A stretch of 64,000 bases of DNA. It comes from Bizionia myxarmorum. Lineage in GTDB: Bacteria; Bacteroidota; Bacteroidia; Flavobacteriales; Flavobacteriaceae. The stretch is from assembly GCF_008086205.1 (NCBI RefSeq), contig NZ_VSKK01000001.1, positions 1,736,001-1,800,000 on the forward strand, written 5' to 3'. Shown here one piece after another: positions 1-64,000 of the stretch; the stretch's first letter is position 1; each line of letters starts with the position of its first letter. The translations under genes were made by a program, and so were the position numbers. Below the pieces are notes generated by a model. That model saw only the letters and a list, made by a program, of their open reading frames with translations. It made no database searches and had not been told where the DNA came from.

Positions 1-15
1 ATAAACTAAAAAGCC

Positions 16-1668
16 TTGTTAACAGCTTTATCCATAAAAAATTACGCATTAATAGATAGTCTTCAGGTGAATTTCAACCAAGGATTAACTATTATTACTG
101 GTGAAACAGGTGCTGGAAAATCCATTCTTTTAGGTGGTTTATCTTTAATTTTGGGTAAACGAGCCGATTTAAGCGCATTAAAAAACAGTGATTCCAAGTG
201 CGTAATAGAAGCCATTTTTGATGTTTCAAATTATAAACTGCAGAATCTATTTAAAAAATTAGATTTTGATTATGATGAACAAACTATCATTAGACGCGAA
301 ATATTGCCATCGGGTAAATCCCGAGCCTTTGTCAATGATTCTCCAGTAAATTTAAGTGGTTTACAAGCACTTGGGGAACAACTTATAGATATTCATTCCC
401 AGCATGAAACTATGCAATTAATGGATGATGCTTATCAATTTCAGGTAATTGATGCTTTAGCAAAAAACACACAAGATTTGCAAGATTTTAAAGCTGCACT
501 AAAAACCTTTAAAAGCTTTCAAAAGGAATATGATGAACTTTTAAAATTTCAAGCTGAAGCTATAAAAGAACACGATTATAACACCTATTTATTAAAGGAA
601 TTAGTAGACGCTAATTTGGTGGATGGTGAGTTGCAAGAATTAGAAGAAACTTATGAAACGCTGAATAATATTGAAGTTATTAAAGAACAATTAACGGCGG
701 TAAATCAACTGTTAAGTGAAGAGCAAATAGGCGTCATGTCTGCATTGTTAGCAGCCAAAAATAATTTGCAAAAAATCTCCAAATTTTCATCAAAATACGA
801 AGATACTTTTAACCGTATTACAAGCAGTTCTATTGAAATTAATGATATTTTTAATGAAGTAGAATCGCTTCAAGATCAGCTGGATTTAGATCCGGAGCAA
901 CTAACAATTGTTGGTGCAAAATTAGAATTGATTAATACCTTACTAAAAAAACACATGGCAAGTGATGTGGCAGAACTTATTGTCATTAAAAATGCCTTAT
1001 CAGAAAAAGTAAGTGTTACCGAAAAATTAGATGATACTATTGCCGATAAACAGTTGGAAGTAGAATCTGCTAAAAAAGCCATTGATGCGGTAGCAAACAG
1101 TTTGCATAAGAAGCGTATGGCGGCTATTCCTGGTTTAACTAAAGAATTGGAAGCTATATTGCAGCAACTTGGGATGCCAAATGCTAAATTTAATATCACG
1201 TTAAAACAAACGGAAAGCTATCAGAATAATGGAAAAGATCAATTAGCTTTTCTGTTTTCTGCTAATAAAGGTGGCGCGTTTAACGAACTTAAAAAGGCAG
1301 CATCTGGTGGTGAATTATCGCGAATTATGCTGGCTATAAAATCTATTTTATCCAACTATGTACAATTGCCATCCATCATGTTTGATGAAATTGATTCAGG
1401 TGTTTCTGGTGAAATTTCGAATAAAATGGGTGAAATTATGCGTGATATGAGCAAAAGCATGCAAGTTTTTACTATTACTCATATTCCCCAAATTGCGGCT
1501 AAAGGCAATACACACTTTAAAGTATACAAGGAAGATGTTGGCGAGGTTACGCAAACCAATTTAAGATTATTAAATCATGATGAACGCATTGTTGAAATTG
1601 CACAAATGCTTGGTGGCATAGAAATATCTACTTCGGCTATGGCGCATGCCAAACAATTGTTGAATTAA
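16..1668 (+). CDS. recN: DNA repair protein RecN
   Basis: SMC-like ATPase that organises broken DNA ends during recombinational double-strand break repair in the cytoplasm. The 550-residue product has a Walker A motif at residues 29-36 (GETGAGKS), a long coiled-coil middle region of about residues 150-390, an ABC signature (SGGELSR) near 430 and a Walker B (IMFDEIDSG) near 454, which is the RecN order and length. The start codon is TTG, chosen because the protein then begins MLTALSIKNYAL, as RecN family members do, and no ATG lies upstream within the window. fabI follows on the same strand after 43 bases. Identification is secure; the exact start is less so because only 15 bases precede it. 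Confidence 0.96.
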   Translation: MLTALSIKNYALIDSLQVNFNQGLTIITGETGAGKSILLGGLSLILGKRADLSALKNSDSKCVIEAIFDVSNYKLQNLFKKLDFDYDEQTIIRREILPSGKSRAFVNDSPVNLSGLQALGEQLIDIHSQHETMQLMDDAYQFQVIDALAKNTQDLQDFKAALKTFKSFQKEYDELLKFQAEAIKEHDYNTYLLKELVDANLVDGELQELEETYETLNNIEVIKEQLTAVNQLLSEEQIGVMSALLAAKNNLQKISKFSSKYEDTFNRITSSSIEINDIFNEVESLQDQLDLDPEQLTIVGAKLELINTLLKKHMASDVAELIVIKNALSEKVSVTEKLDDTIADKQLEVESAKKAIDAVANSLHKKRMAAIPGLTKELEAILQQLGMPNAKFNITLKQTESYQNNGKDQLAFLFSANKGGAFNELKKAASGGELSRIMLAIKSILSNYVQLPSIMFDEIDSGVSGEISNKMGEIMRDMSKSMQVFTITHIPQIAAKGNTHFKVYKEDVGEVTQTNLRLLNHDERIVEIAQMLGGIEISTSAMAHAKQLLN

Positions 1669-1671
1669 TAC

Positions 1672-1680
1672 TATCTTTGA
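1672..1680 (+). promoter_or_regulatory. Possible fabI promoter -7 element
   Basis: TATCTTTGA resembles the Bacteroidota -7 element TAnnTTTGC, 31 bases before the fabI start. No TTG lies at the 17-23 base spacing expected for the -33 element, so the support is weak. Confidence 0.3.
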
Positions 1681-1711
1681 AAATTATAAAATCAAATCAA
1701 CTAGAAAAACT

Positions 1712-2527
1712 ATGTCACATAACTTATTAAAAGGAAAAAGAGGAATCATATTTGGAGCTTTAGATGAAAACTCAATTGCTTGGAAAACTGCCTTGCGCGT
1801 ACATGAAGAAGGTGGAACGTTTGTTTTAACTAACGCGCCCGTAGCTATGCGTATGGGACAAATAAATGAGTTGGCTGAACAAACAGGTTCTCAAATTATT
1901 CCTGCTGATGCTACTTCTATTGAAGATATAGAAAATCTAATCGAAAAATCCATGGAGATTTTAGGCGGTAAAATTGATTTCGTTTTACATTCTATTGGTA
2001 TGTCTATCAATTTAAGAAAAGGAAATCATTACACCAGCCAAAATTATGATTGGACGCAAAAAGGAACGGATGTTTCGGCAACATCATTTCATAAAGTAAT
2101 GCAGACTTTGTATCAAAAAGATGCCATGAACGAATGGGGAAGTATTGTAGCGCTTACTTATATGGCAGCACAACGCGTTTTCCCAGATTATAATGATATG
2201 GCAGATAATAAAGCGTATTTAGAAAGCATTGCCCGTAGTTTTGGTTATTTCTTTGGTCGTGATAAAAAAGTGCGTGTTAATACAATTTCACAATCGCCAA
2301 CACCTACAACAGCTGGAAGTGGCGTTAAAGGTTTTGATGGTTTTATTTCTTATGCTGAAAAAATGTCGCCTTTAGGTAATGCTACTGCTCTAGATTGTGC
2401 TAACTATACCATCACGTTGTTTAGTGATTTAACTAAAAAAGTAACGCTCCAAAACCTATATCACGATGGTGGTTTTAGTAATATGGGCGTAAGTGATGCC
2501 GTTATGGAAACTTTTACAAGAGAGTAA
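1712..2527 (+). CDS. fabI: Enoyl-[acyl-carrier-protein] reductase (NADH)
   Basis: Catalyses the last reduction of each fatty-acid elongation cycle, converting enoyl-ACP to acyl-ACP. The 271-residue protein is an atypical short-chain dehydrogenase: the N-terminal nucleotide-binding region reads GALDENSIAW, and the catalytic pair Tyr160 and Lys167 has the Y-x6-K spacing typical of FabI rather than the Y-x3-K of ordinary SDRs. A substrate-loop region with TTAGSGVKGF follows near residues 207-217. The gene is alone between recN and a strong terminator. A TAnnTTTG-like element lies in the recN-fabI gap, so it may have its own promoter as well as read-through from recN. Confidence 0.96.
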   Translation: MSHNLLKGKRGIIFGALDENSIAWKTALRVHEEGGTFVLTNAPVAMRMGQINELAEQTGSQIIPADATSIEDIENLIEKSMEILGGKIDFVLHSIGMSINLRKGNHYTSQNYDWTQKGTDVSATSFHKVMQTLYQKDAMNEWGSIVALTYMAAQRVFPDYNDMADNKAYLESIARSFGYFFGRDKKVRVNTISQSPTPTTAGSGVKGFDGFISYAEKMSPLGNATALDCANYTITLFSDLTKKVTLQNLYHDGGFSNMGVSDAVMETFTRE

Positions 2528-2548
2528 AATACAAAATATAAATTTTTT

Positions 2549-2587
2549 AAAAAGCGTGATTCTTATCAATAAGAATCACGCTTTTTC
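2549..2587 (+). terminator. Rho-independent terminator after fabI
   Basis: A perfect 17-bp stem (2549-2565 with 2570-2586) encloses a 4-base TCAA loop. The right arm ends in a T run and the left arm starts with an A run, so it could act in both directions. It separates fabI from the FG-GAP gene. Confidence 0.9.
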
Positions 2588-2659
2588 GTTTTATACTGTA
2601 ATTTTTAAAATCTAAATTATTCCCTATATTAGTAAGTCACATTTTTAGTTTATGTTACT

Positions 2660-4381
2660 ATGAAACATTATTACATATGGCTGCTTTTTCTAGCACTTCC
2701 TTTTTGTTCTATTTCTCAAGTAAATTTCAATAACGTAGCGACAGATTTGGGCTTAATTGTTACCGCTGGAAATACCTATTTAGGAAATGGCATTTCTTTT
2801 TGTGATTATAATAATGATGGATGGGATGATATAACCATGGCCACACAAGACAATGATAAACTGCGTTTTTATAAGAATGTCAACGGTACTTTTGTTTTAG
2901 ATAATTTAAATATTCCTTTTAACAACAGTGAACAGAAACAAGTTGTTTGGGTTGATATTGATAACGATGGCGATAAAGATTTGTTTGTTACATCCAATAA
3001 CGACGGAAATAAACTTTACTTAAATTTAGGGAACTTAAACTTTGAAGATATTACGGAAGCCGCTGGTTTTCCAACTGAAAATTTTGAAAGCTATGGCGCT
3101 TCTTGGGGCGATTATGATAATGATGGTTTTTTAGATGTTTTTATTAGCAATAGAAGTGAATCCAATAATCAGCCAAATTATTTTTATAGAAATAATGGCG
3201 ATAATACGTTTACAGATGTCACTGAAGAAGCAGGGTTTGATAATGATAGCCACATGACATTCTGTTCCGCCTTTTTCGATTATGATAATGATGGCTGGCA
3301 AGATATTTATTTATCTAGTGATAAATATTTTAACCAAAATTTTCTATATCGTAATAATGGCGATGGTACTTTTACAGATGTTAGTGTGGAATCCAATACA
3401 GCAATCGTCATAGATGCCATGTCTACAACTATTGGCGATTATAATAATGATGGTTGGTTTGATATTTACATTACGAACACACCAACAGATGGTAACGTGC
3501 TATTTCGTAATAATGGCGATGGAACTTTTACAGATATTGGCATGTTTTCAGGAGTTCGATTACATAGTTACGCTTGGGGTGCTGTTTTTTTAGATGCTGA
3601 TAATGATATGGATGAAGATATTTATGTGAGTTGTGAATTTGATGGTTCTAATCCACCGTACAGATCCTCTGCGTTTTTTAAAAACCAAGGTAATAACACG
3701 TTTGAAAATTCACGAAACTCTGGATTTATTGGTGATGCCGCTAAAAGTTATTCCAATGCCATTGGCGATTTTAACAATGATGGCTATCCAGATATTGCAG
3801 TAAGTAATATTCATTTTGAGAATATGTACTTATGGGAAAATCAAGGTGATAAAACTAATAACTGGTTGAAGGTGAATTTAACAGGCGTGCAAAGTAACAG
3901 AGATGGTATAGGTTCGCGAATTGAAATTTCAGTAAACGGAAATAAGCAATACCGTTATACCTTATGTGGAGAAGGCTATTTGGCTCAAAATTCCAACACC
4001 CAATTTTTTGGTGTCGGTACCAACACCAGCATTGATTATATAAAAGTTACTTGGTTAAGCGGTATTATAGATTATATAGAAAATGTAACTCCCAATCAAG
4101 TTCTTCAAATTAGGGAAGGTCAAAATAGTCTAAACCTAGAGAGTAAAAATAGGAGTGAGTTGTCATTCTATCCTAATCCTGTGATAAGCACCTTAACTTT
4201 AATGAATAAGACACCGGTGTCGGGCGTTGTAATTCATAATATATTAGGACAAGAAGTCTTCAAGAAATCTTTGCAGAATAACCAAGAAGAAATTCAACTT
4301 TCGCATTTAGAACCGGGTATTTATTTTGTAAAAGTTCAAAGTAATCATATCTCGGAAACCATTCAAATAATTAAAAAATAG
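2660..4381 (+). CDS. Secreted FG-GAP/VCBS and ASPIC/UnbV protein with type IX secretion sorting domain
   Basis: A 573-residue exported protein of unknown substrate. A signal peptide of about 19 residues ends before Gln (SIS|QVNF). About seven calcium-loop repeats follow, each a variant of DxDNDGxxD (for example DYNNDGWDD, DIDNDGDKD, DYDNDGFLD, DFNNDGYPD), spread over roughly residues 45-380 and expected to form a beta-propeller. An ASPIC/UnbV-like stretch lies near 400-475 (GIGSRIEI, VTWLSG). The last ~75 residues (SFYPNPVISTL ... GIYFVKV ... IIKK) are a type A T9SS C-terminal sorting domain, so the protein should be carried across the outer membrane and anchored or released. It is monocistronic, with terminators on both sides. 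Domain calls are confident; the role is unknown. Confidence 0.9.
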   Translation: MKHYYIWLLFLALPFCSISQVNFNNVATDLGLIVTAGNTYLGNGISFCDYNNDGWDDITMATQDNDKLRFYKNVNGTFVLDNLNIPFNNSEQKQVVWVDIDNDGDKDLFVTSNNDGNKLYLNLGNLNFEDITEAAGFPTENFESYGASWGDYDNDGFLDVFISNRSESNNQPNYFYRNNGDNTFTDVTEEAGFDNDSHMTFCSAFFDYDNDGWQDIYLSSDKYFNQNFLYRNNGDGTFTDVSVESNTAIVIDAMSTTIGDYNNDGWFDIYITNTPTDGNVLFRNNGDGTFTDIGMFSGVRLHSYAWGAVFLDADNDMDEDIYVSCEFDGSNPPYRSSAFFKNQGNNTFENSRNSGFIGDAAKSYSNAIGDFNNDGYPDIAVSNIHFENMYLWENQGDKTNNWLKVNLTGVQSNRDGIGSRIEISVNGNKQYRYTLCGEGYLAQNSNTQFFGVGTNTSIDYIKVTWLSGIIDYIENVTPNQVLQIREGQNSLNLESKNRSELSFYPNPVISTLTLMNKTPVSGVVIHNILGQEVFKKSLQNNQEEIQLSHLEPGIYFVKVQSNHISETIQIIKK

Positions 4382-4450
4382 TTTTTGAAATGCTTTCATA
4401 ATAGCCTGATTGTAATTTGTCATTAAAAATTACATTAAAATATCATTTTT

Positions 4451-4477
4451 AAAAACCACTCAATCAAGTGGTTTTTT
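4451..4477 (+). terminator. Rho-independent terminator
   Basis: A 10-bp stem AAAAACCACT/AGTGGTTTTT with a 6-base loop and T run lies 70 bases after the FG-GAP gene and just before the glycosyltransferase gene. Confidence 0.8.
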
Positions 4478-4501
4478 TATGGGTTTAATTACATTTGCTT
4501 T

Positions 4502-5509
4502 ATGGAATTAATGTTCTCTTTTATAATACCTGTTTTCAATCGTCCGAATGAAATAGAGGAGCTATTGCAAAGTTTTGTAATCCTTGATTATGTTCATGAT
4601 TATGAAATTGTAATAGTTGAAGATGGTTCTACCATTCCATCTCTAGAAGTTATTAAAAAATTCACTAATCGACTAAACATAAACTATTTAACGAAGGAGA
4701 ACTCTGGGCCAGGCGATTCACGAAATTTTGGAATGCGCCAAGCCAAAGGAAATTATTTTATCATTCTAGATTCGGACTGTATTTTACCAAGGTTATATTT
4801 AAATGCTGTTACGAATTTTTTAAATAAAACATATATAGATTGTTTTGGTGGTCCAGATGCTGCTCATAATTCATTTTCATCTTTGCAAAAAGCCATTAAT
4901 TTCTCCATGACCTCATTTATTACTACTGGTGGAATTAGAGGGAATAAACGACAGATTTCTAAATTTCAACCACGAAGTTTTAATCTGGGAATTTCAAAAG
5001 AAGCTTTTTTACTAACAGGTGGTTTTGGAAATATCCACCCTGGCGAAGATCCCGATCTATCAATTAGATTATGGAAATTAGGTTTTGAAACAGCGCTTAT
5101 TCCAGAAGCTTTTGTGTATCATAAACGCCGCATTTCTTGGAATAAATTTTATCAGCAAGTTTCAAAATTTGGTATGGTTCGACCTATATTAAATGACTGG
5201 CATCCTGAAACAAAAAAAATAACCTATTGGTTTCCAACCGTGTTTATATGTGGTTTGGTTCTTGCTTTTATTTTGGTTATTTTTAATAAATTCCTTTTAA
5301 TGTCGTTATATGGAATATATTTCATCATATTATTCATGGTAGCTTTAGTTTCCACCAGAAGTTTATCTATTGCTTTTCAAGCCCTGTTTGCAACTATTGT
5401 ACAGTTTACAGGATATGGTTTCGGGTTTTTAAAATCGTGGATGACTTTAAAACTTTCTAATAAACAACCGGAGGAAAATTTTCCTCATTTATTCTTTAAA
5501 AACAAATGA
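4502..5509 (+). CDS. Family 2 glycosyltransferase, membrane anchored
   Basis: A 335-residue GT-A fold enzyme predicted to transfer a sugar from a nucleotide-sugar to an envelope acceptor. The N terminus (FSFIIPVFNRPNEIEELL) is the usual GT2 nucleotide-binding strand and helix, a DxD-like motif (LDSDC) lies near residue 92, and a GEDPDLSIRLW stretch near 183 matches the acceptor or catalytic-base region. Two hydrophobic segments at about 246-264 and 269-292 anchor the C terminus in the membrane. The stop overlaps the next start by four bases (ATGA), so it is translationally coupled to the YbbR-like gene and coaE. The sugar and acceptor cannot be told from sequence. Confidence 0.88.
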   Translation: MELMFSFIIPVFNRPNEIEELLQSFVILDYVHDYEIVIVEDGSTIPSLEVIKKFTNRLNINYLTKENSGPGDSRNFGMRQAKGNYFIILDSDCILPRLYLNAVTNFLNKTYIDCFGGPDAAHNSFSSLQKAINFSMTSFITTGGIRGNKRQISKFQPRSFNLGISKEAFLLTGGFGNIHPGEDPDLSIRLWKLGFETALIPEAFVYHKRRISWNKFYQQVSKFGMVRPILNDWHPETKKITYWFPTVFICGLVLAFILVIFNKFLLMSLYGIYFIILFMVALVSTRSLSIAFQALFATIVQFTGYGFGFLKSWMTLKLSNKQPEENFPHLFFKNK

Positions 5510-6471
5510 TTAAAGCCATAAAATCTAAAATTTTAAAGGGAATTAAAAACAAACGGATAAATGTGTTCTTTCTGTTTTTAATCATGTCGTTTAGTGTTCT
5601 TATTTTAATGAAGCTTTCTAAAACGTACACCAACACCATTGATTTCAAAATTAATAAAATAAATATTCCTGAATCTGCCGTTATTTTTGATGATACGGAT
5701 AAGAAACTTCAAATTAGTTTAAAATCACAAGGGTTCAATTTTTTGAAATATTATTTCAAGAACCCTAAAATTGATATCGATTTCAGTCAAAATATTAAGA
5801 AATCGGACAAGCATTTTATTTGGAATAAAAGTTCTGCTTATTTAGATATTGTTTCTCAATTTAAGAAATCGGTAGAAATTGTAAATATCGCGCCCGATAC
5901 CTTATTATTTAAATATGATGTAAACACCATTAAAAAAGTTCCTGTTAGAATAAATGCGAATGTAAGTTTCGGTATAGGGTATGACATGTCCGATTCCTAT
6001 AAGATAACCCCTGATTCTATTAAAGTAATTGGTCCAGATGCTTTGGTTTCTAACATAGAATATATAGAAACCGATACGCTAAAACTTCAAAATATAAATA
6101 AAGATATTAGTACTTCAGTTAAATTAAAAATTCCTAAAAAGAATGAATTTTTACGTTTTACAAGAGATAATGTTCAGGTAGAGGCAACTGTGGCTAAATT
6201 TACTGAAGGCGATTTGAAAATTCCCGTTACCGTCATTAATGTTCCAGATAATATTACATTGAAATATTATCCAAAAAAGATAAGTGTGTCTTATTACACC
6301 AGTTTGGTCAATTTCAAATCTATAACGGCTGCAGATTTTGAGGTAACCTGCGATTATGCGGAAGTATCAAAAAGTCAAACATTTTTAATTCCTAGAATCA
6401 CCAAGCAGCCAAGTGCTGTAAAGCATGTTAAAATTAATCACGATCAAATTGAATATATTATAACAGAATGA
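5506..6471 (+). CDS. YbbR-like (CdaR-type) domain protein
   Basis: A 321-residue protein with one N-terminal transmembrane segment (about residues 20-38) and an extracytoplasmic region rich in beta structure. Short repeated phrases such as VPVRINANVSFGIGYDMSDSY and PDSIKVIGP match the YbbR repeat. In Firmicutes the YbbR protein CdaR regulates the diadenylate cyclase CdaA, but no cyclase gene lies nearby here, so that role is only an analogy. It overlaps the glycosyltransferase gene upstream and coaE downstream by four bases each, giving a tightly coupled three-gene operon. The next adjacent genes are a two-component pair. Confidence 0.78.
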   Translation: MIKAIKSKILKGIKNKRINVFFLFLIMSFSVLILMKLSKTYTNTIDFKINKINIPESAVIFDDTDKKLQISLKSQGFNFLKYYFKNPKIDIDFSQNIKKSDKHFIWNKSSAYLDIVSQFKKSVEIVNIAPDTLLFKYDVNTIKKVPVRINANVSFGIGYDMSDSYKITPDSIKVIGPDALVSNIEYIETDTLKLQNINKDISTSVKLKIPKKNEFLRFTRDNVQVEATVAKFTEGDLKIPVTVINVPDNITLKYYPKKISVSYYTSLVNFKSITAADFEVTCDYAEVSKSQTFLIPRITKQPSAVKHVKINHDQIEYIITE

Positions 6472-7061
6472 AAATAGTTGGTTTAACGGGCGGAATTGGT
6501 AGCGGAAAAACCACGGTGGCGAAGTTGTTTGCTGAACTCGGCATTCCTACTTATATAGCAGATGAAGAGGCCAAGACTTTAATGAATACCTCTTCAACAA
6601 TAAAGCGCGAAATTAGTGCATTATTTGGAGATCAAGCGTATACTGATGGTTCTTTAAACAGGCCATTTATTGCCAACGCTATTTTTAATGATACCGGTTT
6701 GCTGAAACAAATGAATAGCATTGTGCATCCTAGAGTGGGGCGCCATTTTAAAGAGTGGGTGCAACAGCAAAATGCCTTATATGTTATTAAAGAAAATGCC
6801 ATTTTATTTGAACATGGTGAAGAAAAAAACTGTGATTTCACCATATTGGTAACGGCACCTGAAAATATTAGAATTTCACGTGTTGTAAAACGCGATAATA
6901 AAACGGAAGCTCAAGTAAAAGCTATTATCAACAACCAACTTCCTGAAGGCGTTAAAAGACTAAAAGCGACCTATATTATTGAGAACACGGCTTTAGATAA
7001 AACACGGACTCAAGTGCTAGATGTGCACCATAAACTTCTTAATGCTATGAAAACTTCTTAA
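6468..7061 (+). CDS. coaE: Dephospho-CoA kinase
   Basis: Phosphorylates the 3'-hydroxyl of dephospho-CoA with ATP, the last step of coenzyme A synthesis. The 197-residue length is normal. The P-loop GLTGGIGSGKTT is at residues 5-16, followed by the CoA-binding lid region (ADEEAKTLM) and HPRV near residue 87. Conserved VTAPENIRISRVVKRD lies near 128-143. The start codon overlaps the preceding YbbR-like gene by four bases. Seventy bases later the sensor kinase starts. Confidence 0.96.
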   Translation: MKIVGLTGGIGSGKTTVAKLFAELGIPTYIADEEAKTLMNTSSTIKREISALFGDQAYTDGSLNRPFIANAIFNDTGLLKQMNSIVHPRVGRHFKEWVQQQNALYVIKENAILFEHGEEKNCDFTILVTAPENIRISRVVKRDNKTEAQVKAIINNQLPEGVKRLKATYIIENTALDKTRTQVLDVHHKLLNAMKTS

Positions 7062-7131
7062 ATTTTAACATTTTTGTTAATGTAAGGTTAAATGCTAAGG
7101 TAGCTAAATGTTAAAATGTTAATTTTGAGCA

Positions 7132-8703
7132 ATGAGCAAAAAGCTATTTATTATACTGGTATTATTAATGAGTTTGTCTCTTGTTGGTATCATATTTGTT
7201 CAAGCTTATTATATCAATAACTCGATTGAAAACGAGGAAGATCAGTTCAATTTTAATGTAAAAAAAGCATTGAGTTTTGCGTCTCGCCAAATTGAAGAGC
7301 GCGAAATGTTTAGTTATTATAATAGATACCAAACGCTCGTTGATGAGAAAAAACAAGCCGATACCGTTGCCATTTCAAAACTGTTTATAGTATCGCAAAT
7401 TAATGATACCAATGAAACGTTTATTTATAGAAGTGGTATTTTAGAAGAAAACCATAAATTATCTTCGTCGCTCTTTGACATCGGTTTAGATAGCTTAAAT
7501 ATACAGCGTATAATTAGTAGTTCGGAAGCTAAAGTGTTTAGCAACCAATCATCTCTTGATAATGAATTAAGTCCAAATCCCGTTTTAAGTTTATTAAAAA
7601 CAGGACGGTTAACAGCTGCAGAACGTATTAGTTTTGATGAAGCTTTTAAAATGTTAGGAAGCAGAATTCCTATTCATAAAAGAGTTGGTCCTGCACAAAT
7701 TGAAAAATTACTCTCCAAGAAATTGAAGGATGATAATATTGATTTGGATTACGAATTTGCCATTTACAGTAATGATTTGGCCACCAAAATACAAAGCGAC
7801 AACTTTGAGTTAGTGAAAGGAACTTTTAGTATTCCTATTTTTTCAAACGAATTGGATAAAAATAATTATCGTTTAATGGTTAATTTTCCAAAACGAAATA
7901 AGTTCATTCAGTCCACTATTATTCGGATGACTTTATTGTCCATTATTTTTACATCCATCATTATTATAGCGTATTCTAGTGCTTTATTGCAACTTTTCAG
8001 ACAACGTAAAATTTCTGAAATTAAGTCAGACTTTATCAACAACATGACCCACGAGTTTAAAACACCTATTGCCACCATTAATTTGGCTTTAGATGCAATT
8101 AAAAATCCGAAAGTTATTGATGATAAGGAACGCGTAGCACGTTACTTGCAAATGATTCGTGATGAAAATAAACGCATGCATGCACAGGTGGAAAATGTAT
8201 TGAGAATATCTAAACTTGAAAAAAACGAATTGAATATTAGTAAAGATCGTGTAGATCTTCACGAGTTAATTGAAGATGCTATTGCGCATATTGAATTAAT
8301 AGTGGAAGACCGTAAAGGTTATATGCGCACACATTTAAATGCCGAAAAATGTTCGGTATTGGCTAATGAAACGCATTTTATTAATGTAATTGTAAATATT
8401 CTGGATAATGCTGTAAAGTATTCACCAGAAAACCCAAAAATTGATATCTATACCGAAAATGTTGGTAATAATATCCTTTTAAAAATTAAAGATCAAGGAA
8501 GCGGAATGGGGAAAGCCGCTCAAAAACAGGTGTTCGAAAAATTTTATAGAGAACATACCGGAAATATACATAATGTAAAAGGACATGGTTTAGGTCTAGC
8601 TTACGTAAAACGTATGGTTGAGGATCACCAAGGACACATTTCCGTAGAAAGTGAAAAAGACAAAGGAAGTACATTTATTATAAAACTTCCATTAATATCA
8701 TAA
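7132..8703 (+). CDS. Two-component sensor histidine kinase (RprX-like)
   Basis: A 523-residue membrane kinase. A transmembrane segment at about 5-27 and another at about 264-288 enclose a roughly 235-residue periplasmic sensor domain with no family I recognise. The HisKA domain carries the phospho-accepting His307 in NNMTHEFKTPIATI, and the HATPase domain has an N box (NILDNAVKYS), G1 (KDQGSGMG) and G2 (GHGLGLAYVKRM). The response-regulator gene starts five bases after its stop, so the two form a pair. The arrangement and H-box sequence resemble Bacteroides RprX. The stimulus is unknown. Confidence 0.92.
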   Translation: MSKKLFIILVLLMSLSLVGIIFVQAYYINNSIENEEDQFNFNVKKALSFASRQIEEREMFSYYNRYQTLVDEKKQADTVAISKLFIVSQINDTNETFIYRSGILEENHKLSSSLFDIGLDSLNIQRIISSSEAKVFSNQSSLDNELSPNPVLSLLKTGRLTAAERISFDEAFKMLGSRIPIHKRVGPAQIEKLLSKKLKDDNIDLDYEFAIYSNDLATKIQSDNFELVKGTFSIPIFSNELDKNNYRLMVNFPKRNKFIQSTIIRMTLLSIIFTSIIIIAYSSALLQLFRQRKISEIKSDFINNMTHEFKTPIATINLALDAIKNPKVIDDKERVARYLQMIRDENKRMHAQVENVLRISKLEKNELNISKDRVDLHELIEDAIAHIELIVEDRKGYMRTHLNAEKCSVLANETHFINVIVNILDNAVKYSPENPKIDIYTENVGNNILLKIKDQGSGMGKAAQKQVFEKFYREHTGNIHNVKGHGLGLAYVKRMVEDHQGHISVESEKDKGSTFIIKLPLIS

Positions 8704-8708
8704 ATGCT

Positions 8709-9425
8709 ATGACAGAACAAAACAAAAAAATATTATTGGTAGAAGATGATCCAAATTTTGGAACCATTTTGAAAGATTATTTAATGATGAACGATTATGA
8801 TGTTGTTCATGCTAAAAACGGTATGGAAGGTTTCGAGAAGTTCAAAAAAGATGATTTCGATTTGTGTATTTTAGATGTCATGATGCCTTATAAGGACGGA
8901 TTTACTTTAGCTAAAGAAATTCGTGAGAAAAATGCAGAAGTGCCAATCGTTTTCTTAACGGCCAAAGCCATGAAAGAAGATGTTTTAAAAGGATACAAAG
9001 TAGGAGCAGACGACTATTTAAACAAGCCTTTTGATAGTGAAGTTTTATTAATGAAAATCAAAGCCATTATGCAGCGTAAAGCTACAGAAACGGTTGCTGA
9101 TAGTAAACAATTTCAGTTTACAATTGGTGGATTTGAATTAAATTCCAAGCTGCGTTTTTTAGTCTATAATGGTGGCGAACAAATTAAATTATCTCCAAAA
9201 GAAAACGAACTTTTACGTTTATTGGCTTTGCATGAAAATGATTTAATGCCACGTGAACTAGCTTTAACTAAAATATGGCGCGATGATAACTATTTTACAT
9301 CTAGAAGTATGGATGTATATATTGCGAAATTACGTAAGTATTTAAAGTTGGATCCTAAAGTTGAAATTTTAAATATTCACGGTGAAGGTTTTAGATTAGT
9401 AGTGAATACCGAAACAGACGATTAA
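8709..9425 (+). CDS. OmpR-family response regulator (RprY-like)
   Basis: A 238-residue DNA-binding response regulator, partner of the kinase directly upstream. The receiver domain (residues 1-120) has the acidic pair in VEDD, the phosphorylated Asp56 in LDVMMP and Lys in NKPF near 108. The C-terminal winged helix (about 140-235) includes KLSPKENELLRLLA and SRSMDVYIAKLRKYL, typical of OmpR/PhoB proteins. Target genes cannot be inferred. A bidirectional terminator closes the operon against the convergent miaA. Confidence 0.94.
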   Translation: MTEQNKKILLVEDDPNFGTILKDYLMMNDYDVVHAKNGMEGFEKFKKDDFDLCILDVMMPYKDGFTLAKEIREKNAEVPIVFLTAKAMKEDVLKGYKVGADDYLNKPFDSEVLLMKIKAIMQRKATETVADSKQFQFTIGGFELNSKLRFLVYNGGEQIKLSPKENELLRLLALHENDLMPRELALTKIWRDDNYFTSRSMDVYIAKLRKYLKLDPKVEILNIHGEGFRLVVNTETDD

Positions 9426-9440
9426 TCAGAATTTTTTATA

Positions 9441-9470
9441 AAAAAAGACCAGCTGAAAAGCTGGTTTTTT
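9441..9470. terminator. Bidirectional terminator between response regulator and miaA
   Basis: ACCAGCT (9448-9454) pairs with AGCTGGT (9459-9465) around a GAAA loop, flanked by an A run on the left and a T run on the right. It serves two convergent genes. Confidence 0.85.
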
Positions 9471-10381
9471 TAGGCCTTAATTTGAGATTCTAGGGCTTTT
9501 ATTATGGTTTTAATGTCTGTTTCAAAATCAAACCAAAGTGTTTCTTCATTTCGTTTAAACCAAGTGAGTTGCCGCTTCGCAAAACGTCTACTATTTTTTT
9601 TAATTTCTGAAACAGCAAACTCTAAAGTCCATTCACCAGACAAGTATTTAAAAATTTCTTTATAACCAACCGTATTTAGGGCGTTTAAGGGAGAATTATT
9701 TTTAAGATGTTCAACTTCCTTTACCAAACCTTCGGCCACCATCATATCCACACGCTGGTTGATACGGTTATAAATTTTTTCCCGATCGGCTGTTAAACCA
9801 ATCGTAATGGTTTTAAAAGGTCTTGATATTTTAGATTTTTTTAAAAAAGACGAATAGGGTTTTCCGGTTCCTAAACAAATTTCTAAAGCGCGAATTACGC
9901 GTTTTGGATTATCTATTGCTATGTTTTTGAAACTAGATGGATCTAATTTTTTTAACTGCGTTTGAAGCGCTTGTAAACCTTGGGATTCTAATTGGGCATT
10001 GAGCGTTTCCCGTATAGTTGGATTAACTTTAGGAAAGTCGTCTAGACCTCTAGTTACAGCATCTACATATAAACCCGAGCCACCAACCATAATAATAACA
10101 TCCTTTTCATGAAACAAATTGGTTAATACATCCATAGCATCTTTTTCAAAAGAGCCAACGCTATAATCGTCAAGAATTGATTTATGATGAATAAAATGAT
10201 GTTTCGCTGCCAATAGTTCCTCTGATGTTGGCGCAGCCGTTCCAATTTGCATTTCCTTAAAGAACTGTCGGGAATCTGCCGAAATTATTTCGGTTTCAAA
10301 ATAATTGGCCAATTTAATGCTCAAAGCGGTTTTTCCTATAGCGGTAGGACCAACAATAGAAATAAGAAAATTTTCTGACAT
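9470..10381 (-). CDS. miaA: tRNA dimethylallyltransferase
   Basis: Adds a dimethylallyl group to A37 of tRNAs that read codons beginning with U. With the start at 10381 the protein is 303 residues and begins MSENFLISIVGPTAIGKT, placing the P-loop at about residues 11-18. A longer reading frame to 10453 exists but would add 24 residues overlapping the channel gene and unlike the family. The conserved ISADSRQ (DSRQ) and TAAPT motifs follow, with KRQLTWFKRN near the C terminus. The start lies about 16 bases after the stop of the channel gene, so the two are probably co-transcribed. Confidence 0.95.
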   Translation of the reverse strand: MSENFLISIVGPTAIGKTALSIKLANYFETEIISADSRQFFKEMQIGTAAPTSEELLAAKHHFIHHKSILDDYSVGSFEKDAMDVLTNLFHEKDVIIMVGGSGLYVDAVTRGLDDFPKVNPTIRETLNAQLESQGLQALQTQLKKLDPSSFKNIAIDNPKRVIRALEICLGTGKPYSSFLKKSKISRPFKTITIGLTADREKIYNRINQRVDMMVAEGLVKEVEHLKNNSPLNALNTVGYKEIFKYLSGEWTLEFAVSEIKKNSRRFAKRQLTWFKRNEETLWFDFETDIKTIIKALESQIKA

Positions 10382-10397
10382 CATATAAAAAAGATTT

Positions 10398-11300
10398 CTA
10401 ATCCGAAGATTTGAGATGAAGAGGATGACCGCATTTGTAACAGAATTTCGCATGGTCTTTATGGTTTTGAGCCATGCAAAAAGAACAGGATTGCGAATTT
10501 ACATCCACTTCTCTTGGATGAGGTGATGTGGAGTTAAGTTGCTTAATAGTATAAGGATCTAAATCTTTTTCTTCACGGTAGGCTTTTCGAGTATATTCTG
10601 CCGAAACGATTCCTGTAGGAACAGCAATAATACCATAACCCAAAACCATAATAATAGAAGCTATAAATTGCCCTAAAGGTGTAACGGGCGCTATATCACC
10701 AAAACCAACTGTTGTAAGGGTAACGATACACCAATAAACACTTTTTGGAATATTGCTAAATCCGCTGGCTTCTCCCTCTACCAAATACATGATGGTTCCA
10801 AAAATGGTAGCAGCAATAACAACGGCAAATAGGAAAACAAATATTTTAGCCCGACTTGCCTTTATGGCGGCTGCTAAATGATTGGAAGCTCCTAGAAAAC
10901 GCGCTAATTTCAAAATTCTAAAAACACGTAATAATCTTAATGCACGCAGCGCTACTAGAGCTTGAGTACCAGCAAAAATAAGGGATAAAAATTTTGGTAT
11001 GGTGGATAGTAAATCAATAATACCATAGAAACTAGTGATATACTTCAATGGTTTTTTAACCGTGACTATGCGCAAAATATATTCAATAGAAAAAAGAATG
11101 GTAATAATCCATTCTGAAATATTAAGAAAGGTATGATATCGGACTTGAATACTAACTACGCTTTCTAGCATTACCAGAGTAATACTAGCTAAAATAACTA
11201 TTAATAACGTAACATCAAATAGTTTCCCAGCAGGTGTATCTGCTTCATAAATTATTTCATGAAGTTTTGCTTGCCAACGCTTATAAGGTTTCTCCTTCAT
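10398..11300 (-). CDS. Voltage-gated-type potassium channel with C-terminal zinc ribbon
   Basis: A 300-residue six-transmembrane ion channel subunit. An arginine-rich S4 segment (ALRALRLLRVFRILKLARF, about 117-135) precedes the pore loop with the potassium selectivity filter TVGFGD at residues 197-202. The gating helix S6 follows at about 212-235. The cytoplasmic tail ends in two CxxC pairs (Cys272, Cys275, Cys287, Cys290), a probable zinc ribbon that most characterised Kv-type channels lack. The gene is followed by miaA on the same strand. Potassium selectivity follows from the filter; voltage gating is inferred from S4. Confidence 0.92.
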   Translation of the reverse strand: MKEKPYKRWQAKLHEIIYEADTPAGKLFDVTLLIVILASITLVMLESVVSIQVRYHTFLNISEWIITILFSIEYILRIVTVKKPLKYITSFYGIIDLLSTIPKFLSLIFAGTQALVALRALRLLRVFRILKLARFLGASNHLAAAIKASRAKIFVFLFAVVIAATIFGTIMYLVEGEASGFSNIPKSVYWCIVTLTTVGFGDIAPVTPLGQFIASIIMVLGYGIIAVPTGIVSAEYTRKAYREEKDLDPYTIKQLNSTSPHPREVDVNSQSCSFCMAQNHKDHAKFCYKCGHPLHLKSSD

Positions 11301-11335
11301 ATATATTAAAAATACTAAATGTTATAGTACCACGA

Positions 11336-12703
11336 TTAGTTATCGAATTTTATAATCTTTATTTTTTTATTTTTTCTTAAATAACTTTGAATAATATGCT
11401 GCGCATCGCGGTTATTTTCCATGGGTGTAATAATGGATTGCAATACTTCCATGTTAGTAATTTGATAATTAAGATTAAAAAAACCAAACCCTTTAAATAA
11501 TCCGTGTTCTATTAATACGGCACTGCGTTCATCTATTTCGCGTGCGCGATCAATAATCACCATATTCTGGTTATTATAGGTGTTTTTTTCTATTAATTGT
11601 AAAACTCGTTTATTATAATCTTCTGGTGCTTCTTCTTGAATACAAGCACCTAAACATTGTTTAATATCATAATTAAAGCAACTTGTTTTTGTGGGATATA
11701 AACCTGTTAGTTTCTGACATAATTGAAATTCTTCAACCGCATTAAATAAAAAACTTTTGGCACTTTGTCTATTAGTAAAAGTCGTTATAGGTTTTTTACG
11801 ACCATCTGCTTTTTCAATTATTAAATTAATATAACCATTTTCATCTGTAAATGAATACAAGGCATGCGTGAAAATATTACGACGTAATTTCCGATTAAAA
11901 ATTGGTTTAAGACGCTTTATCTCTTCGCTTTCTTTTAATAAAGCCACTAACTCACTACCGGTGTGTTCATAGGTCACAGCGGCAGCATCCCGTTGTAGTT
12001 TTTTAGATTTAGTTTCGTTGTTGGTAAAGTGTTGGCTAATTCTATTTTTTATATTATTACTTTTTCCAATATAAATAATTTCACCATCGGCATTATGAAT
12101 ATAATAAACACCAGTAGCATGCGGCAATTCTTTAATAATGTTTCTTAAGTTGGTTGCAATTTCTTTTTTAGCTTCTATTTGAATCGTGTCCTTAACAATT
12201 CCTTTTTCCAAATCTTTAGAAAGTAGCATTTTAAAAAGCTTTACCGTTGCCATAGCATCTCCGTTGGCACGATGTCTATCGCTTACAGGGATTCCTAATG
12301 AGCGCGCTAATTTTCCTAAACTATAAGAATCTTGACCAGGAATTAATTTTTTGGATAGCTCTACCGTACACAGTGTTTTTCGCTTAAAAGGAAAACCGAG
12401 ACGGTTGAATTCCGTTTTTAAAATACGATAGTCAAATTGCGAATTATGAGCTACAATAATACAGTCTTCAGTCATTTCAACGATGCGTTTCGCTACCTCG
12501 TAAAATTTAGGTGCTGTTTGAAGCATCTTGCTATTAATACCCGTTAAATTCACTACAAATGGCTGAATATCGCGTTCAGGATTAACCAAACTAATAAATT
12601 GATCCACGACCTTATGGCCATCAAATTTATAAATTGCTATTTCAGTAATACCTTCTTCGTTGTATTTACCGCCAGTGGTTTCTATGTCGAGAATTGCGTA
12701 AAT
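11336..12703 (-). CDS. DEDD 3'-5' exonuclease fused to UvrC-type GIY-YIG nuclease domain; probable ATT start
   Basis: A fusion with a DnaQ-like exonuclease (about residues 1-170) and a GIY-YIG domain resembling the UvrC N terminus (about 195-275), followed by an uncharacterised region with several cysteines (SCFNYDIKQCLGAC). The first ATG/GTG/TTG start in frame is a GTG at 12607, but that would cut off the catalytic DIETTGG motif. The frame stays open upstream to a TAA at 12725-12727 and encodes YAILDIETTGGKYNEEG before the GTG. The only start-like codon there is ATT at 12703, exactly where related proteins begin. I therefore place the start at ATT, giving 455 residues. Exo II (HNSQFDYRIL) and Exo III (HRANGDAMATVKLF) motifs are intact. 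The role is probably in DNA repair. Confidence 0.85.
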   Translation of the reverse strand: MYAILDIETTGGKYNEEGITEIAIYKFDGHKVVDQFISLVNPERDIQPFVVNLTGINSKMLQTAPKFYEVAKRIVEMTEDCIIVAHNSQFDYRILKTEFNRLGFPFKRKTLCTVELSKKLIPGQDSYSLGKLARSLGIPVSDRHRANGDAMATVKLFKMLLSKDLEKGIVKDTIQIEAKKEIATNLRNIIKELPHATGVYYIHNADGEIIYIGKSNNIKNRISQHFTNNETKSKKLQRDAAAVTYEHTGSELVALLKESEEIKRLKPIFNRKLRRNIFTHALYSFTDENGYINLIIEKADGRKKPITTFTNRQSAKSFLFNAVEEFQLCQKLTGLYPTKTSCFNYDIKQCLGACIQEEAPEDYNKRVLQLIEKNTYNNQNMVIIDRAREIDERSAVLIEHGLFKGFGFFNLNYQITNMEVLQSIITPMENNRDAQHIIQSYLRKNKKIKIIKFDN

Positions 12704-12766
12704 AAGTGTGCTATTATTTGATTGTTATTAAGTTGAAATTATACAGATTAAAGTCTTTGGTGACTT

Positions 12767-13423
12767 TTAATAATTTCGTTCGCCAAAGATACTACTTCCT
12801 ACGCGAATCATATTACTTCCGCAGTTTATTGCCAATTCATAATCGCCACTCATACCCATGGAAATAATTTCTAAATGGTTATTAATGGTTTTCAGTTCAT
12901 CAAAAACAGATTTTAATCTATTGAATTCGGCGGTCACTTGAACTTCATCATCCGTAAAAGTTGCCATGCCCATAACACCCGTGATTTTCACGTTTTGGAG
13001 TTGTTTGAAGGCTTCGGATTGCAACATGGTAATAGCATCAGTTTTTGCCATTCCGAATTTTGAATCTTCCTCGGCAATTTTTATTTGAATTAGGCAATCT
13101 ATGACGCGTGATTCTTTTTCAGCCTCTTTATTTATTTCTTTAAGAAGTTTAAAGCTATCTACACCATGTATTAAACTCACAAAGGGCGCCATGTATTTCA
13201 CTTTGTTTCGCTGTACATGCCCTATCATATGCCAAGAAATATCTTTAGGAAGAGACGCGTGCTTATCCACCATTTCTTGGATTTTATTTTCACCAAAAAT
13301 GCGCTGACCCGCATTATAGGCTTCCATAAGATCACTTTCAGGCTTGGTTTTAGAAACTGCCACTAAGGTAACGTTTTCTGGAATTGAAGCTTTTATAGAC
13401 TCTAAATTTTGTTTAATAGACAT
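12767..13423 (-). CDS. YggS-family pyridoxal phosphate homeostasis protein
   Basis: A 218-residue single-domain TIM-barrel PLP-binding protein of the YggS/PROSC family, which buffers free pyridoxal phosphate. The cofactor lysine is in LVAVSKTKP (about residue 25), and GENKIQEM, HMIGHVQRNK and the phosphate-binding SMGMSGDYELAI and NMIRVGSSIFG follow in family order. The adjacent gene upstream (secreted protein, start 14330) ends seven bases before its start, suggesting co-transcription from the DUF1015 gene down to here. Confidence 0.95.
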   Translation of the reverse strand: MSIKQNLESIKASIPENVTLVAVSKTKPESDLMEAYNAGQRIFGENKIQEMVDKHASLPKDISWHMIGHVQRNKVKYMAPFVSLIHGVDSFKLLKEINKEAEKESRVIDCLIQIKIAEEDSKFGMAKTDAITMLQSEAFKQLQNVKITGVMGMATFTDDEVQVTAEFNRLKSVFDELKTINNHLEIISMGMSGDYELAINCGSNMIRVGSSIFGERNY

Positions 13424-13430
13424 GATTTTT

Positions 13431-14330
13431 TTATTTTTCCCAATTAAATTCAGCTTTTACATTATTTGAAAACTCTTGATCTCGAGTGGGGATTGAAAAC
13501 AAATCTTCTTGGTAAATCTCCGGAATGTCAAATATGGAAATAAGACCGTACCGCTGATTTTTGTAATGTATAAAACTGTAATTATCGTAATTTTTGTAAA
13601 TGATATAATCCAAAGCATGTTTTAAATACGCTTTTTTATAAAAAGGTTCAAAAAGCATCCAAGATTTTTCGAAATTCCGCTCTATACCAAAATTTTGATA
13701 TTCTAAAATTGAAAAATCGTTTTGTATTAATGCGAAATTTTTCCCTGTCGGATATATATCTAATTTTCTTGTGAGTGCATATAATTCGGCTAAATTTGAA
13801 AACGCTAAATCTTCAAATACTTTTTTTTGTTGTTCTTTTTGAATAGAATCTACTGTTATTTTTTGGTCTATTTCATAACGCACTTTATTAAACATGCGTG
13901 TTTTATAATTTAAAGCGTTTAATTGATTTAAATCTGCCTGCTTTAAAAAGTTGTTATCTAACCAAATTACATGGTTTTTAAGATACATAGTTTTAAACCA
14001 AACCGCTAATGCCCCAATAGTAATGGCTTCATAATAAATTTTAGTTTCAGGTTCATAAGCTAAATTAAAACCATAATCTCTAACTAAAGTGGTCAATTCT
14101 GTCTTAAAGAATTCCATATCATTTTCTTCAAAACTTCTATTTATTAGCAAATATTTTAAATTGGTTTCATAGCCATAACTTTCTTCGAGTTTTAAAATTT
14201 CGGCTTTAGCCTGCTCATAATTTTCATAAAATAGTGGATAAATAGTATTATGAATGGCCTTGTCGCGTTTATTTTGCGCAACTAACGCAAGTGTGATAAA
14301 ACTAAATAAAAGAAAAAAAATCTGTTTCAT
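13431..14330 (-). CDS. Secreted protein of unknown function
   Basis: A 299-residue protein with a clear signal peptide cleaved before Gln (LALVA|QNKRDK) and no domain I recognise. The mature part is rich in Tyr, Asn and Glu, appears mostly helical, and contains repeated KLEESYGYETNLKYL-like phrases suggestive of a helical-repeat fold, though this is not certain. It overlaps the DUF1015 gene by one base (its ATG begins at the last base of the upstream stop) and sits seven bases before the YggS gene, so the three are probably one operon. The role is unknown. Confidence 0.8.
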   Translation of the reverse strand: MKQIFFLLFSFITLALVAQNKRDKAIHNTIYPLFYENYEQAKAEILKLEESYGYETNLKYLLINRSFEENDMEFFKTELTTLVRDYGFNLAYEPETKIYYEAITIGALAVWFKTMYLKNHVIWLDNNFLKQADLNQLNALNYKTRMFNKVRYEIDQKITVDSIQKEQQKKVFEDLAFSNLAELYALTRKLDIYPTGKNFALIQNDFSILEYQNFGIERNFEKSWMLFEPFYKKAYLKHALDYIIYKNYDNYSFIHYKNQRYGLISIFDIPEIYQEDLFSIPTRDQEFSNNVKAEFNWEK

Positions 14331-15568
14331 TAAAACTCGTAAATGGTTACGCCACTTCGCAATTTAGGTTCTATAAAAGTGGATTTAGGTGGCATTTTAA
14401 AACCATCGTCAGCAATTTGTTTCATTTCTTGAATAGTAACAGGAACCATACCAAAACCAACGGCAAATTTTCCGCTGTCTACATTACTTTTTATGTTGAC
14501 AATATCTTTTTTGCCACTCATGTAAACAATACGATCTTCATTTCGTAAATCTTGAATACCTAAAATGGGTTCTAAAATAGTTTTATATAATATTTGCGCA
14601 TCTAAACCGTCTAAAGACGTTGCCATATCTACAGCTGATTTCCGAAGGTATAATGAATAAAATTCGCCATCCAAATACATGCTAAAATGATGTTTTTGCA
14701 AAGGTTTATAAGGTATTGTTCCGCGATTTTCTATACGATACAGGGTATCCAATTCTATTAAAAAGGCTTCTTTGCTAAATCCATTTAAATCTTTAATCAA
14801 TCGGTTAAATTCATGAATGCGTAAATCAGATTCGGGAATTAAATAACTCATAAAAAAATTATAAGGCTCCGTACTATTGTGATTAGGGTTTGCGGCCTTT
14901 AAATCCTGATACAATAAATAGGCGGATACGGTTCTATGGTGGCCGTCTGCAATATAAATATGAGACATGTTTTTAAATTCCTTCTCAATAGCTTCTAACA
15001 ATTCTGGCTTTTCAACCCGCCATAAGTAATGCGTGTCACGATAGGTTGTGGTGAATTCATATTCCGAACGTTCCTTTTGTTTTTTCGAAATAATTCCTTT
15101 TATAACCGCATTGTCAGGATAGGTTAGGAGCACAGGCTCTGCATTAAAGCCTACTGTTTTTAAATAATCTTTGAAGATAATTTCCCGCTGTTCAATAGTG
15201 TCTTCATGCTTTCTTATCACATCATTTTCATAATCCAAAGCGCTTGTAGCGGCGATAATACCATTAAATTCTTGATTTTCTCTATCTACAATTTTATAAA
15301 CATAATAACTTGGCTTGTCATCTTGAACAAAGATATTTTCCTCTTTAAACTCTAAATACCTGTTTTTAACAAGCGAATAACGTTCAATACCCGTAATTTC
15401 CTTGTCAAAACGGTAGCCTGGATTTACAATATGTAAAAACGAAAACGGATTATCTCTCAAGCGCGATTCTAACTGCTCTTTTGTATAACTTTGGTACGAG
15501 CGCGCCGCCACAAGACTAACTTTATCTCGGGTTGGACGAACTGCTTTAAAAGGAATTATTTTTGCCAT
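14330..15568 (-). CDS. DUF1015 family protein
   Basis: A 412-residue cytoplasmic protein that matches the DUF1015 family over its length: N-terminal AKIIPFKAVRPTRDKVSLVAARSY, central IADGHHRTVSAYLLYQDL near residue 208, and C-terminal GFGMVPVTIQEMKQIADDG and MPPKSTFIEPKLRSG. In other genomes the family often sits beside serine-synthesis genes, but neither serA nor serC is near here. The GHHR motif suggests a nucleotidyl- or phosphotransfer-type active site, which is only an inference. A palindromic repeat lies five bases upstream of the ATG and would be in its 5' untranslated region. Confidence 0.88.
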   Translation of the reverse strand: MAKIIPFKAVRPTRDKVSLVAARSYQSYTKEQLESRLRDNPFSFLHIVNPGYRFDKEITGIERYSLVKNRYLEFKEENIFVQDDKPSYYVYKIVDRENQEFNGIIAATSALDYENDVIRKHEDTIEQREIIFKDYLKTVGFNAEPVLLTYPDNAVIKGIISKKQKERSEYEFTTTYRDTHYLWRVEKPELLEAIEKEFKNMSHIYIADGHHRTVSAYLLYQDLKAANPNHNSTEPYNFFMSYLIPESDLRIHEFNRLIKDLNGFSKEAFLIELDTLYRIENRGTIPYKPLQKHHFSMYLDGEFYSLYLRKSAVDMATSLDGLDAQILYKTILEPILGIQDLRNEDRIVYMSGKKDIVNIKSNVDSGKFAVGFGMVPVTIQEMKQIADDGFKMPPKSTFIEPKLRSGVTIYEF

Positions 15569-15573
15569 GTTTT

Positions 15574-15593
15574 ATTTCTGCGAAAGCAGAAAT
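15574..15593. repeat. Dispersed palindromic repeat, copy 1
   Basis: ATTTCTGC pairs with GCAGAAAT around a GAAA loop, followed by CTCAT. It belongs to a family with copies at 16587, 16706 and 36566. It is placed in the leader of the DUF1015 gene. Confidence 0.75.
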
Positions 15594-15644
15594 CTCATTT
15601 TTAATTATATACTTCAGTGTTCAGTAATTAGAAAAAGACTTAAT

Positions 15645-15686
15645 TTCACTATTCACTATTCACTATTCACTATTCACTATTCACTA
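15645..15686. repeat. Heptanucleotide tandem repeat (TTCACTA)6
   Basis: Six perfect copies of the 7-base unit TTCACTA. On the minus strand the unit reads TAGTGAA, and the TAG stop of the 3-hydroxybutyryl-CoA dehydrogenase gene (15684-15686) lies in the last copy. Shorter look-alike fragments (TTCAGTGTTCAGTAA) occur about 30 bases upstream. Confidence 0.9.
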
Positions 15687-16574
15687 TTTCAAAAACTGCT
15701 TCGCAACCCGTTCTGCTTTTCTGCTTTCTGAATAATCATAAAAACCTTCACCAGATTTAACACCCAGTTTCCCGGCTCTTACCATATTTACTAAAAGTGG
15801 ACAAGGTGCATATTTGGGGTTTTTAAAACCGTCATACATCACATTTAGAATAGATAAACATACATCTAATCCAATAAAATCCGCTAATTGTAATGGGCCC
15901 ATTGGGTGCGCCATACCCAATTTCATAACGGTATCAATTTCTTCAACACCTGCAACGCCATTGTATAACGTTTCAATAGACTCGTTCAGCATCGGCATTA
16001 AAATTCGGTTGGCCACAAAACCAGGATAATCATTCACTTCCGTTGGTGTTTTTCCTAATTTTTTAGAAAGCTCCATAATTGTTTTCGTCACATCATCACT
16101 AGTGCTATAACCACGAATGATTTCAACTAGTTTCATAATCGGCACCGGATTCATAAAGTGCATACCAATAACCTGACTTGGTCTATTGGTAACGGCAGCA
16201 ATTTGTGTAATAGAAATGGATGAGGTGTTAGTCGCTAAAATAGTGTCGGCTGAACAAACGTCATCCAATTGCTTAAAAATCTTCAGTTTTAAATCAATGT
16301 TTTCGGTTGCAGCTTCAACAACTAAACTCACATTTTTAACACCTTCAACCGTATCGGTAAAAGTTATAATATTATTTAAAGTTTCTTGTTTTTGAGCTTC
16401 TGTAATTTTTTCTTTAGAAACCATACGATCTAAATTATTAGAAATGGTATCTACGCCTTTTTTTAATGAGGCTTCACTAATATCTATTAATTGAACTTTA
16501 AATCCACTTTGGGCAAATGTATGTGCAATACCATTTCCCATGGTTCCGGCTCCTATAACTGCTATGTTTTTCAT
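15684..16574 (-). CDS. 3-hydroxybutyryl-CoA dehydrogenase
   Basis: NAD(P)-dependent enzyme interconverting acetoacetyl-CoA and 3-hydroxybutyryl-CoA, used in butyrate, PHB or amino-acid and fatty-acid degradation. The 296-residue length is typical of the single-domain form. The Rossmann motif GAGTMGNGIAHTFAQSG is at residues 7-23, the catalytic His lies in IGMHFMNPVP near 140, and the C-terminal domain contains MAHPMGPLQLADFIGLD. The stop codon falls inside a heptanucleotide tandem repeat. A palindromic repeat lies 12 bases before the ATG. No other fatty-acid degradation gene is adjacent. Confidence 0.94.
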   Translation of the reverse strand: MKNIAVIGAGTMGNGIAHTFAQSGFKVQLIDISEASLKKGVDTISNNLDRMVSKEKITEAQKQETLNNIITFTDTVEGVKNVSLVVEAATENIDLKLKIFKQLDDVCSADTILATNTSSISITQIAAVTNRPSQVIGMHFMNPVPIMKLVEIIRGYSTSDDVTKTIMELSKKLGKTPTEVNDYPGFVANRILMPMLNESIETLYNGVAGVEEIDTVMKLGMAHPMGPLQLADFIGLDVCLSILNVMYDGFKNPKYAPCPLLVNMVRAGKLGVKSGEGFYDYSESRKAERVAKQFLK

Positions 16575-16586
16575 ATATTTATATTT

Positions 16587-16606
16587 ATTCCTGCGAAGGC
16601 AGGAAT
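16587..16606. repeat. Dispersed palindromic repeat, copy 2
   Basis: ATTCCTGC pairs with GCAGGAAT around GAAG, followed by CTTATT. Compared with copy 1 the stem has a compensated T-A to C-G change. It lies in the leader of the 3-hydroxybutyryl-CoA dehydrogenase gene. Confidence 0.75.
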
Positions 16607-16705
16607 CTTATTACTTTTTGTGAAATTTTAAAATTTACTATTTAGTTAAAAGAATAGACTCGAGATAAACAATTCCTGATTTTAGAGACTTATAATTTGA
16701 ACCAT

Positions 16706-16729
16706 GAGATTCCCACTTTCGTGAGAATT
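16706..16729. repeat. Dispersed palindromic repeat, copy 3 (inverted)
   Basis: On the minus strand this reads ATTCTCAC, GAAA, GTGGGAAT, then CTCAT, matching copies 1 and 2 in design with a different but still paired stem and one mismatch. It lies just past the end of the Gfo/Idh gene. Confidence 0.6.
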
Positions 16730-17687
16730 AAAACTGAGCAATAATCATATTGGCTACACGTAAAGCTTCGGTTCCATCATGAAGTGTCACCACTGGTTTT
16801 GTGTTATTGTTTATAGCATCAGCAAATGTTTCCAATTCGTCTAAAATAGCATTGGTTGGTGCTACATTTGGATTATCAAAATAGATTTGTTTTTTCACAC
16901 CTTCCGCATTCTGTAAAACCATATCAAAATCGCCGGGAATTTCTGGTGCATCTTTCATTTTTACAACTTCACATTTCTTCTCTAGAAAGTCGACAGAAAT
17001 ATAAGCATCACGCTGAAAAAATCTAGTTTTACGCATATTTTTAAGTGAAATTCGACTAGCAGTTAAGTTTGCCACACAGCCATTTTCAAATTCAATTCTA
17101 GCATTGGCAATATCGGGTGTATCACTGATAACCGAAACGCCACTGGCAGAAATATGCTTCACTTTCGATTTTACAACACTTAATATAATATCAATATCAT
17201 GAATCATTAAGTCTAAAACCACAGGAACATCTGTACCACGAGGATTGAATTCAGCCAAACGATGGGTTTCAATAAACATGGGATTCTCAATTTGATCTTT
17301 TACAGCGGTAAACGCCGGATTAAAGCGTTCTACATGACCAACTTGACCCCGAATATTATGTTGTGATAAAAGTTCGCGAATTTCTTCAGCTTCTTCAACT
17401 GTATTGGTAATAGGCTTTTCAATAAAAATGTGTTTGCCTTGTGCTATTGCTTTTTTGGCACATTCATAATGCGAAAGGGTAGGCGTTACAATATCTACCA
17501 TATCCACAGCAGCAATAAGCGCTTCAATAGTATTGAAGTATTTATAGCCAAATTCAGCTTCTACTTTTTTAGCATTGGCTTCATCAGCATCATAAAAACC
17601 CACGAGATCATATTTTTTGGATTCACTCAATAACCGTAAATGAATTTTTCCTAAATGGCCTGCACCTAAAACACCCGCTTTTATCAT
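16728..17687 (-). CDS. Gfo/Idh/MocA family NAD(P)-dependent oxidoreductase
   Basis: A 319-residue oxidoreductase probably acting on a sugar or related polyol; the substrate cannot be assigned. The start at 17687 gives MIKAGVLGAGHLGKIHLRLL with the dinucleotide-binding GxGxxG at the very N terminus; a frame extending to 17726 would add 13 unlikely residues. The family EKP motif is present (HIFIEKPITNTVEEAEE, about 91-107), followed by GHVERFNPAF and DLMIHDIDIILS, where the Asp-His pair is the usual catalytic region. It is separated by about 150 bases from the next minus-strand gene and appears monocistronic. Confidence 0.92.
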   Translation of the reverse strand: MIKAGVLGAGHLGKIHLRLLSESKKYDLVGFYDADEANAKKVEAEFGYKYFNTIEALIAAVDMVDIVTPTLSHYECAKKAIAQGKHIFIEKPITNTVEEAEEIRELLSQHNIRGQVGHVERFNPAFTAVKDQIENPMFIETHRLAEFNPRGTDVPVVLDLMIHDIDIILSVVKSKVKHISASGVSVISDTPDIANARIEFENGCVANLTASRISLKNMRKTRFFQRDAYISVDFLEKKCEVVKMKDAPEIPGDFDMVLQNAEGVKKQIYFDNPNVAPTNAILDELETFADAINNNTKPVVTLHDGTEALRVANMIIAQF

Positions 17688-17844
17688 TATTATATCGTTT
17701 TGAACAAAAATAAGGTTTTTCGTCATTTATTTCTGTGAAAATTGACATAAAATATAGGATTCCATAATGTGGAAAATTAAGGCCAATATTAATTTTAACC
17801 CGTGAAATGTTTATGTAATTTTAAACTTTGAAAAACGCCCTATA

Positions 17845-18486
17845 GTGAAAGATACATTTAAGCATAAAGGCATGCGCCAGCAACTAGTTCAGGTTGTTAA
17901 AGATAAAGGAATTACAGATACGAATGTGCTCAATGCTATTGGTAAAATACCACGTCATTTGTTTATGGATTCTGGATTTTTGGATCATGCATATCAAGAT
18001 AAAGCTTTCCCAATTGCGGCCGATCAAACTATTTCGCAGCCATTTACCGTGGCATTTCAAACGGAGTTACTGCAAGTTGAAAAAGGGGATAAGGTACTTG
18101 AAATTGGTACCGGAAGTGGTTATCAAACCGCTGTACTTTGTGAATTGGGTGCGCATGTATTTAGCATAGAGCGTCAACACGAATTGTTTAAAAAAACCAG
18201 TAAGTTTCTACCCAAATTAGGCTATCGTGCTAAAAAATTAATTTTTGGTGATGGTTATATTGGTTTAAAAGAAGAAGCGCCTTTTAACAGTATTATTGTT
18301 ACTGCCGGCGCACCTTTCGTGCCCAATCCATTATTGAGTCAATTGGCTGTTGGCGGACGTTTGGTAATTCCTGTTGGTGACAGTGTTCAAGTTATGACCT
18401 TGTTTATTAGAAAAGGTGCCAAAGATTTTGAAAAACACGAATTTGGTGAATTTCGGTTTGTGCCACTCCTAGAAGATAAAAACTAG
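17845..18486 (+). CDS. pcm: Protein-L-isoaspartate O-methyltransferase
   Basis: Methylates isoaspartyl residues in damaged proteins with S-adenosylmethionine so that they can be repaired. The 213-residue length is normal. The start is GTG at 17845, giving MKDTFKHKGMRQQLV as in relatives. The region PFTVAFQTELL (substrate loop) precedes the SAM-binding VLEIGTGSGYQTAVL near residues 92-106, and IIVTAGAPFVP and GGRLVIPVG follow. Its TAG stop shares the palindrome CTAG with the stop of the convergent DUF1648 gene. Confidence 0.95.
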   Translation: MKDTFKHKGMRQQLVQVVKDKGITDTNVLNAIGKIPRHLFMDSGFLDHAYQDKAFPIAADQTISQPFTVAFQTELLQVEKGDKVLEIGTGSGYQTAVLCELGAHVFSIERQHELFKKTSKFLPKLGYRAKKLIFGDGYIGLKEEAPFNSIIVTAGAPFVPNPLLSQLAVGGRLVIPVGDSVQVMTLFIRKGAKDFEKHEFGEFRFVPLLEDKN

Positions 18487-19001
18487 GTTTTTTTCTTTTT
18501 TAAATTTAGGAACGCATAAATTAACGGTCCAATGGTCATCAGAATTACAATGCTCATGATGATGTAATTAGCTGCTTGGCTAATTATTTTCGCATTGTTT
18601 AGGGAAACCTGAACGATTTCAAATAAGATAATTGAAAATAATAGGGATATGCTCACATTTATAAATCGCAACATTCGCGTAGCATCTGAATAGAATTCTT
18701 TAGCATTTTCTGGCGTTATTTTCTGTGGATAATTAAAAACATGCGGAAATTTATTCAAATAGAAAATTCCTGAAACTGTGGCAATTCCCAAGATTGGAAA
18801 AAGCCAAATCATATCTTTATCATCAAATCTGGTAATGTCTCCAGAATAATTAAAATGCATGGGGATTTGGTCCGGCAATGCAGAATAATTTAAAACCGTA
18901 TATATTATAGTTACAATAAGTAATCCGAAGGCAAAAACATCAAGGAAGTTATCGAATGTCGATTTATCCAATGTAATTTTTGGTCTATCCTGATAAAACA
19001 T
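18483..19001 (-). CDS. DUF1648 domain membrane protein
   Basis: A 172-residue integral membrane protein with four hydrophobic segments (about 17-37, 62-80, 112-132 and 144-164). The N-terminal half matches DUF1648, with LPDQIPMHFNYSGDITRFDDK between helices 1 and 2; this motif also occurs in SdpI-type immunity proteins, but the rest of SdpI is not evident. It lies 21 bases after the NTF2-like gene, probably in the smpB operon. Its stop codon overlaps that of convergent pcm. Confidence 0.8.
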   Translation of the reverse strand: MFYQDRPKITLDKSTFDNFLDVFAFGLLIVTIIYTVLNYSALPDQIPMHFNYSGDITRFDDKDMIWLFPILGIATVSGIFYLNKFPHVFNYPQKITPENAKEFYSDATRMLRFINVSISLLFSIILFEIVQVSLNNAKIISQAANYIIMSIVILMTIGPLIYAFLNLKKKKT

Positions 19002-19022
19002 CTTTCAGAAATATTAAGGATT

Positions 19023-19559
19023 TTAATTGGGCAAGTAATCTCTTGGAATAGGTTGTACATCGCTTTCCTGCATCCAATACACATTTATAATCCACCAACG
19101 AGATCCATCATTTAATAGCTGAATACTTTTTATACCGCGCAAAGCTGGATACGGATCATCTTCACTGTAGTAAACTTCAAAAGTGCTGAAAACGTGCGCA
19201 ATATTGCCAAAAACGTCTTGTTTTCTATTAATTTCTTTTTCAATATAACCGTTTTCTTTTAGCCACTCTTTTGAAGTATTTTTATAATCTTCAGCACTCA
19301 TGTATTTTGCTAAATGGTTCCCGTCCAAACTCTTTCCAGTAGCAATAATTTTAGATCCTGGATAAAACAAATATTTAAAATCCGTCCAATTACGTTCATA
19401 TCCTTTTTTACCAGAGTTAACGCTATACAATTCATTAATAATGGCGTCAATACTTCCAACTTTTCGCATGGTTGGGTTTAAGAAATTTCGAGCGTTAAAC
19501 TGCGCATTCATATTTGAAGCAGCAAGAAAACAGATTAAAATAAATAAAAATTTCTTCAT
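19023..19559 (-). CDS. Secreted NTF2-like (SnoaL-type) protein of unknown function
   Basis: A 178-residue exported protein. The signal peptide of about 19 residues is cleaved before Gln (NMNA|QFNARN). The mature part (INELYSVNSGKKGYERNWTDFKYLFYPGSKI ... HVFSTFEVYYSE ... GIKSIQLLNDGSRWWIINVYW) has the strand pattern and terminal WWI-NVYW of flavobacterial NTF2-fold proteins. No catalytic residues can be assigned. It starts nine bases after smpB and is likely co-transcribed with it. Confidence 0.75.
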   Translation of the reverse strand: MKKFLFILICFLAASNMNAQFNARNFLNPTMRKVGSIDAIINELYSVNSGKKGYERNWTDFKYLFYPGSKIIATGKSLDGNHLAKYMSAEDYKNTSKEWLKENGYIEKEINRKQDVFGNIAHVFSTFEVYYSEDDPYPALRGIKSIQLLNDGSRWWIINVYWMQESDVQPIPRDYLPN

Positions 19560-19568
19560 GATTATACC

Positions 19569-20024
19569 TTAAAAACTTTTTTTAATACGATCCATTCGGA
19601 CTTTATTATCACGATCTTTAATCGTTTCGCGTTTGTCAAATAATTTTTTTCCGCGGGCTAAAGAAATCACCAATTTGGCATATCCTTTATCATTTATAAA
19701 GAGTCGTAACGGAATAATGGTTAACCCAGAATTCTGAACATCTTTTAGTAGTTTTTTTAGTTCGCGCTTATTAAGTAGCAACTTCCGAGCCGCTTTGGGT
19801 TTATGGTTGTAATACGTGCCATATAAATATTCTTCAACCGTCATGTTAATGACAAATAATTCACCTTTTTCATTAAACTCGCAAAAACTTTCGGCAATAG
19901 ATGCTTTGCTGCTTCTAATGGATTTAATTTCGGTACCTGTTAAAACAATACCTGCGGTGTATTTATCCAAAATTTCATATTGAAATCTTGCCTTTTTGTT
20001 CCTAATATTTACTGTGTTCTGCAT
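19569..20024 (-). CDS. smpB: SsrA-binding protein SmpB
   Basis: Binds tmRNA and is needed for trans-translation, the rescue of stalled ribosomes. The start at 20024 gives a 151-residue protein beginning MQNTVNIRNKKARFQYE; a second ATG three codons upstream is possible. The OB-fold core carries YTAGIVLTGTEIKSIR, and the basic tail ends RETIKDRDNKVRMDRIKKSF. No tmRNA gene is seen in the window. Confidence 0.96.
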   Translation of the reverse strand: MQNTVNIRNKKARFQYEILDKYTAGIVLTGTEIKSIRSSKASIAESFCEFNEKGELFVINMTVEEYLYGTYYNHKPKAARKLLLNKRELKKLLKDVQNSGLTIIPLRLFINDKGYAKLVISLARGKKLFDKRETIKDRDNKVRMDRIKKSF

Positions 20025-20117
20025 ATAGGTCAAAGATAAATAAATTATGACTGCTTTTTGAATTTAAGCCGTAAGTATTCGGTAGATTTACGACAGAACC
20101 TGGAAATATATTGAAAC

Positions 20118-20879
20118 ATGAAGTATTTAAGCGCATTTTTTTTAATCTTAATTTTAACGAGTTGTGAAAATAAAACGACCAAATTAACGGCTGAAGAAAT
20201 CATCAACAAGTCTATAACGGTTTCAGGTGGTGAAAAATTTGATTCTGCTAATTATTCTTTTAAGTTTCGAGATAAATTATATCGTGCAAGTAGAAATAAC
20301 GGCATGTTTTCTATCTCTAGAGAGTTCCAACAAGACTCCCTTGGTTTCATTGAAGATGTTGTTACTAATGATGGTTTTGAACGTTTTATAAACAAGGAAA
20401 AAGTTGAACTTGCTGATTCAATAGCTAATGTTTTAAGCGCTTCTGTAAATTCTGTGCATTACTTTTCGGTGTTGCCTTATGGTTTAGAATCTGATGCGGT
20501 TAAAAAGAAATTGCTTGGCGTTGTCACCATTAGCAACAAACCTTATCATAAAATAAAAGTGACGTTTAAAGAAGAAGGAGGCGGCGAAGATTTTGAAGAC
20601 GAATTTGTATATTGGATTCAAACAGAAACCTTTAAAGTTGATTATCTGGCTTATTCTTATAAAGAAGAAGATGGAACGGGCTACCGTTTCCGAGAAGCTT
20701 TTAATGAGCGCTTTGTAGATGGTTTGCGCTTTGTTGATTACAATAACTACAAACCAGAAATAGAAGGTATTTCAGTGGAAGATTTAGATGATTTGTTTGA
20801 AAAAAAGGAACTTAAATTACTTTCTGAAATTAAGTTAGAGACTATTATTATGGGTTCAACGTCAGCAATAAATCCGTAA
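20118..20879 (+). CDS. DUF6503-like lipoprotein
   Basis: A 253-residue predicted lipoprotein: the signal peptide ends in the lipobox LILTSC with Cys16. The rest is mainly beta strand, with conserved VSGGEKFDSANYSFKFRDKLY near the N terminus, resembling Bacteroidota DUF6503 proteins. The function is unknown. Its last 32 bases overlap the end of the convergent histidine phosphatase gene, and no terminator separates them. Confidence 0.75.
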   Translation: MKYLSAFFLILILTSCENKTTKLTAEEIINKSITVSGGEKFDSANYSFKFRDKLYRASRNNGMFSISREFQQDSLGFIEDVVTNDGFERFINKEKVELADSIANVLSASVNSVHYFSVLPYGLESDAVKKKLLGVVTISNKPYHKIKVTFKEEGGGEDFEDEFVYWIQTETFKVDYLAYSYKEEDGTGYRFREAFNERFVDGLRFVDYNNYKPEIEGISVEDLDDLFEKKELKLLSEIKLETIIMGSTSAINP

Positions 20880-21360
20880 CCAAATTATCAGATATGGTAA
20901 TAATGTATAAATTACTATTATTGGAGTCGTCAATTTCCTGATAACTTTCAATGCCTAAAAATTTATTTACAAATTTTGGTGTGGTATCGCTGTGGCCGAC
21001 TATTAAGACATTGTTTCCCTTGTTTTCTTTTAGCATTTTATCTGCATCTAAAAGATCTCCATCGTAAAACTGTATTTCCAGATTATTGTTTTGGGCTGTT
21101 GGCAAACCCGTTTCTATAGTTCGTTTGTAATTGGTGGTATAAATGGCATCAAATTTTACCGATTGAAAAACGTCTGCCCAATATGCAGCTCTAGCAAGAC
21201 CGGTTTCTGTTAAATGAGGATTCTTATTTTCAGAATTACTCCGATCTTTTTCCGCGTGGCGAATGAAATAGAGCGTTGTCAAAGCTTTATCGTCTGATTT
21301 TTGCGTACAGCTGGATAATCCTAAAATGGTAATAAAGCAAAGTGGTAGCAAAAATTTCAT
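20848..21360 (-). CDS. Histidine phosphatase family lipoprotein
   Basis: A 170-residue lipoprotein (lipobox LGLSSC, Cys18) with the branch of the phosphoglycerate mutase/SixA superfamily. The phosphate pocket is FIRHAEKDR (catalytic His35), the second His is in NVLIVGHSDTTP, and TETGLARAAYWADVF is typical. It should act in the periplasm or on the outer membrane; the substrate is unknown. It lies 20 bases after deoD on the same strand, so it may be transcribed with deoC-deoD. Confidence 0.88.
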   Translation of the reverse strand: MKFLLPLCFITILGLSSCTQKSDDKALTTLYFIRHAEKDRSNSENKNPHLTETGLARAAYWADVFQSVKFDAIYTTNYKRTIETGLPTAQNNNLEIQFYDGDLLDADKMLKENKGNNVLIVGHSDTTPKFVNKFLGIESYQEIDDSNNSNLYIITISDNLVTDLLLTLNP

Positions 21361-21380
21361 AAGTGTCCGTTTTTAAGAAT

Positions 21381-22079
21381 TTAAGCTAATTCTAAAGCAA
21401 TCTTGATCATATCTTTAAAGGTCGTTTCACGTTCCAAACTTGTGGTGCGTTCTCCAGTAACTAATGAATCTGAAATGGTTAAAATGGTCAATGCATTAGC
21501 GCCATGTTTTGCAGCAACCGTATATAATCCTGCCGTTTCCATTTCTACGCAAAGCACGCCGAATTTAGACCATTTTTTATAAGCCTCTTTATTATCCGTA
21601 TAAAACTCATCTGAAGTAAATACGTTTCCTGCTTTAAGCGCAATGTTTTTAGATTTGGCTACTTCTACAGCTTTTTGAAATAAGGTGAAATCGGCAGTTG
21701 GTGCAAAATCTGCTCCGCCAAAACGGAGTTCGTTCACACCGGAATTTGAAGATGCCGCCATAGCTAAAACGATATCGCGAATCTTAACATGTTCTTGGTA
21801 AGATCCCGCACTACCAACGCGAATTAGGTTTTTTACACCATATTCTGTAATCAACTCATGAGCGTAAATAGAAATGCTTGGAACGCCCATTCCTGTTCCC
21901 ATAACAGAAATTGGTTTACCATTAAAAGTACCCGTGTAACCAAACATATTTCTGACTTTATTGAAGCATTTAGGGTTTTCTAAAAAGGTTTCAGCAATCC
22001 ATTTAGCACGTAAAGGGTCTCCTGGTAATAATATGGTTTCTGCAATTTCACCTTTTTTGGCTTCTATATGTACACTCAT
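21381..22079 (-). CDS. deoD: Purine-nucleoside phosphorylase, DeoD type
   Basis: Cleaves purine (deoxy)nucleosides with phosphate to base and (deoxy)ribose-1-phosphate. The 232-residue protein has the hexameric DeoD features: [32 protein letters not shown] at the start, [17 protein letters not shown] near 60-76, VGSAGSY near 88, VEMETAGLY near 179 and [10 protein letters not shown] near 203, where Asp is the usual acid. It lies 15 bases after deoC, giving a two-gene deoxynucleoside salvage operon. Confidence 0.95.
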
Positions 22080-22094
22080 AATATGATATATTAT

Positions 22095-22751
22095 TTATTT
22101 TTTCTTTTCAAGCTCTTCCATCATGGCTACACCTGCCGATGCGCCAATTCGGTCAACACCAGCTTCAATATATTTTTTCGCCATTTCTAATGTGCGAATT
22201 CCGCCTGATGCTTTAATTTTTGCTGCATCTTTTACTGTTTTCCGAATCATTTTAACAGCCGTTAAAGTGGCGCCGCTTTTTGAAAACCCAGTTGAGGTTT
22301 TTATAAAATCCGCTTTGGCATCCAAACAAATTTGACAAGCTTTTATAATTTCGTTTTTTGATAATTCACTAATCTCTATAATCACTTTCAGTATTTTAGA
22401 TCCTATGGCTACTTTCACGTCTCGAATGTCTGTGTAAACATTGACGTAATTCTTACTTTTTAACATGCCGATATTGATAACCATGTCAATTTCATCTGCA
22501 CCTTGCTCCACAGCTTTTTCAGCTTCAAAAACTTTTACTTCTGTAGCGGATGCACCTAAAGGAAAGCCAACTACAGCACAAATTTTAACACTGGATTTAG
22601 ATAGAAGCTCTTTTGCTAAAGGTACATAAAATCCGTTAACACAAACACTATAGAAACGGTGTTTCCTAGCTTCTTCACATAATGTTCTAATATCTTTTTG
22701 GGTTGCACTCGGTTTGAGCAGCGTATGATCAATATAATTGTTAATATCCAT
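22095..22751 (-). CDS. deoC: Deoxyribose-phosphate aldolase
   Basis: Cleaves 2-deoxyribose-5-phosphate to acetaldehyde and glyceraldehyde-3-phosphate. The 218-residue protein has a TIM-barrel pattern: IDHTLLKPSAT at the start, VVGFPLGAS near 60, DEIDMVINIG near 86, the Schiff-base Lys151 in ADFIKTSTGF, and the second lysine in KIKASGGIRT near 180. With deoD downstream it completes degradation of purine deoxynucleosides to central metabolites. Confidence 0.95.
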   Translation of the reverse strand: MDINNYIDHTLLKPSATQKDIRTLCEEARKHRFYSVCVNGFYVPLAKELLSKSSVKICAVVGFPLGASATEVKVFEAEKAVEQGADEIDMVINIGMLKSKNYVNVYTDIRDVKVAIGSKILKVIIEISELSKNEIIKACQICLDAKADFIKTSTGFSKSGATLTAVKMIRKTVKDAAKIKASGGIRTLEMAKKYIEAGVDRIGASAGVAMMEELEKKK

Positions 22752-23063
22752 AAGTATAATAAATAGGTTAAGTTGTGGTAAAAATACGATTAACCGTCAG
22801 TTTTTTGATATTTATTATGAAACTTTATAAAAAATTTAGCAGATTTTTAAACCTACTCGATATTTTAATATTTTATTAGTGAGAATCCAAACTTTTTAAG
22901 AGTGTTCATTAAAGTTTTAGGTATTTAATTATAACATAGCTTCATGATGGCCTAGGATTATCTAAAGACTTTTGAAAAAGGATTTAAGCTTATAAAAAAA
23001 GATAAACTCAAATTTATTCAACCCACATAATCAGAAGAAATTTGCAAATTAATTTGCATGTTT
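22752..23063. other. Intergenic gap with no supported gene
   Basis: About 310 AT-rich bases between deoC and the next minus-strand gene. I see no tRNA, no convincing terminator and no reading frame over about 25 codons on either strand. A short frame ending near 23031 (KTFEKGFKLIKKDKLKF) reads like the tail of a lost gene but is too short to support. Confidence 0.5.
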
Positions 23064-23447
23064 TTAAAGATTGGCTTTTTTAACAATACCATGAACCCAA
23101 GCGATAGCATTGCTTAAATTATCGAAAATTTCATAGGGTTTATCATAGAAATTCTTTTCAAACTCGGCGTTACTTCTCATAATTTCCGTTTCAGGAATCA
23201 TGGCAATAGCAAGTAGATTGGGGATTTTCTCTGTTTCAACATAAATTAATGGATCTACGGAATAAGATTTGACCCGATTAGATATGTAACCAATATTTTT
23301 ACCTTGAAAATGCTTTTGAATAACCTCTTCTAAACTTTCATTATGTCCAGGCTGAATTTCCATACCTTCTTTTACCTGACAGATTAGAAAATCGTCAAAA
23401 ACAAAAAATTCTGCACCTGGTAAATTGTAATAATGAAATATGCTCAT
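23064..23447 (-). CDS. Conserved-looking protein of unknown function (STAS-like size)
   Basis: A 127-residue cytoplasmic protein without signal peptide or membrane segment. The layout of alternating strands and helices (EFFVFDDFLICQVKEGMEI, NIGYISNRVKSYSVDPLIYVE, LLAIAMIPETEIMRSNAEFEK, YEIFDNLSNAIAWVHGIV) resembles the STAS/SpoIIAA-like fold found in small flavobacterial proteins. I recognise no active-site motif. It stands alone with gaps of more than 300 bases on both sides, so it probably has its own promoter. Confidence 0.7.
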   Translation of the reverse strand: MSIFHYYNLPGAEFFVFDDFLICQVKEGMEIQPGHNESLEEVIQKHFQGKNIGYISNRVKSYSVDPLIYVETEKIPNLLAIAMIPETEIMRSNAEFEKNFYDKPYEIFDNLSNAIAWVHGIVKKANL

Positions 23448-23682
23448 GAGAGAAACTGATTTTGGTTGAAACTAGGTCTTTTATTTCAGAAAAATTTGAA
23501 GTTCAGGTTAAATTATTAAAAATAAGTTATTAAACAACGTAATAATTTTATAAGCCTTAAGTAGATTTTTATGTTTTGAAGAAATTGTGGAAAATAAAGT
23601 TTTCCTTGTATAGACTCTATTTATAGTCGGACATGGAGATCTTGCAGGTTACGAAAAGAGAAGTGATATAAATTAAAATCAC

Positions 23683-23728
23683 AAAAAAGCAATACGCATC
23701 TTGAATTCGAGATTTGTATTGCTTTTTT
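23683..23728. terminator. Terminator after clpB
   Basis: AAAAAAGCAATAC (23683-23695) pairs with GTATTGCTTTTTT (23716-23728) over 13 bp with a 20-base loop. It sits about 80 bases past the clpB stop on the minus strand. The remainder of the 359-base gap 23448-23806 shows nothing else I can name. Confidence 0.8.
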
Positions 23729-23806
23729 CAAACTAACTAACTAACCAACCTATTTATGAAAACGGTCTTTAATGGTATTTAGTATAGCTTTAACGTAACT
23801 TTAGCA

Positions 23807-26410
23807 TTACTCCGTAATCAAATGGCCTTTATTTCTAAAAACCAACTGATCATCAAAGGCATCCAACAAAATTATACTATCCGTTGTTACTTTTCCAGAA
23901 AGAATTTCTTTACTTAATTCATTTAAAACCTCTTTCTGAATCACGCGTTTTACGGGTCTAGCGCCATATTCTGGATTGTATCCTTTTTGCGCTAAATACG
24001 CAATAGCTTCTGGCGTGGCATCAAATGTTATTCCTTGTTTGCCTATCATTTTTGTAATGCCTTTTAACTGCAAACCTACAATTTCTGTAATATTGTCCTT
24101 TGTTAAAGGCGTAAACATAATAGTATCGTCTATTCGATTTAAAAATTCGGGTCTCACAGATTGTTTTAATAAACCAAGAACTTCAATTTTTGCCATTTCC
24201 ATTGCGGAATCAACATCTTTTGTTGCTTCAAATTTCTCTTGAATTATTTGACTTCCCATATTGGATGTCATGATTATAATAGTGTTTTTGAAATCGGCTA
24301 GGCGTCCTTTATTGTCTGTTAAATGGCCTTCATCCAGTACTTGCAATAATATATTAAAAGTATCCGGATGTGCTTTTTCAATTTCATCTAATAAAACAAC
24401 TGAATATGGTTTGCGTCTAACGGCTTCCGTTAATTGGCCACCTTCATCATAACCAACATATCCCGGAGGTGCTCCAATAAGTCTACTTACTGCATGACGT
24501 TCTTGATATTCACTCATATCAATTCGGGTTAAAGCCGCTTCATCATCAAATAAATATTCGGCTAATGCTTTTGCTAATTCTGTTTTACCAACGCCCGTAG
24601 TTCCCAAGAATAAAAAGGTTCCAATTGGTTTTTGTGGGTTTTGTAATCCAGCACGTGACCGTCTTACAGCATCACTTACGGCAATAATAGCTTCCTCTTG
24701 TCCAACAACGCGTTTATGCAATTCGTCTTCAAGTTTTAAAAGTTTTTCGCGATCAGTTTGCAACATTTTGGTGATTGGAATTCCCGTCCATTTGGCTACA
24801 ACTTCGGCAATATCTTCATAAGTAACTTCTTCCTTAATTAAAGAACTTTCACTTTGATTAGCCTTTAAATCTTTTTGAAGGGTTTCTAAGCGTTCTTGAG
24901 CTTCTTGAATTTTTCCATAACGAATTTCTGCTACTTTTCCGTAATCACCATCGCGTTCTGCGCGTTCCGCTTCTAGTTTGAAATTTTCAATATCAGATTT
25001 GGCCGTTTGAATATTATCAACGACTTCTTTTTCGCTTCTCCATTTCGCATTAAGCTCGTTTCTGTCTTCTTTTAAATTGGCTAAATCGGCACGTAAGGAT
25101 TTTAACTTCGTTTCATCTTTTTCACGCTTTATAGCTTCAATTTCAATTTCCAACTGCATCACTTTTCTGTCTAAAACATCCAGTTCTTCTGGTTTAGAAT
25201 TGATTTCCATACGCAATTTTGCAGCGGCTTCATCCATTAAATCAATGGCTTTATCTGGCAAGAATCTGTTGGTAATATAACGTTCAGACAATTCTACAGC
25301 GCCAATAATAGCTTCATCTTTTATTCGAACTTTATGATGCGTTTCATACTTTTCTTTAATACCACGAAGTATCGAAATGGCACTTTCCGTATCAGGCTCA
25401 TCTACCATAACTTTTTGAAAACGACGCTCTAAAGCTTTATCTTTTTCAAAATACTTTTGATATTCATCTAAAGTGGTAGCTCCAATAGCTCGCAATTCCC
25501 CTCTAGCCAAGGCTGGTTTTAAAATATTGGCTGCATCCATAGCGCCTTGACCGCCACCTGCACCAACTAATGTGTGGATTTCGTCAATAAAAAGAACAAT
25601 ATCGCCTTCACTAGAAGTTACTTCTTTGATCACGGCTTTTAGTCGCTCTTCGAATTCACCTTTATATTTGGCTCCTGCAATTAAAGCGCCCATATCTAGA
25701 GCATAAATTTGTTTGTCTATTAAGTTTTCTGGAATATCACCATCTACAATTCGATGTGCTAAACCTTCAGCAATTGCTGTTTTACCAGTTCCAGGTTCAC
25801 CAACTAAAATGGGGTTATTTTTAGTTCTTCGGGATAAAATTTGAAGGATTCGTCTTATTTCTTCATCACGACCAATAACGGGATCCAATTTTCCATCTTT
25901 GGCTAATTGGTTGAGGTTTTTAGCGTATTTGTTCAGCGAATTATACGTTTCCTCTTGACTTTGAGACGTAACACGATCGCCTTGGCGCAATTCCTCAATG
26001 GCTGCTTTTAAATGTTTTTCAGAAACGCCCTGATCTTTTAGCATTTGTGAAATTTTACTAGTCGATTTGAAAATGGCCAATATTAAATGTTCGATTGACA
26101 CATATTCATCGGTCATTTTTTTAGCTATTACCGAAGCTTCAGTTAGCGTTTTATTGGCTTCACGAGATAGCATTATTTCGCCTCCAGAAACTTTAGGATA
26201 ACTTTCTAATTGTTTATCTAAAGTCTGTTGCAATATGGAAATATTCACATTCAATTTTTTAAGTATGAATGGTAAAACATTTTCATCCACATTAAAAAGC
26301 GCTTTAAAAATGTGCTCGTTTTCAATTTGTTGATGTCCAAAACCTTGAGCAAGCTGCTGGGCTTGCTGAATGGCTTCCTGTGATTTAATTGTGTAGTTAT
26401 TGAAATTCAT
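23807..26410 (-). CDS. clpB: ATP-dependent disaggregase ClpB
   Basis: Hexameric AAA+ chaperone that pulls polypeptides out of aggregates together with DnaK. The 867-residue length is normal. It has the two N-domain repeats (about 1-145), a first Walker A at 204-211 (GEPGTGKT) with Walker B FIDEIH, the ClpB-specific coiled-coil middle domain (about 405-530, rich in Lys/Glu), and a second Walker A ([14 protein letters not shown]) near 606 with LLDEIEKAH. The presence of the middle domain separates it from ClpA and ClpC. An 8-bp inverted repeat (GTTAGCGT/ACGCTAAC at 26429 and 26470) lies upstream of the ATG; I see no named heat-shock operator. Confidence 0.97.
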
Positions 26411-26619
26411 AATATGTGTGTGTTTCGCGTTAGCGTCAATCTCTTTTTAGTTATTCATTTTAGTTGTGTACGCTAACCATAATTCAAAAATCTAACCAGT
26501 TTATTTTTAGAGACAAAAAGTCAGCTAAAGCTAATGAGATCATGTCTTTTAGTCAGTTTGTAAGAATTATTAATTACTTTCGACTACCTTTAATATACAA
26601 TTTTTAGAATAGATAAAGG

Positions 26620-27006
26620 ATGAGTTTTATAAATAAATTATTTGGAGGTTCTAGTGAACCTAAAGAAGAAAAGTTATTACCATGGAAGGCATTAACGACC
26701 GTGTCACAATTGGATGATATTTCTGAAAAATCTAAAATAAAAACACAGATTATATTTAAACATTCTACCCGATGTGGAATTAGTAAAATGGCGATGAAAC
26801 AATTTGTTTCAGATTATGACATGGATTTACCTGTAGATTTATATTATTTGGACTTACTGAATTACAGAGATGTCAGTAATGAAACTGGCTATAAGTTTCA
26901 AGTTATGCATGAATCGCCTCAAATACTGATTATTAAGAATGGTGTTTCCGTTGCACATGCTAGCCATGGTGGAATAAACGACATGGATTTGCAGCGTTTT
27001 GCGTAA
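26620..27006 (+). CDS. ytxJ: Bacillithiol system redox-active protein YtxJ
   Basis: A 128-residue thioredoxin-fold protein of the YtxJ family, proposed to reduce bacillithiol-protein mixed disulfides (a monothiol bacilliredoxin). The single active-site cysteine is Cys52 in HSTRCGIS, where the second thioredoxin Cys is Ser. It has FKVMHESPQILII-like and HGGIND stretches near the C terminus as in relatives (here FQVMHESPQILII). It implies that the organism makes bacillithiol; the synthesis genes are not in this window. It has a strong terminator shared with convergent fumarylacetoacetase. Confidence 0.9.
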   Translation: MSFINKLFGGSSEPKEEKLLPWKALTTVSQLDDISEKSKIKTQIIFKHSTRCGISKMAMKQFVSDYDMDLPVDLYYLDLLNYRDVSNETGYKFQVMHESPQILIIKNGVSVAHASHGGINDMDLQRFA

Positions 27007-27019
27007 TAGTCGAATTAAG

Positions 27020-27052
27020 AAGCCCACAAGAATTAATCTTGTGGGCTTTTTT
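27020..27052. terminator. Bidirectional terminator between ytxJ and fumarylacetoacetase
   Basis: A perfect 12-bp stem AAGCCCACAAGA/TCTTGTGGGCTT with a 5-base loop (27032-27036) and a T run. It lies between two convergent genes. Confidence 0.9.
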
Positions 27053-27076
27053 ATATTTAGAAATTATAGTTTTTAC

Positions 27077-28366
27077 TTACTTCTTTTTCGGAATAAATAC
27101 AGGTAAAAGTTCTGTGGAAACTTCACCAAATCCAATACGAGTACCGTCTTTTTCACAATGTCCACGCATAATAACGGTATCGTGATCATTGATAAATTTT
27201 CGCTCGGTACCATCTTTTAAAGTAATAGGTCTTTCGCCGCGCCATGTTAGTTCTAACATAGAACCTAAAGAATCTGGCGTAGAACCTGAAATAGTTCCAC
27301 TTCCCATCATATCACCTGAATTTACAGGGCAACCATTTACGGTATGATGTGCTAACTGCTGCACCATATTCCAATACATATATTTGAAATTGGATTTACT
27401 CACAACGGTTTCTTTAGCTGTTTTTGGCTTAATAGCAACTTCTAATTTAATATCGTAACTCTTTTTGCCCTTATATTGTAAATATTTTAACTGTGGTTTT
27501 AATGGTTTCGGACTTTCAACACGGTAAGGTTCCAAAGCATCAAGTGTTACAATCCATGGTGAAATGGACGATGCGAAACTTTTAGCCAAGAAAGGTCCTA
27601 ATGGTACATATTCCCATTTTTGGATATCGCGAGCTGACCAGTCGTTAAATAAAACGAGTCCGAAAATATATTCTTCTGCTTCAGCAATAGGAATCGGTTC
27701 ACCCAAATCATTTGCGGCAGTAGTAATAAAAGCCATTTCTAATTCGAAATCTATCAATTTACTTGGTCCAAAAATAGGCGTATCGCTTCCAGCTGGTAAG
27801 GTTTGTCCTTGAGGTCTGTGAATTGGAATTCCCGAAGGAATAATAGACGAACTTCTACCATGATATCCTACCGGAATATGCAACCAGTTTGGCATTAAAG
27901 CATTTTCTGGATCGCGAAACATGGTTCCAACATTGGTAGCGTGTTCAATACTTGAATAGAAATCAGTATAATCACCAATTTGAACCGGTAATTGCATTTC
28001 AATTTCATCTAAACGAAAAAGAACGACTTCTTTATTTTTTTTATTATCTTTTAAGGTCTCATTATCAGCATCAAAAATATCTGCAATACGATCTCTAACT
28101 AAACGCCACGTTTTTCTGCCGTCTGCAATAAAATCGTTAAGAGTATCTTGTAAAAAAATATCGTCTGTTAAAGGTATTCCTTCAAAATATCCTAATTGAT
28201 GCAAAGCACCTAAATCTATGGCAGTGTCACCAATTCGTGTTCCGATGGTAATAATATCGTCACGTGTTAAAAACACACCAAAAGGAATGTTTTGAATTGG
28301 AAAATCGGAGTTTTTATCGACGTGTAACCAAGATTTTCTGTCTGGATTGTTAGCTGTTATTGGCAT
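27077..28366 (-). CDS. fahA: Fumarylacetoacetase
   Basis: Hydrolyses fumarylacetoacetate to fumarate and acetoacetate, the last step of tyrosine and phenylalanine degradation. The start at 28366 gives 429 residues, beginning MPITANNPDRKSWLHV; a frame to 28405 is possible but adds 13 residues unlike the family. FAH motifs are present: DFYSSIEHATNVGTMFR (metal Asp and catalytic His), GYHGRSSSIIPSG, and FELEMAFITT with the metal-binding Glu pair, then FNDWSARDIQKWEYVPLGPFLAKSFASSISPW. No other tyrosine-degradation gene lies nearby. Confidence 0.95.
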   Translation of the reverse strand: MPITANNPDRKSWLHVDKNSDFPIQNIPFGVFLTRDDIITIGTRIGDTAIDLGALHQLGYFEGIPLTDDIFLQDTLNDFIADGRKTWRLVRDRIADIFDADNETLKDNKKNKEVVLFRLDEIEMQLPVQIGDYTDFYSSIEHATNVGTMFRDPENALMPNWLHIPVGYHGRSSSIIPSGIPIHRPQGQTLPAGSDTPIFGPSKLIDFELEMAFITTAANDLGEPIPIAEAEEYIFGLVLFNDWSARDIQKWEYVPLGPFLAKSFASSISPWIVTLDALEPYRVESPKPLKPQLKYLQYKGKKSYDIKLEVAIKPKTAKETVVSKSNFKYMYWNMVQQLAHHTVNGCPVNSGDMMGSGTISGSTPDSLGSMLELTWRGERPITLKDGTERKFINDHDTVIMRGHCEKDGTRIGFGEVSTELLPVFIPKKK

Positions 28367-28504
28367 AACTAGTTGTGGTTTTTTGTTTGTAAAAATTCTA
28401 TTCAAACCTACATAACTTTTCGTTTTTATACTAATATAACGCAGAAAATATAGGAATTCTTTAACCTTTTATAATAATTAAGAAGGCATAGTAAATATAT
28501 GTTT

Positions 28505-28540
28505 TTTGATGTATTAAACTAATGTATTTCTTATTTTTGC
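28505..28540 (+). promoter_or_regulatory. glyA promoter
   Basis: TTTG at 28505-28508 and TATTTTTGC at 28532-28540 match the Bacteroidota -33 and -7 elements with 23 bases between, 26 bases before the glyA ATG. Confidence 0.65.
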
Positions 28541-28566
28541 AATCTATTCAACAATAACTAAAATTT

Positions 28567-29838
28567 ATGCAACGCGACGAACAGATTTTTGAATTGATAG
28601 AAGCCGAAAAACAAAGACAGCTTCATGGTATTGAATTAATTGCATCAGAAAATTTTGTTAGTGACCAAGTTATGGAAGCTGCAGGTTCTGTTTTAACCAA
28701 CAAATACGCTGAAGGTTATCCTGGTAAACGCTATTATGGCGGATGTGAAGTAGTAGATGAAGTGGAGCAATTAGCCATTGATAGAGCAAAAACCTTATTT
28801 GGTGCTGCTTATGTAAACGTACAACCTCACTCGGGAAGTCAAGCAAATACAGCTGTTTTTTCAGTTTGTTTAAAACCTGGTGATACTATTTTAGGTTTCG
28901 ATTTATCACATGGTGGGCATTTAACCCATGGATCGCCTGTTAACTTTTCTGGGAAATTATACAATCCTGTTTTTTATGGTGTAAAGAAAGAAACGGGTTT
29001 AATAGATTATGATCATGTAGCTGAAGTTGCGGAACGCGAAAAACCTAAAATGATTATTTGTGGTGCTTCTGCATATTCTCGTGATATGGATTTTAAACGA
29101 TTCCGTGAAATTGCTGATAGTGTTGGCGCTTTATTATTAGGCGATATTTCACATCCAGCTGGTTTAATTGCTAAAGGTATTTTAAATGATCCTTTACCAC
29201 ATTGTCATATTATTACTACAACTACGCATAAAACATTACGTGGTCCTCGTGGCGGTATGATTATGATGGGTGAGGATTTTAATAATCCTTTTGGTTTAAC
29301 CTTGAAAAATGGCAATTTACGTAAAATGTCATCTTTATTAGATTCAGGTGTTTTTCCAGGAAACCAAGGAGGACCTTTGGAACATATTATTGCGGCTAAA
29401 GCTATTGCTTTTGGTGAAGCTTTAACGGACGACTTTATGCATTATATGCTACAAGTGAAGAAAAATGCAGCCGCTATGGCGAAAGCATTTGTTGCAAGAG
29501 ATTACCATATTATTTCTGGTGGAACTGATAACCACATGATGTTAATTGATTTGCGTAATAAAAATATTACAGGAAAAGATGCTGAACAAGCATTGGTGAA
29601 AGCTGATATCACTGTAAACAAAAACATGGTTCCTTTTGATGATAAGAGCCCATTTGTAACTTCTGGAATCCGAATTGGAACACCAGCTATTACAACACGT
29701 GGCCTGAAAGAGAAGGATATGGAAGCTATTGTAGCTTTAGTTGATGAAGTTATTATGAACTGGGAAGATGATGCGAAACTCGAGGCCATTAGCGACAAAG
29801 TAAATGCTATGATGAGTCATTTACCGTTGTTTGTGTAA
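28567..29838 (+). CDS. glyA: Serine hydroxymethyltransferase
   Basis: PLP enzyme converting serine and tetrahydrofolate to glycine and methylene-tetrahydrofolate, the main source of one-carbon units. The 423-residue product is full length: [21 protein letters not shown] and [18 protein letters not shown] at the N terminus, [11 protein letters not shown] near 80, [11 protein letters not shown] near 195, the PLP-binding Lys in [14 protein letters not shown] near 222, and [15 protein letters not shown] near the C terminus. It is monocistronic, with a consensus promoter upstream and a strong terminator downstream. Confidence 0.97.
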
Positions 29839-29860
29839 GACAGATAAAATTGTATAACAC

Positions 29861-29898
29861 AAAAAAATCCTGCTTAATTCAAGCAGGATTTTTTTTTT
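29861..29898 (+). terminator. Rho-independent terminator after glyA
   Basis: AAAAAAATCCTGCTT pairs with AAGCAGGATTTTTTT around a 5-base AATTC loop, with a long T run, 23 bases after the glyA stop. Confidence 0.92.
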
Positions 29899-29910
29899 GA
29901 TATTATGTTG

Positions 29911-29937
29911 TCATTCAGAACGAAGTGAAGAATCTGG
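29911..29937. repeat. Dispersed intergenic repeat-like sequence
   Basis: TCATTCAGAACGAAGTGAAG followed by AATCTGG resembles a phrase widely seen between Bacteroidota genes, of the same general design (TCATTC ... GAAG ... GAATCT) as the palindromic repeats at 15574 and 16587. It lies between glyA and a convergent lipoprotein gene. Confidence 0.45.
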
Positions 29938-29939
29938 TA

Positions 29940-30503
29940 TCAATTAGTTTTTGATTCTTCATCAAACTCTTTATAAGCTTTTTGCATTAAATCGTATGAT
30001 TGCTCTTTCTTAAGTTCTTCAGTAAAATACATAACTATAGCATCTCGCAATTTGTGTCCTTTAGCTAAACAATCTTTGTTTTCCGAATCTATAACCATAA
30101 TAGAAGAGAATAGTATGCGGTCACCTTCATGACCATCAGTTATAACCGTAAATTTTTCTGAAGTATTTTTTAAGAGTTGGATATTTTCCCAAACGAAAGC
30201 TTGATGTTTTTCGCTATAAAATGGTCTGCGCTTTTTCCATACTCCGAAATTATTAACCATGACTTTACTTGTCTCAACAGTAGTAGCAGTATAATGAAAT
30301 TGTAATTCGCTTACAGCCAAACCCTCTTTATCATGAATGATTTTTGCGCTTTCAAATCCATTTATATAGAGAGATGAGTTAGCTTTTTTTGTTGTTACTC
30401 CTTTTTGAAAACCGTTAATGGGAAGTGTTTCAGTTAAAGTACTATCAGTTGTTTTACAACCTATAAGCATCAAACATAATAAGGCATAAATAATTTTTTT
30501 CAT
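29940..30503 (-). CDS. Lipoprotein of unknown function
   Basis: A 187-residue predicted lipoprotein. The start at 30503 gives MKKIIYALLCLMLIGC, a compact signal peptide with lipobox LMLIGC; a frame to 30542 would overlap the upstream gene and hide this signal. The mature part (LYINGFESAKIIHDKEGLAVSELQFHY and later INDGHEGDR-like phrases) shows no domain I recognise. The gene follows the beta-helix lipoprotein gene after seven bases, so they are probably one operon and may work together. Confidence 0.75.
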   Translation of the reverse strand: MKKIIYALLCLMLIGCKTTDSTLTETLPINGFQKGVTTKKANSSLYINGFESAKIIHDKEGLAVSELQFHYTATTVETSKVMVNNFGVWKKRRPFYSEKHQAFVWENIQLLKNTSEKFTVITDGHEGDRILFSSIMVIDSENKDCLAKGHKLRDAIVMYFTEELKKEQSYDLMQKAYKEFDEESKTN

Positions 30504-30510
30504 ATAAACT

Positions 30511-32058
30511 TTAAAATTCCGCATGCTGATAAGCACCAGCATCTGGAGCAGACGTTCTGTTTACGTTTAAAATATCATTTGGTACTGAATTTGAAAAAGG
30601 ATTTGCACCAATATTAATAGCTCCAGAATTTTCTCCAATTATTAATTCATTTTTATTCGTGTTTTTGAAATCAGGATTATTGTTAAAGCGCGTGTTTTCA
30701 TAAAGCAAGCTATTACTAAAATCATAATTAGCGCCTGAAAAATTATTATTTTGATCTTGAAAACGCACTAAAGAATTCGTGAATTTAAAATTGAAGATAT
30801 TTCCAGGATCTGCTACTTCATCCAAAATAAATTCAGGATTATCATTTCCATAAATAATACAGTTATTGAAATTAGCTTCTGTTAAATCGAATAATAAGAT
30901 CGAATTTTCTGTTTCACGGAAATTATTTAAAAGTAGGGCAGGGAATTGGCGGAAACCATTATTCCAGTAGTTAGCAATGGTGCAATGTGTGAAATTATAT
31001 TTCCCACCTTCGGTTCCGGCAAAAGAGGATTGTCCGGAATTATTTATCACGACGTTTTCTGCCGATATAGAGGTGTTTCTTCCTAAAACTCCAAAGTTAC
31101 TACTGTTGTAAATTTGCGAATTAGTAATGGTTAATTTAGCATTCGTTTCATCGGCATTGCTATCACTTATAATGCCTACACCTGCATTTTTAATGGTGGC
31201 ATAATTAATGGAATTATTAATACTTCCTTGAAATAACCAAATAGTTCCCCATTGACCAGGCACATTGCTAAATCCAGGTTCTAAACGATCGCCTTCAAAA
31301 ATTACTTCATTTTCTAAAAGTTCTTGGTCTGTACTAAACGCGCCATTTACTTGAAGTGAAGCGCCTTCAGAAACTAATAAACCGGAATTGGCATGAAAAT
31401 GAACGCGTGCGCCAGCATCTATCGTTAAAGTTTCGCCATTTGGAACAGCGGCATAACCATAAATAACATACGGTTTTTGATTCGTGAAATTTAATTCTGT
31501 CGCTTCTAAATAACGACCTTGGATTTCGGTTTCCAAAATTTCTCCGCCAATATTTAAGGTTAAAGTTTCGACAATTCCGGTTGATTGATTTTTATTAGGA
31601 TATATAAAAACAGCATCTTTCACCAGCGTTACTAAATCCACGTTTTGCATGTTCGATCCCGTATCAAATACAATTTTATCGGTGTATAAAAATTCACCTG
31701 AATTAGGTAAATTGGTAATGTCAATCGTTGTTTCAATAAAAATAAACATGCTGTCTTTGGCAAGAATTTCTACGTTTTCAAAGGAATTCCCTGACATGCC
31801 ATCTACATTTAAACGGTATTCAGAATTGATTCCTAAAGCTAATTTAATAGTTGGAATACTGATATCATCATTGCTGCGATTGTAGACTTTTAAATTATAA
31901 GTGCTAGAGCCGATGTTGGTGAAAACCGTGTCCAAATAAACCGTGTCTTTTGAAAATTCAAGATTTCCAGAACTCGGTGCAAATTCTAAATCTTTACGAC
32001 AAGAACTCCAAAGCATTAAAAAGCCAAGGCAAAAAAGAAAGTAAATAATACGTTTCAT
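30511..32058 (-). CDS. Right-handed beta-helix lipoprotein
   Basis: A 515-residue lipoprotein with lipobox MLWSSC near residue 20 (LGFLMLWSSC). Residues of about 30-150 form a beta-sandwich-like region that starts with FSKDTVYLDTVFTNIGSSTYNLKVYN. From about 200 onward, repeated short strands (INYATIKNAGVGI, LTITNSQIYNSSNFGVLG, VVINNSGQSSF, FTHCTIANYWNNGF, FNNCIIYGNDNPEF) fit a parallel beta-helix like those of polysaccharide-binding or -cleaving proteins. No catalytic residues can be assigned. It is known in Bacteroidota as a hypothetical family. The downstream lipoprotein gene is coupled. Confidence 0.78.
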   Translation of the reverse strand: MKRIIYFLFCLGFLMLWSSCRKDLEFAPSSGNLEFSKDTVYLDTVFTNIGSSTYNLKVYNRSNDDISIPTIKLALGINSEYRLNVDGMSGNSFENVEILAKDSMFIFIETTIDITNLPNSGEFLYTDKIVFDTGSNMQNVDLVTLVKDAVFIYPNKNQSTGIVETLTLNIGGEILETEIQGRYLEATELNFTNQKPYVIYGYAAVPNGETLTIDAGARVHFHANSGLLVSEGASLQVNGAFSTDQELLENEVIFEGDRLEPGFSNVPGQWGTIWLFQGSINNSINYATIKNAGVGIISDSNADETNAKLTITNSQIYNSSNFGVLGRNTSISAENVVINNSGQSSFAGTEGGKYNFTHCTIANYWNNGFRQFPALLLNNFRETENSILLFDLTEANFNNCIIYGNDNPEFILDEVADPGNIFNFKFTNSLVRFQDQNNNFSGANYDFSNSLLYENTRFNNNPDFKNTNKNELIIGENSGAINIGANPFSNSVPNDILNVNRTSAPDAGAYQHAEF

Positions 32059-32215
32059 GTGTTGATTTATAGTGTTTTTTAAATGTCACATGCTATTTGC
32101 TAATATTCACTCCATTGAGTGAGAAAAAATTGAGCATGCGCGTTTCATAAAATGATATCAGTTTGCCCAAAAATATAACTTTTGAATTGATGATTTCGTA
32201 TGAAAGCCATAAAAA

Positions 32216-32605
32216 TTAGAGAAATATGTTTTTTATGTCATCGGTGATTCTGGTTGGTCTCATGCGGCTACCATCCATATAAACCCATTTAGTTTCCGAT
32301 TTTGCTAGAAGTGTGTCACCATTTAGTATTTCAACAACACGCGTACATGTAACGCCTTCCGAGTGTGGAACGTATGTTTTTAGTGTAATAGTGTCACCCA
32401 AAAAGGCGGGTTTTTTATAGGTAATATGATGGGATAACATAATCCACAAAAAATTATCAGTAATTTCTTTAGGCGCTTTTGTAAACCAATGTAATTTAGC
32501 TACATCTTCCACCCATTGCACATAACGCACATTATTAACATGGTTTAGGTCATCTATATCGTCTTGACCGACTTGAATTGTAGTTTGAAATGTTCGCATA
32601 TTCAA
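32216..32605 (-). CDS. Acyl-CoA thioesterase, 4HBT (YbgC-like) hotdog fold
   Basis: A 129-residue hotdog-fold protein predicted to hydrolyse acyl-CoA. The catalytic-loop pattern VGQDDIDDLNHVNNVRYVQWVEDVAK (with DxNxHVNN near residue 19) is that of 4-hydroxybenzoyl-CoA thioesterase relatives, and FLGDTITLKTYV and TRVVEILNGDTLLAKSETKWVYMD follow. The preferred chain length is unknown. It is separated from neighbours by about 150 bases on the left and 22 on the right, so it may belong to the operon with the zinc-finger genes upstream. Confidence 0.88.
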   Translation of the reverse strand: MNMRTFQTTIQVGQDDIDDLNHVNNVRYVQWVEDVAKLHWFTKAPKEITDNFLWIMLSHHITYKKPAFLGDTITLKTYVPHSEGVTCTRVVEILNGDTLLAKSETKWVYMDGSRMRPTRITDDIKNIFL

Positions 32606-32626
32606 AAGTACTGCAAAAAAAATAAG

Positions 32627-33436
32627 TTACTTTGCTTTTTTGAAAGGATGTGATATTTTGTAAAAAAACGACCCCATTTTACTGCGTTCTAATTCACCAT
32701 TTCTAATTTTCTCTCGTTTTTCCTGTCGTGCATTTTTGCGTTTTGCTTTTCGTTTTATGCGTTCACAATCAGCTTCTACATCATAAGAAGGGAATCCGGC
32801 AACAATTAGGTTACCACAATCCCATTCTCCAAGCGTAAATTCCAAATTAATTATTTTTTGACCTTGAATTATAATTTCTTGTGTATCATATCCTGGAAAG
32901 GAGAATATAAGTGTTTGGTCTTTTTTAGCTTCTATTTTATAATAGCCATCAAAATCTGCTATTGTGCTTATGGATGTTCCTTTAATTAAGATTTTTGTTC
33001 CGGGTAGCGGTAATTTATTTTCGTCCAAAACGGTTCCGGAAATCGCGGATTTAGGTAAAATGCGTTTAGCTATTTTTCCTTTAGAACTGAAATTTTTAAT
33101 AGAATCTGTTTGAACCGTTTCTGGTTTTGTTTGCGCTAAACTTTTATAACTGCTAAAAGTTAGAACAGAGAAAAATCCAGATGCCAAAAGTGTTCTGAAA
33201 CTGTTTTTGTCTTTTCTGCTGTAAACTAATTCTTTATTGAGTTGACTAGTTCTAAATCGGCCGCAAACCTGGCCATTATCCATATAAGTTTTAACGATTT
33301 GTTCGTCCGTTTTAGTCGTGAAATCCTGAACGGTTTTACTGCAGGATTGACAAAATCGTCCTTTTTCATTTGGCGACATCTCATTCCAATTTTCATGGCA
33401 GGGTTTTAGAATGTTTAGAGTTAGTACTTTTCTCAT
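32627..33436 (-). CDS. Zinc-finger/transmembrane/carboxypeptidase-regulatory-like protein, copy A
   Basis: A 269-residue protein with three parts. The N-terminal ~75 residues hold four cysteines and a histidine (Cys13, His14, Cys29, Cys32, Cys58) in the pattern CHENWNEMSP ... GRFCQSC, a Bacteroidota-specific putative zinc domain. A hydrophobic segment at about 79-98 could be a membrane anchor. The C-terminal part has a CarboxypepD-regulatory-like domain (SGTVLDENKLPLPGTKILIKGT ... TIADFDGYYKIEA ... FSFPGYDTQEI). It is paralogous to the gene directly upstream, with nearly identical N-terminal halves. The role is unknown. Confidence 0.8.
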   Translation of the reverse strand: MRKVLTLNILKPCHENWNEMSPNEKGRFCQSCSKTVQDFTTKTDEQIVKTYMDNGQVCGRFRTSQLNKELVYSRKDKNSFRTLLASGFFSVLTFSSYKSLAQTKPETVQTDSIKNFSSKGKIAKRILPKSAISGTVLDENKLPLPGTKILIKGTSISTIADFDGYYKIEAKKDQTLIFSFPGYDTQEIIIQGQKIINLEFTLGEWDCGNLIVAGFPSYDVEADCERIKRKAKRKNARQEKREKIRNGELERSKMGSFFYKISHPFKKAK

Positions 33437-33487
33437 GATTCAAAAATATTTAAAATTGCTAATTCTAGTTTCGCTTTATCCACACTT

Positions 33488-34267
33488 TTAATTCTTGCGT
33501 TTATAAAAGTCAAAGTAATTTTTCCTCTTAAGTTTTTTGATACGTGATTTTTCTAATTCGGCATCCGTTGGTGAGTAAGTCGATTTTGCAGGGCTTAAAG
33601 GTGATTTTGAATATGAAGCGCCATAGGAAGTAATAACCATGCCACCCAAAACGTCACTATCTATATCTAAACTGAATTTATAAGATTGATTTAGAGCAAC
33701 AGTTACTTCTTTCGTTTCGTACCCAATAAAACTAATAGTAATTATATCACCTACTTTCGCTTCTATTTCAAAATTCCCATAAAAATCTGTTTGTGTTCCT
33801 ATAGTTTTATTTTTGATAACCACATTTGCTCCTGGAAGCGGTAGGTTGGTTTCATCTAGAATAGTTCCAGAAATCTTATTGGAATGTAAAATGGACACGG
33901 CTGGTTTACCCAAAACACTTGGTGCTTTTATAGAATCCGTTTGAACGGTTTCTGGTTTTGTTTGTGCTAAACTTCTATAGCTGCTAAAAGTGAGCATTGA
34001 AAAAAATCCTGATGCGAGAATAGTTCTAAAACTATTTTTACTTTTTCTGCTGTAAACTAATTCTTTATTAAGTTGATTGGTTTTAAATCGGCCGCAAACT
34101 TGTCCATGATCCATGATAGTTTTAACGATTTGCTCGTTGGTTTTAGTCGTGAAGTCGTGAACGATTTTATCGCATGCCTTGCAGAAACGCCCTTTTTCAT
34201 TAGGCGACATATTATTCCAGTTTTCGTGGCATGGCTCTGGAATGGTTATGGTTAGTGCTTTTCTCAT
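33488..34267 (-). CDS. Zinc-finger/transmembrane/carboxypeptidase-regulatory-like protein, copy B
   Basis: A 259-residue paralogue of the next gene downstream, with the same order: a Cys-rich N-terminal domain (Cys13, His14, Cys29, Cys32, Cys58), a hydrophobic segment at about 79-98 and a CarboxypepD-regulatory-like beta-sandwich (SGTILDETNLPLPGANVVIKNKT ... TQTDFYGNFEIEA ... ISFIGYETKEVTV), as in TonB-dependent receptor plug-adjacent domains. The C-terminal 40 residues differ from copy A. The two genes are separated by 51 bases on the same strand, consistent with tandem duplication. No TonB receptor lies nearby. Confidence 0.8.
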   Translation of the reverse strand: MRKALTITIPEPCHENWNNMSPNEKGRFCKACDKIVHDFTTKTNEQIVKTIMDHGQVCGRFKTNQLNKELVYSRKSKNSFRTILASGFFSMLTFSSYRSLAQTKPETVQTDSIKAPSVLGKPAVSILHSNKISGTILDETNLPLPGANVVIKNKTIGTQTDFYGNFEIEAKVGDIITISFIGYETKEVTVALNQSYKFSLDIDSDVLGGMVITSYGASYSKSPLSPAKSTYSPTDAELEKSRIKKLKRKNYFDFYKRKN

Positions 34268-34340
34268 AGTTCAAATAACTACAAGAAAACACTAATTTAA
34301 AAAGGGAATTGCGTAAACGTGTCAATTCAGCTTGTGAAAT

Positions 34341-35375
34341 CTACTTTTCAGTTATTTCAACCTCAAATAATTTATCCCAATATTTACCAGTCACAAAAAA
34401 TGTTTTGGTTTCTTTATTGTAAGCGATACCGTTTAATACATCTAATTTTGGATGTTTGGTAACCATATTATGTAAGGGTGTAAAATCTATTACACCTTCA
34501 ACAGCACCATTTACAGGATTTATTATAGCCACACCATTTTTATTCCAACGGTTGGCATATATTTTTCCATCAACCCATTCCAATTCATTCAATTCAACTA
34601 CTTTTCCTTTATTGTGATATGCTTGGATATAGCTTTCTTCCGTTAGGGTTTCTGGGTTAAGTGTCCAGATTTTTTCGGTGCCATCACTCTTATATAATTT
34701 GGTTCCATCATTGCAAATTCCCCAACCTTCTAAACTTTCACCATATTTAAAACTTCCGATTTTTTCAAACGTATTCACATCATAAACAAACCCAGTTCCT
34801 TTTTTCCATGTTAATTGATAAATTTTATCATTAAGAATAGAAATGCCTTCGCCGAAATATTCATCGGATAAATTGATGTTTTTTAAAATTTCACCCGTTT
34901 TATAATCTACTTTTCGAAGTTTAGATCCACCGTATTGGCCGGTTCCTTCATACAATTCACCATTATGAAATTCTAATCCTTGCGTATAGGAAGTTTGATC
35001 ATGCGGATATTCATTGACAATTGTATAAGTGTAAATTTTAGGCGTTTGATTATTTAAAATAGTGATATTTTTAGAAATGCTTGCAGATTCTCCATTCAAT
35101 TTAAAAGAGGCTAATACTTCATGAATGCCCAGTTTCATATTTTGAATGGTTTCAGATGCATTAATACTTTTTCCATCTAAAGTATATGATACAGATCCTA
35201 TTTCGTGGTTCTTTGGATTTAAAAGGGATAGTTTTAGCGCATCACCCAGTGTAAAAGCATCATTTAAACCGTTCGTTTTGATAGAAATATCCTTTTTTGC
35301 TTCATTTACATTGGTGCCACAAGAGGATAAAGTAAGGCATAAAATTATGATAGTAAGAGACTTATAAAGCTTCAT
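34341..35375 (-). CDS. Glutaminyl-peptide cyclotransferase (glutaminyl cyclase), lipoprotein
   Basis: Converts N-terminal glutamine of exported proteins to pyroglutamate. The 344-residue protein is a lipoprotein (lipobox LTLSSC, Cys19), so it acts in the periplasm or outer membrane. After a short beta domain (about 30-110), residues 120-340 form the five-bladed propeller of the plant/bacterial QC family: PHDQTSYTQGLEFHNGELYEGTGQYGGS, GEGISILNDKIYQLTWK, SDGTEKIWTLNPETL, LNELEWVDGKIYANRW. The match with the glutamine +1 residue of the exported proteins in this window is suggestive. Confidence 0.88.
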   Translation of the reverse strand: MKLYKSLTIIILCLTLSSCGTNVNEAKKDISIKTNGLNDAFTLGDALKLSLLNPKNHEIGSVSYTLDGKSINASETIQNMKLGIHEVLASFKLNGESASISKNITILNNQTPKIYTYTIVNEYPHDQTSYTQGLEFHNGELYEGTGQYGGSKLRKVDYKTGEILKNINLSDEYFGEGISILNDKIYQLTWKKGTGFVYDVNTFEKIGSFKYGESLEGWGICNDGTKLYKSDGTEKIWTLNPETLTEESYIQAYHNKGKVVELNELEWVDGKIYANRWNKNGVAIINPVNGAVEGVIDFTPLHNMVTKHPKLDVLNGIAYNKETKTFFVTGKYWDKLFEVEITEK

Positions 35376-35429
35376 GATTTGTTATTTATTTGCGGCAAGA
35401 TATTTATTAAAATTCAGTTTAAAAAATCA

Positions 35430-35460
35430 TTGCAAAGATTTTAAAAGATTGTATCTTTGC
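35430..35460 (+). promoter_or_regulatory. SRP RNA promoter
   Basis: TTG at 35430-35432 and TATCTTTGC at 35452-35460 match the -33 and -7 elements exactly with 19 bases between. The RNA gene starts a few bases downstream. Confidence 0.75.
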
Positions 35461-35463
35461 CGC

Positions 35464-35559
35464 GGGCAAGTCCTACACAACCAGCTCCTGTTGAATCCTC
35501 CAGGGCGGGAACGCAGCAAAGGTAAATGGTCGTAGCGGTGTGATGTAGGTAGCTTGCCT
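35464..35559 (+). ncRNA. ffs: Signal recognition particle RNA (small bacterial type)
   Basis: RNA component of the SRP, which targets nascent membrane and exported proteins through Ffh. The ends pair (GGGCAAG with CTTGCC), and the conserved apical region is present: TCCTCCAGGGCGGGAACGCA with the GGAA tetraloop at the tip, and AGCAAAGGTA on the opposite arm. The length of about 96 bases fits the small bacterial class. It is preceded by a consensus promoter and followed immediately by a T run, so it is independently transcribed. Confidence 0.93.
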
Positions 35560-35568
35560 TTTTTTTGT
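35553..35568 (+). terminator. T-run terminator of SRP RNA
   Basis: The closing stem of the SRP RNA runs straight into eight T residues, giving an intrinsic terminator formed by the RNA itself. Confidence 0.7.
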
Positions 35569-35711
35569 GCCTTTACTTTTCCTTTCAACATTTGAAAGGA
35601 TTTATATAATTAAGATTTGTAGACCGTTGGTTTGCAAATCTTTTTCTTTTTATACTCTTTTTCCTTATTTCATTGTTATTTTTACGGCATGTAAATACAC
35701 ATGAAAAAATT

Positions 35712-36515
35712 ATGTCTAAAGTTGTTTTAGTAACAGGAGGTTCATCTGGAATCGGTAAGTCTGTTGGTCAGTATTTAACCCAGCAGGGTTTTACTGTATA
35801 TGGTACCAGCAGATCACCTGAAAAATATACCGCCAGCGAATTTCCTATTGTAGGAATGGATGTTACCAAACCAAAATCTATTTTGGAAGCTGTAAATACC
35901 GTTATTGAAAAAGCGGGTAGGTTAGATGTGTTAATAAATAACGCCGGTGTTGGCATAACAGGTCCGATTGAAGAAATTCCCGAGGCCGAAATTAAAAATA
36001 ATTTTGAAACGAATTTTTTTGGACCAATCAATGTCATGAAAACTGTTTTACCGCAAATGCGCAAGCAGCGTTCTGGTTTAATTATTAATGTGACGTCTAT
36101 TGCTGGCTATATGGGTTTGCCGTATCGCGGTATTTATTCGGCAAGTAAAGGTGCTTTGGAATTGGTAACCGAAGCATTCCGAATGGAGGTGAAAGGTTTT
36201 AATATTCAAATGACTAATGTGGCGCCAGGTGATTTTGCCACCAATATTGCTTCTGGGCGTTATCATGCACCTGTTTTGGAGAAATCGCCTTATAAAGGAT
36301 CTTACGGTCAAACATTACGATTAATGGATACTCATGTAGCTTCAGGTAAGGATCCTTTGGAAATGGCTAAAGCAATTCATAAAATAATAAAATCGCCCAA
36401 TCCTAAAGTTCATTATAAAGTAGGGGAGTTTATGCAGAAATTCTCCATTGTTTTAAAGCGTATTTTGCCAGATAAAGTTTATGAAAAGCTACTAATGAAT
36501 CATTATAAATTGTAA
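35712..36515 (+). CDS. Short-chain dehydrogenase/reductase
   Basis: A 267-residue classical SDR with NAD(P) binding by VTGGSSGIGKSVGQYL (about 7-22), NNAGVG near 78, catalytic Ser in NVTSIAGYMG and Tyr-Lys in YSASKGALE near 150. The start at 35712 (MSKVVLV) was chosen over one 13 codons upstream. The substrate is not evident; the C-terminal half with PNPKVHYKVGEFMQKFS is typical of broad-range flavobacterial SDRs. It lies 150 bases after the SRP RNA and 85 before the Fsa-type gene on the same strand. Confidence 0.9.
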   Translation: MSKVVLVTGGSSGIGKSVGQYLTQQGFTVYGTSRSPEKYTASEFPIVGMDVTKPKSILEAVNTVIEKAGRLDVLINNAGVGITGPIEEIPEAEIKNNFETNFFGPINVMKTVLPQMRKQRSGLIINVTSIAGYMGLPYRGIYSASKGALELVTEAFRMEVKGFNIQMTNVAPGDFATNIASGRYHAPVLEKSPYKGSYGQTLRLMDTHVASGKDPLEMAKAIHKIIKSPNPKVHYKVGEFMQKFSIVLKRILPDKVYEKLLMNHYKL

Positions 36516-36565
36516 TTTTACAATTGAAAAATTAAGAGATAAACACAACTATATTTATTAATAAT

Positions 36566-36581
36566 TTCTGCTTTTGCAGAA
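36566..36581. repeat. Dispersed palindromic repeat, copy 4
   Basis: TTCTGC (36566-36571) pairs with GCAGAA (36576-36581) around TTTT. The stem matches copy 1 at 15574. It lies 19 bases before the fsa ATG, again in a 5' untranslated region. Confidence 0.6.
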
Positions 36582-36600
36582 CCGATACAAACGCATACTT

Positions 36601-37254
36601 ATGAAATTTTTTATTGATACAGCTAATTTAGATCAGATTCGCGAAGCACAAGATTTAGGTGTTTTGGATGGTGTAACAACTAATCCATCTTTAATGGCTA
36701 AAGAAGGCATTACTGGTCATGATAATATTATGAAGCATTATGTAGATATTTGCAATATTGTAGATGGTGATGTAAGTGCTGAAGTTATTGCAACAGATTA
36801 TGAAGGGATGGTTCGTGAAGGTGAAGCTTTGGCAGAATTACACGAACAAATTGTTGTTAAGTTACCCATGATTAAAGACGGAATTAAAGCCTGTAAATAT
36901 TTTTCGGACAAAGGCGTTAAAACCAATGTAACGTTAGTGTTTTCAGCGGGTCAAGCTTTATTAGCCGCAAAAGCTGGTGCTACTTATGTGTCGCCATTTA
37001 TTGGTCGTTTGGATGATATTTCAACAGATGGTTTAAACCTAATTTCTGAAATTCGTCATATTTACGATAATTACGCTTTTGAAACTGAAATTTTAGCTGC
37101 TTCTGTGCGTCACACGATGCATATTATTGATTGTGCTAAATTAGGAGCTGATGTTATGACGGGTCCGTTAAGTGCTATTGAAGGTTTGCTTAAACATCCT
37201 TTAACGGATATTGGATTAGCACAGTTTTTAGAAGATTTCAAAAAGGGAAATTAG
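36601..37254 (+). CDS. fsa: Fructose-6-phosphate aldolase / transaldolase (Fsa type)
   Basis: A 217-residue TIM-barrel enzyme of the small transaldolase family. The catalytic Lys87 lies in VVKLPM, with [11 protein letters not shown] near 27, [26 protein letters not shown] near 120 and [16 protein letters not shown] near the C terminus. Members catalyse either transaldolase or fructose-6-phosphate aldolase reactions, and sequence alone does not decide. The start at 36601 gives [16 protein letters not shown], as in the family. Confidence 0.92.
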
Positions 37255-37274
37255 CCTGAAGAATATATAAATAG

Positions 37275-37312
37275 AAAAAGCCTTAACAAATTTAGCGTTA
37301 AGGCTTTTTTTT
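37275..37312 (+). terminator. Rho-independent terminator after fsa
   Basis: AAAAAGCCTTAAC (37275-37287) pairs with GTTAAGGCTTTTT (37297-37309) around a 9-base loop, with a T run. It lies 20 bases past the fsa stop and could serve the convergent lipoprotein gene as well. Confidence 0.88.
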
Positions 37313-37330
37313 ATGATGTTTTTTCTAGGA

Positions 37331-38767
37331 CTATTGATTCAGCAGACCTAAAAGTTCTTCCTCAAACATTATAGAAAACATATTGGTGTGTGCATTCACA
37401 ATCATACCTTTTTTATCCACAATCATTACTTTATTAATAGGTGCAATAGCTAATTTATGTTTCGCTATTTCAGGGCTTTTAAACATAAACTCGTTGTCTT
37501 TGGAGTAATTGAATTGTGCAATAAGCTTCTTCCAATTGGCTTGGTTGTTACTCGTAGCATTAATAGCAATAAAATTAACTTCAGGATATTTAACTTTTAA
37601 TTCTTCAGCTTTTCTGTGGCTATCATTATGAGAGCGGTATACAGAAGACCAGAAATAAATCACCGTTGGCTTATTAATAAGCGTGTTTAAATCTAATTCA
37701 TTATTACGGTAATCCACAAGCGTTACTTCAGGAAGTCCTTCTCCGGTTTTTAAACCTTTTAAAGAGCCTACCATATTGTTTAAATATTGATAGTTTTTAG
37801 TGTTAGTGTTTTTAGAAGCAAAGGATTTTAAAACGGTATCATATTCTTCCGGATTTTTACTATTGCTAATAAATTCAACAGCCGTTTGTGCTAATAGTGA
37901 ATTTTTAATAGAATCATTCGTCATTAAACTATCTATCAAATTCAGTTTAATTAAATTGTAACTTAAAGATTTAATATTGAAAACGCTGTCATTAGATTTC
38001 TTAAAATGTTCGGCTAAAGCAATGTTTTCAAAATGGTGTTTCAAAAAGGAATAATACGGGAAGTAGTCCATTAACTCACAATAATTGTAATCTATTTCCT
38101 TTCTATAATCATAGAAATCTTTAGGGAGTTTATTAAAGTTTGAGCGCTCATTATTGGCATAGTTAACAAAAGGATAAACCTCTTTGCTTAAATAATAATC
38201 GTAATTAATATTGCCTTTTACTAAACTATTAAAAGTTTCAGAAGAGGGGTATTTACTATTAAACTGTCTTAATTTGGTGAGTTTATAGTTTCTAATGGAA
38301 TCTAATTTGCGTTCAAATTCCATAGGAGGAGACTGGCTAAAACCTAAAATGGTTTTATCTTCCGTTTCGCCATCCAAAAACATATTTATTAAATAGTTGT
38401 TTTTTTTAGCGCCACGACCAGTATAAACTAAAGACTCATCAAACTCTAAAGTATTTAATCGAAAAAGTAAACTATCATGAGGTTCTAATAAAACCATTTG
38501 AAATTCTAAACCTTCAGAAGCCCATAACCGGAAGGTATACAATCCTTTTTCAACATTTTCAATTTTGTATAGAAAACGATTATTTTCATCCAAACGAATC
38601 GTGTCTAATACATTTTCAGCTCTAGAAAGAATAACAAAATTGTTTTTCGGGTTTACAACCTCGCCACCAAAATATGCAGAACCTTCCTCTACTTGAGCAT
38701 CTTTTTGACAGGATACTAAAACAAACGCGGCAGTCATTAAGGTGAAAACAAGTTTTAGTTCCTTCAT
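37331..38767 (-). CDS. TlpA-like thioredoxin-fold lipoprotein lacking the active-site cysteines
   Basis: A 478-residue lipoprotein (lipobox VLVSC at Cys20). The first ~120 residues form a DUF4369-type beta domain (GGEVVNPKNNFVILSRAENVLDTIRLDENNRFLYKIENVEKGLYTFRL), the middle is helical, and the last ~130 residues are a TlpA-like thioredoxin fold with LVDYRNNELDLNTLINKPTVIYFWSS and NFIAINATSNN. The place of the WCxxC motif reads SSVYRSH, so both redox cysteines are missing, and it cannot act as a disulfide reductase. The cis-Pro region is IAPINKVMIVDKKG. A structural or binding role is inferred. Confidence 0.85.
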   Translation of the reverse strand: MKELKLVFTLMTAAFVLVSCQKDAQVEEGSAYFGGEVVNPKNNFVILSRAENVLDTIRLDENNRFLYKIENVEKGLYTFRLWASEGLEFQMVLLEPHDSLLFRLNTLEFDESLVYTGRGAKKNNYLINMFLDGETEDKTILGFSQSPPMEFERKLDSIRNYKLTKLRQFNSKYPSSETFNSLVKGNINYDYYLSKEVYPFVNYANNERSNFNKLPKDFYDYRKEIDYNYCELMDYFPYYSFLKHHFENIALAEHFKKSNDSVFNIKSLSYNLIKLNLIDSLMTNDSIKNSLLAQTAVEFISNSKNPEEYDTVLKSFASKNTNTKNYQYLNNMVGSLKGLKTGEGLPEVTLVDYRNNELDLNTLINKPTVIYFWSSVYRSHNDSHRKAEELKVKYPEVNFIAINATSNNQANWKKLIAQFNYSKDNEFMFKSPEIAKHKLAIAPINKVMIVDKKGMIVNAHTNMFSIMFEEELLGLLNQ

Positions 38768-38866
38768 AGATGTATTGTCAAGTAAATGTGGGTCTTAAAA
38801 GACAAATGTAAAAGTTGTACCTCTGACATCTTGTTAACACGTTGTTAAATATTAATATAGTTGGTT

Positions 38867-38902
38867 TTGTTTCGTCTTATGGCTTGTTTTTAGTACTTTT
38901 GC
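38867..38902 (+). promoter_or_regulatory. Promoter of ABC-F gene
   Basis: TTTG at 38867-38870 and TACTTTTGC at 38894-38902 match the -33/-7 pattern with 23 bases between, 19 bases before the ATG. Confidence 0.6.
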
Positions 38903-38921
38903 AAAAATTAAAAAGTAATAA

Positions 38922-40547
38922 ATGTTATCAGTTTCAAATTTATCAGTTCAATTTGGCAAGCGTGTCCTTTTTGATGAAGTAAGTACCACTTTTAATAATG
39001 GTAACTGCTACGGAATTATTGGTGCTAACGGCTCTGGAAAGTCAACTTTTTTAAAAATAATCTCTGGAAAACAGGATCCTACATCAGGTCATGTGCATTT
39101 AGAGTCTGGAAAAAGGATGTCGGTTTTAGAACAAAACCACAACTTACATGACGAGAATACGGTTTTAGAAACGGTTATCATCGGAAATAAACCGTTATTT
39201 AAATTAAAAAGTCAAATTGATGCACTTTACGCTGATTATACGGATGAGAACGCCGAAAAAATTGGTGAGCTTCAAGTTCTTTTTGAAGAAATGAATGGTT
39301 GGAATGCCGATAGTGATGCAGCAGCTATGTTATCAAACTTGGGCATTTCGGAAGAACACCATTATACTTTGATGAAAGATTTAGATGGAAAACAGAAGGT
39401 TCGCGTGCTTTTAGCGCAAGCTTTATTTGGAAACCCAGATTTACTAATAATGGATGAGCCTACCAACGACTTGGATTATGAAACCATTTCTTGGTTAGAA
39501 CATTTTTTAGCTAATTATGAAAATTGCGTCATTGTGGTATCTCACGATAGACACTTTTTAGACGCTGTTTGTACACATATTTCCGATATTGATTTCGGAA
39601 AAATTAATCATTTCTCTGGAAACTACACGTTTTGGTATGAGTCATCTCAATTAGCTGCTAGACAGCATGCGCAGCAAAACAAAAAAGCGGAAGAGAAAAA
39701 GAAAGAATTAGAAGAGTTTATTCGTCGTTTTTCTGCCAACGTAGCTAAAAGTAAACAAGCTACTAGTAGAAAGAAAATGATTGACAAGTTAAATATTGGC
39801 GAGATTAGACGCACGAGTCGTCGTTATCCTGCTATTATTTTTGATCGTGAGCGTGAAGCGGGTGATCAGATTTTAAATGTACAAGGACTTTCAGCTTCTC
39901 TTGATGGTGACGTATTATTTAGTAACATCGATTTAAATTTAAATAAAGGTGATAAAGTGGTCTTGTATTCTAAAGATTCTAGAGCAACGACAGCCTTTTA
40001 TCAAATTTTAAATGATAAAGAAAAAGCGGATTCCGGAAAATTTGATTGGGGAATTACAACTATTCAGTCCTATTTACCTTTGGATAACAGTGAGTTTTTC
40101 GAAAACGACTTATCGTTGGTAGATTGGTTACGCCAATGGGCTAAAACGGAGGAAGAGCGCGAAGAGGTTAACATTCGTGGATTCCTTGGTAAAATGATTT
40201 TTAGTGGCGAAGAAGCTTTGAAAAAATCCAATGTGCTATCTGGAGGTGAAAAAGTACGTTGTATGTTAAGCCGCATGATGATGACGCGTGCTAACGTACT
40301 GCAATTAGATGAACCTACAAACCACTTGGATTTAGAGAGTATTACGGCATTTAATAATTCACTTAAGAATTTTAAAGGAACTATTTTATTCACAACCCAT
40401 GATCATGAGTTTGCGGAAACAGTTGCCAACAGAGTGGTAGAGTTAACACCAAATGGCGTTATAGACCGTTACACAACGTTTGACGAATATATGCAAGATC
40501 CAAAAATTAAGGAAATGCGCGAAAAAATGTATTCCATTACAGCATAA
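38922..40547 (+). CDS. ABC-F family ATPase (YbiT-like)
   Basis: A 541-residue soluble tandem-ATPase protein of the ABC-F group, members of which act on ribosomes, either regulating translation or protecting against antibiotics. NBD1 has a normal Walker A (GANGSGKS, 34-41) and DEPTNDLD Walker B, but its signature is LDGKQ instead of LSGGE. The linker (about 240-300) is rich in Lys and Glu (QNKKAEEKKKELEEFIRRFSAN). NBD2 has LSGGEKVR and DEPTNHLD, but its Walker A position reads YSKDSRATT (349-357), lacking the GxxxxGKS lysine. No antibiotic-specific loop can be judged. It is monocistronic with its own promoter and terminator. Confidence 0.92.
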   Translation: MLSVSNLSVQFGKRVLFDEVSTTFNNGNCYGIIGANGSGKSTFLKIISGKQDPTSGHVHLESGKRMSVLEQNHNLHDENTVLETVIIGNKPLFKLKSQIDALYADYTDENAEKIGELQVLFEEMNGWNADSDAAAMLSNLGISEEHHYTLMKDLDGKQKVRVLLAQALFGNPDLLIMDEPTNDLDYETISWLEHFLANYENCVIVVSHDRHFLDAVCTHISDIDFGKINHFSGNYTFWYESSQLAARQHAQQNKKAEEKKKELEEFIRRFSANVAKSKQATSRKKMIDKLNIGEIRRTSRRYPAIIFDREREAGDQILNVQGLSASLDGDVLFSNIDLNLNKGDKVVLYSKDSRATTAFYQILNDKEKADSGKFDWGITTIQSYLPLDNSEFFENDLSLVDWLRQWAKTEEEREEVNIRGFLGKMIFSGEEALKKSNVLSGGEKVRCMLSRMMMTRANVLQLDEPTNHLDLESITAFNNSLKNFKGTILFTTHDHEFAETVANRVVELTPNGVIDRYTTFDEYMQDPKIKEMREKMYSITA

Positions 40548-40551
40548 AATA

Positions 40552-40585
40552 AAAAATCTCTAGCGAAGGCTGGAGATTTTTTTTT
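40552..40585 (+). terminator. Terminator after ABC-F gene
   Basis: AAAAATCTCTAGC pairs with GCTGGAGATTTTT around GAAG with a T run; one T-G wobble in the stem. It lies just past the ABC-F stop and before the convergent DUF2007 gene. Confidence 0.82.
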
Positions 40586-40607
40586 GAGGTTATTTTGAAA
40601 AAGGTAA

Positions 40608-40844
40608 TTAGTCTGCTTCGATTTCAGAGGTAACACTATTTACTACTGGGATGGCTTTAGATAGTTCTTCCTCATTTACATAAATATCTTGAAAACCAGC
40701 AATTGTTGCTCCAAAGCCCGCTAAACGGCCAGACTCACTTTCATCTTTTACAATGGCTGAAATACCCAAAGCATCTAACCGCTCTACAATGAGTTGTGCA
40801 ATTATAAAACTACCGCTGTATATCTTTTTATATTCTGAATCCAT
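40608..40844 (-). CDS. DUF2007 family small protein
   Basis: A 78-residue protein whose FIIAQLIVERLDALGISAIVKDESESGRLAGFG and IYVNEEELSKAIPVV match the small DUF2007 (putative signal-transducing) fold, where an N-terminal strand and helix precede an acidic C-terminal half. No function is established, and no partner gene is adjacent. Confidence 0.82.
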   Translation of the reverse strand: MDSEYKKIYSGSFIIAQLIVERLDALGISAIVKDESESGRLAGFGATIAGFQDIYVNEEELSKAIPVVNSVTSEIEAD

Positions 40845-41009
40845 AATGTATTGCTTTTGATTTTATACCATTAAATGTACGAAAAAATCATTCTTAAGAT
40901 TAGTTATATAATCCTAAAATAGATATAAAAAAACATCTGCTTTCCCTGCAATAATCTGCTAGTAAAACAAATAAAGCGCTAAAAAGTGCGGAACCTCATT
41001 TTATATAAT

Positions 41010-41018
41010 TATATTTGA
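41010..41018 (+). promoter_or_regulatory. Possible cold-shock gene -7 element
   Basis: TATATTTGA resembles TAnnTTTGC, 28 bases before the cold-shock ATG. A -33 TTG is not evident at the right spacing, so it is weak. Confidence 0.3.
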
Positions 41019-41046
41019 GTATTATTAAAATTTTTAAACTATTACA

Positions 41047-41238
41047 ATGAGTAAAGGAACAGTAAAATTCTTCAACGATTCTAAAGGATTCGGTTTTATC
41101 GTAGAAGATGACACAAACAAGGAACATTTCGTTCACATTTCTGGCTTAATCGACGAAATTCGCGAAGGCGATGCAGTAGAATTCGATTTAGAAGAAGGTA
41201 GAAAAGGAGTGAATGCAGTAAACGTTAAAGTATTATAA
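41047..41238 (+). CDS. Cold-shock domain protein
   Basis: A 63-residue single-strand nucleic-acid-binding protein. The RNP1-like motif KGFGFIVED and RNP2-like HFVHIS are present, with FNDSKGFGF near the N terminus. It is the common Bacteroidota CspA-type form, an RNA chaperone that is not necessarily cold-induced. The 200-base upstream gap is AT rich and shows no long structured leader that I can make out. Confidence 0.95.
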   Translation: MSKGTVKFFNDSKGFGFIVEDDTNKEHFVHISGLIDEIREGDAVEFDLEEGRKGVNAVNVKVL

Positions 41239-41261
41239 TATATTTTTAACTTATTGACAGA

Positions 41262-41294
41262 AAAAAAGCCTCGAATACTATTCGAGGCTTTTTT
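41262..41294 (+). terminator. Terminator after cold-shock gene
   Basis: AAAAAAGCCTCGAA pairs with TTCGAGGCTTTTTT around a short TACTA loop, with a T run. It also faces the end of convergent pheT. Confidence 0.92.
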
Positions 41295-41316
41295 ATGCTT
41301 TTATTTCTCTATCAAA

Positions 41317-43743
41317 TTAGCGTAATTCCGCACCTAGTTGTTTTTCAAAACTAGCTTGAAACTTGCTCATAATTTTATCAATTTGTCCGTCTGTAAGCGT
41401 TTTGTTTTCATCTTGAAATGTAAAGCTAACAGCATAACTCTTCTTGCCTTCAGGTAAATTAGCACCTTGATACACATCAAATAAACTAACGTTTTTTAAT
41501 AAGTGCTTTTCGGCTTGTTTAGCTAAAGTATGAATACTTTCAAAAGTGACATTGTTATCAATTAACAAGGCAAAATCCCGACGAATTTCTGGATATTTAG
41601 AAATAGCGCTATAAGAAATCTTATTATATTTAGCTGTTTCAATAACGCCATCCCAATAGAAATCGGCGAATAAAACAGGTTGTGAAATTCCAAAATACTT
41701 TAAAATGGATTTTTTAACCAAACCAAATTCTACCAACTTGGTTTTGCCAAAAGAAAACATGGCACCTTCACTAAATACATCTGACTGAATTGGTGACGCG
41801 CTTAAACGGCTAATACCTAATCGGGCGAAAATAGTTTCAATGGTTCCTTTTAAATAGTAAAAGTCACTTGGTTTATTTTCAGTATTCCAGCGGTTTTGAT
41901 GACGATCACCCGTAATGAAAAGCGATAAGTGCTTAAACTCCTCACGGTTTTTAGGAAAACTATGATAAGTTTTTCCAAATTCGAAAAGTTTTAAATCTTC
42001 ACGACGTCTATTTACGTTATGACGAACAGTTTCCAATCCAGAAAACAACATAGACTGTCTTAAAACACTTAAATCTGTACTTAAAGGATTCAGCATTTCA
42101 ACATTTTGTTCCGGATTTAAATCGGTGTTTAACTTAACGTAATCAGGATTGGTTAGTGAGTTGGTTAACGTTTCATAAAAACCTTGAGAAACTAACTGAT
42201 TACTGATAATATTTTGCAGTTTGTAATCTTCAAATTTCGATGTATTCGAAATAGAAGCGTTTAGCTTTTCAGTTGTTTTAATATTGTTATAACCGTAAAC
42301 ACGTAAAATTTCTTCAATAATATCAGCTTCGCGCTGCACATCATTACGATAGGCAGGAACCGTTAGGCCTAAACCCGTTTCTGTAACATTGTTGATTTTA
42401 ATATCTAACGAGGTTAAAATACTTTTAATAGTGTCTTTAGGGATTTCCTGACCAATTAAATTTCTCGCCTTGTCAAAACTTAAACGCACTTGGAAATCTT
42501 CAAACTTATTTGGGTAAAAATCGAATATTTCACTTGTAATTAACCCGCCAGCAATTTCTGTAATAAGAAGTGCTGCGCGTTTTAAAGCATATTCGGTAAT
42601 ATTAGGATCTATTCCACGTTCAAAACGGAATGATGCATCCGTGTTTAAACCGTGACGTTTAGCTGTTTTTCTAACACTAATAGGGTTGAAGAACGCACTT
42701 TCTAAAAAAATACTTGTTGTGTTTTCTGAAACACCAGAATCAATTCCGCCAAAAACACCAGCAATACACATGGGTTTTTCAGCATTACAAATCATTAAAT
42801 CTTCTTCGTGTAATTCGCGTTCAACACCGTCTAAAGTGGTGAATTTGGTGCCTTTTGGTAAAGTCTTGACTTCAATTTTATTTCCAATAATTTTGCTCGT
42901 ATCAAAGGCGTGCAACGGTTGACCCAATTCGTGAAGCACGTAATTAGTAGCATCCACCACATTATTGATAGGCGATAAGCCAATAGCTTTTAAACGGTTT
43001 TGTAACCAAGCTGGTGAATCGGTAACTTTAATATTTGAAATGGTTAATCCGCAATATCGTGGCGCCAAATTTTTATCTAAAACATCTATGTCAATTCGTA
43101 ACGAGCGATTATCAACAGAAAACGCGCTAACTGATGGCGTAATAAGTTCGGTGTTTATGTCTTTGTGTGTGAAACCGGCACGTAAATCGCGTGCTACACC
43201 AAAATGACTCATAGCATCGGCACGGTTTGGTGTTAGGCCAATTTCAAAAACTTGATCGTTTTCAATGTTGAATAAGTCGGCAACTAATGAGCCTACCACT
43301 GCATTTGACTTTAAAATCATGATGCCGTCATGCGATTTCCCTAAACCTAATTCATCCTCGGCACAGATCATTCCATGACTTTCTTCGCCACGAATCTTAC
43401 CTTTTTTAATAGTCCAAGCTTCGCCTTCTTCCGTAAACAACGTAGTTCCAATAGTGGCAACAGGTACTTTTTGTCCAGCAGCAACGTTTGGCGCACCACA
43501 AACAATTTGTAAAGGTGTATCCGTTCCAATATTAACCGTTGTCACTTTAAGTCGGTCGGCATTTGGGTGTTGCTCGCAGGTTAAAACTTCGCCAACAACA
43601 ATACCTTCCAATCCACCTTTTACAGACTGATAAGCGGTTAAACCTTCTACTTCTAGTCCTAAATCGGTTAAAAGCTCACTAATTTGTTCTGGATTCCAAT
43701 CCGTTTTTATGAATTGTTTAAGCCAGTTGTAAGAAATCTTCAT
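41317..43743 (-). CDS. pheT: Phenylalanyl-tRNA synthetase beta subunit
   Basis: Beta subunit of the (alpha-beta)2 enzyme that charges tRNA-Phe; it carries the editing and anticodon-binding parts. The 808-residue length is normal. The N-terminal OB-fold EMAP-like domain is at about 40-150 (VVGEVLTCEQHPNADRLKVTTVNIG), the B3/B4 editing domain follows (near 210-400, TPNRADAMSHFGVARDL, FFNPISVRKTAKRHGL), B5 lies near 405-475, and the C-terminal ferredoxin-like anticodon domain ends at 808 (YPEIRRDFALLIDNNVTFESI ... GKKSYAVSFTFQDENKTLTD). The pheS partner is not in the window, which is common when the two are separated. Confidence 0.97.
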   Translation of the reverse strand: MKISYNWLKQFIKTDWNPEQISELLTDLGLEVEGLTAYQSVKGGLEGIVVGEVLTCEQHPNADRLKVTTVNIGTDTPLQIVCGAPNVAAGQKVPVATIGTTLFTEEGEAWTIKKGKIRGEESHGMICAEDELGLGKSHDGIMILKSNAVVGSLVADLFNIENDQVFEIGLTPNRADAMSHFGVARDLRAGFTHKDINTELITPSVSAFSVDNRSLRIDIDVLDKNLAPRYCGLTISNIKVTDSPAWLQNRLKAIGLSPINNVVDATNYVLHELGQPLHAFDTSKIIGNKIEVKTLPKGTKFTTLDGVERELHEEDLMICNAEKPMCIAGVFGGIDSGVSENTTSIFLESAFFNPISVRKTAKRHGLNTDASFRFERGIDPNITEYALKRAALLITEIAGGLITSEIFDFYPNKFEDFQVRLSFDKARNLIGQEIPKDTIKSILTSLDIKINNVTETGLGLTVPAYRNDVQREADIIEEILRVYGYNNIKTTEKLNASISNTSKFEDYKLQNIISNQLVSQGFYETLTNSLTNPDYVKLNTDLNPEQNVEMLNPLSTDLSVLRQSMLFSGLETVRHNVNRRREDLKLFEFGKTYHSFPKNREEFKHLSLFITGDRHQNRWNTENKPSDFYYLKGTIETIFARLGISRLSASPIQSDVFSEGAMFSFGKTKLVEFGLVKKSILKYFGISQPVLFADFYWDGVIETAKYNKISYSAISKYPEIRRDFALLIDNNVTFESIHTLAKQAEKHLLKNVSLFDVYQGANLPEGKKSYAVSFTFQDENKTLTDGQIDKIMSKFQASFEKQLGAELR

Positions 43744-43840
43744 GAATCATGGGTTAATTAAGTTTGCAAAGATAAAATATTGAAACTAGCATTCAAACAA
43801 TGGATGTAAAAATGTGTTTTTTAGAATTGTCAGTTTGAAA

Positions 43841-44296
43841 CTACTTGGAAATTTGCCTAATTCCTTCGTAAACAACGACACTTACAGCATTAGCTAAATT
43901 TAAGCTTCTAACATGATTGCTGTAAATAGGAATTTTAAAGAGTTTATTTTGGTCTTTTTCTATGAGTGATTTTGGTAATCCTACCGATTCTTTGCCAAAT
44001 ACTAAAAACAGATCATCTTCAAAAGGGATATCCCAATGATTTTCCGTTCCATGACTGGAAAGAAATACCATTTTTGAATCTTTGTTTTTATTTAAAAATT
44101 CATCTAAATTTTCGTAATAATGCACATTTAAGTGTTGCCAATAATCCAATCCCGCACGTTTTAAACGCGCGTCGCTTATTTCAAAGCCAAAAGGTTTCAC
44201 CAAATGAAGATTTGAGCCAGAAGCTAGAGCTAGTCTGCCAATATTTCCAGTGTTATTAGGTATTTCGGGTTCAATAAGTACAATGTTAAGTGGCAT
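43841..44296 (-). CDS. trmL: tRNA (cytidine(34)-2'-O)-methyltransferase
   Basis: Methylates the 2'-hydroxyl of the wobble base in some leucine tRNAs. The 151-residue SPOUT-fold protein has IVLIEPEIPNNTGNIGRLALASGS at the N terminus, PFGFEISDARLKRAGLDYW near 42, and the knotted SAM-binding end LVFGKESVGLP ... IPIYSNHVRSLNLANAVSVVVYE. It lies about 46 bases after recG on the minus strand and is probably co-transcribed. Confidence 0.92.
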   Translation of the reverse strand: MPLNIVLIEPEIPNNTGNIGRLALASGSNLHLVKPFGFEISDARLKRAGLDYWQHLNVHYYENLDEFLNKNKDSKMVFLSSHGTENHWDIPFEDDLFLVFGKESVGLPKSLIEKDQNKLFKIPIYSNHVRSLNLANAVSVVVYEGIRQISK

Positions 44297-44342
44297 AGTT
44301 GTTTTTTATGAAGGCAATTGTTTAATAATTTATAGATGATCA

Positions 44343-46481
44343 TTAAGAAATATAATTCCAAATATTTCTATACTTGCTCATTTGCTTATAGGTGAATAAA
44401 ATAGCGTTATGGCTGGGTTTAGACAAGGTTGGATCGGTTTCTAAAATCTGTTTGGCGCAAGCTCTAGCCGTTTTTAAAATATCACCATCTTTTATAATAT
44501 CGGCTATTCTTAAATTCAAAATGCCGCTTTGTTGTTTTCCCATTAAGTCTCCAGGTCCGCGGAGCTTTAAATCAACTTCAGCAATATCAAAGCCATCATT
44601 AGTGTGCGTCATCGTTTCCAAGCGGGTTTTACTATCGCTACTTAATTTATGGCTCGTCATAAGAATACAATAACTTTGTTCGGCACCACGACCAACACGA
44701 CCGCGCAATTGGTGTAACTGTGAAAGTCCGAAACGCTCTGCACTTTCAATAATCATTACCGAGGCATTTGGAACATTTACACCCACTTCAATAACGGTTG
44801 TGGCCACCATAATTTGTGTTTCCCCTTTTATGAAGCGCTGCATTTCAAAATCTTTATCAACCGCTTTCATTTGACCATGAACAATGGAAATCTGATATTT
44901 TGGTTGTGGAAAGTCGCGAGAAATACTTTCATAACCGTCCATTAAATCCTTGTAATCCATTTTTTCGCTTTCTTGGATAAGCGGATAAACAACATAAATT
45001 TGTCGGCCTTTTTCTATTTCATCACGGATAAAACGGAAAACATCCAGGCGGTTTTTATCGTATCGATGTACCGTTTTTATGGCTTGTCTTCCTGGTGGTA
45101 ATTCATCAATAACCGAGATGTCTAAATCCCCGTAAACGGACATGGCTAAAGTGCGTGGAATAGGGGTGGCCGTCATGACCAAAATGTGTGGTGGAATCGT
45201 GTTTTTACCTTGGGTATTTTGCTCCGATTGCGATGGTCCTTTATGCCATAATTTACTTCGTTGTTCTACACCAAATCTATGTTGCTCATCGATGATGGCA
45301 AGGCCTAAATTTTTGAATTTAACTTTGTCTTCTAGGATGGCATGTGTACCAACTAGAATCTGTAATTCACCATTTTCTAGCGTTTCATGAATTTCGCGTC
45401 TACTTGAAGTTTTACTTGATCCTGTAAGAAGTTTTATACTGATATTTAGTTTATTACACCATTCCAATAATCCGTTATAGTGTTGTACTGACAAAATTTC
45501 AGTCGGTGCTACTAAACAAGCTTGAAAACCATTGTCAAGTGCCATTAACATAGACATGAAGGCTACAATAGTCTTCCCAGACCCCACATCACCTTGTAAA
45601 AGCCGATTCATTTGTGCTTTACTACCTAAATCTTGACGAATTTCTTTCAACACACGTTTTTGTGCGTTGGTTAATTCAAAGGGTAAATGGTCTGTATAAA
45701 AGCTATTAAAATAGTTGCCAACTTTATCAAAAGGAAGTCCTTTTATTTTGGATTTATGGATGAGGTTTTTTAGAATTAATTGCAGTTGAATATAGAATAA
45801 TTCTTCAAACTTTAATCGGTATTGTGAACGTGCTAAAAGCTCTTGATTTTTTGGAAAATGGATGTTGAAAAGTGCATCACTTTTGGAGATTAATTTCTGA
45901 CTTTCTAAAAGTTCTGGAGATAAAGTTTCTACAAATCGTCCGCTGGTTTCCACAAACAATTGTTGCATTATTTTGTTCACCACCCGATTGGTGATCCCTC
46001 TATTATTTAATTTTTCTGTAGACGGATAAATAGGTTGCATGGCGGAGCGCAAACTTCCTTGATGTTCCTCTAAAAGTTCCAAATCAGGATGTGGCATGCT
46101 GAACTTCCCATTAAACCAATTGGTTTTTCCGAAAATTACATAAGGTGTTTGAAGTTTTAAACTTTCACGAATCCATTTTTGTCCGCGAAACCAAACCAGT
46201 TCCATGCTGCCGGTTTCATCTTGAAAGGTTGCCACCAAACGTTTTCCACGCGCTTGTGCTATTTCTTCAAACTTAATAATTTTTCCAATAACTTGAATGT
46301 CCGCATCATTGCGTTGAAGTTCGTTTATTTTAAAATATTTGGTGCGATCTAAATAGCGATTCGGAAATAAATTAATTAAATCCTGATAGGTATGAATACC
46401 GAGTTCCTTCCGAAGTAATTCAGCGCGATTAGGACCAACGCCTTTTAAATAATCGATGGGAGTTTGTAAATTGGAAGTCAT
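44343..46481 (-). CDS. recG: ATP-dependent DNA helicase RecG
   Basis: Regresses stalled replication forks and processes recombination intermediates. The 712-residue protein has an OB-fold wedge domain near 60-150, Walker A LLQGDVGSGKTIVA near 291, DEQH box in AIIDEQHRFGVEQR near 398, the ATP-hydrolysis ATPIPRTLAM and helicase C motif YGDLDISVIDELP. The C-terminal TRG motif is in the region HTNDGFDIAEVDLKLRGPGDLMGKQQSG. The C-terminal wedge and GLSQLHQLRGRVGRG are as in bacterial RecG. It begins 80 bases from the divergent M1 peptidase gene. Confidence 0.96.
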   Translation of the reverse strand: MTSNLQTPIDYLKGVGPNRAELLRKELGIHTYQDLINLFPNRYLDRTKYFKINELQRNDADIQVIGKIIKFEEIAQARGKRLVATFQDETGSMELVWFRGQKWIRESLKLQTPYVIFGKTNWFNGKFSMPHPDLELLEEHQGSLRSAMQPIYPSTEKLNNRGITNRVVNKIMQQLFVETSGRFVETLSPELLESQKLISKSDALFNIHFPKNQELLARSQYRLKFEELFYIQLQLILKNLIHKSKIKGLPFDKVGNYFNSFYTDHLPFELTNAQKRVLKEIRQDLGSKAQMNRLLQGDVGSGKTIVAFMSMLMALDNGFQACLVAPTEILSVQHYNGLLEWCNKLNISIKLLTGSSKTSSRREIHETLENGELQILVGTHAILEDKVKFKNLGLAIIDEQHRFGVEQRSKLWHKGPSQSEQNTQGKNTIPPHILVMTATPIPRTLAMSVYGDLDISVIDELPPGRQAIKTVHRYDKNRLDVFRFIRDEIEKGRQIYVVYPLIQESEKMDYKDLMDGYESISRDFPQPKYQISIVHGQMKAVDKDFEMQRFIKGETQIMVATTVIEVGVNVPNASVMIIESAERFGLSQLHQLRGRVGRGAEQSYCILMTSHKLSSDSKTRLETMTHTNDGFDIAEVDLKLRGPGDLMGKQQSGILNLRIADIIKDGDILKTARACAKQILETDPTLSKPSHNAILFTYKQMSKYRNIWNYIS

Positions 46482-46562
46482 AAAAGCGAATTTAAGTCAT
46501 TTCAGTCAATTCATAAAATACAATTTTTGTATTTTGGAGCAGTCTTTGTTTAAAAGCATTCT

Positions 46563-48566
46563 ATGAAATATTTTTTTAATGTATTTGTTTTCTTTTTTGT
46601 CTGTTTAGCCTCTGCTCAACAGACAGATTATGTGGATTTTAAGCAGTTGAAAGCTCATGTTAATCCTGAAGCCTCAACCAAAAGTATTTCGGGAATTGTC
46701 AATTTTAAATTTAATATTTTAAAACCAACCGATACTATTTTTTTAGATGCTCAAAACATGAAGGTTTCTAACGTTCTTTTGAACGGAAAAGAGGTGAAAT
46801 TTAAAAATGATGGAAAAAGATTGATAATTCAATCAAAATTTATTGCTTCCACAACTTATGATGTTTCATTTCAATATTCAGCAACGCCTAAAAAAGCCAT
46901 ATATTTTGTAGGTTGGGATAATGACGCTCCTAATCAAGTTTGGAGTCAAGGACAAGGCAAATACACCAGTAATTGGCTACCGAGTTTGGATGATATGAAT
47001 GATAAAATTGAATTTGATTTATCCATAGAATTCGATGCTAATTACCAAGTTATAGCTAATGGCAAATTGGTTGATAAGCAGACTGAAAACGATAAAACCA
47101 CTTGGTATTATAACATGAATGCACCTATGGCTAGCTATTTAGTGGGTTTAGCTATTGGAAAATATGATAAAAAAACGGAAGTTTCTAAGAGCGGCATTCC
47201 TTTAGAAATGTATTATTACCCTGAAGATTCTCTAAAAGTGGAACCGACTTATCGCTACACCAAACAAATGTTCGATTTTTTAGAAACCGAAATTGGTGTG
47301 GCCTATCCTTGGCAAAATTACAAACAAGTTCCCGTTCACGACTTTTTATATTCTGGTATGGAAAACACTGGCATTACCATCTTCGCAGACACCTTTGTGA
47401 GTGATTCTACAGCATTTAGCGATAGAAATTATGTAAACGTGAATGCGCATGAGTTGGCGCATCAGTGGTTTGGGAATTTAGTTACAGAAACATCGGGCAC
47501 CCACCATTGGTTGCAAGAAGGATTTGCCACTTATTACGCGTTGTTGGCTGAAAAAGACGTGTTTGGTAAGAACTATTACTATTGGCAATTATTTGAATAT
47601 GCTCAAGAATTATTAGACCAAGACATCCGAAATGAAGGTACCTCTTTGTTAAACCCAAAGTCTAGTAGTGCCACATTTTACAAAAAAGGAGCTTGGGTTT
47701 TACATGTTTTAAGAGAAGAAATTGGTGATGCTGCTTTTAAAACTGCTGTAAAAAACTATTTAGAAACCCACGAATATAAAAATGTAGAAACCCTAGATTT
47801 TATGCGCGAGGCTGAAAAAGCGAGTGGTAAAAACCTTGGAGAATTCGTTGCTTTATGGTTGAATTCTGAAACATTTCCCTACAATATAGCCATGGTTAGT
47901 TTGGAGAAATCACAGTTTATTCAAGAATATTTAATGGTGGATTGTAGAGCTAAAAATGCCAAATGTGATTATTATTTAACCGCAACTTTATCTGTGGAAG
48001 CAAAATCTAAAATTATTTCACAAGTTCCTGAAAGAGTTAATGTCGGGAATTTTGATGAAGGTTTAAAAGTACGTCAGGCCATTGCTAAAAATGGCGCTAA
48101 AATTCCAATAGCGCTCAAAACAAATTATGAATCGCTATTAAATGATGCATCTTATGCAACCATTGAGGCTGCGCTTTATAATTTATGGGTGAATTTTCCA
48201 GAAAATCGTTCAGATTATTTAAATAAAACAAAAGACATTGAAGGTTTTAATGACAAAAATGTGCGTCTTTTATGGTTGGTTTTAGCGCTTACAACCCCGG
48301 ATTACAATAATGGCGATAAACAACTATACTTTAATGAATTAGTCTCATATACTTCAAGTAACTATAGTTTTGAAGTTCGGCAAGGCGCTTTTTCTTATAT
48401 AGAAGCTTTGGATGCATTTACAGAAGTTTCCATTGAAAATTTAATGGATGCGACATATCATCATAACTGGCGTTTTAAGTCCTTTGCCAAAAAATTGCTA
48501 GAAGTTTTATCCAATGCTGAAAAATACGAAGGTATAATTCATCGTTTAACTTTAAAAAATCAATAA
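46563..48566 (+). CDS. M1 family zinc aminopeptidase, secreted
   Basis: A 667-residue exported peptidase. The signal peptide is cleaved before Gln (LASA|QQTDYVDF). The N-terminal saddle domain is followed by the GAMEN-type motif YSGMENTGI near 260, the zinc motif HELAH at 296-300 and the third ligand Glu319 in WLQEGFA, with a downstream helical domain (about 450-660). It should remove N-terminal residues from peptides in the periplasm or outside. Its patatin neighbour begins two bases after its stop, so they are probably one operon, though no functional link is known. Confidence 0.93.
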   Translation: MKYFFNVFVFFFVCLASAQQTDYVDFKQLKAHVNPEASTKSISGIVNFKFNILKPTDTIFLDAQNMKVSNVLLNGKEVKFKNDGKRLIIQSKFIASTTYDVSFQYSATPKKAIYFVGWDNDAPNQVWSQGQGKYTSNWLPSLDDMNDKIEFDLSIEFDANYQVIANGKLVDKQTENDKTTWYYNMNAPMASYLVGLAIGKYDKKTEVSKSGIPLEMYYYPEDSLKVEPTYRYTKQMFDFLETEIGVAYPWQNYKQVPVHDFLYSGMENTGITIFADTFVSDSTAFSDRNYVNVNAHELAHQWFGNLVTETSGTHHWLQEGFATYYALLAEKDVFGKNYYYWQLFEYAQELLDQDIRNEGTSLLNPKSSSATFYKKGAWVLHVLREEIGDAAFKTAVKNYLETHEYKNVETLDFMREAEKASGKNLGEFVALWLNSETFPYNIAMVSLEKSQFIQEYLMVDCRAKNAKCDYYLTATLSVEAKSKIISQVPERVNVGNFDEGLKVRQAIAKNGAKIPIALKTNYESLLNDASYATIEAALYNLWVNFPENRSDYLNKTKDIEGFNDKNVRLLWLVLALTTPDYNNGDKQLYFNELVSYTSSNYSFEVRQGAFSYIEALDAFTEVSIENLMDATYHHNWRFKSFAKKLLEVLSNAEKYEGIIHRLTLKNQ

Positions 48567-48568
48567 AT

Positions 48569-49489
48569 ATGCGTGCTTTAATAATATCAGGAGGAGGAAG
48601 TAAAGGTGCTTTTGCAGGTGGTGTGGCGCAGTATTTACTGGAAGAAAAGAAGCACGAATACGATTTGTTTATCGGTACATCCACTGGGAGTTTATTGGTT
48701 TCTCATTTGGGTTTAGGCAATGTGCAGAAAATAAAACAGGTTTACACCAATGTTAATCAAGATGCTATTTTTAACAGACGTCCTTTCACAATAAATAAGA
48801 AAAATGGAATTGAAACTATTGGTATCAATCACTTTAATGTGCTTCGAAATTTATTAAGAGGTAGTAAAACCTTCGGTGAAAGTTATAATCTAAAAAAATT
48901 AATTAAAAGCACCTTTTCCGAAGTTGAATTTGAAACTTTAAAGGCAACGCATCGGGATATTGTGGTAACGGTTTCTAATTTGTCTTTAAATCAAGTGGAA
49001 TATAAGTCCATTAAGGATTTTGATTATGATGAATACTGCGAATGGGTTTGGATTTCTTGTAATTACACACCTTTTATGTCTTTGGTTAAAAAGAATGGTT
49101 GCGAGTATGCAGATGGTGGTTTAGGGTCTATGGTGCCCGTTGAAGAAGCTATAAGACGCGGAGCAACAACTATTGATGCCATTATATTGCAAACTGAAAT
49201 CACGCAGTTAAACAGAATGCCTTCTCTGAATGCTTTCTCATTACTAACCAATATGTTTGCTTTTATGTTGGATCGGATAGAAAGTCAGAATATTAGGATT
49301 GGGAAATTTGTTGCTACCAACCAAAACGCCATCATTAACTTCTATTACACACCAACTGTTTTAACCACCAACGCTTTAGTTTTTGATAAAGAAAAAATGA
49401 CGAAGTGGTGGCAAAGTGGTTTTGATTTTGCTAAATATAAAGATGAAGAAACAAGTCCGTTGGAGATAGAAAAACCTATTGAGCCATGA
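48569..49489 (+). CDS. Patatin-like phospholipase
   Basis: A 306-residue serine lipase with the Ser-Asp dyad: the oxyanion region is ISGGGSKGAFAGG (residues 6-18), the nucleophile Ser38 is in GTSTG, and the catalytic Asp182 is in ADGG. No signal peptide is present, so it should act in the cytoplasm or at the inner membrane. It starts two bases after the M1 peptidase stop. Directly downstream lies the decayed remnant of a second copy, whose surviving parts align to the start and to residues of about 200-300 of this protein. Confidence 0.9.
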   Translation: MRALIISGGGSKGAFAGGVAQYLLEEKKHEYDLFIGTSTGSLLVSHLGLGNVQKIKQVYTNVNQDAIFNRRPFTINKKNGIETIGINHFNVLRNLLRGSKTFGESYNLKKLIKSTFSEVEFETLKATHRDIVVTVSNLSLNQVEYKSIKDFDYDEYCEWVWISCNYTPFMSLVKKNGCEYADGGLGSMVPVEEAIRRGATTIDAIILQTEITQLNRMPSLNAFSLLTNMFAFMLDRIESQNIRIGKFVATNQNAIINFYYTPTVLTTNALVFDKEKMTKWWQSGFDFAKYKDEETSPLEIEKPIEP

Positions 49490-49804
49490 GAGCATTAGTT
49501 ATTTCGGGTGGTTGAAGTAAATTTTATTATTTTGGAAGCAGAAAATATAGAACACCAGAAAGTATTAGGTAAAAACCCGTTTTCACTGATGATTAGTCTC
49601 TTCGGACATTTACTAAATCAAGTATAACGCAATGATATTATTATAGGTAAACTAGCAGCAAAAAACAGAGGTGTTAAGCTAAATCTATATTATACACCTT
49701 CTAGTTTAACTGAAGACTCCTTTATCTTCAGTAAACGACTAATGACCAAATGGTGGCAACAAGGCTATGACTATGCTGAAAAAAGACATCAAAAAGATAT
49801 TTAG
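49486..49804 (+). pseudogene. Remnant of a duplicated patatin-like phospholipase gene
   Basis: The start overlaps the patatin stop by four bases and reads MRALVISGG, then an in-frame TGA where the intact gene has glycine. Immediately after, a frame matching the last third of the intact protein resumes, with IILEAENIEHQKVLGKNPFSL against IILQTEITQLNRMPSLNAFSL, an in-frame TAA at 49624-49626, and then NDIIIGKLAAKN ... LYYTPSSL and MTKWWQQGYDYAEKRHQKDI against the intact tail ending MTKWWQSGFDFAKY. About 190 codons between are missing. It is a tandem duplicate that lost its centre and gained stops. Confidence 0.85.
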
Positions 49805-49820
49805 GAATAAGGAAATTTTC

Positions 49821-50339
49821 TTACCACATTTCACCAACTTCTTGTTTAATAAATGATAATGCAGCATCACTAGGCGCGCGTTTTTCCATCATTTCCGTCA
49901 AAATAACTTCACGTAATTTATTAGCGGTATCAGTTTTTTCTAAAAAACTCGCTTTTCTAATTAGCTGAATAGTCGCGTTTTTTGCGGCCGTTATAATATT
50001 CCAGCATTCATCTGTTAAATAAATCTGTTGTGATAAATTATGTTCAAATTCCTGTTCAATGCTTTGAATAAGAAGTAACTCATAATCTTCTTTATTAGAT
50101 GTATGTGGTGTTACACGAATTAATAATTTCGAAGGTGTAATGCGCTCTAAAAAAAGGGCCATCCGTTCATAGGCCTGAAGGCGTAACGGTAGCGTATTGG
50201 CTTGCATATCTTTATGGAGTAAAAATCTACGACGTCCATCTTCATTTTTAGTATGTTCTTTAAAAAAGTAAAAAGCAACTAAACCAGTTATAACGGCTGG
50301 AATGGTATACATTAATAGGTTTATCAATTGTTGTTCCAT
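49821..50339 (-). CDS. Membrane-anchored protein of unknown function (flavobacterial family)
   Basis: A 172-residue protein with one N-terminal transmembrane helix (about 7-26), then a cytoplasmic part that is predicted to be helical. The phrases LHKDMQANTLPLRLQAYERMALFLERI, LLIQSIEQEFEHNLSQQIYLTDECWNIITAAKNATIQLIRK and APSDAALSFIKQEV look conserved in Flavobacteriaceae, but I cannot name a function. It is transcribed towards the patatin remnant. Confidence 0.75.
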   Translation of the reverse strand: MEQQLINLLMYTIPAVITGLVAFYFFKEHTKNEDGRRRFLLHKDMQANTLPLRLQAYERMALFLERITPSKLLIRVTPHTSNKEDYELLLIQSIEQEFEHNLSQQIYLTDECWNIITAAKNATIQLIRKASFLEKTDTANKLREVILTEMMEKRAPSDAALSFIKQEVGEMW

Positions 50340-50509
50340 GGGTGTATTTTATAGAAATACAAACATAAGATGTTTTTTAGTTTGTCACAAATTATCATTT
50401 CGTAGAATGAAACTATGGTTTAATAGTATGAAATCTTTAGTTGCTTAAACAGCATATTGTAGCTATTGCATTACAAACTACTTTGGTTTCGCTATTAGTC
50501 AGAATATTT

Positions 50510-50556
50510 AAAAAATCGTCAGGATAATTATATCATATTATGGTTGGCGATTTTTT
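50510..50556. terminator. Orphan terminator-like hairpin
   Basis: AAAAAATCGTCA (50510-50521) pairs with TGGCGATTTTTT (50545-50556) with one G-T wobble and a 23-base loop, followed by T-rich sequence. No plus-strand gene precedes it within 700 bases except the patatin remnant. It lies 40 bases upstream of lgt. Confidence 0.55.
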
Positions 50557-50595
50557 TCTTTTTTTTCTAAAAGCAGAAAAGAATAAAACAGACAC

Positions 50596-51396
50596 ATGTT
50601 CCCCAAATTATTTGATTTTTCATTACCTGATTTTTTCTCAAACCTTTTTGGAATTGAGCAAGTTACCATTTTCACCTATGCCGTTTTAATTGCTTTAGGA
50701 TCGTTGTTTGCTGGACTTTATACCAAATGGAGGGCTAAAAAAGAATTGGGTATAAAAAACCTTCCGAGTACATTTTTCTACATGATTTTTATAGCTGGTT
50801 TTGTAGGTGGAAAATTATTTTTCTATTTACAAGATCCATTATTATATATTCAAAAACCAAGCTTGCTTTTAGATAATTTTTCTGGAGGCTTTGTTTTTTA
50901 TGGTTCTTTCATTGTCATTATCCCATACATTATTTGGTATTTAAAAAAGCATGACATTTCAGTTTTGCCTATGCTAGATATTTTTGCCATTACAACCACC
51001 ATTGTTCACGCTATAGGTCGTTTGGGCTGCTTTTCAGCTGGTTGTTGTTATGGTTCGCCAACAGAAAGTGACTTTGGAATAATATTTCCAACAACTAATA
51101 ACATAGTAGTTCATCCCACGCAATTATATGAAAGTACGATGTTAATTGGTATAATGATCATTTTGTTAATAATCAAAAAGCATCAACAATTTAAAGGGCA
51201 ATTATTCCTAATTTATTTAATCCTTTATGCATTTGGAAGAGGCATTTTAGAACTTTTCAGAGGGGACGAACGCGGCTTTATAATCAATGATATTTTATCG
51301 CATTCCCAATTTATAGGCTTATGTCTAATATTAGTGGCCACCTATTTCTATTATAGATTTTTTAATCAAAGTAATTTACAAATAACTAAAACTTAA
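50596..51396 (+). CDS. Prolipoprotein diacylglyceryl transferase family protein (divergent Lgt)
   Basis: Lgt transfers diacylglycerol to the lipobox cysteine of prolipoproteins at the inner membrane, the first step of lipoprotein maturation. The 266-residue protein has about seven hydrophobic segments. The Lgt-type motif HAIGRLGCFSAGCCYG lies at 138-153, HPTQLYES at 173-180 and GRGILELFRGDERG at 214-227, in family order; the GCFSAGCC variant differs from the GNFxN form of canonical Lgt and marks a divergent branch frequent in Bacteroidota. It is followed within five bases by a lipoprotein gene and then by further lipoprotein genes, which suggests a shared operon. Confidence 0.85.
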   Translation: MFPKLFDFSLPDFFSNLFGIEQVTIFTYAVLIALGSLFAGLYTKWRAKKELGIKNLPSTFFYMIFIAGFVGGKLFFYLQDPLLYIQKPSLLLDNFSGGFVFYGSFIVIIPYIIWYLKKHDISVLPMLDIFAITTTIVHAIGRLGCFSAGCCYGSPTESDFGIIFPTTNNIVVHPTQLYESTMLIGIMIILLIIKKHQQFKGQLFLIYLILYAFGRGILELFRGDERGFIINDILSHSQFIGLCLILVATYFYYRFFNQSNLQITKT

Positions 51397-51400
51397 CACC

Positions 51401-52096
51401 ATGAAAAAACGATTTTTAAAAACAATTTTACCAATTATGTTATTGATAACTGCTGTATTTTTAATAGGTTCAGGATGTGGTAATCCTGATCCTATTTACG
51501 ATCAATATAATTTTTGGCCAGATATAGATCAAGATGGCTTTGGTGATGCTAGCGTAAATGGAACCTTTTATTCTATAGCTGGTGCACCAGCTAACTACGT
51601 AAGGGATTATTCAGATTGTGATGATACTAATATAGCTGTCAATCCGGATGCTATAGAAGTTCCAGATAACGAAATTGACGAAAACTGTAATGGTTTATTC
51701 GGCATAACGTTCTATAAAGATTCAGATAATGATGGCTTTGGAGACCCAAATTCGGGTTCTGAGTATGAATTGAATTTTGGAGATCCTGCTCCAGACGGAA
51801 TGGTTTATAATGATGCGGATTGTGATGATACGAATGATATGATAAATCCGTTAGCCGATGAAGTTGTTGGGAATGGTATAGATGATAATTGTGATGGAGA
51901 TATAGACATTGTAGAATATTACAAAGACGCAGATGGCGATGGTTATGGAGCAGGTAGTGCGCTGCCACCACCAGCAACGGGTGTTAATAATAACCTAGAC
52001 TGTGATGATAATAATCCAAACGTTCATCCCTATGCTATGGAAGTAGAAAATGGTATTGATGATGATTGTGATGGTATAATAGATGAAATTATTTAA
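51401..52096 (+). CDS. Lipoprotein with MopE-type Asp/Cys metal-binding repeats
   Basis: A 231-residue predicted lipoprotein (lipobox LIGSGC near residue 26). The mature part has three repeats of a motif in which DxDxDGxGD (DIDQDGFGD, DSDNDGFGD, DADGDGYGA) is followed by DCDDTNxxxNPxAxEVxxxxID(E/D)NCNG. This is the putative metal-binding MopE domain (PF11617), in which paired cysteines and acidic residues could bind calcium or copper. It starts five bases after lgt. A fragment of a second copy lies further downstream at 52672. Confidence 0.82.
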   Translation: MKKRFLKTILPIMLLITAVFLIGSGCGNPDPIYDQYNFWPDIDQDGFGDASVNGTFYSIAGAPANYVRDYSDCDDTNIAVNPDAIEVPDNEIDENCNGLFGITFYKDSDNDGFGDPNSGSEYELNFGDPAPDGMVYNDADCDDTNDMINPLADEVVGNGIDDNCDGDIDIVEYYKDADGDGYGAGSALPPPATGVNNNLDCDDNNPNVHPYAMEVENGIDDDCDGIIDEII

Positions 52097-52123
52097 AAAA
52101 ACAGTCTAAAAAACAAGATTCAA

Positions 52124-52154
52124 AGGTAACAATTTTGAAGGTATTGTATATAAG
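52124..52154. repeat. 31-bp direct repeat, copy 1
   Basis: AGGTAACAATTTTGAAGG followed by TATTGTATATAAG, repeated exactly at 52823. It lies 28 bases after the MopE-type stop. Confidence 0.92.
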
Positions 52155-52199
52155 GTTGACTAATTGGTCCAGCTTGAAATACTAACTTATTAAAAAGAA

Positions 52200-52652
52200 A
52201 TGATTATGAAAATAATAATGAAAACTCTAATTATATCAGTCTTTTCGTTAGTGCTTTTTAATTGCGATAATGATGACGGCGACCCAATTACATCACCTAA
52301 TGAAAACGTTTGTGGCTATCAAGGGCTTACAGCTCTAATAAATACTACGCATACATTAATTCCTGAAGCAGAATTACAAACCGATTATTTCCCCAATAAT
52401 TATGGACCTAATCAACCAGCAGTGGAGGTCTTTTACACTATTAACCCAGGAACTTTTATAGTAACTAGAGCTCTTACTTTAGGCGCTATGGATTCTAGTC
52501 CACAAATCAGAATAAATGGAACGGATTATCCTGGTGTAATTACTTGTCAAAGAGCAGGAAGTGCAGTAGGGGATGAGTTAAGGTTTGATATACTTCTAAC
52601 TAATGGATACGAGGCTGAATTATGTGTAATCATTGATGATGTAAATCCTTAA
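52200..52652 (+). CDS. Small lipoprotein, family A, copy 1 (function unknown)
   Basis: A 150-residue predicted lipoprotein with lipobox VLFNC at Cys22, then an acidic stretch DNDDGDPITS. The rest shows the family pattern shared with the products at 53981 and 56577: VCGYQGLT, TLIPEAEL, then VITCQRAGSAVGDELRFD and ELCVIIDDV at the end. The four cysteines (lipid, VCGYQG, ITCQR, ELCV) are conserved. I do not recognise the domain. It follows the MopE-type gene and is separated from the next intact gene by a MopE-type fragment. Confidence 0.78.
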   Translation: MIMKIIMKTLIISVFSLVLFNCDNDDGDPITSPNENVCGYQGLTALINTTHTLIPEAELQTDYFPNNYGPNQPAVEVFYTINPGTFIVTRALTLGAMDSSPQIRINGTDYPGVITCQRAGSAVGDELRFDILLTNGYEAELCVIIDDVNP

Positions 52653-52671
52653 AATGGAATTCAACCGCTTA

Positions 52672-52780
52672 AATGAAATTCAAATGTTTGAAATCTGTAA
52701 CGGACTTTTTGGGATTACGCTGTATATAGATTCAGATAACTATGGTCTTGGAGATTAAAGATCCGATTCTGTTATGAAGA
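52672..52780 (+). pseudogene. Fragment of a second MopE-type gene
   Basis: In frame from 52672 it reads NEIQMFEICNGLFGITLYIDSDNYGLGD and then TAA. The intact MopE-type gene has NEIDENCNGLFGITFYKDSDNDGFGDP at residues near 87-113. DNA similarity continues over about 20 bases beyond the stop (TCCGATTCTGTTATGAA against TCGGGTTCTGAGTATGAA). It starts 17 bases after copy 1 of the family A gene, with no start codon, lipobox or repeats 1 and 3. Confidence 0.8.
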
Positions 52781-52822
52781 AATATAGAAAATGATCTTAT
52801 CATAAATAAAAAACCAATTCAT

Positions 52823-52853
52823 AGGTAACAATTTTGAAGGTATTGTATATAAG
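52823..52853. repeat. 31-bp direct repeat, copy 2
   Basis: Identical to 52124-52154. Each copy follows a MopE-type sequence, so the repeat marks the end of a duplicated unit. Confidence 0.92.
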
Positions 52854-52891
52854 TATGACAATCATGTCTAAACTATAAATAACTTAAATCA

Positions 52892-53947
52892 ATGATTATG
52901 AAAACATCCAAGAAAATTCAAACCTCAATATTTCTCACTTTAATGTTTTCATTGTTATTTGGATGCAGTGATAATAGCTCTTCAGATCCTTCGGGAAGTA
53001 CGACAACGCCTCAATATGCCTATATAACAGATGGAAATGATTTAAAAATAATTGATGTGGCTGTACCAACCGCTCCAACATTTGTTAGTACCATAGCGAT
53101 TAATACATCTTATTTTGTAAGTGTATCTCCTGGTGTTGCTTATGTTGCGCAATATGATGCTACCGCTCCATACTTGAGCTTGGTGGATATAAGTAATGCT
53201 GCTTCACCATCAATCTCAATAGCGATTCCTAAAGACAATTCACTTGCCTTTAGTTTGTTAAGTGATATGTACACGGTAAATAATGTGGGCTATCTTACAG
53301 ATGTTTATCGCGGGTTGCACGTAGTAGATTTAGCTAATTTCAATTTTAGTTCTCAAGTTAATTTGGGCGGGGACGCTATGAGTTTAACAAAAGTACAAAA
53401 CGAACTATTTGTTATAGATCAGGCCATGGGGTTACATACATATAACGTTACAACTCCAGAAACTCCGGTAGCCACAGGAATATTTAATAATACAGAAATT
53501 GATGTGTCTTCTTATGGTGATGCACCTTATGGACAATACCATAGTTGGGTTGAAAACGATGGTACATCTATTTTTGTAGCTAATACTATTGATAAAAAAA
53601 TTAAACAATTTGATGCAGCAACACTAACACTAATGAATGAAGTGTCAATAGAAGGCTATCCAACGGCTTTTGCTATTTACAATGGTAACGCTTATGTAAC
53701 TATGAAAGCTAGTGCAAATGCACCTTTGCAAACTAGTTATGATGGTATTAGAATGTACGATTTAGCAACTTTGTCCTTAGTTGATATGAAACCATTAAAC
53801 CTTGCCAGCGGCATAGCATTACATAATGATTACGCCTATGTTACAGATGCAGATGGACTGCATATTTACAATATAAATGGAAACAATTTTGTTTTAGAAT
53901 CTACCTTAACTGCAGGTTTCGGAAATTTTATAGCTCTTGGGCAATAA
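52892..53947 (+). CDS. LVIVD-repeat lipoprotein
   Basis: A 351-residue predicted lipoprotein (lipobox LLFGC at about Cys25, then SDNSSSDPSGS). The mature part is an LVIVD-repeat propeller-like region, each unit carrying YVxDxxxLxIIDV-type strands (YAYITDGNDLKIIDV, LSLVDISNAASPSIS, GLHVVDLANF, YVTDADGLHIYNINGN). The last 270 residues align with the C-terminal part of the product at 55133, so the two are paralogues. Propellers of this type usually bind partners or ligands; none can be named. Confidence 0.8.
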   Translation: MIMKTSKKIQTSIFLTLMFSLLFGCSDNSSSDPSGSTTTPQYAYITDGNDLKIIDVAVPTAPTFVSTIAINTSYFVSVSPGVAYVAQYDATAPYLSLVDISNAASPSISIAIPKDNSLAFSLLSDMYTVNNVGYLTDVYRGLHVVDLANFNFSSQVNLGGDAMSLTKVQNELFVIDQAMGLHTYNVTTPETPVATGIFNNTEIDVSSYGDAPYGQYHSWVENDGTSIFVANTIDKKIKQFDAATLTLMNEVSIEGYPTAFAIYNGNAYVTMKASANAPLQTSYDGIRMYDLATLSLVDMKPLNLASGIALHNDYAYVTDADGLHIYNINGNNFVLESTLTAGFGNFIALGQ

Positions 53948-53980
53948 TTAATAATAACAATAATTTTAAAAAAAAATATT

Positions 53981-54421
53981 ATGAAAACAACAATGAAAAC
54001 CCTAATTCTACTAGTTTTTACACTAGCTCTTTTTAACTGTGATAATGATGACGGCGATCCAATTACATCACCTAATGAAGATGTTTGTAACTTCCAAGGT
54101 TTAACTTTTTTAGATACAGGTGATAACACCCAAACTTTAATTCCTGACTCGGAACTAACAACTGATTTTTTCTATACATCATCAAATGGCCCCGAAGTTG
54201 AAATTTATGATACAGCTAACCCTGGAGATTTCTGGTTTGTAACAGAAGTAGTTGAAGCAAATGCGTCTGGAGTTGGACGTTTAAACATTGGAGGTACCAT
54301 TCACAATGTAAACGTTACTTGTCAACGCACAGGAAGTGCTGTTAATGAAGAAATGCGCTTTGACGTAACTGCTAACGGTCTTGAAGCTGAATTTTGTGTT
54401 AGAATTAATGAATACCATTAA
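53981..54421 (+). CDS. Small lipoprotein, family A, copy 2 (function unknown)
   Basis: A 146-residue predicted lipoprotein (lipobox ALFNC, Cys20) with the same DNDDGDPITSPNE stretch as copy 1, then VCNFQGLTFL, TLIPDSEL, NVTCQRTGSAVNEEMRFDV and EFCVRINEY. DNA near the start is very like copy 1 (GATAATGATGACGGCGA in both), which suggests recent duplication. The coding frame lies 33 bases after the LVIVD gene, and the next gene starts eight bases later. Confidence 0.8.
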   Translation: MKTTMKTLILLVFTLALFNCDNDDGDPITSPNEDVCNFQGLTFLDTGDNTQTLIPDSELTTDFFYTSSNGPEVEIYDTANPGDFWFVTEVVEANASGVGRLNIGGTIHNVNVTCQRTGSAVNEEMRFDVTANGLEAEFCVRINEYH

Positions 54422-54429
54422 ATAAACTC

Positions 54430-55119
54430 ATGAAAAATATAAAAACACTTTTAATACTATTGGCAGTAACAGCATTTAGTTGTGATAGTAATGATGATGC
54501 TGTTACGCCTGATCCTGTAGATCCAACAATTACTCAGGATGGATTTACATATCATCAAGACAATACGAGCCCTACTTTTTATGAAACCTCCAATGCTTAC
54601 ATCGAAATTGATATCGATGACAATGATGCCTATCCAAGTGTTCCAGATTATTACACATTCTTTTTTTTAAACGGAAGAATGTATGACAACGATACAAACA
54701 TAAATGGTACCACCGATGAGGTTTTACTATCGGTAAATACAACACAATTTGTTGCCCTTAGTATTGAGGTTTCCGTTAACTCTAGTTTAAATACTGGGCT
54801 TCCGCCATCGGCGGGAAATACATATATAGCTTCTGCTAACGATTCTAATGTAGTTATAGACTTACAAGTAGATTCATCTATACCACAAACATTTCTAAAT
54901 GTAGGCAGTTCTAATATAGAATTTGGAGAAGGGAATGAGCAAAATAGTACGGTATTTCAACCAGCTTCAATGGGCCATTCTGTTACTATAAACGCTATGA
55001 ATTTAGATACCGTAAACCCTACAAACAGTACGATAAATGTCGATTACACGTTTGTAAACGCTGCAGGTGAATTAATTTCAGGACATTATCAAGGTACTTT
55101 AGGCGTAATTGAAGATTAA
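54430..55119 (+). CDS. Lipoprotein of unknown function
   Basis: A 229-residue predicted lipoprotein (lipobox AVTAFSC, Cys18) with acidic residues after the cysteine (DSNDDA). The mature part is beta rich with DGFTYHQDNTSPTFYETSNAYIEIDIDDND and DYTFVNAAGELISGHYQGTL, in the style of small Bacteroidota surface domains. I do not recognise it. It sits between family A copy 2 and the fused LVIVD gene, with gaps of 8 and 13 bases, so it is in the same likely operon. Confidence 0.75.
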   Translation: MKNIKTLLILLAVTAFSCDSNDDAVTPDPVDPTITQDGFTYHQDNTSPTFYETSNAYIEIDIDDNDAYPSVPDYYTFFFLNGRMYDNDTNINGTTDEVLLSVNTTQFVALSIEVSVNSSLNTGLPPSAGNTYIASANDSNVVIDLQVDSSIPQTFLNVGSSNIEFGEGNEQNSTVFQPASMGHSVTINAMNLDTVNPTNSTINVDYTFVNAAGELISGHYQGTLGVIED

Positions 55120-55132
55120 TAATATATATAAT

Positions 55133-56575
55133 ATGAAAAATATACAGATAGTTTTATTTATACTTTTTGCAACCTTTTATGGTTGCAGTGATCAGAATGG
55201 TGAAGGACACTACAAAGACCACCCTTGTGAGGTTGGAGATCAAGGGGTGCATATAAATGAAAGCGATGTAATAAATGAAGCGAATTTACTTTTTGATGAT
55301 TCGAGGATGGTTATTCAATACGTAACAGGACATCCAGATGGCGATTATTTACATATGTACAGTATGGGTGTTAGTCCCGTAATGGACTTATATACCTTTG
55401 CTATAAATGCAGGAGACACTTCTACTTTAGACCAGAATTTTAATGTTACTGCGGGAAGCTATTTGGCAATAGATGGAACGCCTTACCCTCAAAACAATAA
55501 TGTAGTATTAAATACCATTATTGGCGGGTCGCAAGTTGGGGACGCAGTGAAAATGGATTTTGAAGGAGATTATGACCCATGGGATGATGGTGCCTTTCGG
55601 GTGGTTGGTGATTTATGTGTAACCATTGATGAGGTTGTTAGTTATAATGAGTTCGTTTATATCACAGATGGTACAAACCTTAAAGTTGTAGATGTTACAA
55701 ATCCTTTATCTCCTTCTTTAGCGACAAACGTAAGTTTACCTTCAAGTCATTATGTTAAAGTTATCAACAAGAGTGTTGCTATAGTAGGACAAACAGATGC
55801 TACAGAACCTTATTTAAACACCATAAATATAACTAATCCTGAAAGTAGTTATGTAGCGGCTACAACATCAAAAAGTACCTCCAATACTATTTTAACAGAT
55901 GCTATTAAGTTGGATAATAAAGTGGTGTTAACAGACCAACATTCTAGAAATAAATTGTTTGTAACGGCTTCTAATGAGATGGAAGAAATTGGAGACGCTC
56001 ATGGTGGTTTTTGTGTTACAAACATGAATAACGATTATTTAGTTTTATTAGACGGTTTAGGCGCGTCCGCTTATAAGATTGGTTATAATTTTAATCTTAC
56101 ATTTCCTTTCTTACCAAGCAACGTTTATGTTCTTTGGACAACTTTAGTAGGAAATAGGTTTGATAGAATTGAAAATGATGGGCAGTATGCTTATTTAGCT
56201 AACGTGGAAGGTCAAAAACTTGTAAAGTTAGAAGTCAATGCTTCAGCTATTAATCAATTAAGCGTGTTAAATATTGGCGGGCATCCATCTGCTTTAGAAA
56301 TCTATAATAATTATGCATTTATAACGATGTCTCCAACCTTAACAGCGCCATATAATGCCGGTTTTGATGGTATTAAAATGATTGATTTAAGCACCATGCA
56401 GGTTATTGATAGTGTTGTGCTAACGAACGCAAGTGGTATAGTTGTCAAAGGAATTTACGCCTATGTAACCGATGGAAACGGTTTGCACATTTATGATATT
56501 AGTGCAGGAAATTTGGATTTAATATCAACATTCAACCAAGGATATGGTAATTATATATCCCTTTTAAACTATTAA
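55133..56575 (+). CDS. Lipoprotein: probable family A-like domain fused to LVIVD repeats
   Basis: A 480-residue predicted lipoprotein; the start at 55133 gives MKNIQIVLFILFATFYGC. Residues of about 25-185 contain a divergent domain that ends VGDLCVTIDEV, like the CVIIDEV end of family A, and has QVGDAVKMDFEGDYDPWDDG where family A has AVGDELRFD. From about 190 the LVIVD region follows (FVYITDGTNLKVVDVTNPLSPSLA), aligning with the standalone product at 52892 to its end (GLHIYDISAGNLDLISTFNQGYGNYISLL). It shows that the two standalone families are parts that can be joined. Function unknown. Confidence 0.75.
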   Translation: MKNIQIVLFILFATFYGCSDQNGEGHYKDHPCEVGDQGVHINESDVINEANLLFDDSRMVIQYVTGHPDGDYLHMYSMGVSPVMDLYTFAINAGDTSTLDQNFNVTAGSYLAIDGTPYPQNNNVVLNTIIGGSQVGDAVKMDFEGDYDPWDDGAFRVVGDLCVTIDEVVSYNEFVYITDGTNLKVVDVTNPLSPSLATNVSLPSSHYVKVINKSVAIVGQTDATEPYLNTINITNPESSYVAATTSKSTSNTILTDAIKLDNKVVLTDQHSRNKLFVTASNEMEEIGDAHGGFCVTNMNNDYLVLLDGLGASAYKIGYNFNLTFPFLPSNVYVLWTTLVGNRFDRIENDGQYAYLANVEGQKLVKLEVNASAINQLSVLNIGGHPSALEIYNNYAFITMSPTLTAPYNAGFDGIKMIDLSTMQVIDSVVLTNASGIVVKGIYAYVTDGNGLHIYDISAGNLDLISTFNQGYGNYISLLNY

Positions 56576-56576
56576 G

Positions 56577-57023
56577 ATGAAAAACATATACTTTTTAATT
56601 ATTTTACTTTGCACAGTTACATCATGCAACAACGATGATGATGTTAACAACGATGCAACTAATGAAGCGCAATGTAACTATCAAGGTTTTTCATATCTCG
56701 ATAATGCAAATAACGATCAAACGGTAATTCCGGAAAGCGAACTGAATACGCAGTATTTTCCAAATGCAAGCAACGGGCCGTATGGTGAACCAGGAATAGA
56801 AATTGCATCATACACAAGTTCGCCATCCTTGTTTTTTACAACGAACGTTATAGAATTAAATGAAACGGGAACAGGAAGACTTACATTGGACGGAGGAGAC
56901 GAAATTATAGTAAATGTCATATGTCAACGCGCAGGAACAGCTTTTGGAGATGAGGTAAGATTAGATGTTACTTATGGCGGTGTGGAAGTGGAGTTTTGCG
57001 TAATTATAGACGAGGTTTTATAA
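56577..57023 (+). CDS. Small lipoprotein, family A, copy 3 (function unknown)
   Basis: A 148-residue predicted lipoprotein (lipobox TVTSC, Cys17) with an acidic NNDDDVNNDATNE after the cysteine, QCNYQGFSYLDNANNDQTVIPESELNTQYF, NVICQRAGTAFGDEVRLDV and EFCVIIDEV at the end. It is the most divergent of the three standalone copies in its first 30 residues but clearly the same family. It begins one base after the stop of the fused gene, so coupling is tight. Confidence 0.8.
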   Translation: MKNIYFLIILLCTVTSCNNDDDVNNDATNEAQCNYQGFSYLDNANNDQTVIPESELNTQYFPNASNGPYGEPGIEIASYTSSPSLFFTTNVIELNETGTGRLTLDGGDEIIVNVICQRAGTAFGDEVRLDVTYGGVEVEFCVIIDEVL

Positions 57024-57033
57024 ATAATTTAGT

Positions 57034-57351
57034 ATGAAAATCAAATTAAAGTATTTAGTTTTTTCCGTTACATTACTACTTTTCAATTGTAAAAATGACA
57101 GCAATAATCAAGTACAAGAAAGTAGCATGGAAATGGCTCCAAATAAGCAATTAAGTGAAGCTGAAAAAACTGAAATCGTCACTTATTATCTTATTAACAA
57201 AAGACAATTAGAAGAAAAGGATTTTCATAAAATTATTTTTTTAAATGATATTTCAGATTCTGTAAAAGTCATTCATTATGAAGGAAAAGACGCTTTTTTT
57301 AGCTTCAAATTTTCTGAAGCATTAAGCTTTTATTACTCTAATAGAAAATAG
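57034..57351 (+). CDS. Small lipoprotein of unknown function
   Basis: A 105-residue predicted lipoprotein (lipobox TLLLFNC, about Cys19, followed by KNDSNN). The mature part is short and mostly charged (SEAEKTEIVTYYLINKRQLEEKDFHKIIFLND), ending in FSFKFSEALSFYYSNRK. I do not recognise it. It starts 10 bases after family A copy 3 and closes the lipoprotein cluster. Confidence 0.65.
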   Translation: MKIKLKYLVFSVTLLLFNCKNDSNNQVQESSMEMAPNKQLSEAEKTEIVTYYLINKRQLEEKDFHKIIFLNDISDSVKVIHYEGKDAFFSFKFSEALSFYYSNRK

Positions 57352-57462
57352 AACCTTAAATTAAAATCACCGGAATTTTAACCGTACTAAAGTCTAAAAT
57401 AAATAGAGTTTCAAAATCATTACTTTTGTAAAAATCAATTCCAATATATCTATTGAAACATA

Positions 57463-57518
57463 AAAAACGTCCTATCTTAATAGTATCCAAATTAATAGGG
57501 TGTTTTTTTTCTGTTTTA
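57463..57518 (+). terminator. Possible terminator of the lipoprotein cluster
   Basis: An A-rich arm AAAAAACGTCCTAT at about 57463-57476 pairs imperfectly with ATAGGGTGTTTTTT at about 57496-57510 around a 19-base loop, followed by T residues. Two mismatches or wobbles weaken it. It lies between the small lipoprotein and the kinase gene. Confidence 0.4.
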
Positions 57519-57536
57519 AATATTTTCCCCAAAAAT

Positions 57537-60395
57537 TTGGGACAAATAACAGAAAAGAAATATCTCTCGTATGCATTTCTTTTTATAAGTACTATTTCTT
57601 TCTCGCAGCAATACACAAATTATACCACAAAAGATGGGTTGCCCAGTAACCATGTGTATAAAGTAGCTCAAGATTTTAAAGGTTTTTTATGGTTTGCTAC
57701 AGATAAAGGCTTGGTAAAATATAATGGCAATACCATGAAAACTTTTACCACAAGAGATGGTTTGGCAACCAATGATGTTTGGGACATGTATCCAACGCCA
57801 GATGGTAAATTGTGGTATCTCTCCAAAGCTTCTAAGTTAGGATACATTGAAAATGATAGTGTTTATGCTTTTGAGAGTGAGCAGAAAGGTGAGATTTTTA
57901 ATCCCATTTTTACAAGTCAAATTGGAAACGAAATTTTTTTAACTAGCTCTTCAAAATTTCATATATTAAAAGATAAAAAGTGGAAAACCCTTGAAAATTA
58001 TCCAATAAAAGGTTCTGTTCCGCACAGTTATATTAAACATCAATCTGTATCAAATTTTATAACAACGGCGAAATATGATTCCATAACAGTTCTAGACATC
58101 AATAATAAGGCCGTTAAAACCTTCGACTTTATAGATAGATTAGATAAAATTCATAAAAGAGGCCAAATTACAGATAGCCTATTTTTTTGGGTAGATGCAA
58201 AAAAATATGCAATTTTTAATTTAAACACCTTACAATTATATAAACGTGATTTTAGTAATGAAATAGGATTAGATGATGCTAATCATGCACGGATTAATTT
58301 AGTTAATAACGATTTACAAATTTCCGGAAAAGGATTTATTGGTTTATTGGACTCAAATTTCCATATGTCCAAAACATTTTACATTCCTGAACATTTGGAT
58401 GCGCATTTTGGTTTTATGGATAGCTCTGGTGGTATTTGGTTAACCACTTTTACAGATGGCATATACTATTTACCTATAGAAAAACAAAATATTACCTATT
58501 GCTTAGCTTCCGAGAAAATCACCAGCATAAGTCATGTTAATAATAAAATTATTGCAAATGTTTTTAATAAAGGATTCTATAAGTATAACGATTCTACCAG
58601 CACATTTTCACCATTTATAAAGGAAGATGAATATGTTTACGGTTCAAGCTACATTGAAGCATTACAAACAGAATATTACCTGTCTGAATCAAATATTACA
58701 GCTTTAAAAAATAATAAAGCGGAGCATTTCAGTTTTTTAGAACAAAAGTTTTCTGTCAATGATAAAGCGCGTCAATTGGTGTTCTATAATAATGCTTTGT
58801 ACGGTGCATATTCTATTGGTATTAATAGAATAAACCCCTCTAGTTTTGAAGTTGAAGCGGTTTATCAGCAAAGTGCCATTAATCAATTATTCATTTTTAA
58901 TAATCAATTTCTTGGCGCTACAGCCAATGGATTAATGCATTTTAAAGACGATAAATTTAATGCATTTGATTTTAATAATCAACAGTTTAATAAACCTGTT
59001 TTAAGTATCACAAAACTTTCCAATTCTGAAATTTTAATAAATACAGATGGTTTTGGTACGTATATTTCAGATTTAAAAACTATTAAGTTGTTGCCAGATT
59101 CCGATTTTCTAATTGTGAATAATGCTTTTATTGAAGGTAATAATATTTGGTTGGCAACAGAGTCCGGTATTATAAAATATAAAAAGCGCAAGGAAAAATA
59201 CAAGTTACAATTGTATATTACTGTTAATAATGGGTTGCCATCTAATCATGTAACAGATGTTATTATTAAGGGGAATAAGCTTATAGCAAGCACTGACAAT
59301 GGTATTGCTGTTTTGCCTAAAAACCAGAAAGCATCAACGCAATTATTAGATATTTATATAGAGGAAGCTTTTTACAATGGCCTTGATATTTTTGCTAGTA
59401 ATTCGGAATTTGAATATGAAAGCAGCAATAATGTACATATAAAAATTTCTAATATTAACTTTTCTGAAAATCAGAAAGATATATCTTATAGTTATAAATT
59501 AGAACCCATTCATAAAGAATGGAGCCAGACAACTACTAACAATCTTAATTTCAACAATCTTCAACCAGATAAATACACCTTGTTTATAGATGCTAGTGGT
59601 ATAAATAAACAATTACGTTTTACTATAAAGCCTTTGCTGTGGCAGAAGCTATGGTTTCAAATTTCGGTATTATTATTAGGTATTTTAATTGTGGTACTCA
59701 TTTCTCGATATATTGTAAAACGTTCACAATTTCAGAAGAATCAGAAAATATTTGAAGATAAACGCTTGTCGGAATTGCAATTAAAAGCCTTACGATCTCA
59801 AATGAATCCGCATTTTGTGTTTAATTCCTTATCGGCCATTCAATATTATATCGGTGAAAATAATTTTGAAGCTTCCGAAATGTATTTAGTGAAATTTTCT
59901 AAACTCATTCGTCAATTTTTTGAGCTTTCAAAAGAAAACGAAATATCCTTGGCAAAGGAAGTCGGCTTACTTCAAAACTATCTAGAAATTGAGAAACTAC
60001 GCTTTAAAGAAAAACTAAATTTTGAAATTAATGTAGATTCCAATTTGGATTCCAAAAACACCAAAATTCCAACCATGTTATTGCAACCCATTGTTGAAAA
60101 CGCGGTGAATCATGGTATTTTTAATAAAATGGAAAATGGTTTGGTAACTATAAACTTCACCTATTTTGACGCGCAAACTTTTATGGTAGAAATAATTGAT
60201 GATGGCGTTGGCTTTGTAAATACCAAAAAGCGCATGACTGGAAAAGTAAAATCTTCTAATGTTTTAAAGGATAGATTGCATTTTTTAAATCATTCTAAAA
60301 AATGGGAAATCGGGTATAAGCGCGAAGAATTACATGCAGACAAGGAAGATAAAGGGAATAAATCGGTATTTTTAATTAAGCATAATATAAAATGA
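57537..60395 (+). CDS. Propeller sensor histidine kinase (LytS type)
   Basis: A large membrane sensor kinase. A TTG start at 57537 gives 952 residues with a signal peptide cleaved before Gln (STISFS|QQYTNY); a TTG at 57453 is also possible. The extracellular part (about 25-690) has two-component-regulator propeller repeats (YTTKDGLPSNHVYKVAQDFKGFLWFATDKGLVKYNG, ITVNNGLPSNHVTDVII) ending in a Y_Y_Y domain (ISYSYKLEPIHKEWSQT). A transmembrane helix follows near 705-725, then the LytS-type kinase with His759 in QMNPHFVFNSLSAI and an ATPase domain. Its regulator overlaps by four bases. Confidence 0.9.
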   Translation: MGQITEKKYLSYAFLFISTISFSQQYTNYTTKDGLPSNHVYKVAQDFKGFLWFATDKGLVKYNGNTMKTFTTRDGLATNDVWDMYPTPDGKLWYLSKASKLGYIENDSVYAFESEQKGEIFNPIFTSQIGNEIFLTSSSKFHILKDKKWKTLENYPIKGSVPHSYIKHQSVSNFITTAKYDSITVLDINNKAVKTFDFIDRLDKIHKRGQITDSLFFWVDAKKYAIFNLNTLQLYKRDFSNEIGLDDANHARINLVNNDLQISGKGFIGLLDSNFHMSKTFYIPEHLDAHFGFMDSSGGIWLTTFTDGIYYLPIEKQNITYCLASEKITSISHVNNKIIANVFNKGFYKYNDSTSTFSPFIKEDEYVYGSSYIEALQTEYYLSESNITALKNNKAEHFSFLEQKFSVNDKARQLVFYNNALYGAYSIGINRINPSSFEVEAVYQQSAINQLFIFNNQFLGATANGLMHFKDDKFNAFDFNNQQFNKPVLSITKLSNSEILINTDGFGTYISDLKTIKLLPDSDFLIVNNAFIEGNNIWLATESGIIKYKKRKEKYKLQLYITVNNGLPSNHVTDVIIKGNKLIASTDNGIAVLPKNQKASTQLLDIYIEEAFYNGLDIFASNSEFEYESSNNVHIKISNINFSENQKDISYSYKLEPIHKEWSQTTTNNLNFNNLQPDKYTLFIDASGINKQLRFTIKPLLWQKLWFQISVLLLGILIVVLISRYIVKRSQFQKNQKIFEDKRLSELQLKALRSQMNPHFVFNSLSAIQYYIGENNFEASEMYLVKFSKLIRQFFELSKENEISLAKEVGLLQNYLEIEKLRFKEKLNFEINVDSNLDSKNTKIPTMLLQPIVENAVNHGIFNKMENGLVTINFTYFDAQTFMVEIIDDGVGFVNTKKRMTGKVKSSNVLKDRLHFLNHSKKWEIGYKREELHADKEDKGNKSVFLIKHNIK

Positions 60396-61144
60396 AAAAC
60401 ATAACCGCCATTTTGGTAGATGATGAGGTTTCAAACTTAAAAAGTTTACAGAAAAAGATTGAAAGTTTATTTCCGGAAATTCAAATTTTGGGAGCCTACC
60501 AGAAACCTGAAGATGCTATAGAGGCTATAGAAAAACAGGATATTAGCTTGTTGTTTCTAGATATTCAAATGCCACGAATTAATGGGTTTGAATTACTTTC
60601 AAAATTAAAGGACGTTAATTTTCAAGTGATTTTTGTAACGGCTCATAGCGAATATGCCTTGGATGCTTTTAAAAAATCAGCCATTGACTATGTTTTAAAA
60701 CCTATAGATAACGACGATTTAGTAGCTGCTGTAAATAAAGCTTTAGCTATAATAAAACTTCAGAAAGAAAGTTCAAGCAATTTAAAGTTGGTGAGTCTTT
60801 TAGAGGAGAATATTTCCAAAAACAATAAAATAATAATCCCAACACAAAAAGGAATTTCATTTATACCACAAGATGAGGTTTATCATTTAGAAGGTTATGA
60901 TGGGTACACCAAAATTCACATTACAACGGGTGAAACTATAATAAGTTCCTACAATTTAGGGAAATTTGAAAAGTTATTGAGTTCTAAATTTTTTAAATGC
61001 CATAAGTCGCATATTATAAATTTAGAAAAAGTAAGACATTTTGAAAACGAAGGCTATGTTGTTTTGGATAATGAATACCGCGTACCTATATCCAAAACAA
61101 ACAAAACGGCCTTTCTAAACCTGTTTACCTTTAAAACCTCCTAA
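60392..61144 (+). CDS. LytTR-family response regulator
   Basis: A 250-residue regulator that pairs with the propeller kinase; the ATG overlaps the kinase stop (ATGA). The receiver domain has ILVDDE near the start, phospho-acceptor Asp57 in LFLDIQMP and the FKKSAIDYVLKP lysine region. The LytTR DNA-binding domain spans about 145-248 (IIPTQKGISFIPQDEVYHLEGYDGYTKIHITTGETII ... FFKCHKSHIINLEKVRHF). Its last 30 bases overlap the end of the convergent glutamate-synthase-like gene. Targets are unknown; the lipoprotein cluster upstream is one possibility. Confidence 0.93.
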   Translation: MKNITAILVDDEVSNLKSLQKKIESLFPEIQILGAYQKPEDAIEAIEKQDISLLFLDIQMPRINGFELLSKLKDVNFQVIFVTAHSEYALDAFKKSAIDYVLKPIDNDDLVAAVNKALAIIKLQKESSSNLKLVSLLEENISKNNKIIIPTQKGISFIPQDEVYHLEGYDGYTKIHITTGETIISSYNLGKFEKLLSSKFFKCHKSHIINLEKVRHFENEGYVVLDNEYRVPISKTNKTAFLNLFTFKTS

Positions 61145-62683
61145 ATACTGACAATCTTTTAAAGATTGCATCCCTGTAAATGGAACAATAGCTTTGTTAT
61201 ACATATAGGTTCTATCCAATTCTTTATTTAAATTAGAATCGTCCACATTTACGCAAACATCGCTCATTTTAAATTGACAAGGATGTTCATATCCAGCCGC
61301 ATGAGTAATTTCGATAAATTCTTTTCTAAACGTTTTAAAATATTGTGCTAATCGCACGGATTTCAACGTCGGGTCAATACCACTTTGCAACCATTTACTT
61401 TGGGTAGCTACACCACTTGGACAACGGTTGGTATGGCAAATTTGAGCTTGAATACAGCCAATACTCATCATGGCTTCACGAGCTACGTTAAGACAGTCGG
61501 CGCCCATAGCAAATGCCATAGCCGCTTTGGCTGGGAAACCTAATTTTCCACTTCCAATAAAAACAATACGATCTGTTAGGTTTCTGTTTTTAAATACCTT
61601 GTACAAATCACTAAAGCCATAAACCCATGGCAGAGAAACGTGATCTGCAAAACTTGGAGGTGCAGCACCAGTTCCACCTTCGCCACCATCAACCGTGATA
61701 AAGTCGGGACCTTTTCCAGATTTCACCATTAAATCGGCAAGTTCTTCCCATTGTTCTAATTTTCCAATGGCCGCTTTAATACCTACAGGTAATCCTGTTT
61801 GTTCTGCTATTTGTTCAATCAGCTCTAGCATTTCTGGAACATTAGAAAAAGCGGAATGATTAGGCGGCGATAATACGTCTTGTCCTAACGGTACGTGTCT
61901 AATATCTGATATTTCTTGCGTAATTTTAGCTGCTGGAAGGACGCCACCTTTTCCTGGTTTAGCACCTTGAGAAAGCTTAATTTCAATGGCACGAACAAAC
62001 GGGTTTTTTTCAACAAGATCAATAAGTTTTTCCATAGAAAAATTACCGTCATCACCTCGAATACCGAAGTAACCTGTTCCAAAATGGAAAATCACATCAC
62101 CACCATGAGAATGGTAAGGAGATAAACCACCTTCACCGGTATTATGATAAGCGTCAGACATTTTAACCCCTTTATTCATAGATTCCACAGCTCTAGCTGA
62201 TAAGGATCCAAAACTCATGGCACTCACATTAATTACAGAAGCGGGTCTAAATGGTTTCCTTCTATTATTATAAAGGCCCATAACCTTGGCGCAAGGTAAA
62301 AAGTTAGGATTTGCAGTATTAGGATGATTGTCTGGAAGTTTAAAAGGCATCATAGCATTATTAATAAAAATATGCTGATGTGCGTATATATCACGATCGG
62401 TACCAAAACCTTCGTAGTTATTTTCATGTTTTGCAGATGCATAAATCCAGCCACGTTCTATGCGGTTAAAAGGTAATTCTTCACGGTTATTAGCAACTAA
62501 ATACTGGCGCAATTCTGGGCCAATTTTTTCTAACATATATCTAAAATGACCTACAATTGGGAAATTATGACTAATTGTATGACGTCTTTGGAAAAATACA
62601 TCACGAATAGCAACTAGAACAAGTATAATAAGTATCCACATCCACCATGAGATTTCACCTAGAAAATCGAGGAAAGCATTCAT
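61115..62683 (-). CDS. FMN-binding glutamate synthase family protein
   Basis: A 522-residue protein with one N-terminal membrane helix (about 12-28, WWMWILIILVLVAIRDVFF) followed by a domain resembling the FMN and Fe-S half of the GltB large subunit: MSFGSLSARAVESMNKG, YHNTGEGGLSPYHSHGGDVIFHFGTGYFG, DFITVDGGEGGTGAAPP and the cysteine motif CIQAQICHTNRCPSG. It lacks the glutaminase domain, so it is not classical glutamate synthase; the true reaction is uncertain. It lies convergent to the LytTR gene, with a 30-base overlap. Confidence 0.85.
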   Translation of the reverse strand: MNAFLDFLGEISWWMWILIILVLVAIRDVFFQRRHTISHNFPIVGHFRYMLEKIGPELRQYLVANNREELPFNRIERGWIYASAKHENNYEGFGTDRDIYAHQHIFINNAMMPFKLPDNHPNTANPNFLPCAKVMGLYNNRRKPFRPASVINVSAMSFGSLSARAVESMNKGVKMSDAYHNTGEGGLSPYHSHGGDVIFHFGTGYFGIRGDDGNFSMEKLIDLVEKNPFVRAIEIKLSQGAKPGKGGVLPAAKITQEISDIRHVPLGQDVLSPPNHSAFSNVPEMLELIEQIAEQTGLPVGIKAAIGKLEQWEELADLMVKSGKGPDFITVDGGEGGTGAAPPSFADHVSLPWVYGFSDLYKVFKNRNLTDRIVFIGSGKLGFPAKAAMAFAMGADCLNVAREAMMSIGCIQAQICHTNRCPSGVATQSKWLQSGIDPTLKSVRLAQYFKTFRKEFIEITHAAGYEHPCQFKMSDVCVNVDDSNLNKELDRTYMYNKAIVPFTGMQSLKDCQYLGGFKGKQV

Positions 62684-62745
62684 ATCAATTAATTTTTAAG
62701 CAAAGATATTTAAAATATATTTGGAATTTTGGATATCTTTATTAA

Positions 62746-64000
62746 ATGGGAAAATCTTTAAAATTTTGGTTAAAAATTTCTGGCGGTATTATTGTTGGAG
62801 TTATTTTGTTGTTATTTGTTTTACAGTGGTTTATGAAAAACAAAATTGAGAACTACTTAAAAAATGATCTTCCAGATACCATACAGTTGACATATTCCGA
62901 TTTAAATTTGAATATTTTTTCGGGAAGTTTGTCGCTAAATCAGGTTGAAGTTTCGCGGATTGGTGAAACAACAAATGACATATTAGCCACTGCAAAATTG
63001 GAACAATTACAGGTTTCAGACGTGAGTTATTGGAGCTATTTGGTTAATAATACTATTCATGTTTCTAATATTCAATTAGAGCGTCCTAATATTATTTATA
63101 ATCACAATGCTAAAATTCAAAAATCAAACTATAAATCGTCTTCCAATAAGCCATATGATAAAACGGTAAAGGTTGATGGTTTCTTTATAAACAGTGCCAA
63201 TATTCAAATTAGGAATGTTGAAACGGATTCGTTAATGTTGCGAGTAGAAAACACGAAATTTTCTTTAAAAGATATTCGTTTTGATGAAAAAACAAGCGCA
63301 CAAAAAATCCCCATAGCTTATGCCGATATAAATCTGGTCTTCGAAAGCTTGTTTTTTAGAATGGGCGATTATGAGGATTTAACTTTAGGCCATTCTGAAA
63401 TCAAGAATCAACATGTTAGTTTGCAAGAATTAACGTTGAAAACAAAATATACCAAACAAAAATTATCTCAAATCCTTCCTGTAGAGCGAGATCATTATAA
63501 TGTTGTTGTAAAATCAATTGACATAAATGATTTTAAATATGGTTTCCGTCAGGATTCTATCTTCCAGTTTAAAAGTCCTAAAATTACGTTTACCGAACCG
63601 AACGCTGAAATATACCGTGATAAGTTGGTAGCGGATGATGAAAGTATTAAGCCGCTATACAGTAAAATGTTACGCGATTTAAAGTTTGACTTATCCATAG
63701 ACGAAATTAAAATTGCCGATGCCAATATTAGCTATTCGGAAAAGGTTAAAGTCGATCGTCAAGCCGGTACGGTTAATTTTAATGAATTTCAGGCCACCAT
63801 AAAAAATGTTAGTAATACTTATGTGGTGCCTACAAAAACGACTTTAGATATTAACACCCAGTTTATGGATCATGCACCTTTGAAAGCTTATTGGGAATTT
63901 GATGTAAATGATGATACCGATTTATTTTTATTTAAAGCAGAAATAGATTTGCTACAAGCATCTTATTTGAATAAATTTCTGGTTCCTAATTTAAATGTGC
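62746..64000 (+). CDS. Partial AsmA-like / DUF748-type large membrane protein (runs off the window)
   Basis: An open frame from the ATG at 62746 continues to the end of the window without a stop, so at least 418 residues are present. It begins MGKSLKFWLKISGGIIVGVILLLFVLQWF, an N-terminal anchor, then NKIENYLKNDLPDTIQLTYSDLNLNIFSGSLSLNQVEVSR, the pattern of AsmA-like proteins, which carry a long periplasmic beta-groove thought to carry lipids between membranes. Repeated IKNVSNTYV- and FKYGFRQDS-like strands fit. The C terminus is not seen, so the subfamily is uncertain. Confidence 0.8.
   Translation, partial: MGKSLKFWLKISGGIIVGVILLLFVLQWFMKNKIENYLKNDLPDTIQLTYSDLNLNIFSGSLSLNQVEVSRIGETTNDILATAKLEQLQVSDVSYWSYLVNNTIHVSNIQLERPNIIYNHNAKIQKSNYKSSSNKPYDKTVKVDGFFINSANIQIRNVETDSLMLRVENTKFSLKDIRFDEKTSAQKIPIAYADINLVFESLFFRMGDYEDLTLGHSEIKNQHVSLQELTLKTKYTKQKLSQILPVERDHYNVVVKSIDINDFKYGFRQDSIFQFKSPKITFTEPNAEIYRDKLVADDESIKPLYSKMLRDLKFDLSIDEIKIADANISYSEKVKVDRQAGTVNFNEFQATIKNVSNTYVVPTKTTLDINTQFMDHAPLKAYWEFDVNDDTDLFLFKAEIDLLQASYLNKFLVPNLNV

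Follow-up and report, generated by a model that had tools for sequence, protein, structure and literature searches.

The divergent prolipoprotein diacylglyceryl transferase described here, for which we have coined the label Lgt2, is paired in related genomes with a gene for one particular lipoprotein. The signal peptide of this partner is homologous whatever protein it is attached to, it occurs together with Lgt2, and Lgt2 keeps most of the catalytic residues of its family. Lgt is usually described as carrying out the general lipidation of a cell's lipoproteins. On the basis of the sequence comparisons set out below, we consider it probable that Lgt2 is an active paralogue that is specialised for a dedicated preprolipoprotein, which it would read by its signal peptide.

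The window, by which we mean the whole stretch of 64,000 nucleotides of Bizionia myxarmorum DNA that was analysed, comes from a genome of 3.36 Mb in 19 contigs. The features of the locus are collected in Table 1. A preliminary description of this DNA placed a lipoprotein gene five bases behind the Lgt gene; the two are indeed adjacent, and the distance is 4 bases. At least six more lipoprotein genes on the same strand, mostly with gaps under 60 bases, had also been described, and this agrees with the seven further lipoprotein-like open reading frames seen here: the eight lipoprotein genes are separated by seven gaps, of which five are shorter than 60 bases (taking the start at 55133) and the remaining two are 103 and 239 bases. 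Our scripted rule for lipoproteins demands 11 uncharged residues before the Cys and misses signals with N at position -1. It accepted four of the seven further genes, and did not count the three that have N at -1 in a signal ending LFNC (starting at 52200, 53981 and 57034). The Pfam match of the partner protein (Cu-binding_MopE) is made up of three stretches.

Table 1. Features of the lgt2 locus, in positions of the window.
Feature	Position	Strand	Evidence or remark
lgt2, divergent prolipoprotein diacylglyceryl transferase paralogue (266 aa; GRLGCFSAGCCYG, FVFYGS)	50596..51396	+	PF01790, homologues, fold
Partner lipoprotein: 26-aa Lgt2-type signal peptide, then MopE-type metal-binding repeats (231 aa)	51401..52096	+	signal statistics; PF11617 86.8 bits
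Lgt2-type signal peptide MKKRFLKTILPIMLLITAVFLIGSGC	51401..51478	+	profile A2 E 3.4e-15
Family A lipoprotein, short signal ending LFNC; associated, probably no Lgt2 substrate	52200..52652	+	
LVIVD-repeat lipoprotein, ordinary lipobox	52892..53947	+	PF08309
Family A lipoprotein, short signal ending LFNC	53981..54421	+	
Lipoprotein with ordinary lipobox, without Pfam match	54430..55119	+	
LVIVD-repeat lipoprotein, ordinary lipobox	55133 (alternative start 55109)..56575	+	PF08309
Family A lipoprotein, ordinary lipobox	56577..57023	+	
Small lipoprotein (105 aa), signal ending LFNC	57034..57351	+	relatives in 7/39 loci including the window
Reg_prop/Y_Y_Y/His_kinase sensor (propeller-type histidine kinase)	57453..60395	+	
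LytTR response regulator	60392..61144	+	

The canonical lgt that the preliminary description proposed to look for elsewhere in the genome is present. It lies at C5:1472137-1472991, and N and E stand at the canonical positions of its signature, IRIGNFINSEIIG; the signature of the canonical copy was read in the window's own genome only. At least two matches to PF01790 are present in every one of the 38 other genomes with Lgt2, and seven of them have an additional, weaker one (70-88 bits).

A scan of named genomes gave 43 loci, comprising 38 close ones (55-79% identity) and five remote ones (L087-L091, 27-33% identity). The remote loci were left out of all counts, and the 39 loci considered below are the 38 close ones and that of the window. 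The titles of the close loci name Bizionia, Lacinutrix, Algibacter, Oceanihabitans, Xanthomarina, Kordia, Maribacter, Flavobacterium, Lutibacter, Polaribacter, Tenacibaculum and unclassified bins. One Lgt2 locus is found in a bin labelled 'Lentimicrobium', which may be misassigned. A survey of 199 genomes of the family, including that of the window, found some match to Lgt2 in 75 and a close one (at least 62% identity) in five; within the genus, four of six genomes have Lgt2. The signature could be read at 28 of 30 loci, which added a GCCYG-type Lgt, at 32-35% identity, in two more genomes (G095 and G033). Among 395 genomes of the phylum, with up to six candidates scored per genome, the next relatives of Lgt2 come from a different family of the class (G374, G283 and G413, at 255-272 bits compared with 515 for the window's own copy), and there are others in another class (G488 and G322, at 167 bits). 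A plasmid collection contained 338 records with Lgt-like matches, none of which reached 60% identity.

In the relatives lgt2 keeps a fixed neighbour: a gene bearing a signal peptide of the partner type lies directly downstream in 37 of the 39 loci. In L078 the signal gene is separated from lgt2 by a family A gene, and in L066 the contig stops just behind lgt2, with a cut-off match to the signal profile there (G216). The gap between lgt2 and the partner gene in the 37 loci ranges from -20 to +36 bases, and is 4 bases in 16 of them.

The Lgt2-type signal has a consensus of 26 residues, with an uncharged core of 18 residues and an atypical lipobox, I-G-[SP]-[GSA]-C. The length from Met to Cys is 26 in 30 of the 37 signals, 25 in three, 24 in two, and 31 and 18 in one each. 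The positions conserved in the 37 are P-15 (34), L-12 (37), L-11 (34), A-8 (31) and I-4 (33), with S (18), P (14), A (3), I (1) or V (1) at -2. All 37 tabulated signals have G at -3, a count that becomes 36 of 37 if the first Cys is always taken as the lipidated one. The lipobox given in the available text of PMC8689077 is [LV]-[ASTVI]-[GAS]-C, and this canonical form is not matched by the partner signals, on account of G at -3 (37/37) and of P at -2 in 14 of the 37. Because of this deviation, cleavage of the partner by signal peptidase II is uncertain. A looser PROSITE-like pattern is passed by 23 of the 37 partner signals, compared with 53 of 58 ordinary ones. These 58 ordinary lipoproteins are the 67 others found by the rule in the loci minus the nine that have G at -3, and they are therefore without G-3 by construction. 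The nine consist of the partner of L078 itself, six that clearly have the same signal (one each in L062, L072 and L076, and three in L067), and two looser cases (L068 and L082). The uncharged stretch before the Cys is 17-18 residues long in 35 of the 37 partners, and 11-17 (median 13) in the 58 ordinary lipoproteins.

Following the Cys, positions +2 to +6 contain a mean of 1.1 D/E in the partners, compared with 1.9 in the ordinary lipoproteins of the loci. Surface-export signals of Bacteroidota are acidic, and the partner may therefore stay at the inner face of the outer membrane; retention on this side is our guess.

The homology of the signal is independent of the cargo behind it. The 37 mature parts fall into BLAST groups of 29, 6 and 2. 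Those of L062, L067 and L075 are without MopE repeats, yet are joined to the group of 29 through L074, which has both parts; Pfam identifies MopE in L074, and there is no Pfam match in L062, L067, L063, L080 or L061. On a maximum-likelihood tree of the 39 Lgt2 proteins, the kind of cargo switches at least six times. The identity over the last 16 residues of the signal is 0.55 between cargo kinds and 0.57 within a kind, and among the ordinary signals nearby it is 0.25 (58 signals, 1653 pairs). If L067 is counted as non-MopE, the values are 0.547 across (322 pairs) and 0.571 within (344 pairs), and the kind of cargo switches six times on the tree. For the signal, the mature part and Lgt2, the pN/pS ratios over 12 close loci are 0.28, 0.42 and 0.21, with pS values of 0.45, 0.57 and 0.66 respectively; because pS is also lower in the signal, its conservation may partly act at the level of the DNA.

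The co-occurrence of enzyme and signal was examined with a profile of 22 signals (A2), the window's own among its rows. Run against the 199 family genomes, its top five matches are the five genomes with Lgt2 (E 9e-16 to 4e-6), each match lying at the lgt2 locus, and in the window's own genome that match is the sole one at E<=1. Matches at E<=1 occur in 157 of the 199 genomes; in the 194 without Lgt2 none is strong, the best (0.0018) being partial (positions 1-20). The rows of A2 derive in part from matched genomes (the window's own, G093, G058 and G619; none come from G168, G128, G618 or G620), and because L058 (in G093), L062 (in G058) and the window are themselves rows, what the family scan mainly tests is whether the signal is absent from the 194 others. 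Within the genus, the signal is present in all four genomes with Lgt2 and in neither of the two without, one of these two being 88% complete. A match at E<=0.01 is present in 35 of the 38 other genomes that have Lgt2; the profile finds nothing for L068, L077 and L086, where the signals are divergent and still keep G-P-x-C. Extra copies of the signal in G222, G226 and G217 are on the same contig and near lgt2. There was no convincing copy away from the lgt2 locus in the 38 genomes, a single weak off-locus match in G225 containing a stop. Co-occurrence alone is weak evidence, because neighbouring genes are inherited together. The distant C-type Lgts (G374, G283, G413, G488, G322, G095 and G033) were considered as further pairs and rejected, having no strong signal match: the matches in four of these seven genomes are at chance level (best E 0.29), and the downstream genes that could be read (G095, G033 and G374) include none of the partner type.

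These properties of the signal could also be understood if the partner were not a substrate at all, with its 18-residue hydrophobic segment escaping cleavage and binding to Lgt2, so that the partner would be a subunit or regulator of an enzyme whose substrates are other lipoproteins. Such a role would account for the long uncharged core, for a signal that is mostly single copy per genome (G217, G222 and G226 have more), and for the departure from the lipobox in the available text of PMC8689077. It would not account for a Cys and a G-3 that are near-invariant though the mature part varies, nor for the presence of the same signal on other lipoproteins in L062, L067, L072 and L076, as would be expected of a substrate tag. 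We therefore regard a membrane partner as unlikely, and prefer to see the partner as the substrate.

The Lgt2-type signal is found, within the cluster of the window, on the first lipoprotein gene only; the seven others are without it and have short signals. The proposal that Lgt2 is dedicated to the adjoining lipoproteins is thus supported for the first gene, which has its own signal, and not for the rest of the cluster. The whole cluster as a set of Lgt2 substrates was rejected, both on this ground and since a family A cluster exists without lgt2. Family A, whose co-occurrence with Lgt2 the preliminary description had suggested checking, is enriched in the genomes with Lgt2 (4/5) and also occurs in four of the 194 without it; none of these four has the Lgt2-type signal, there being no G at -3 and no long core. 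A cluster of family A, LVIVD-like (judged by eye) and kinase genes, without lgt2 or the special signal, is present in G057, an assembly that is 94% complete and 8% contaminated, in 670 contigs. Because family A also stands without lgt2, the cluster genes are tied to the module but seemingly independent of Lgt2.

A general backup enzyme, serving the cluster lipoproteins under particular conditions, would fit the enrichment of family A and the short gaps in the cluster, and the low pS in the signal too would fit if the signal were conserved merely through the operon and gene conversion. We consider this improbable in view of the G057 cluster, which does without lgt2, and of the Lgt2-type and ordinary signals, which remain distinct side by side.

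A relative of the kinase is found within 9 kb of lgt2 in 31 of the 39 loci and a relative of the LytTR regulator in 23 (both including the window); these counts use single-linkage groups, and several contigs are short. Because the Lgt2 pair is often found together with such a kinase and such a regulator, it may be a regulated module. A promoter scan gave 39 sites, compared with 41.7 expected by chance, and was uninformative. There is a membrane protein near the pair in nine of the 39 loci, directly behind the signal gene in seven, and the single one tested by Pfam is a CPBP/Rce1-like protease (PF02517, 26.3 bits against 22.4). A dedicated signal peptidase II was rejected as a further component: the window's genome has two LspA genes, but so have all six genomes of the genus, including the two without Lgt2.

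Lgt2 belongs to the Pfam LGT family (PF01790, 171.6 bits with a cut-off of 24.9), and is under the curated cut-off of every one of the seven NCBIfam Lgt models listed (six equivalog and one subfamily), as in TIGR00544, where it scores 103.8 against a cut-off of 118.9. The sole solved structure that matches its sequence is that of E. coli Lgt (5azb/5azc; phmmer E 1.1e-9). The fold predicted by AlphaFold2 (pLDDT 78.7) matches 5azb with E 2.5e-8, TM 0.64 and rmsd 5.9; this is the only match at E<=0.001, the next best being 0.81.

Individual residues were compared in 35 aligned rows (33 of Lgt2, the other two of relatives in a different family), using E. coli numbering transferred through the alignment to the E. 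coli Lgt structure and the motif in PMC4728403. The equivalents of Y26, G99, G104, G142, R143, G145, G154, E202, Y235, R239, E243 and R246 are invariant in all 35 rows; in all 35, H103 is replaced by Tyr, and N146 and E151 by Cys, and the position of N149 is Ala, Gly or Ser. The residues listed as essential in E. coli Lgt in the available text of PMC13251419 are Y26, H103, R143, N146, G154 and R239. Lgt2 keeps four of the six (Y26, R143, G154 and R239), and its changes at the other two, H103 and N146, have both been reported in other Lgts. The H103Y variant of E. coli Lgt is described as having no activity (Mao et al., 2016; PMC4728403, as far as available), and H103, arm-2 and the head domain have been tied to specificity for the protein substrate (Legood et al., 2026; PMC13251419, as far as available). 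The residue pattern is best fitted by an active enzyme with an altered protein specificity, as judged from the alignment. The unusual lipid that the preliminary description considered, which Lgt2 would put on the dedicated Cys, seems improbable, with residues pointing both ways: N146C and E151C sit in the signature and E151 contacts the first phosphatidylglycerol site of E. coli Lgt (available text of PMC4728403), but the equivalents of R143, R239, Y235, E202 and R246 are invariant in 35/35 rows and the replacements N146 to C and E151 to C or D are also seen in distant other Lgts (available text of PMC13251419).

We hypothesise that Lgt2 is an S-diacylglyceryl transferase specialised for the preprolipoprotein whose gene follows lgt2 after 4 bases. 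This substrate would be recognised through the 26-residue signal, by way of P-15, LL-12/-11, A-8 and I-G-[SP]-[GSA]-C, and the mature part would be an exchangeable cargo, mostly of MopE-type metal-binding repeats. The remaining lipoproteins, the rest of the cluster among them, would be left to the ordinary Lgt encoded elsewhere in the genome. If this is true, it is possible for a bacterium to handle one lipoprotein separately from the general pathway. How Lgt reads its protein substrate is described as an open question in the Discussion of PMC13251419, in the part of it available, and the pair would then provide a natural enzyme and tag, with the ordinary Lgt in the same cell as a control, for mapping the recognition of signals by Lgt.

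Compared with E. coli Lgt (PF01790, 5azb), Lgt2 has in common the Pfam family, the fold and the equivalents of Y26, R143, G154, Y235, R239, E243 and R246, and differs in H103Y, N146C, E151C and N149A/G. It differs from ordinary Lgt in being a second genomic copy, with a fixed partner gene that bears its own type of signal. In the copper operon of Listeria and Enterococcus, lgt2 travels with lit2 and copper-resistance determinants (PMC8275575, available text). There a second lgt is co-transcribed with other genes under regulation, as may be the case here, and a link to metals is possible in both systems, in our case through the MopE repeats. In contrast, the dedicated signal peptide found here has no mention in the available text of PMC8275575. 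By inspection, the recurring gene groups around Lgt2 (those in at least four of the 39 loci) show no lit or copper-resistance gene. The second Lgt of Mycobacterium smegmatis, MSMEG_5408, is likewise an N146C paralogue alongside a major Lgt; it differs in having Y26H in addition and a presumed low activity, and no dedicated substrate is mentioned for it (PMC13251419, in the part available). The lipidated peptide reported in the available part of PMC12636315 belongs to the general Lgt pathway and involves no paralogue.

Among the open-licence papers searched, we found none reporting an Lgt paralogue that has a signal peptide of its own. In the exosortase/PEP-CTERM, rhombosortase/GlyGly-CTERM and myxosortase systems, a dedicated processing enzyme acts on a homologous C-terminal tag carried by unrelated cargo. 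The Lgt2 pair resembles these in combining a dedicated enzyme with a common tag on unrelated cargo, and differs in that the tag is an N-terminal signal peptide, usually with one carrier per genome. We put forward, tentatively and as somewhat less than an even chance, the wider idea that a divergent Lgt and its matched signal may form a private channel with interchangeable cargo, insulated from the general Lgt pathway, in which the CPBP-type protease behind the pair in some genomes possibly replaces signal peptidase II; such a channel would parallel, at the N-terminus, the tag and sorting systems that work at the C-terminus.

A gene for a CPBP/Rce1-like membrane protease is present at 9 of the 39 loci of the divergent Lgt paralogue, Lgt2 (L050, L053, L057, L058, L063, L065, L076, L080 and L082), the Pfam assignment coming from the L050 copy only. 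In seven loci it lies immediately 3' of the signal-bearing lipoprotein gene, and it could be an alternative processing enzyme. Signal peptidase II (LspA) is encoded by two genes in the B. myxarmorum genome, as in all six genomes compared within the genus.

At L050 lgt2 is preceded, at a distance of 5 bases, by the end of a gene for a DUF7619 protein that carries Por_Secre_tail, a sorting tail for type IX secretion; genes of similar appearance stand upstream of lgt2 at L052 and L059. The signal-bearing gene of L084 has its signal peptide start in a different frame from the remainder, which is either an assembly error or real.

Among the 199 family genomes, Lgt2 is matched by several open frames of approximately 600 residues. 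By eye, a 622-aa ORF at L048 seems to be a fusion of an Lgt-like membrane domain (KLGCLYNGCCYG) with a barrel-like C-terminal half. A 624-aa ORF at L047 has an N-terminal part resembling isoprenylcysteine/phospholipid methyltransferases (by eye) and an Lgt-like C-terminal part (GRFRCLVNGCCHG).

Coordinates of the features discussed (C5, a contig of the B. myxarmorum genome, G000; L numbers, other loci).
Feature	Location	Positions	Strand	Basis
622-aa ORF, Lgt-like/barrel-like	L048	4683-6551		by eye
624-aa ORF, methyltransferase-like/Lgt-like	L047	4301-6175	minus	
CPBP/Rce1-like membrane protease gene	L050	11878-12807		Pfam
LspA gene 1	G000, C5	828709-829272		
LspA gene 2	G000, C5	110750-111181		
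DUF7619 protein with Por_Secre_tail	L050	8103-9995		
Signal peptide start, out of frame	L084	5790-5870
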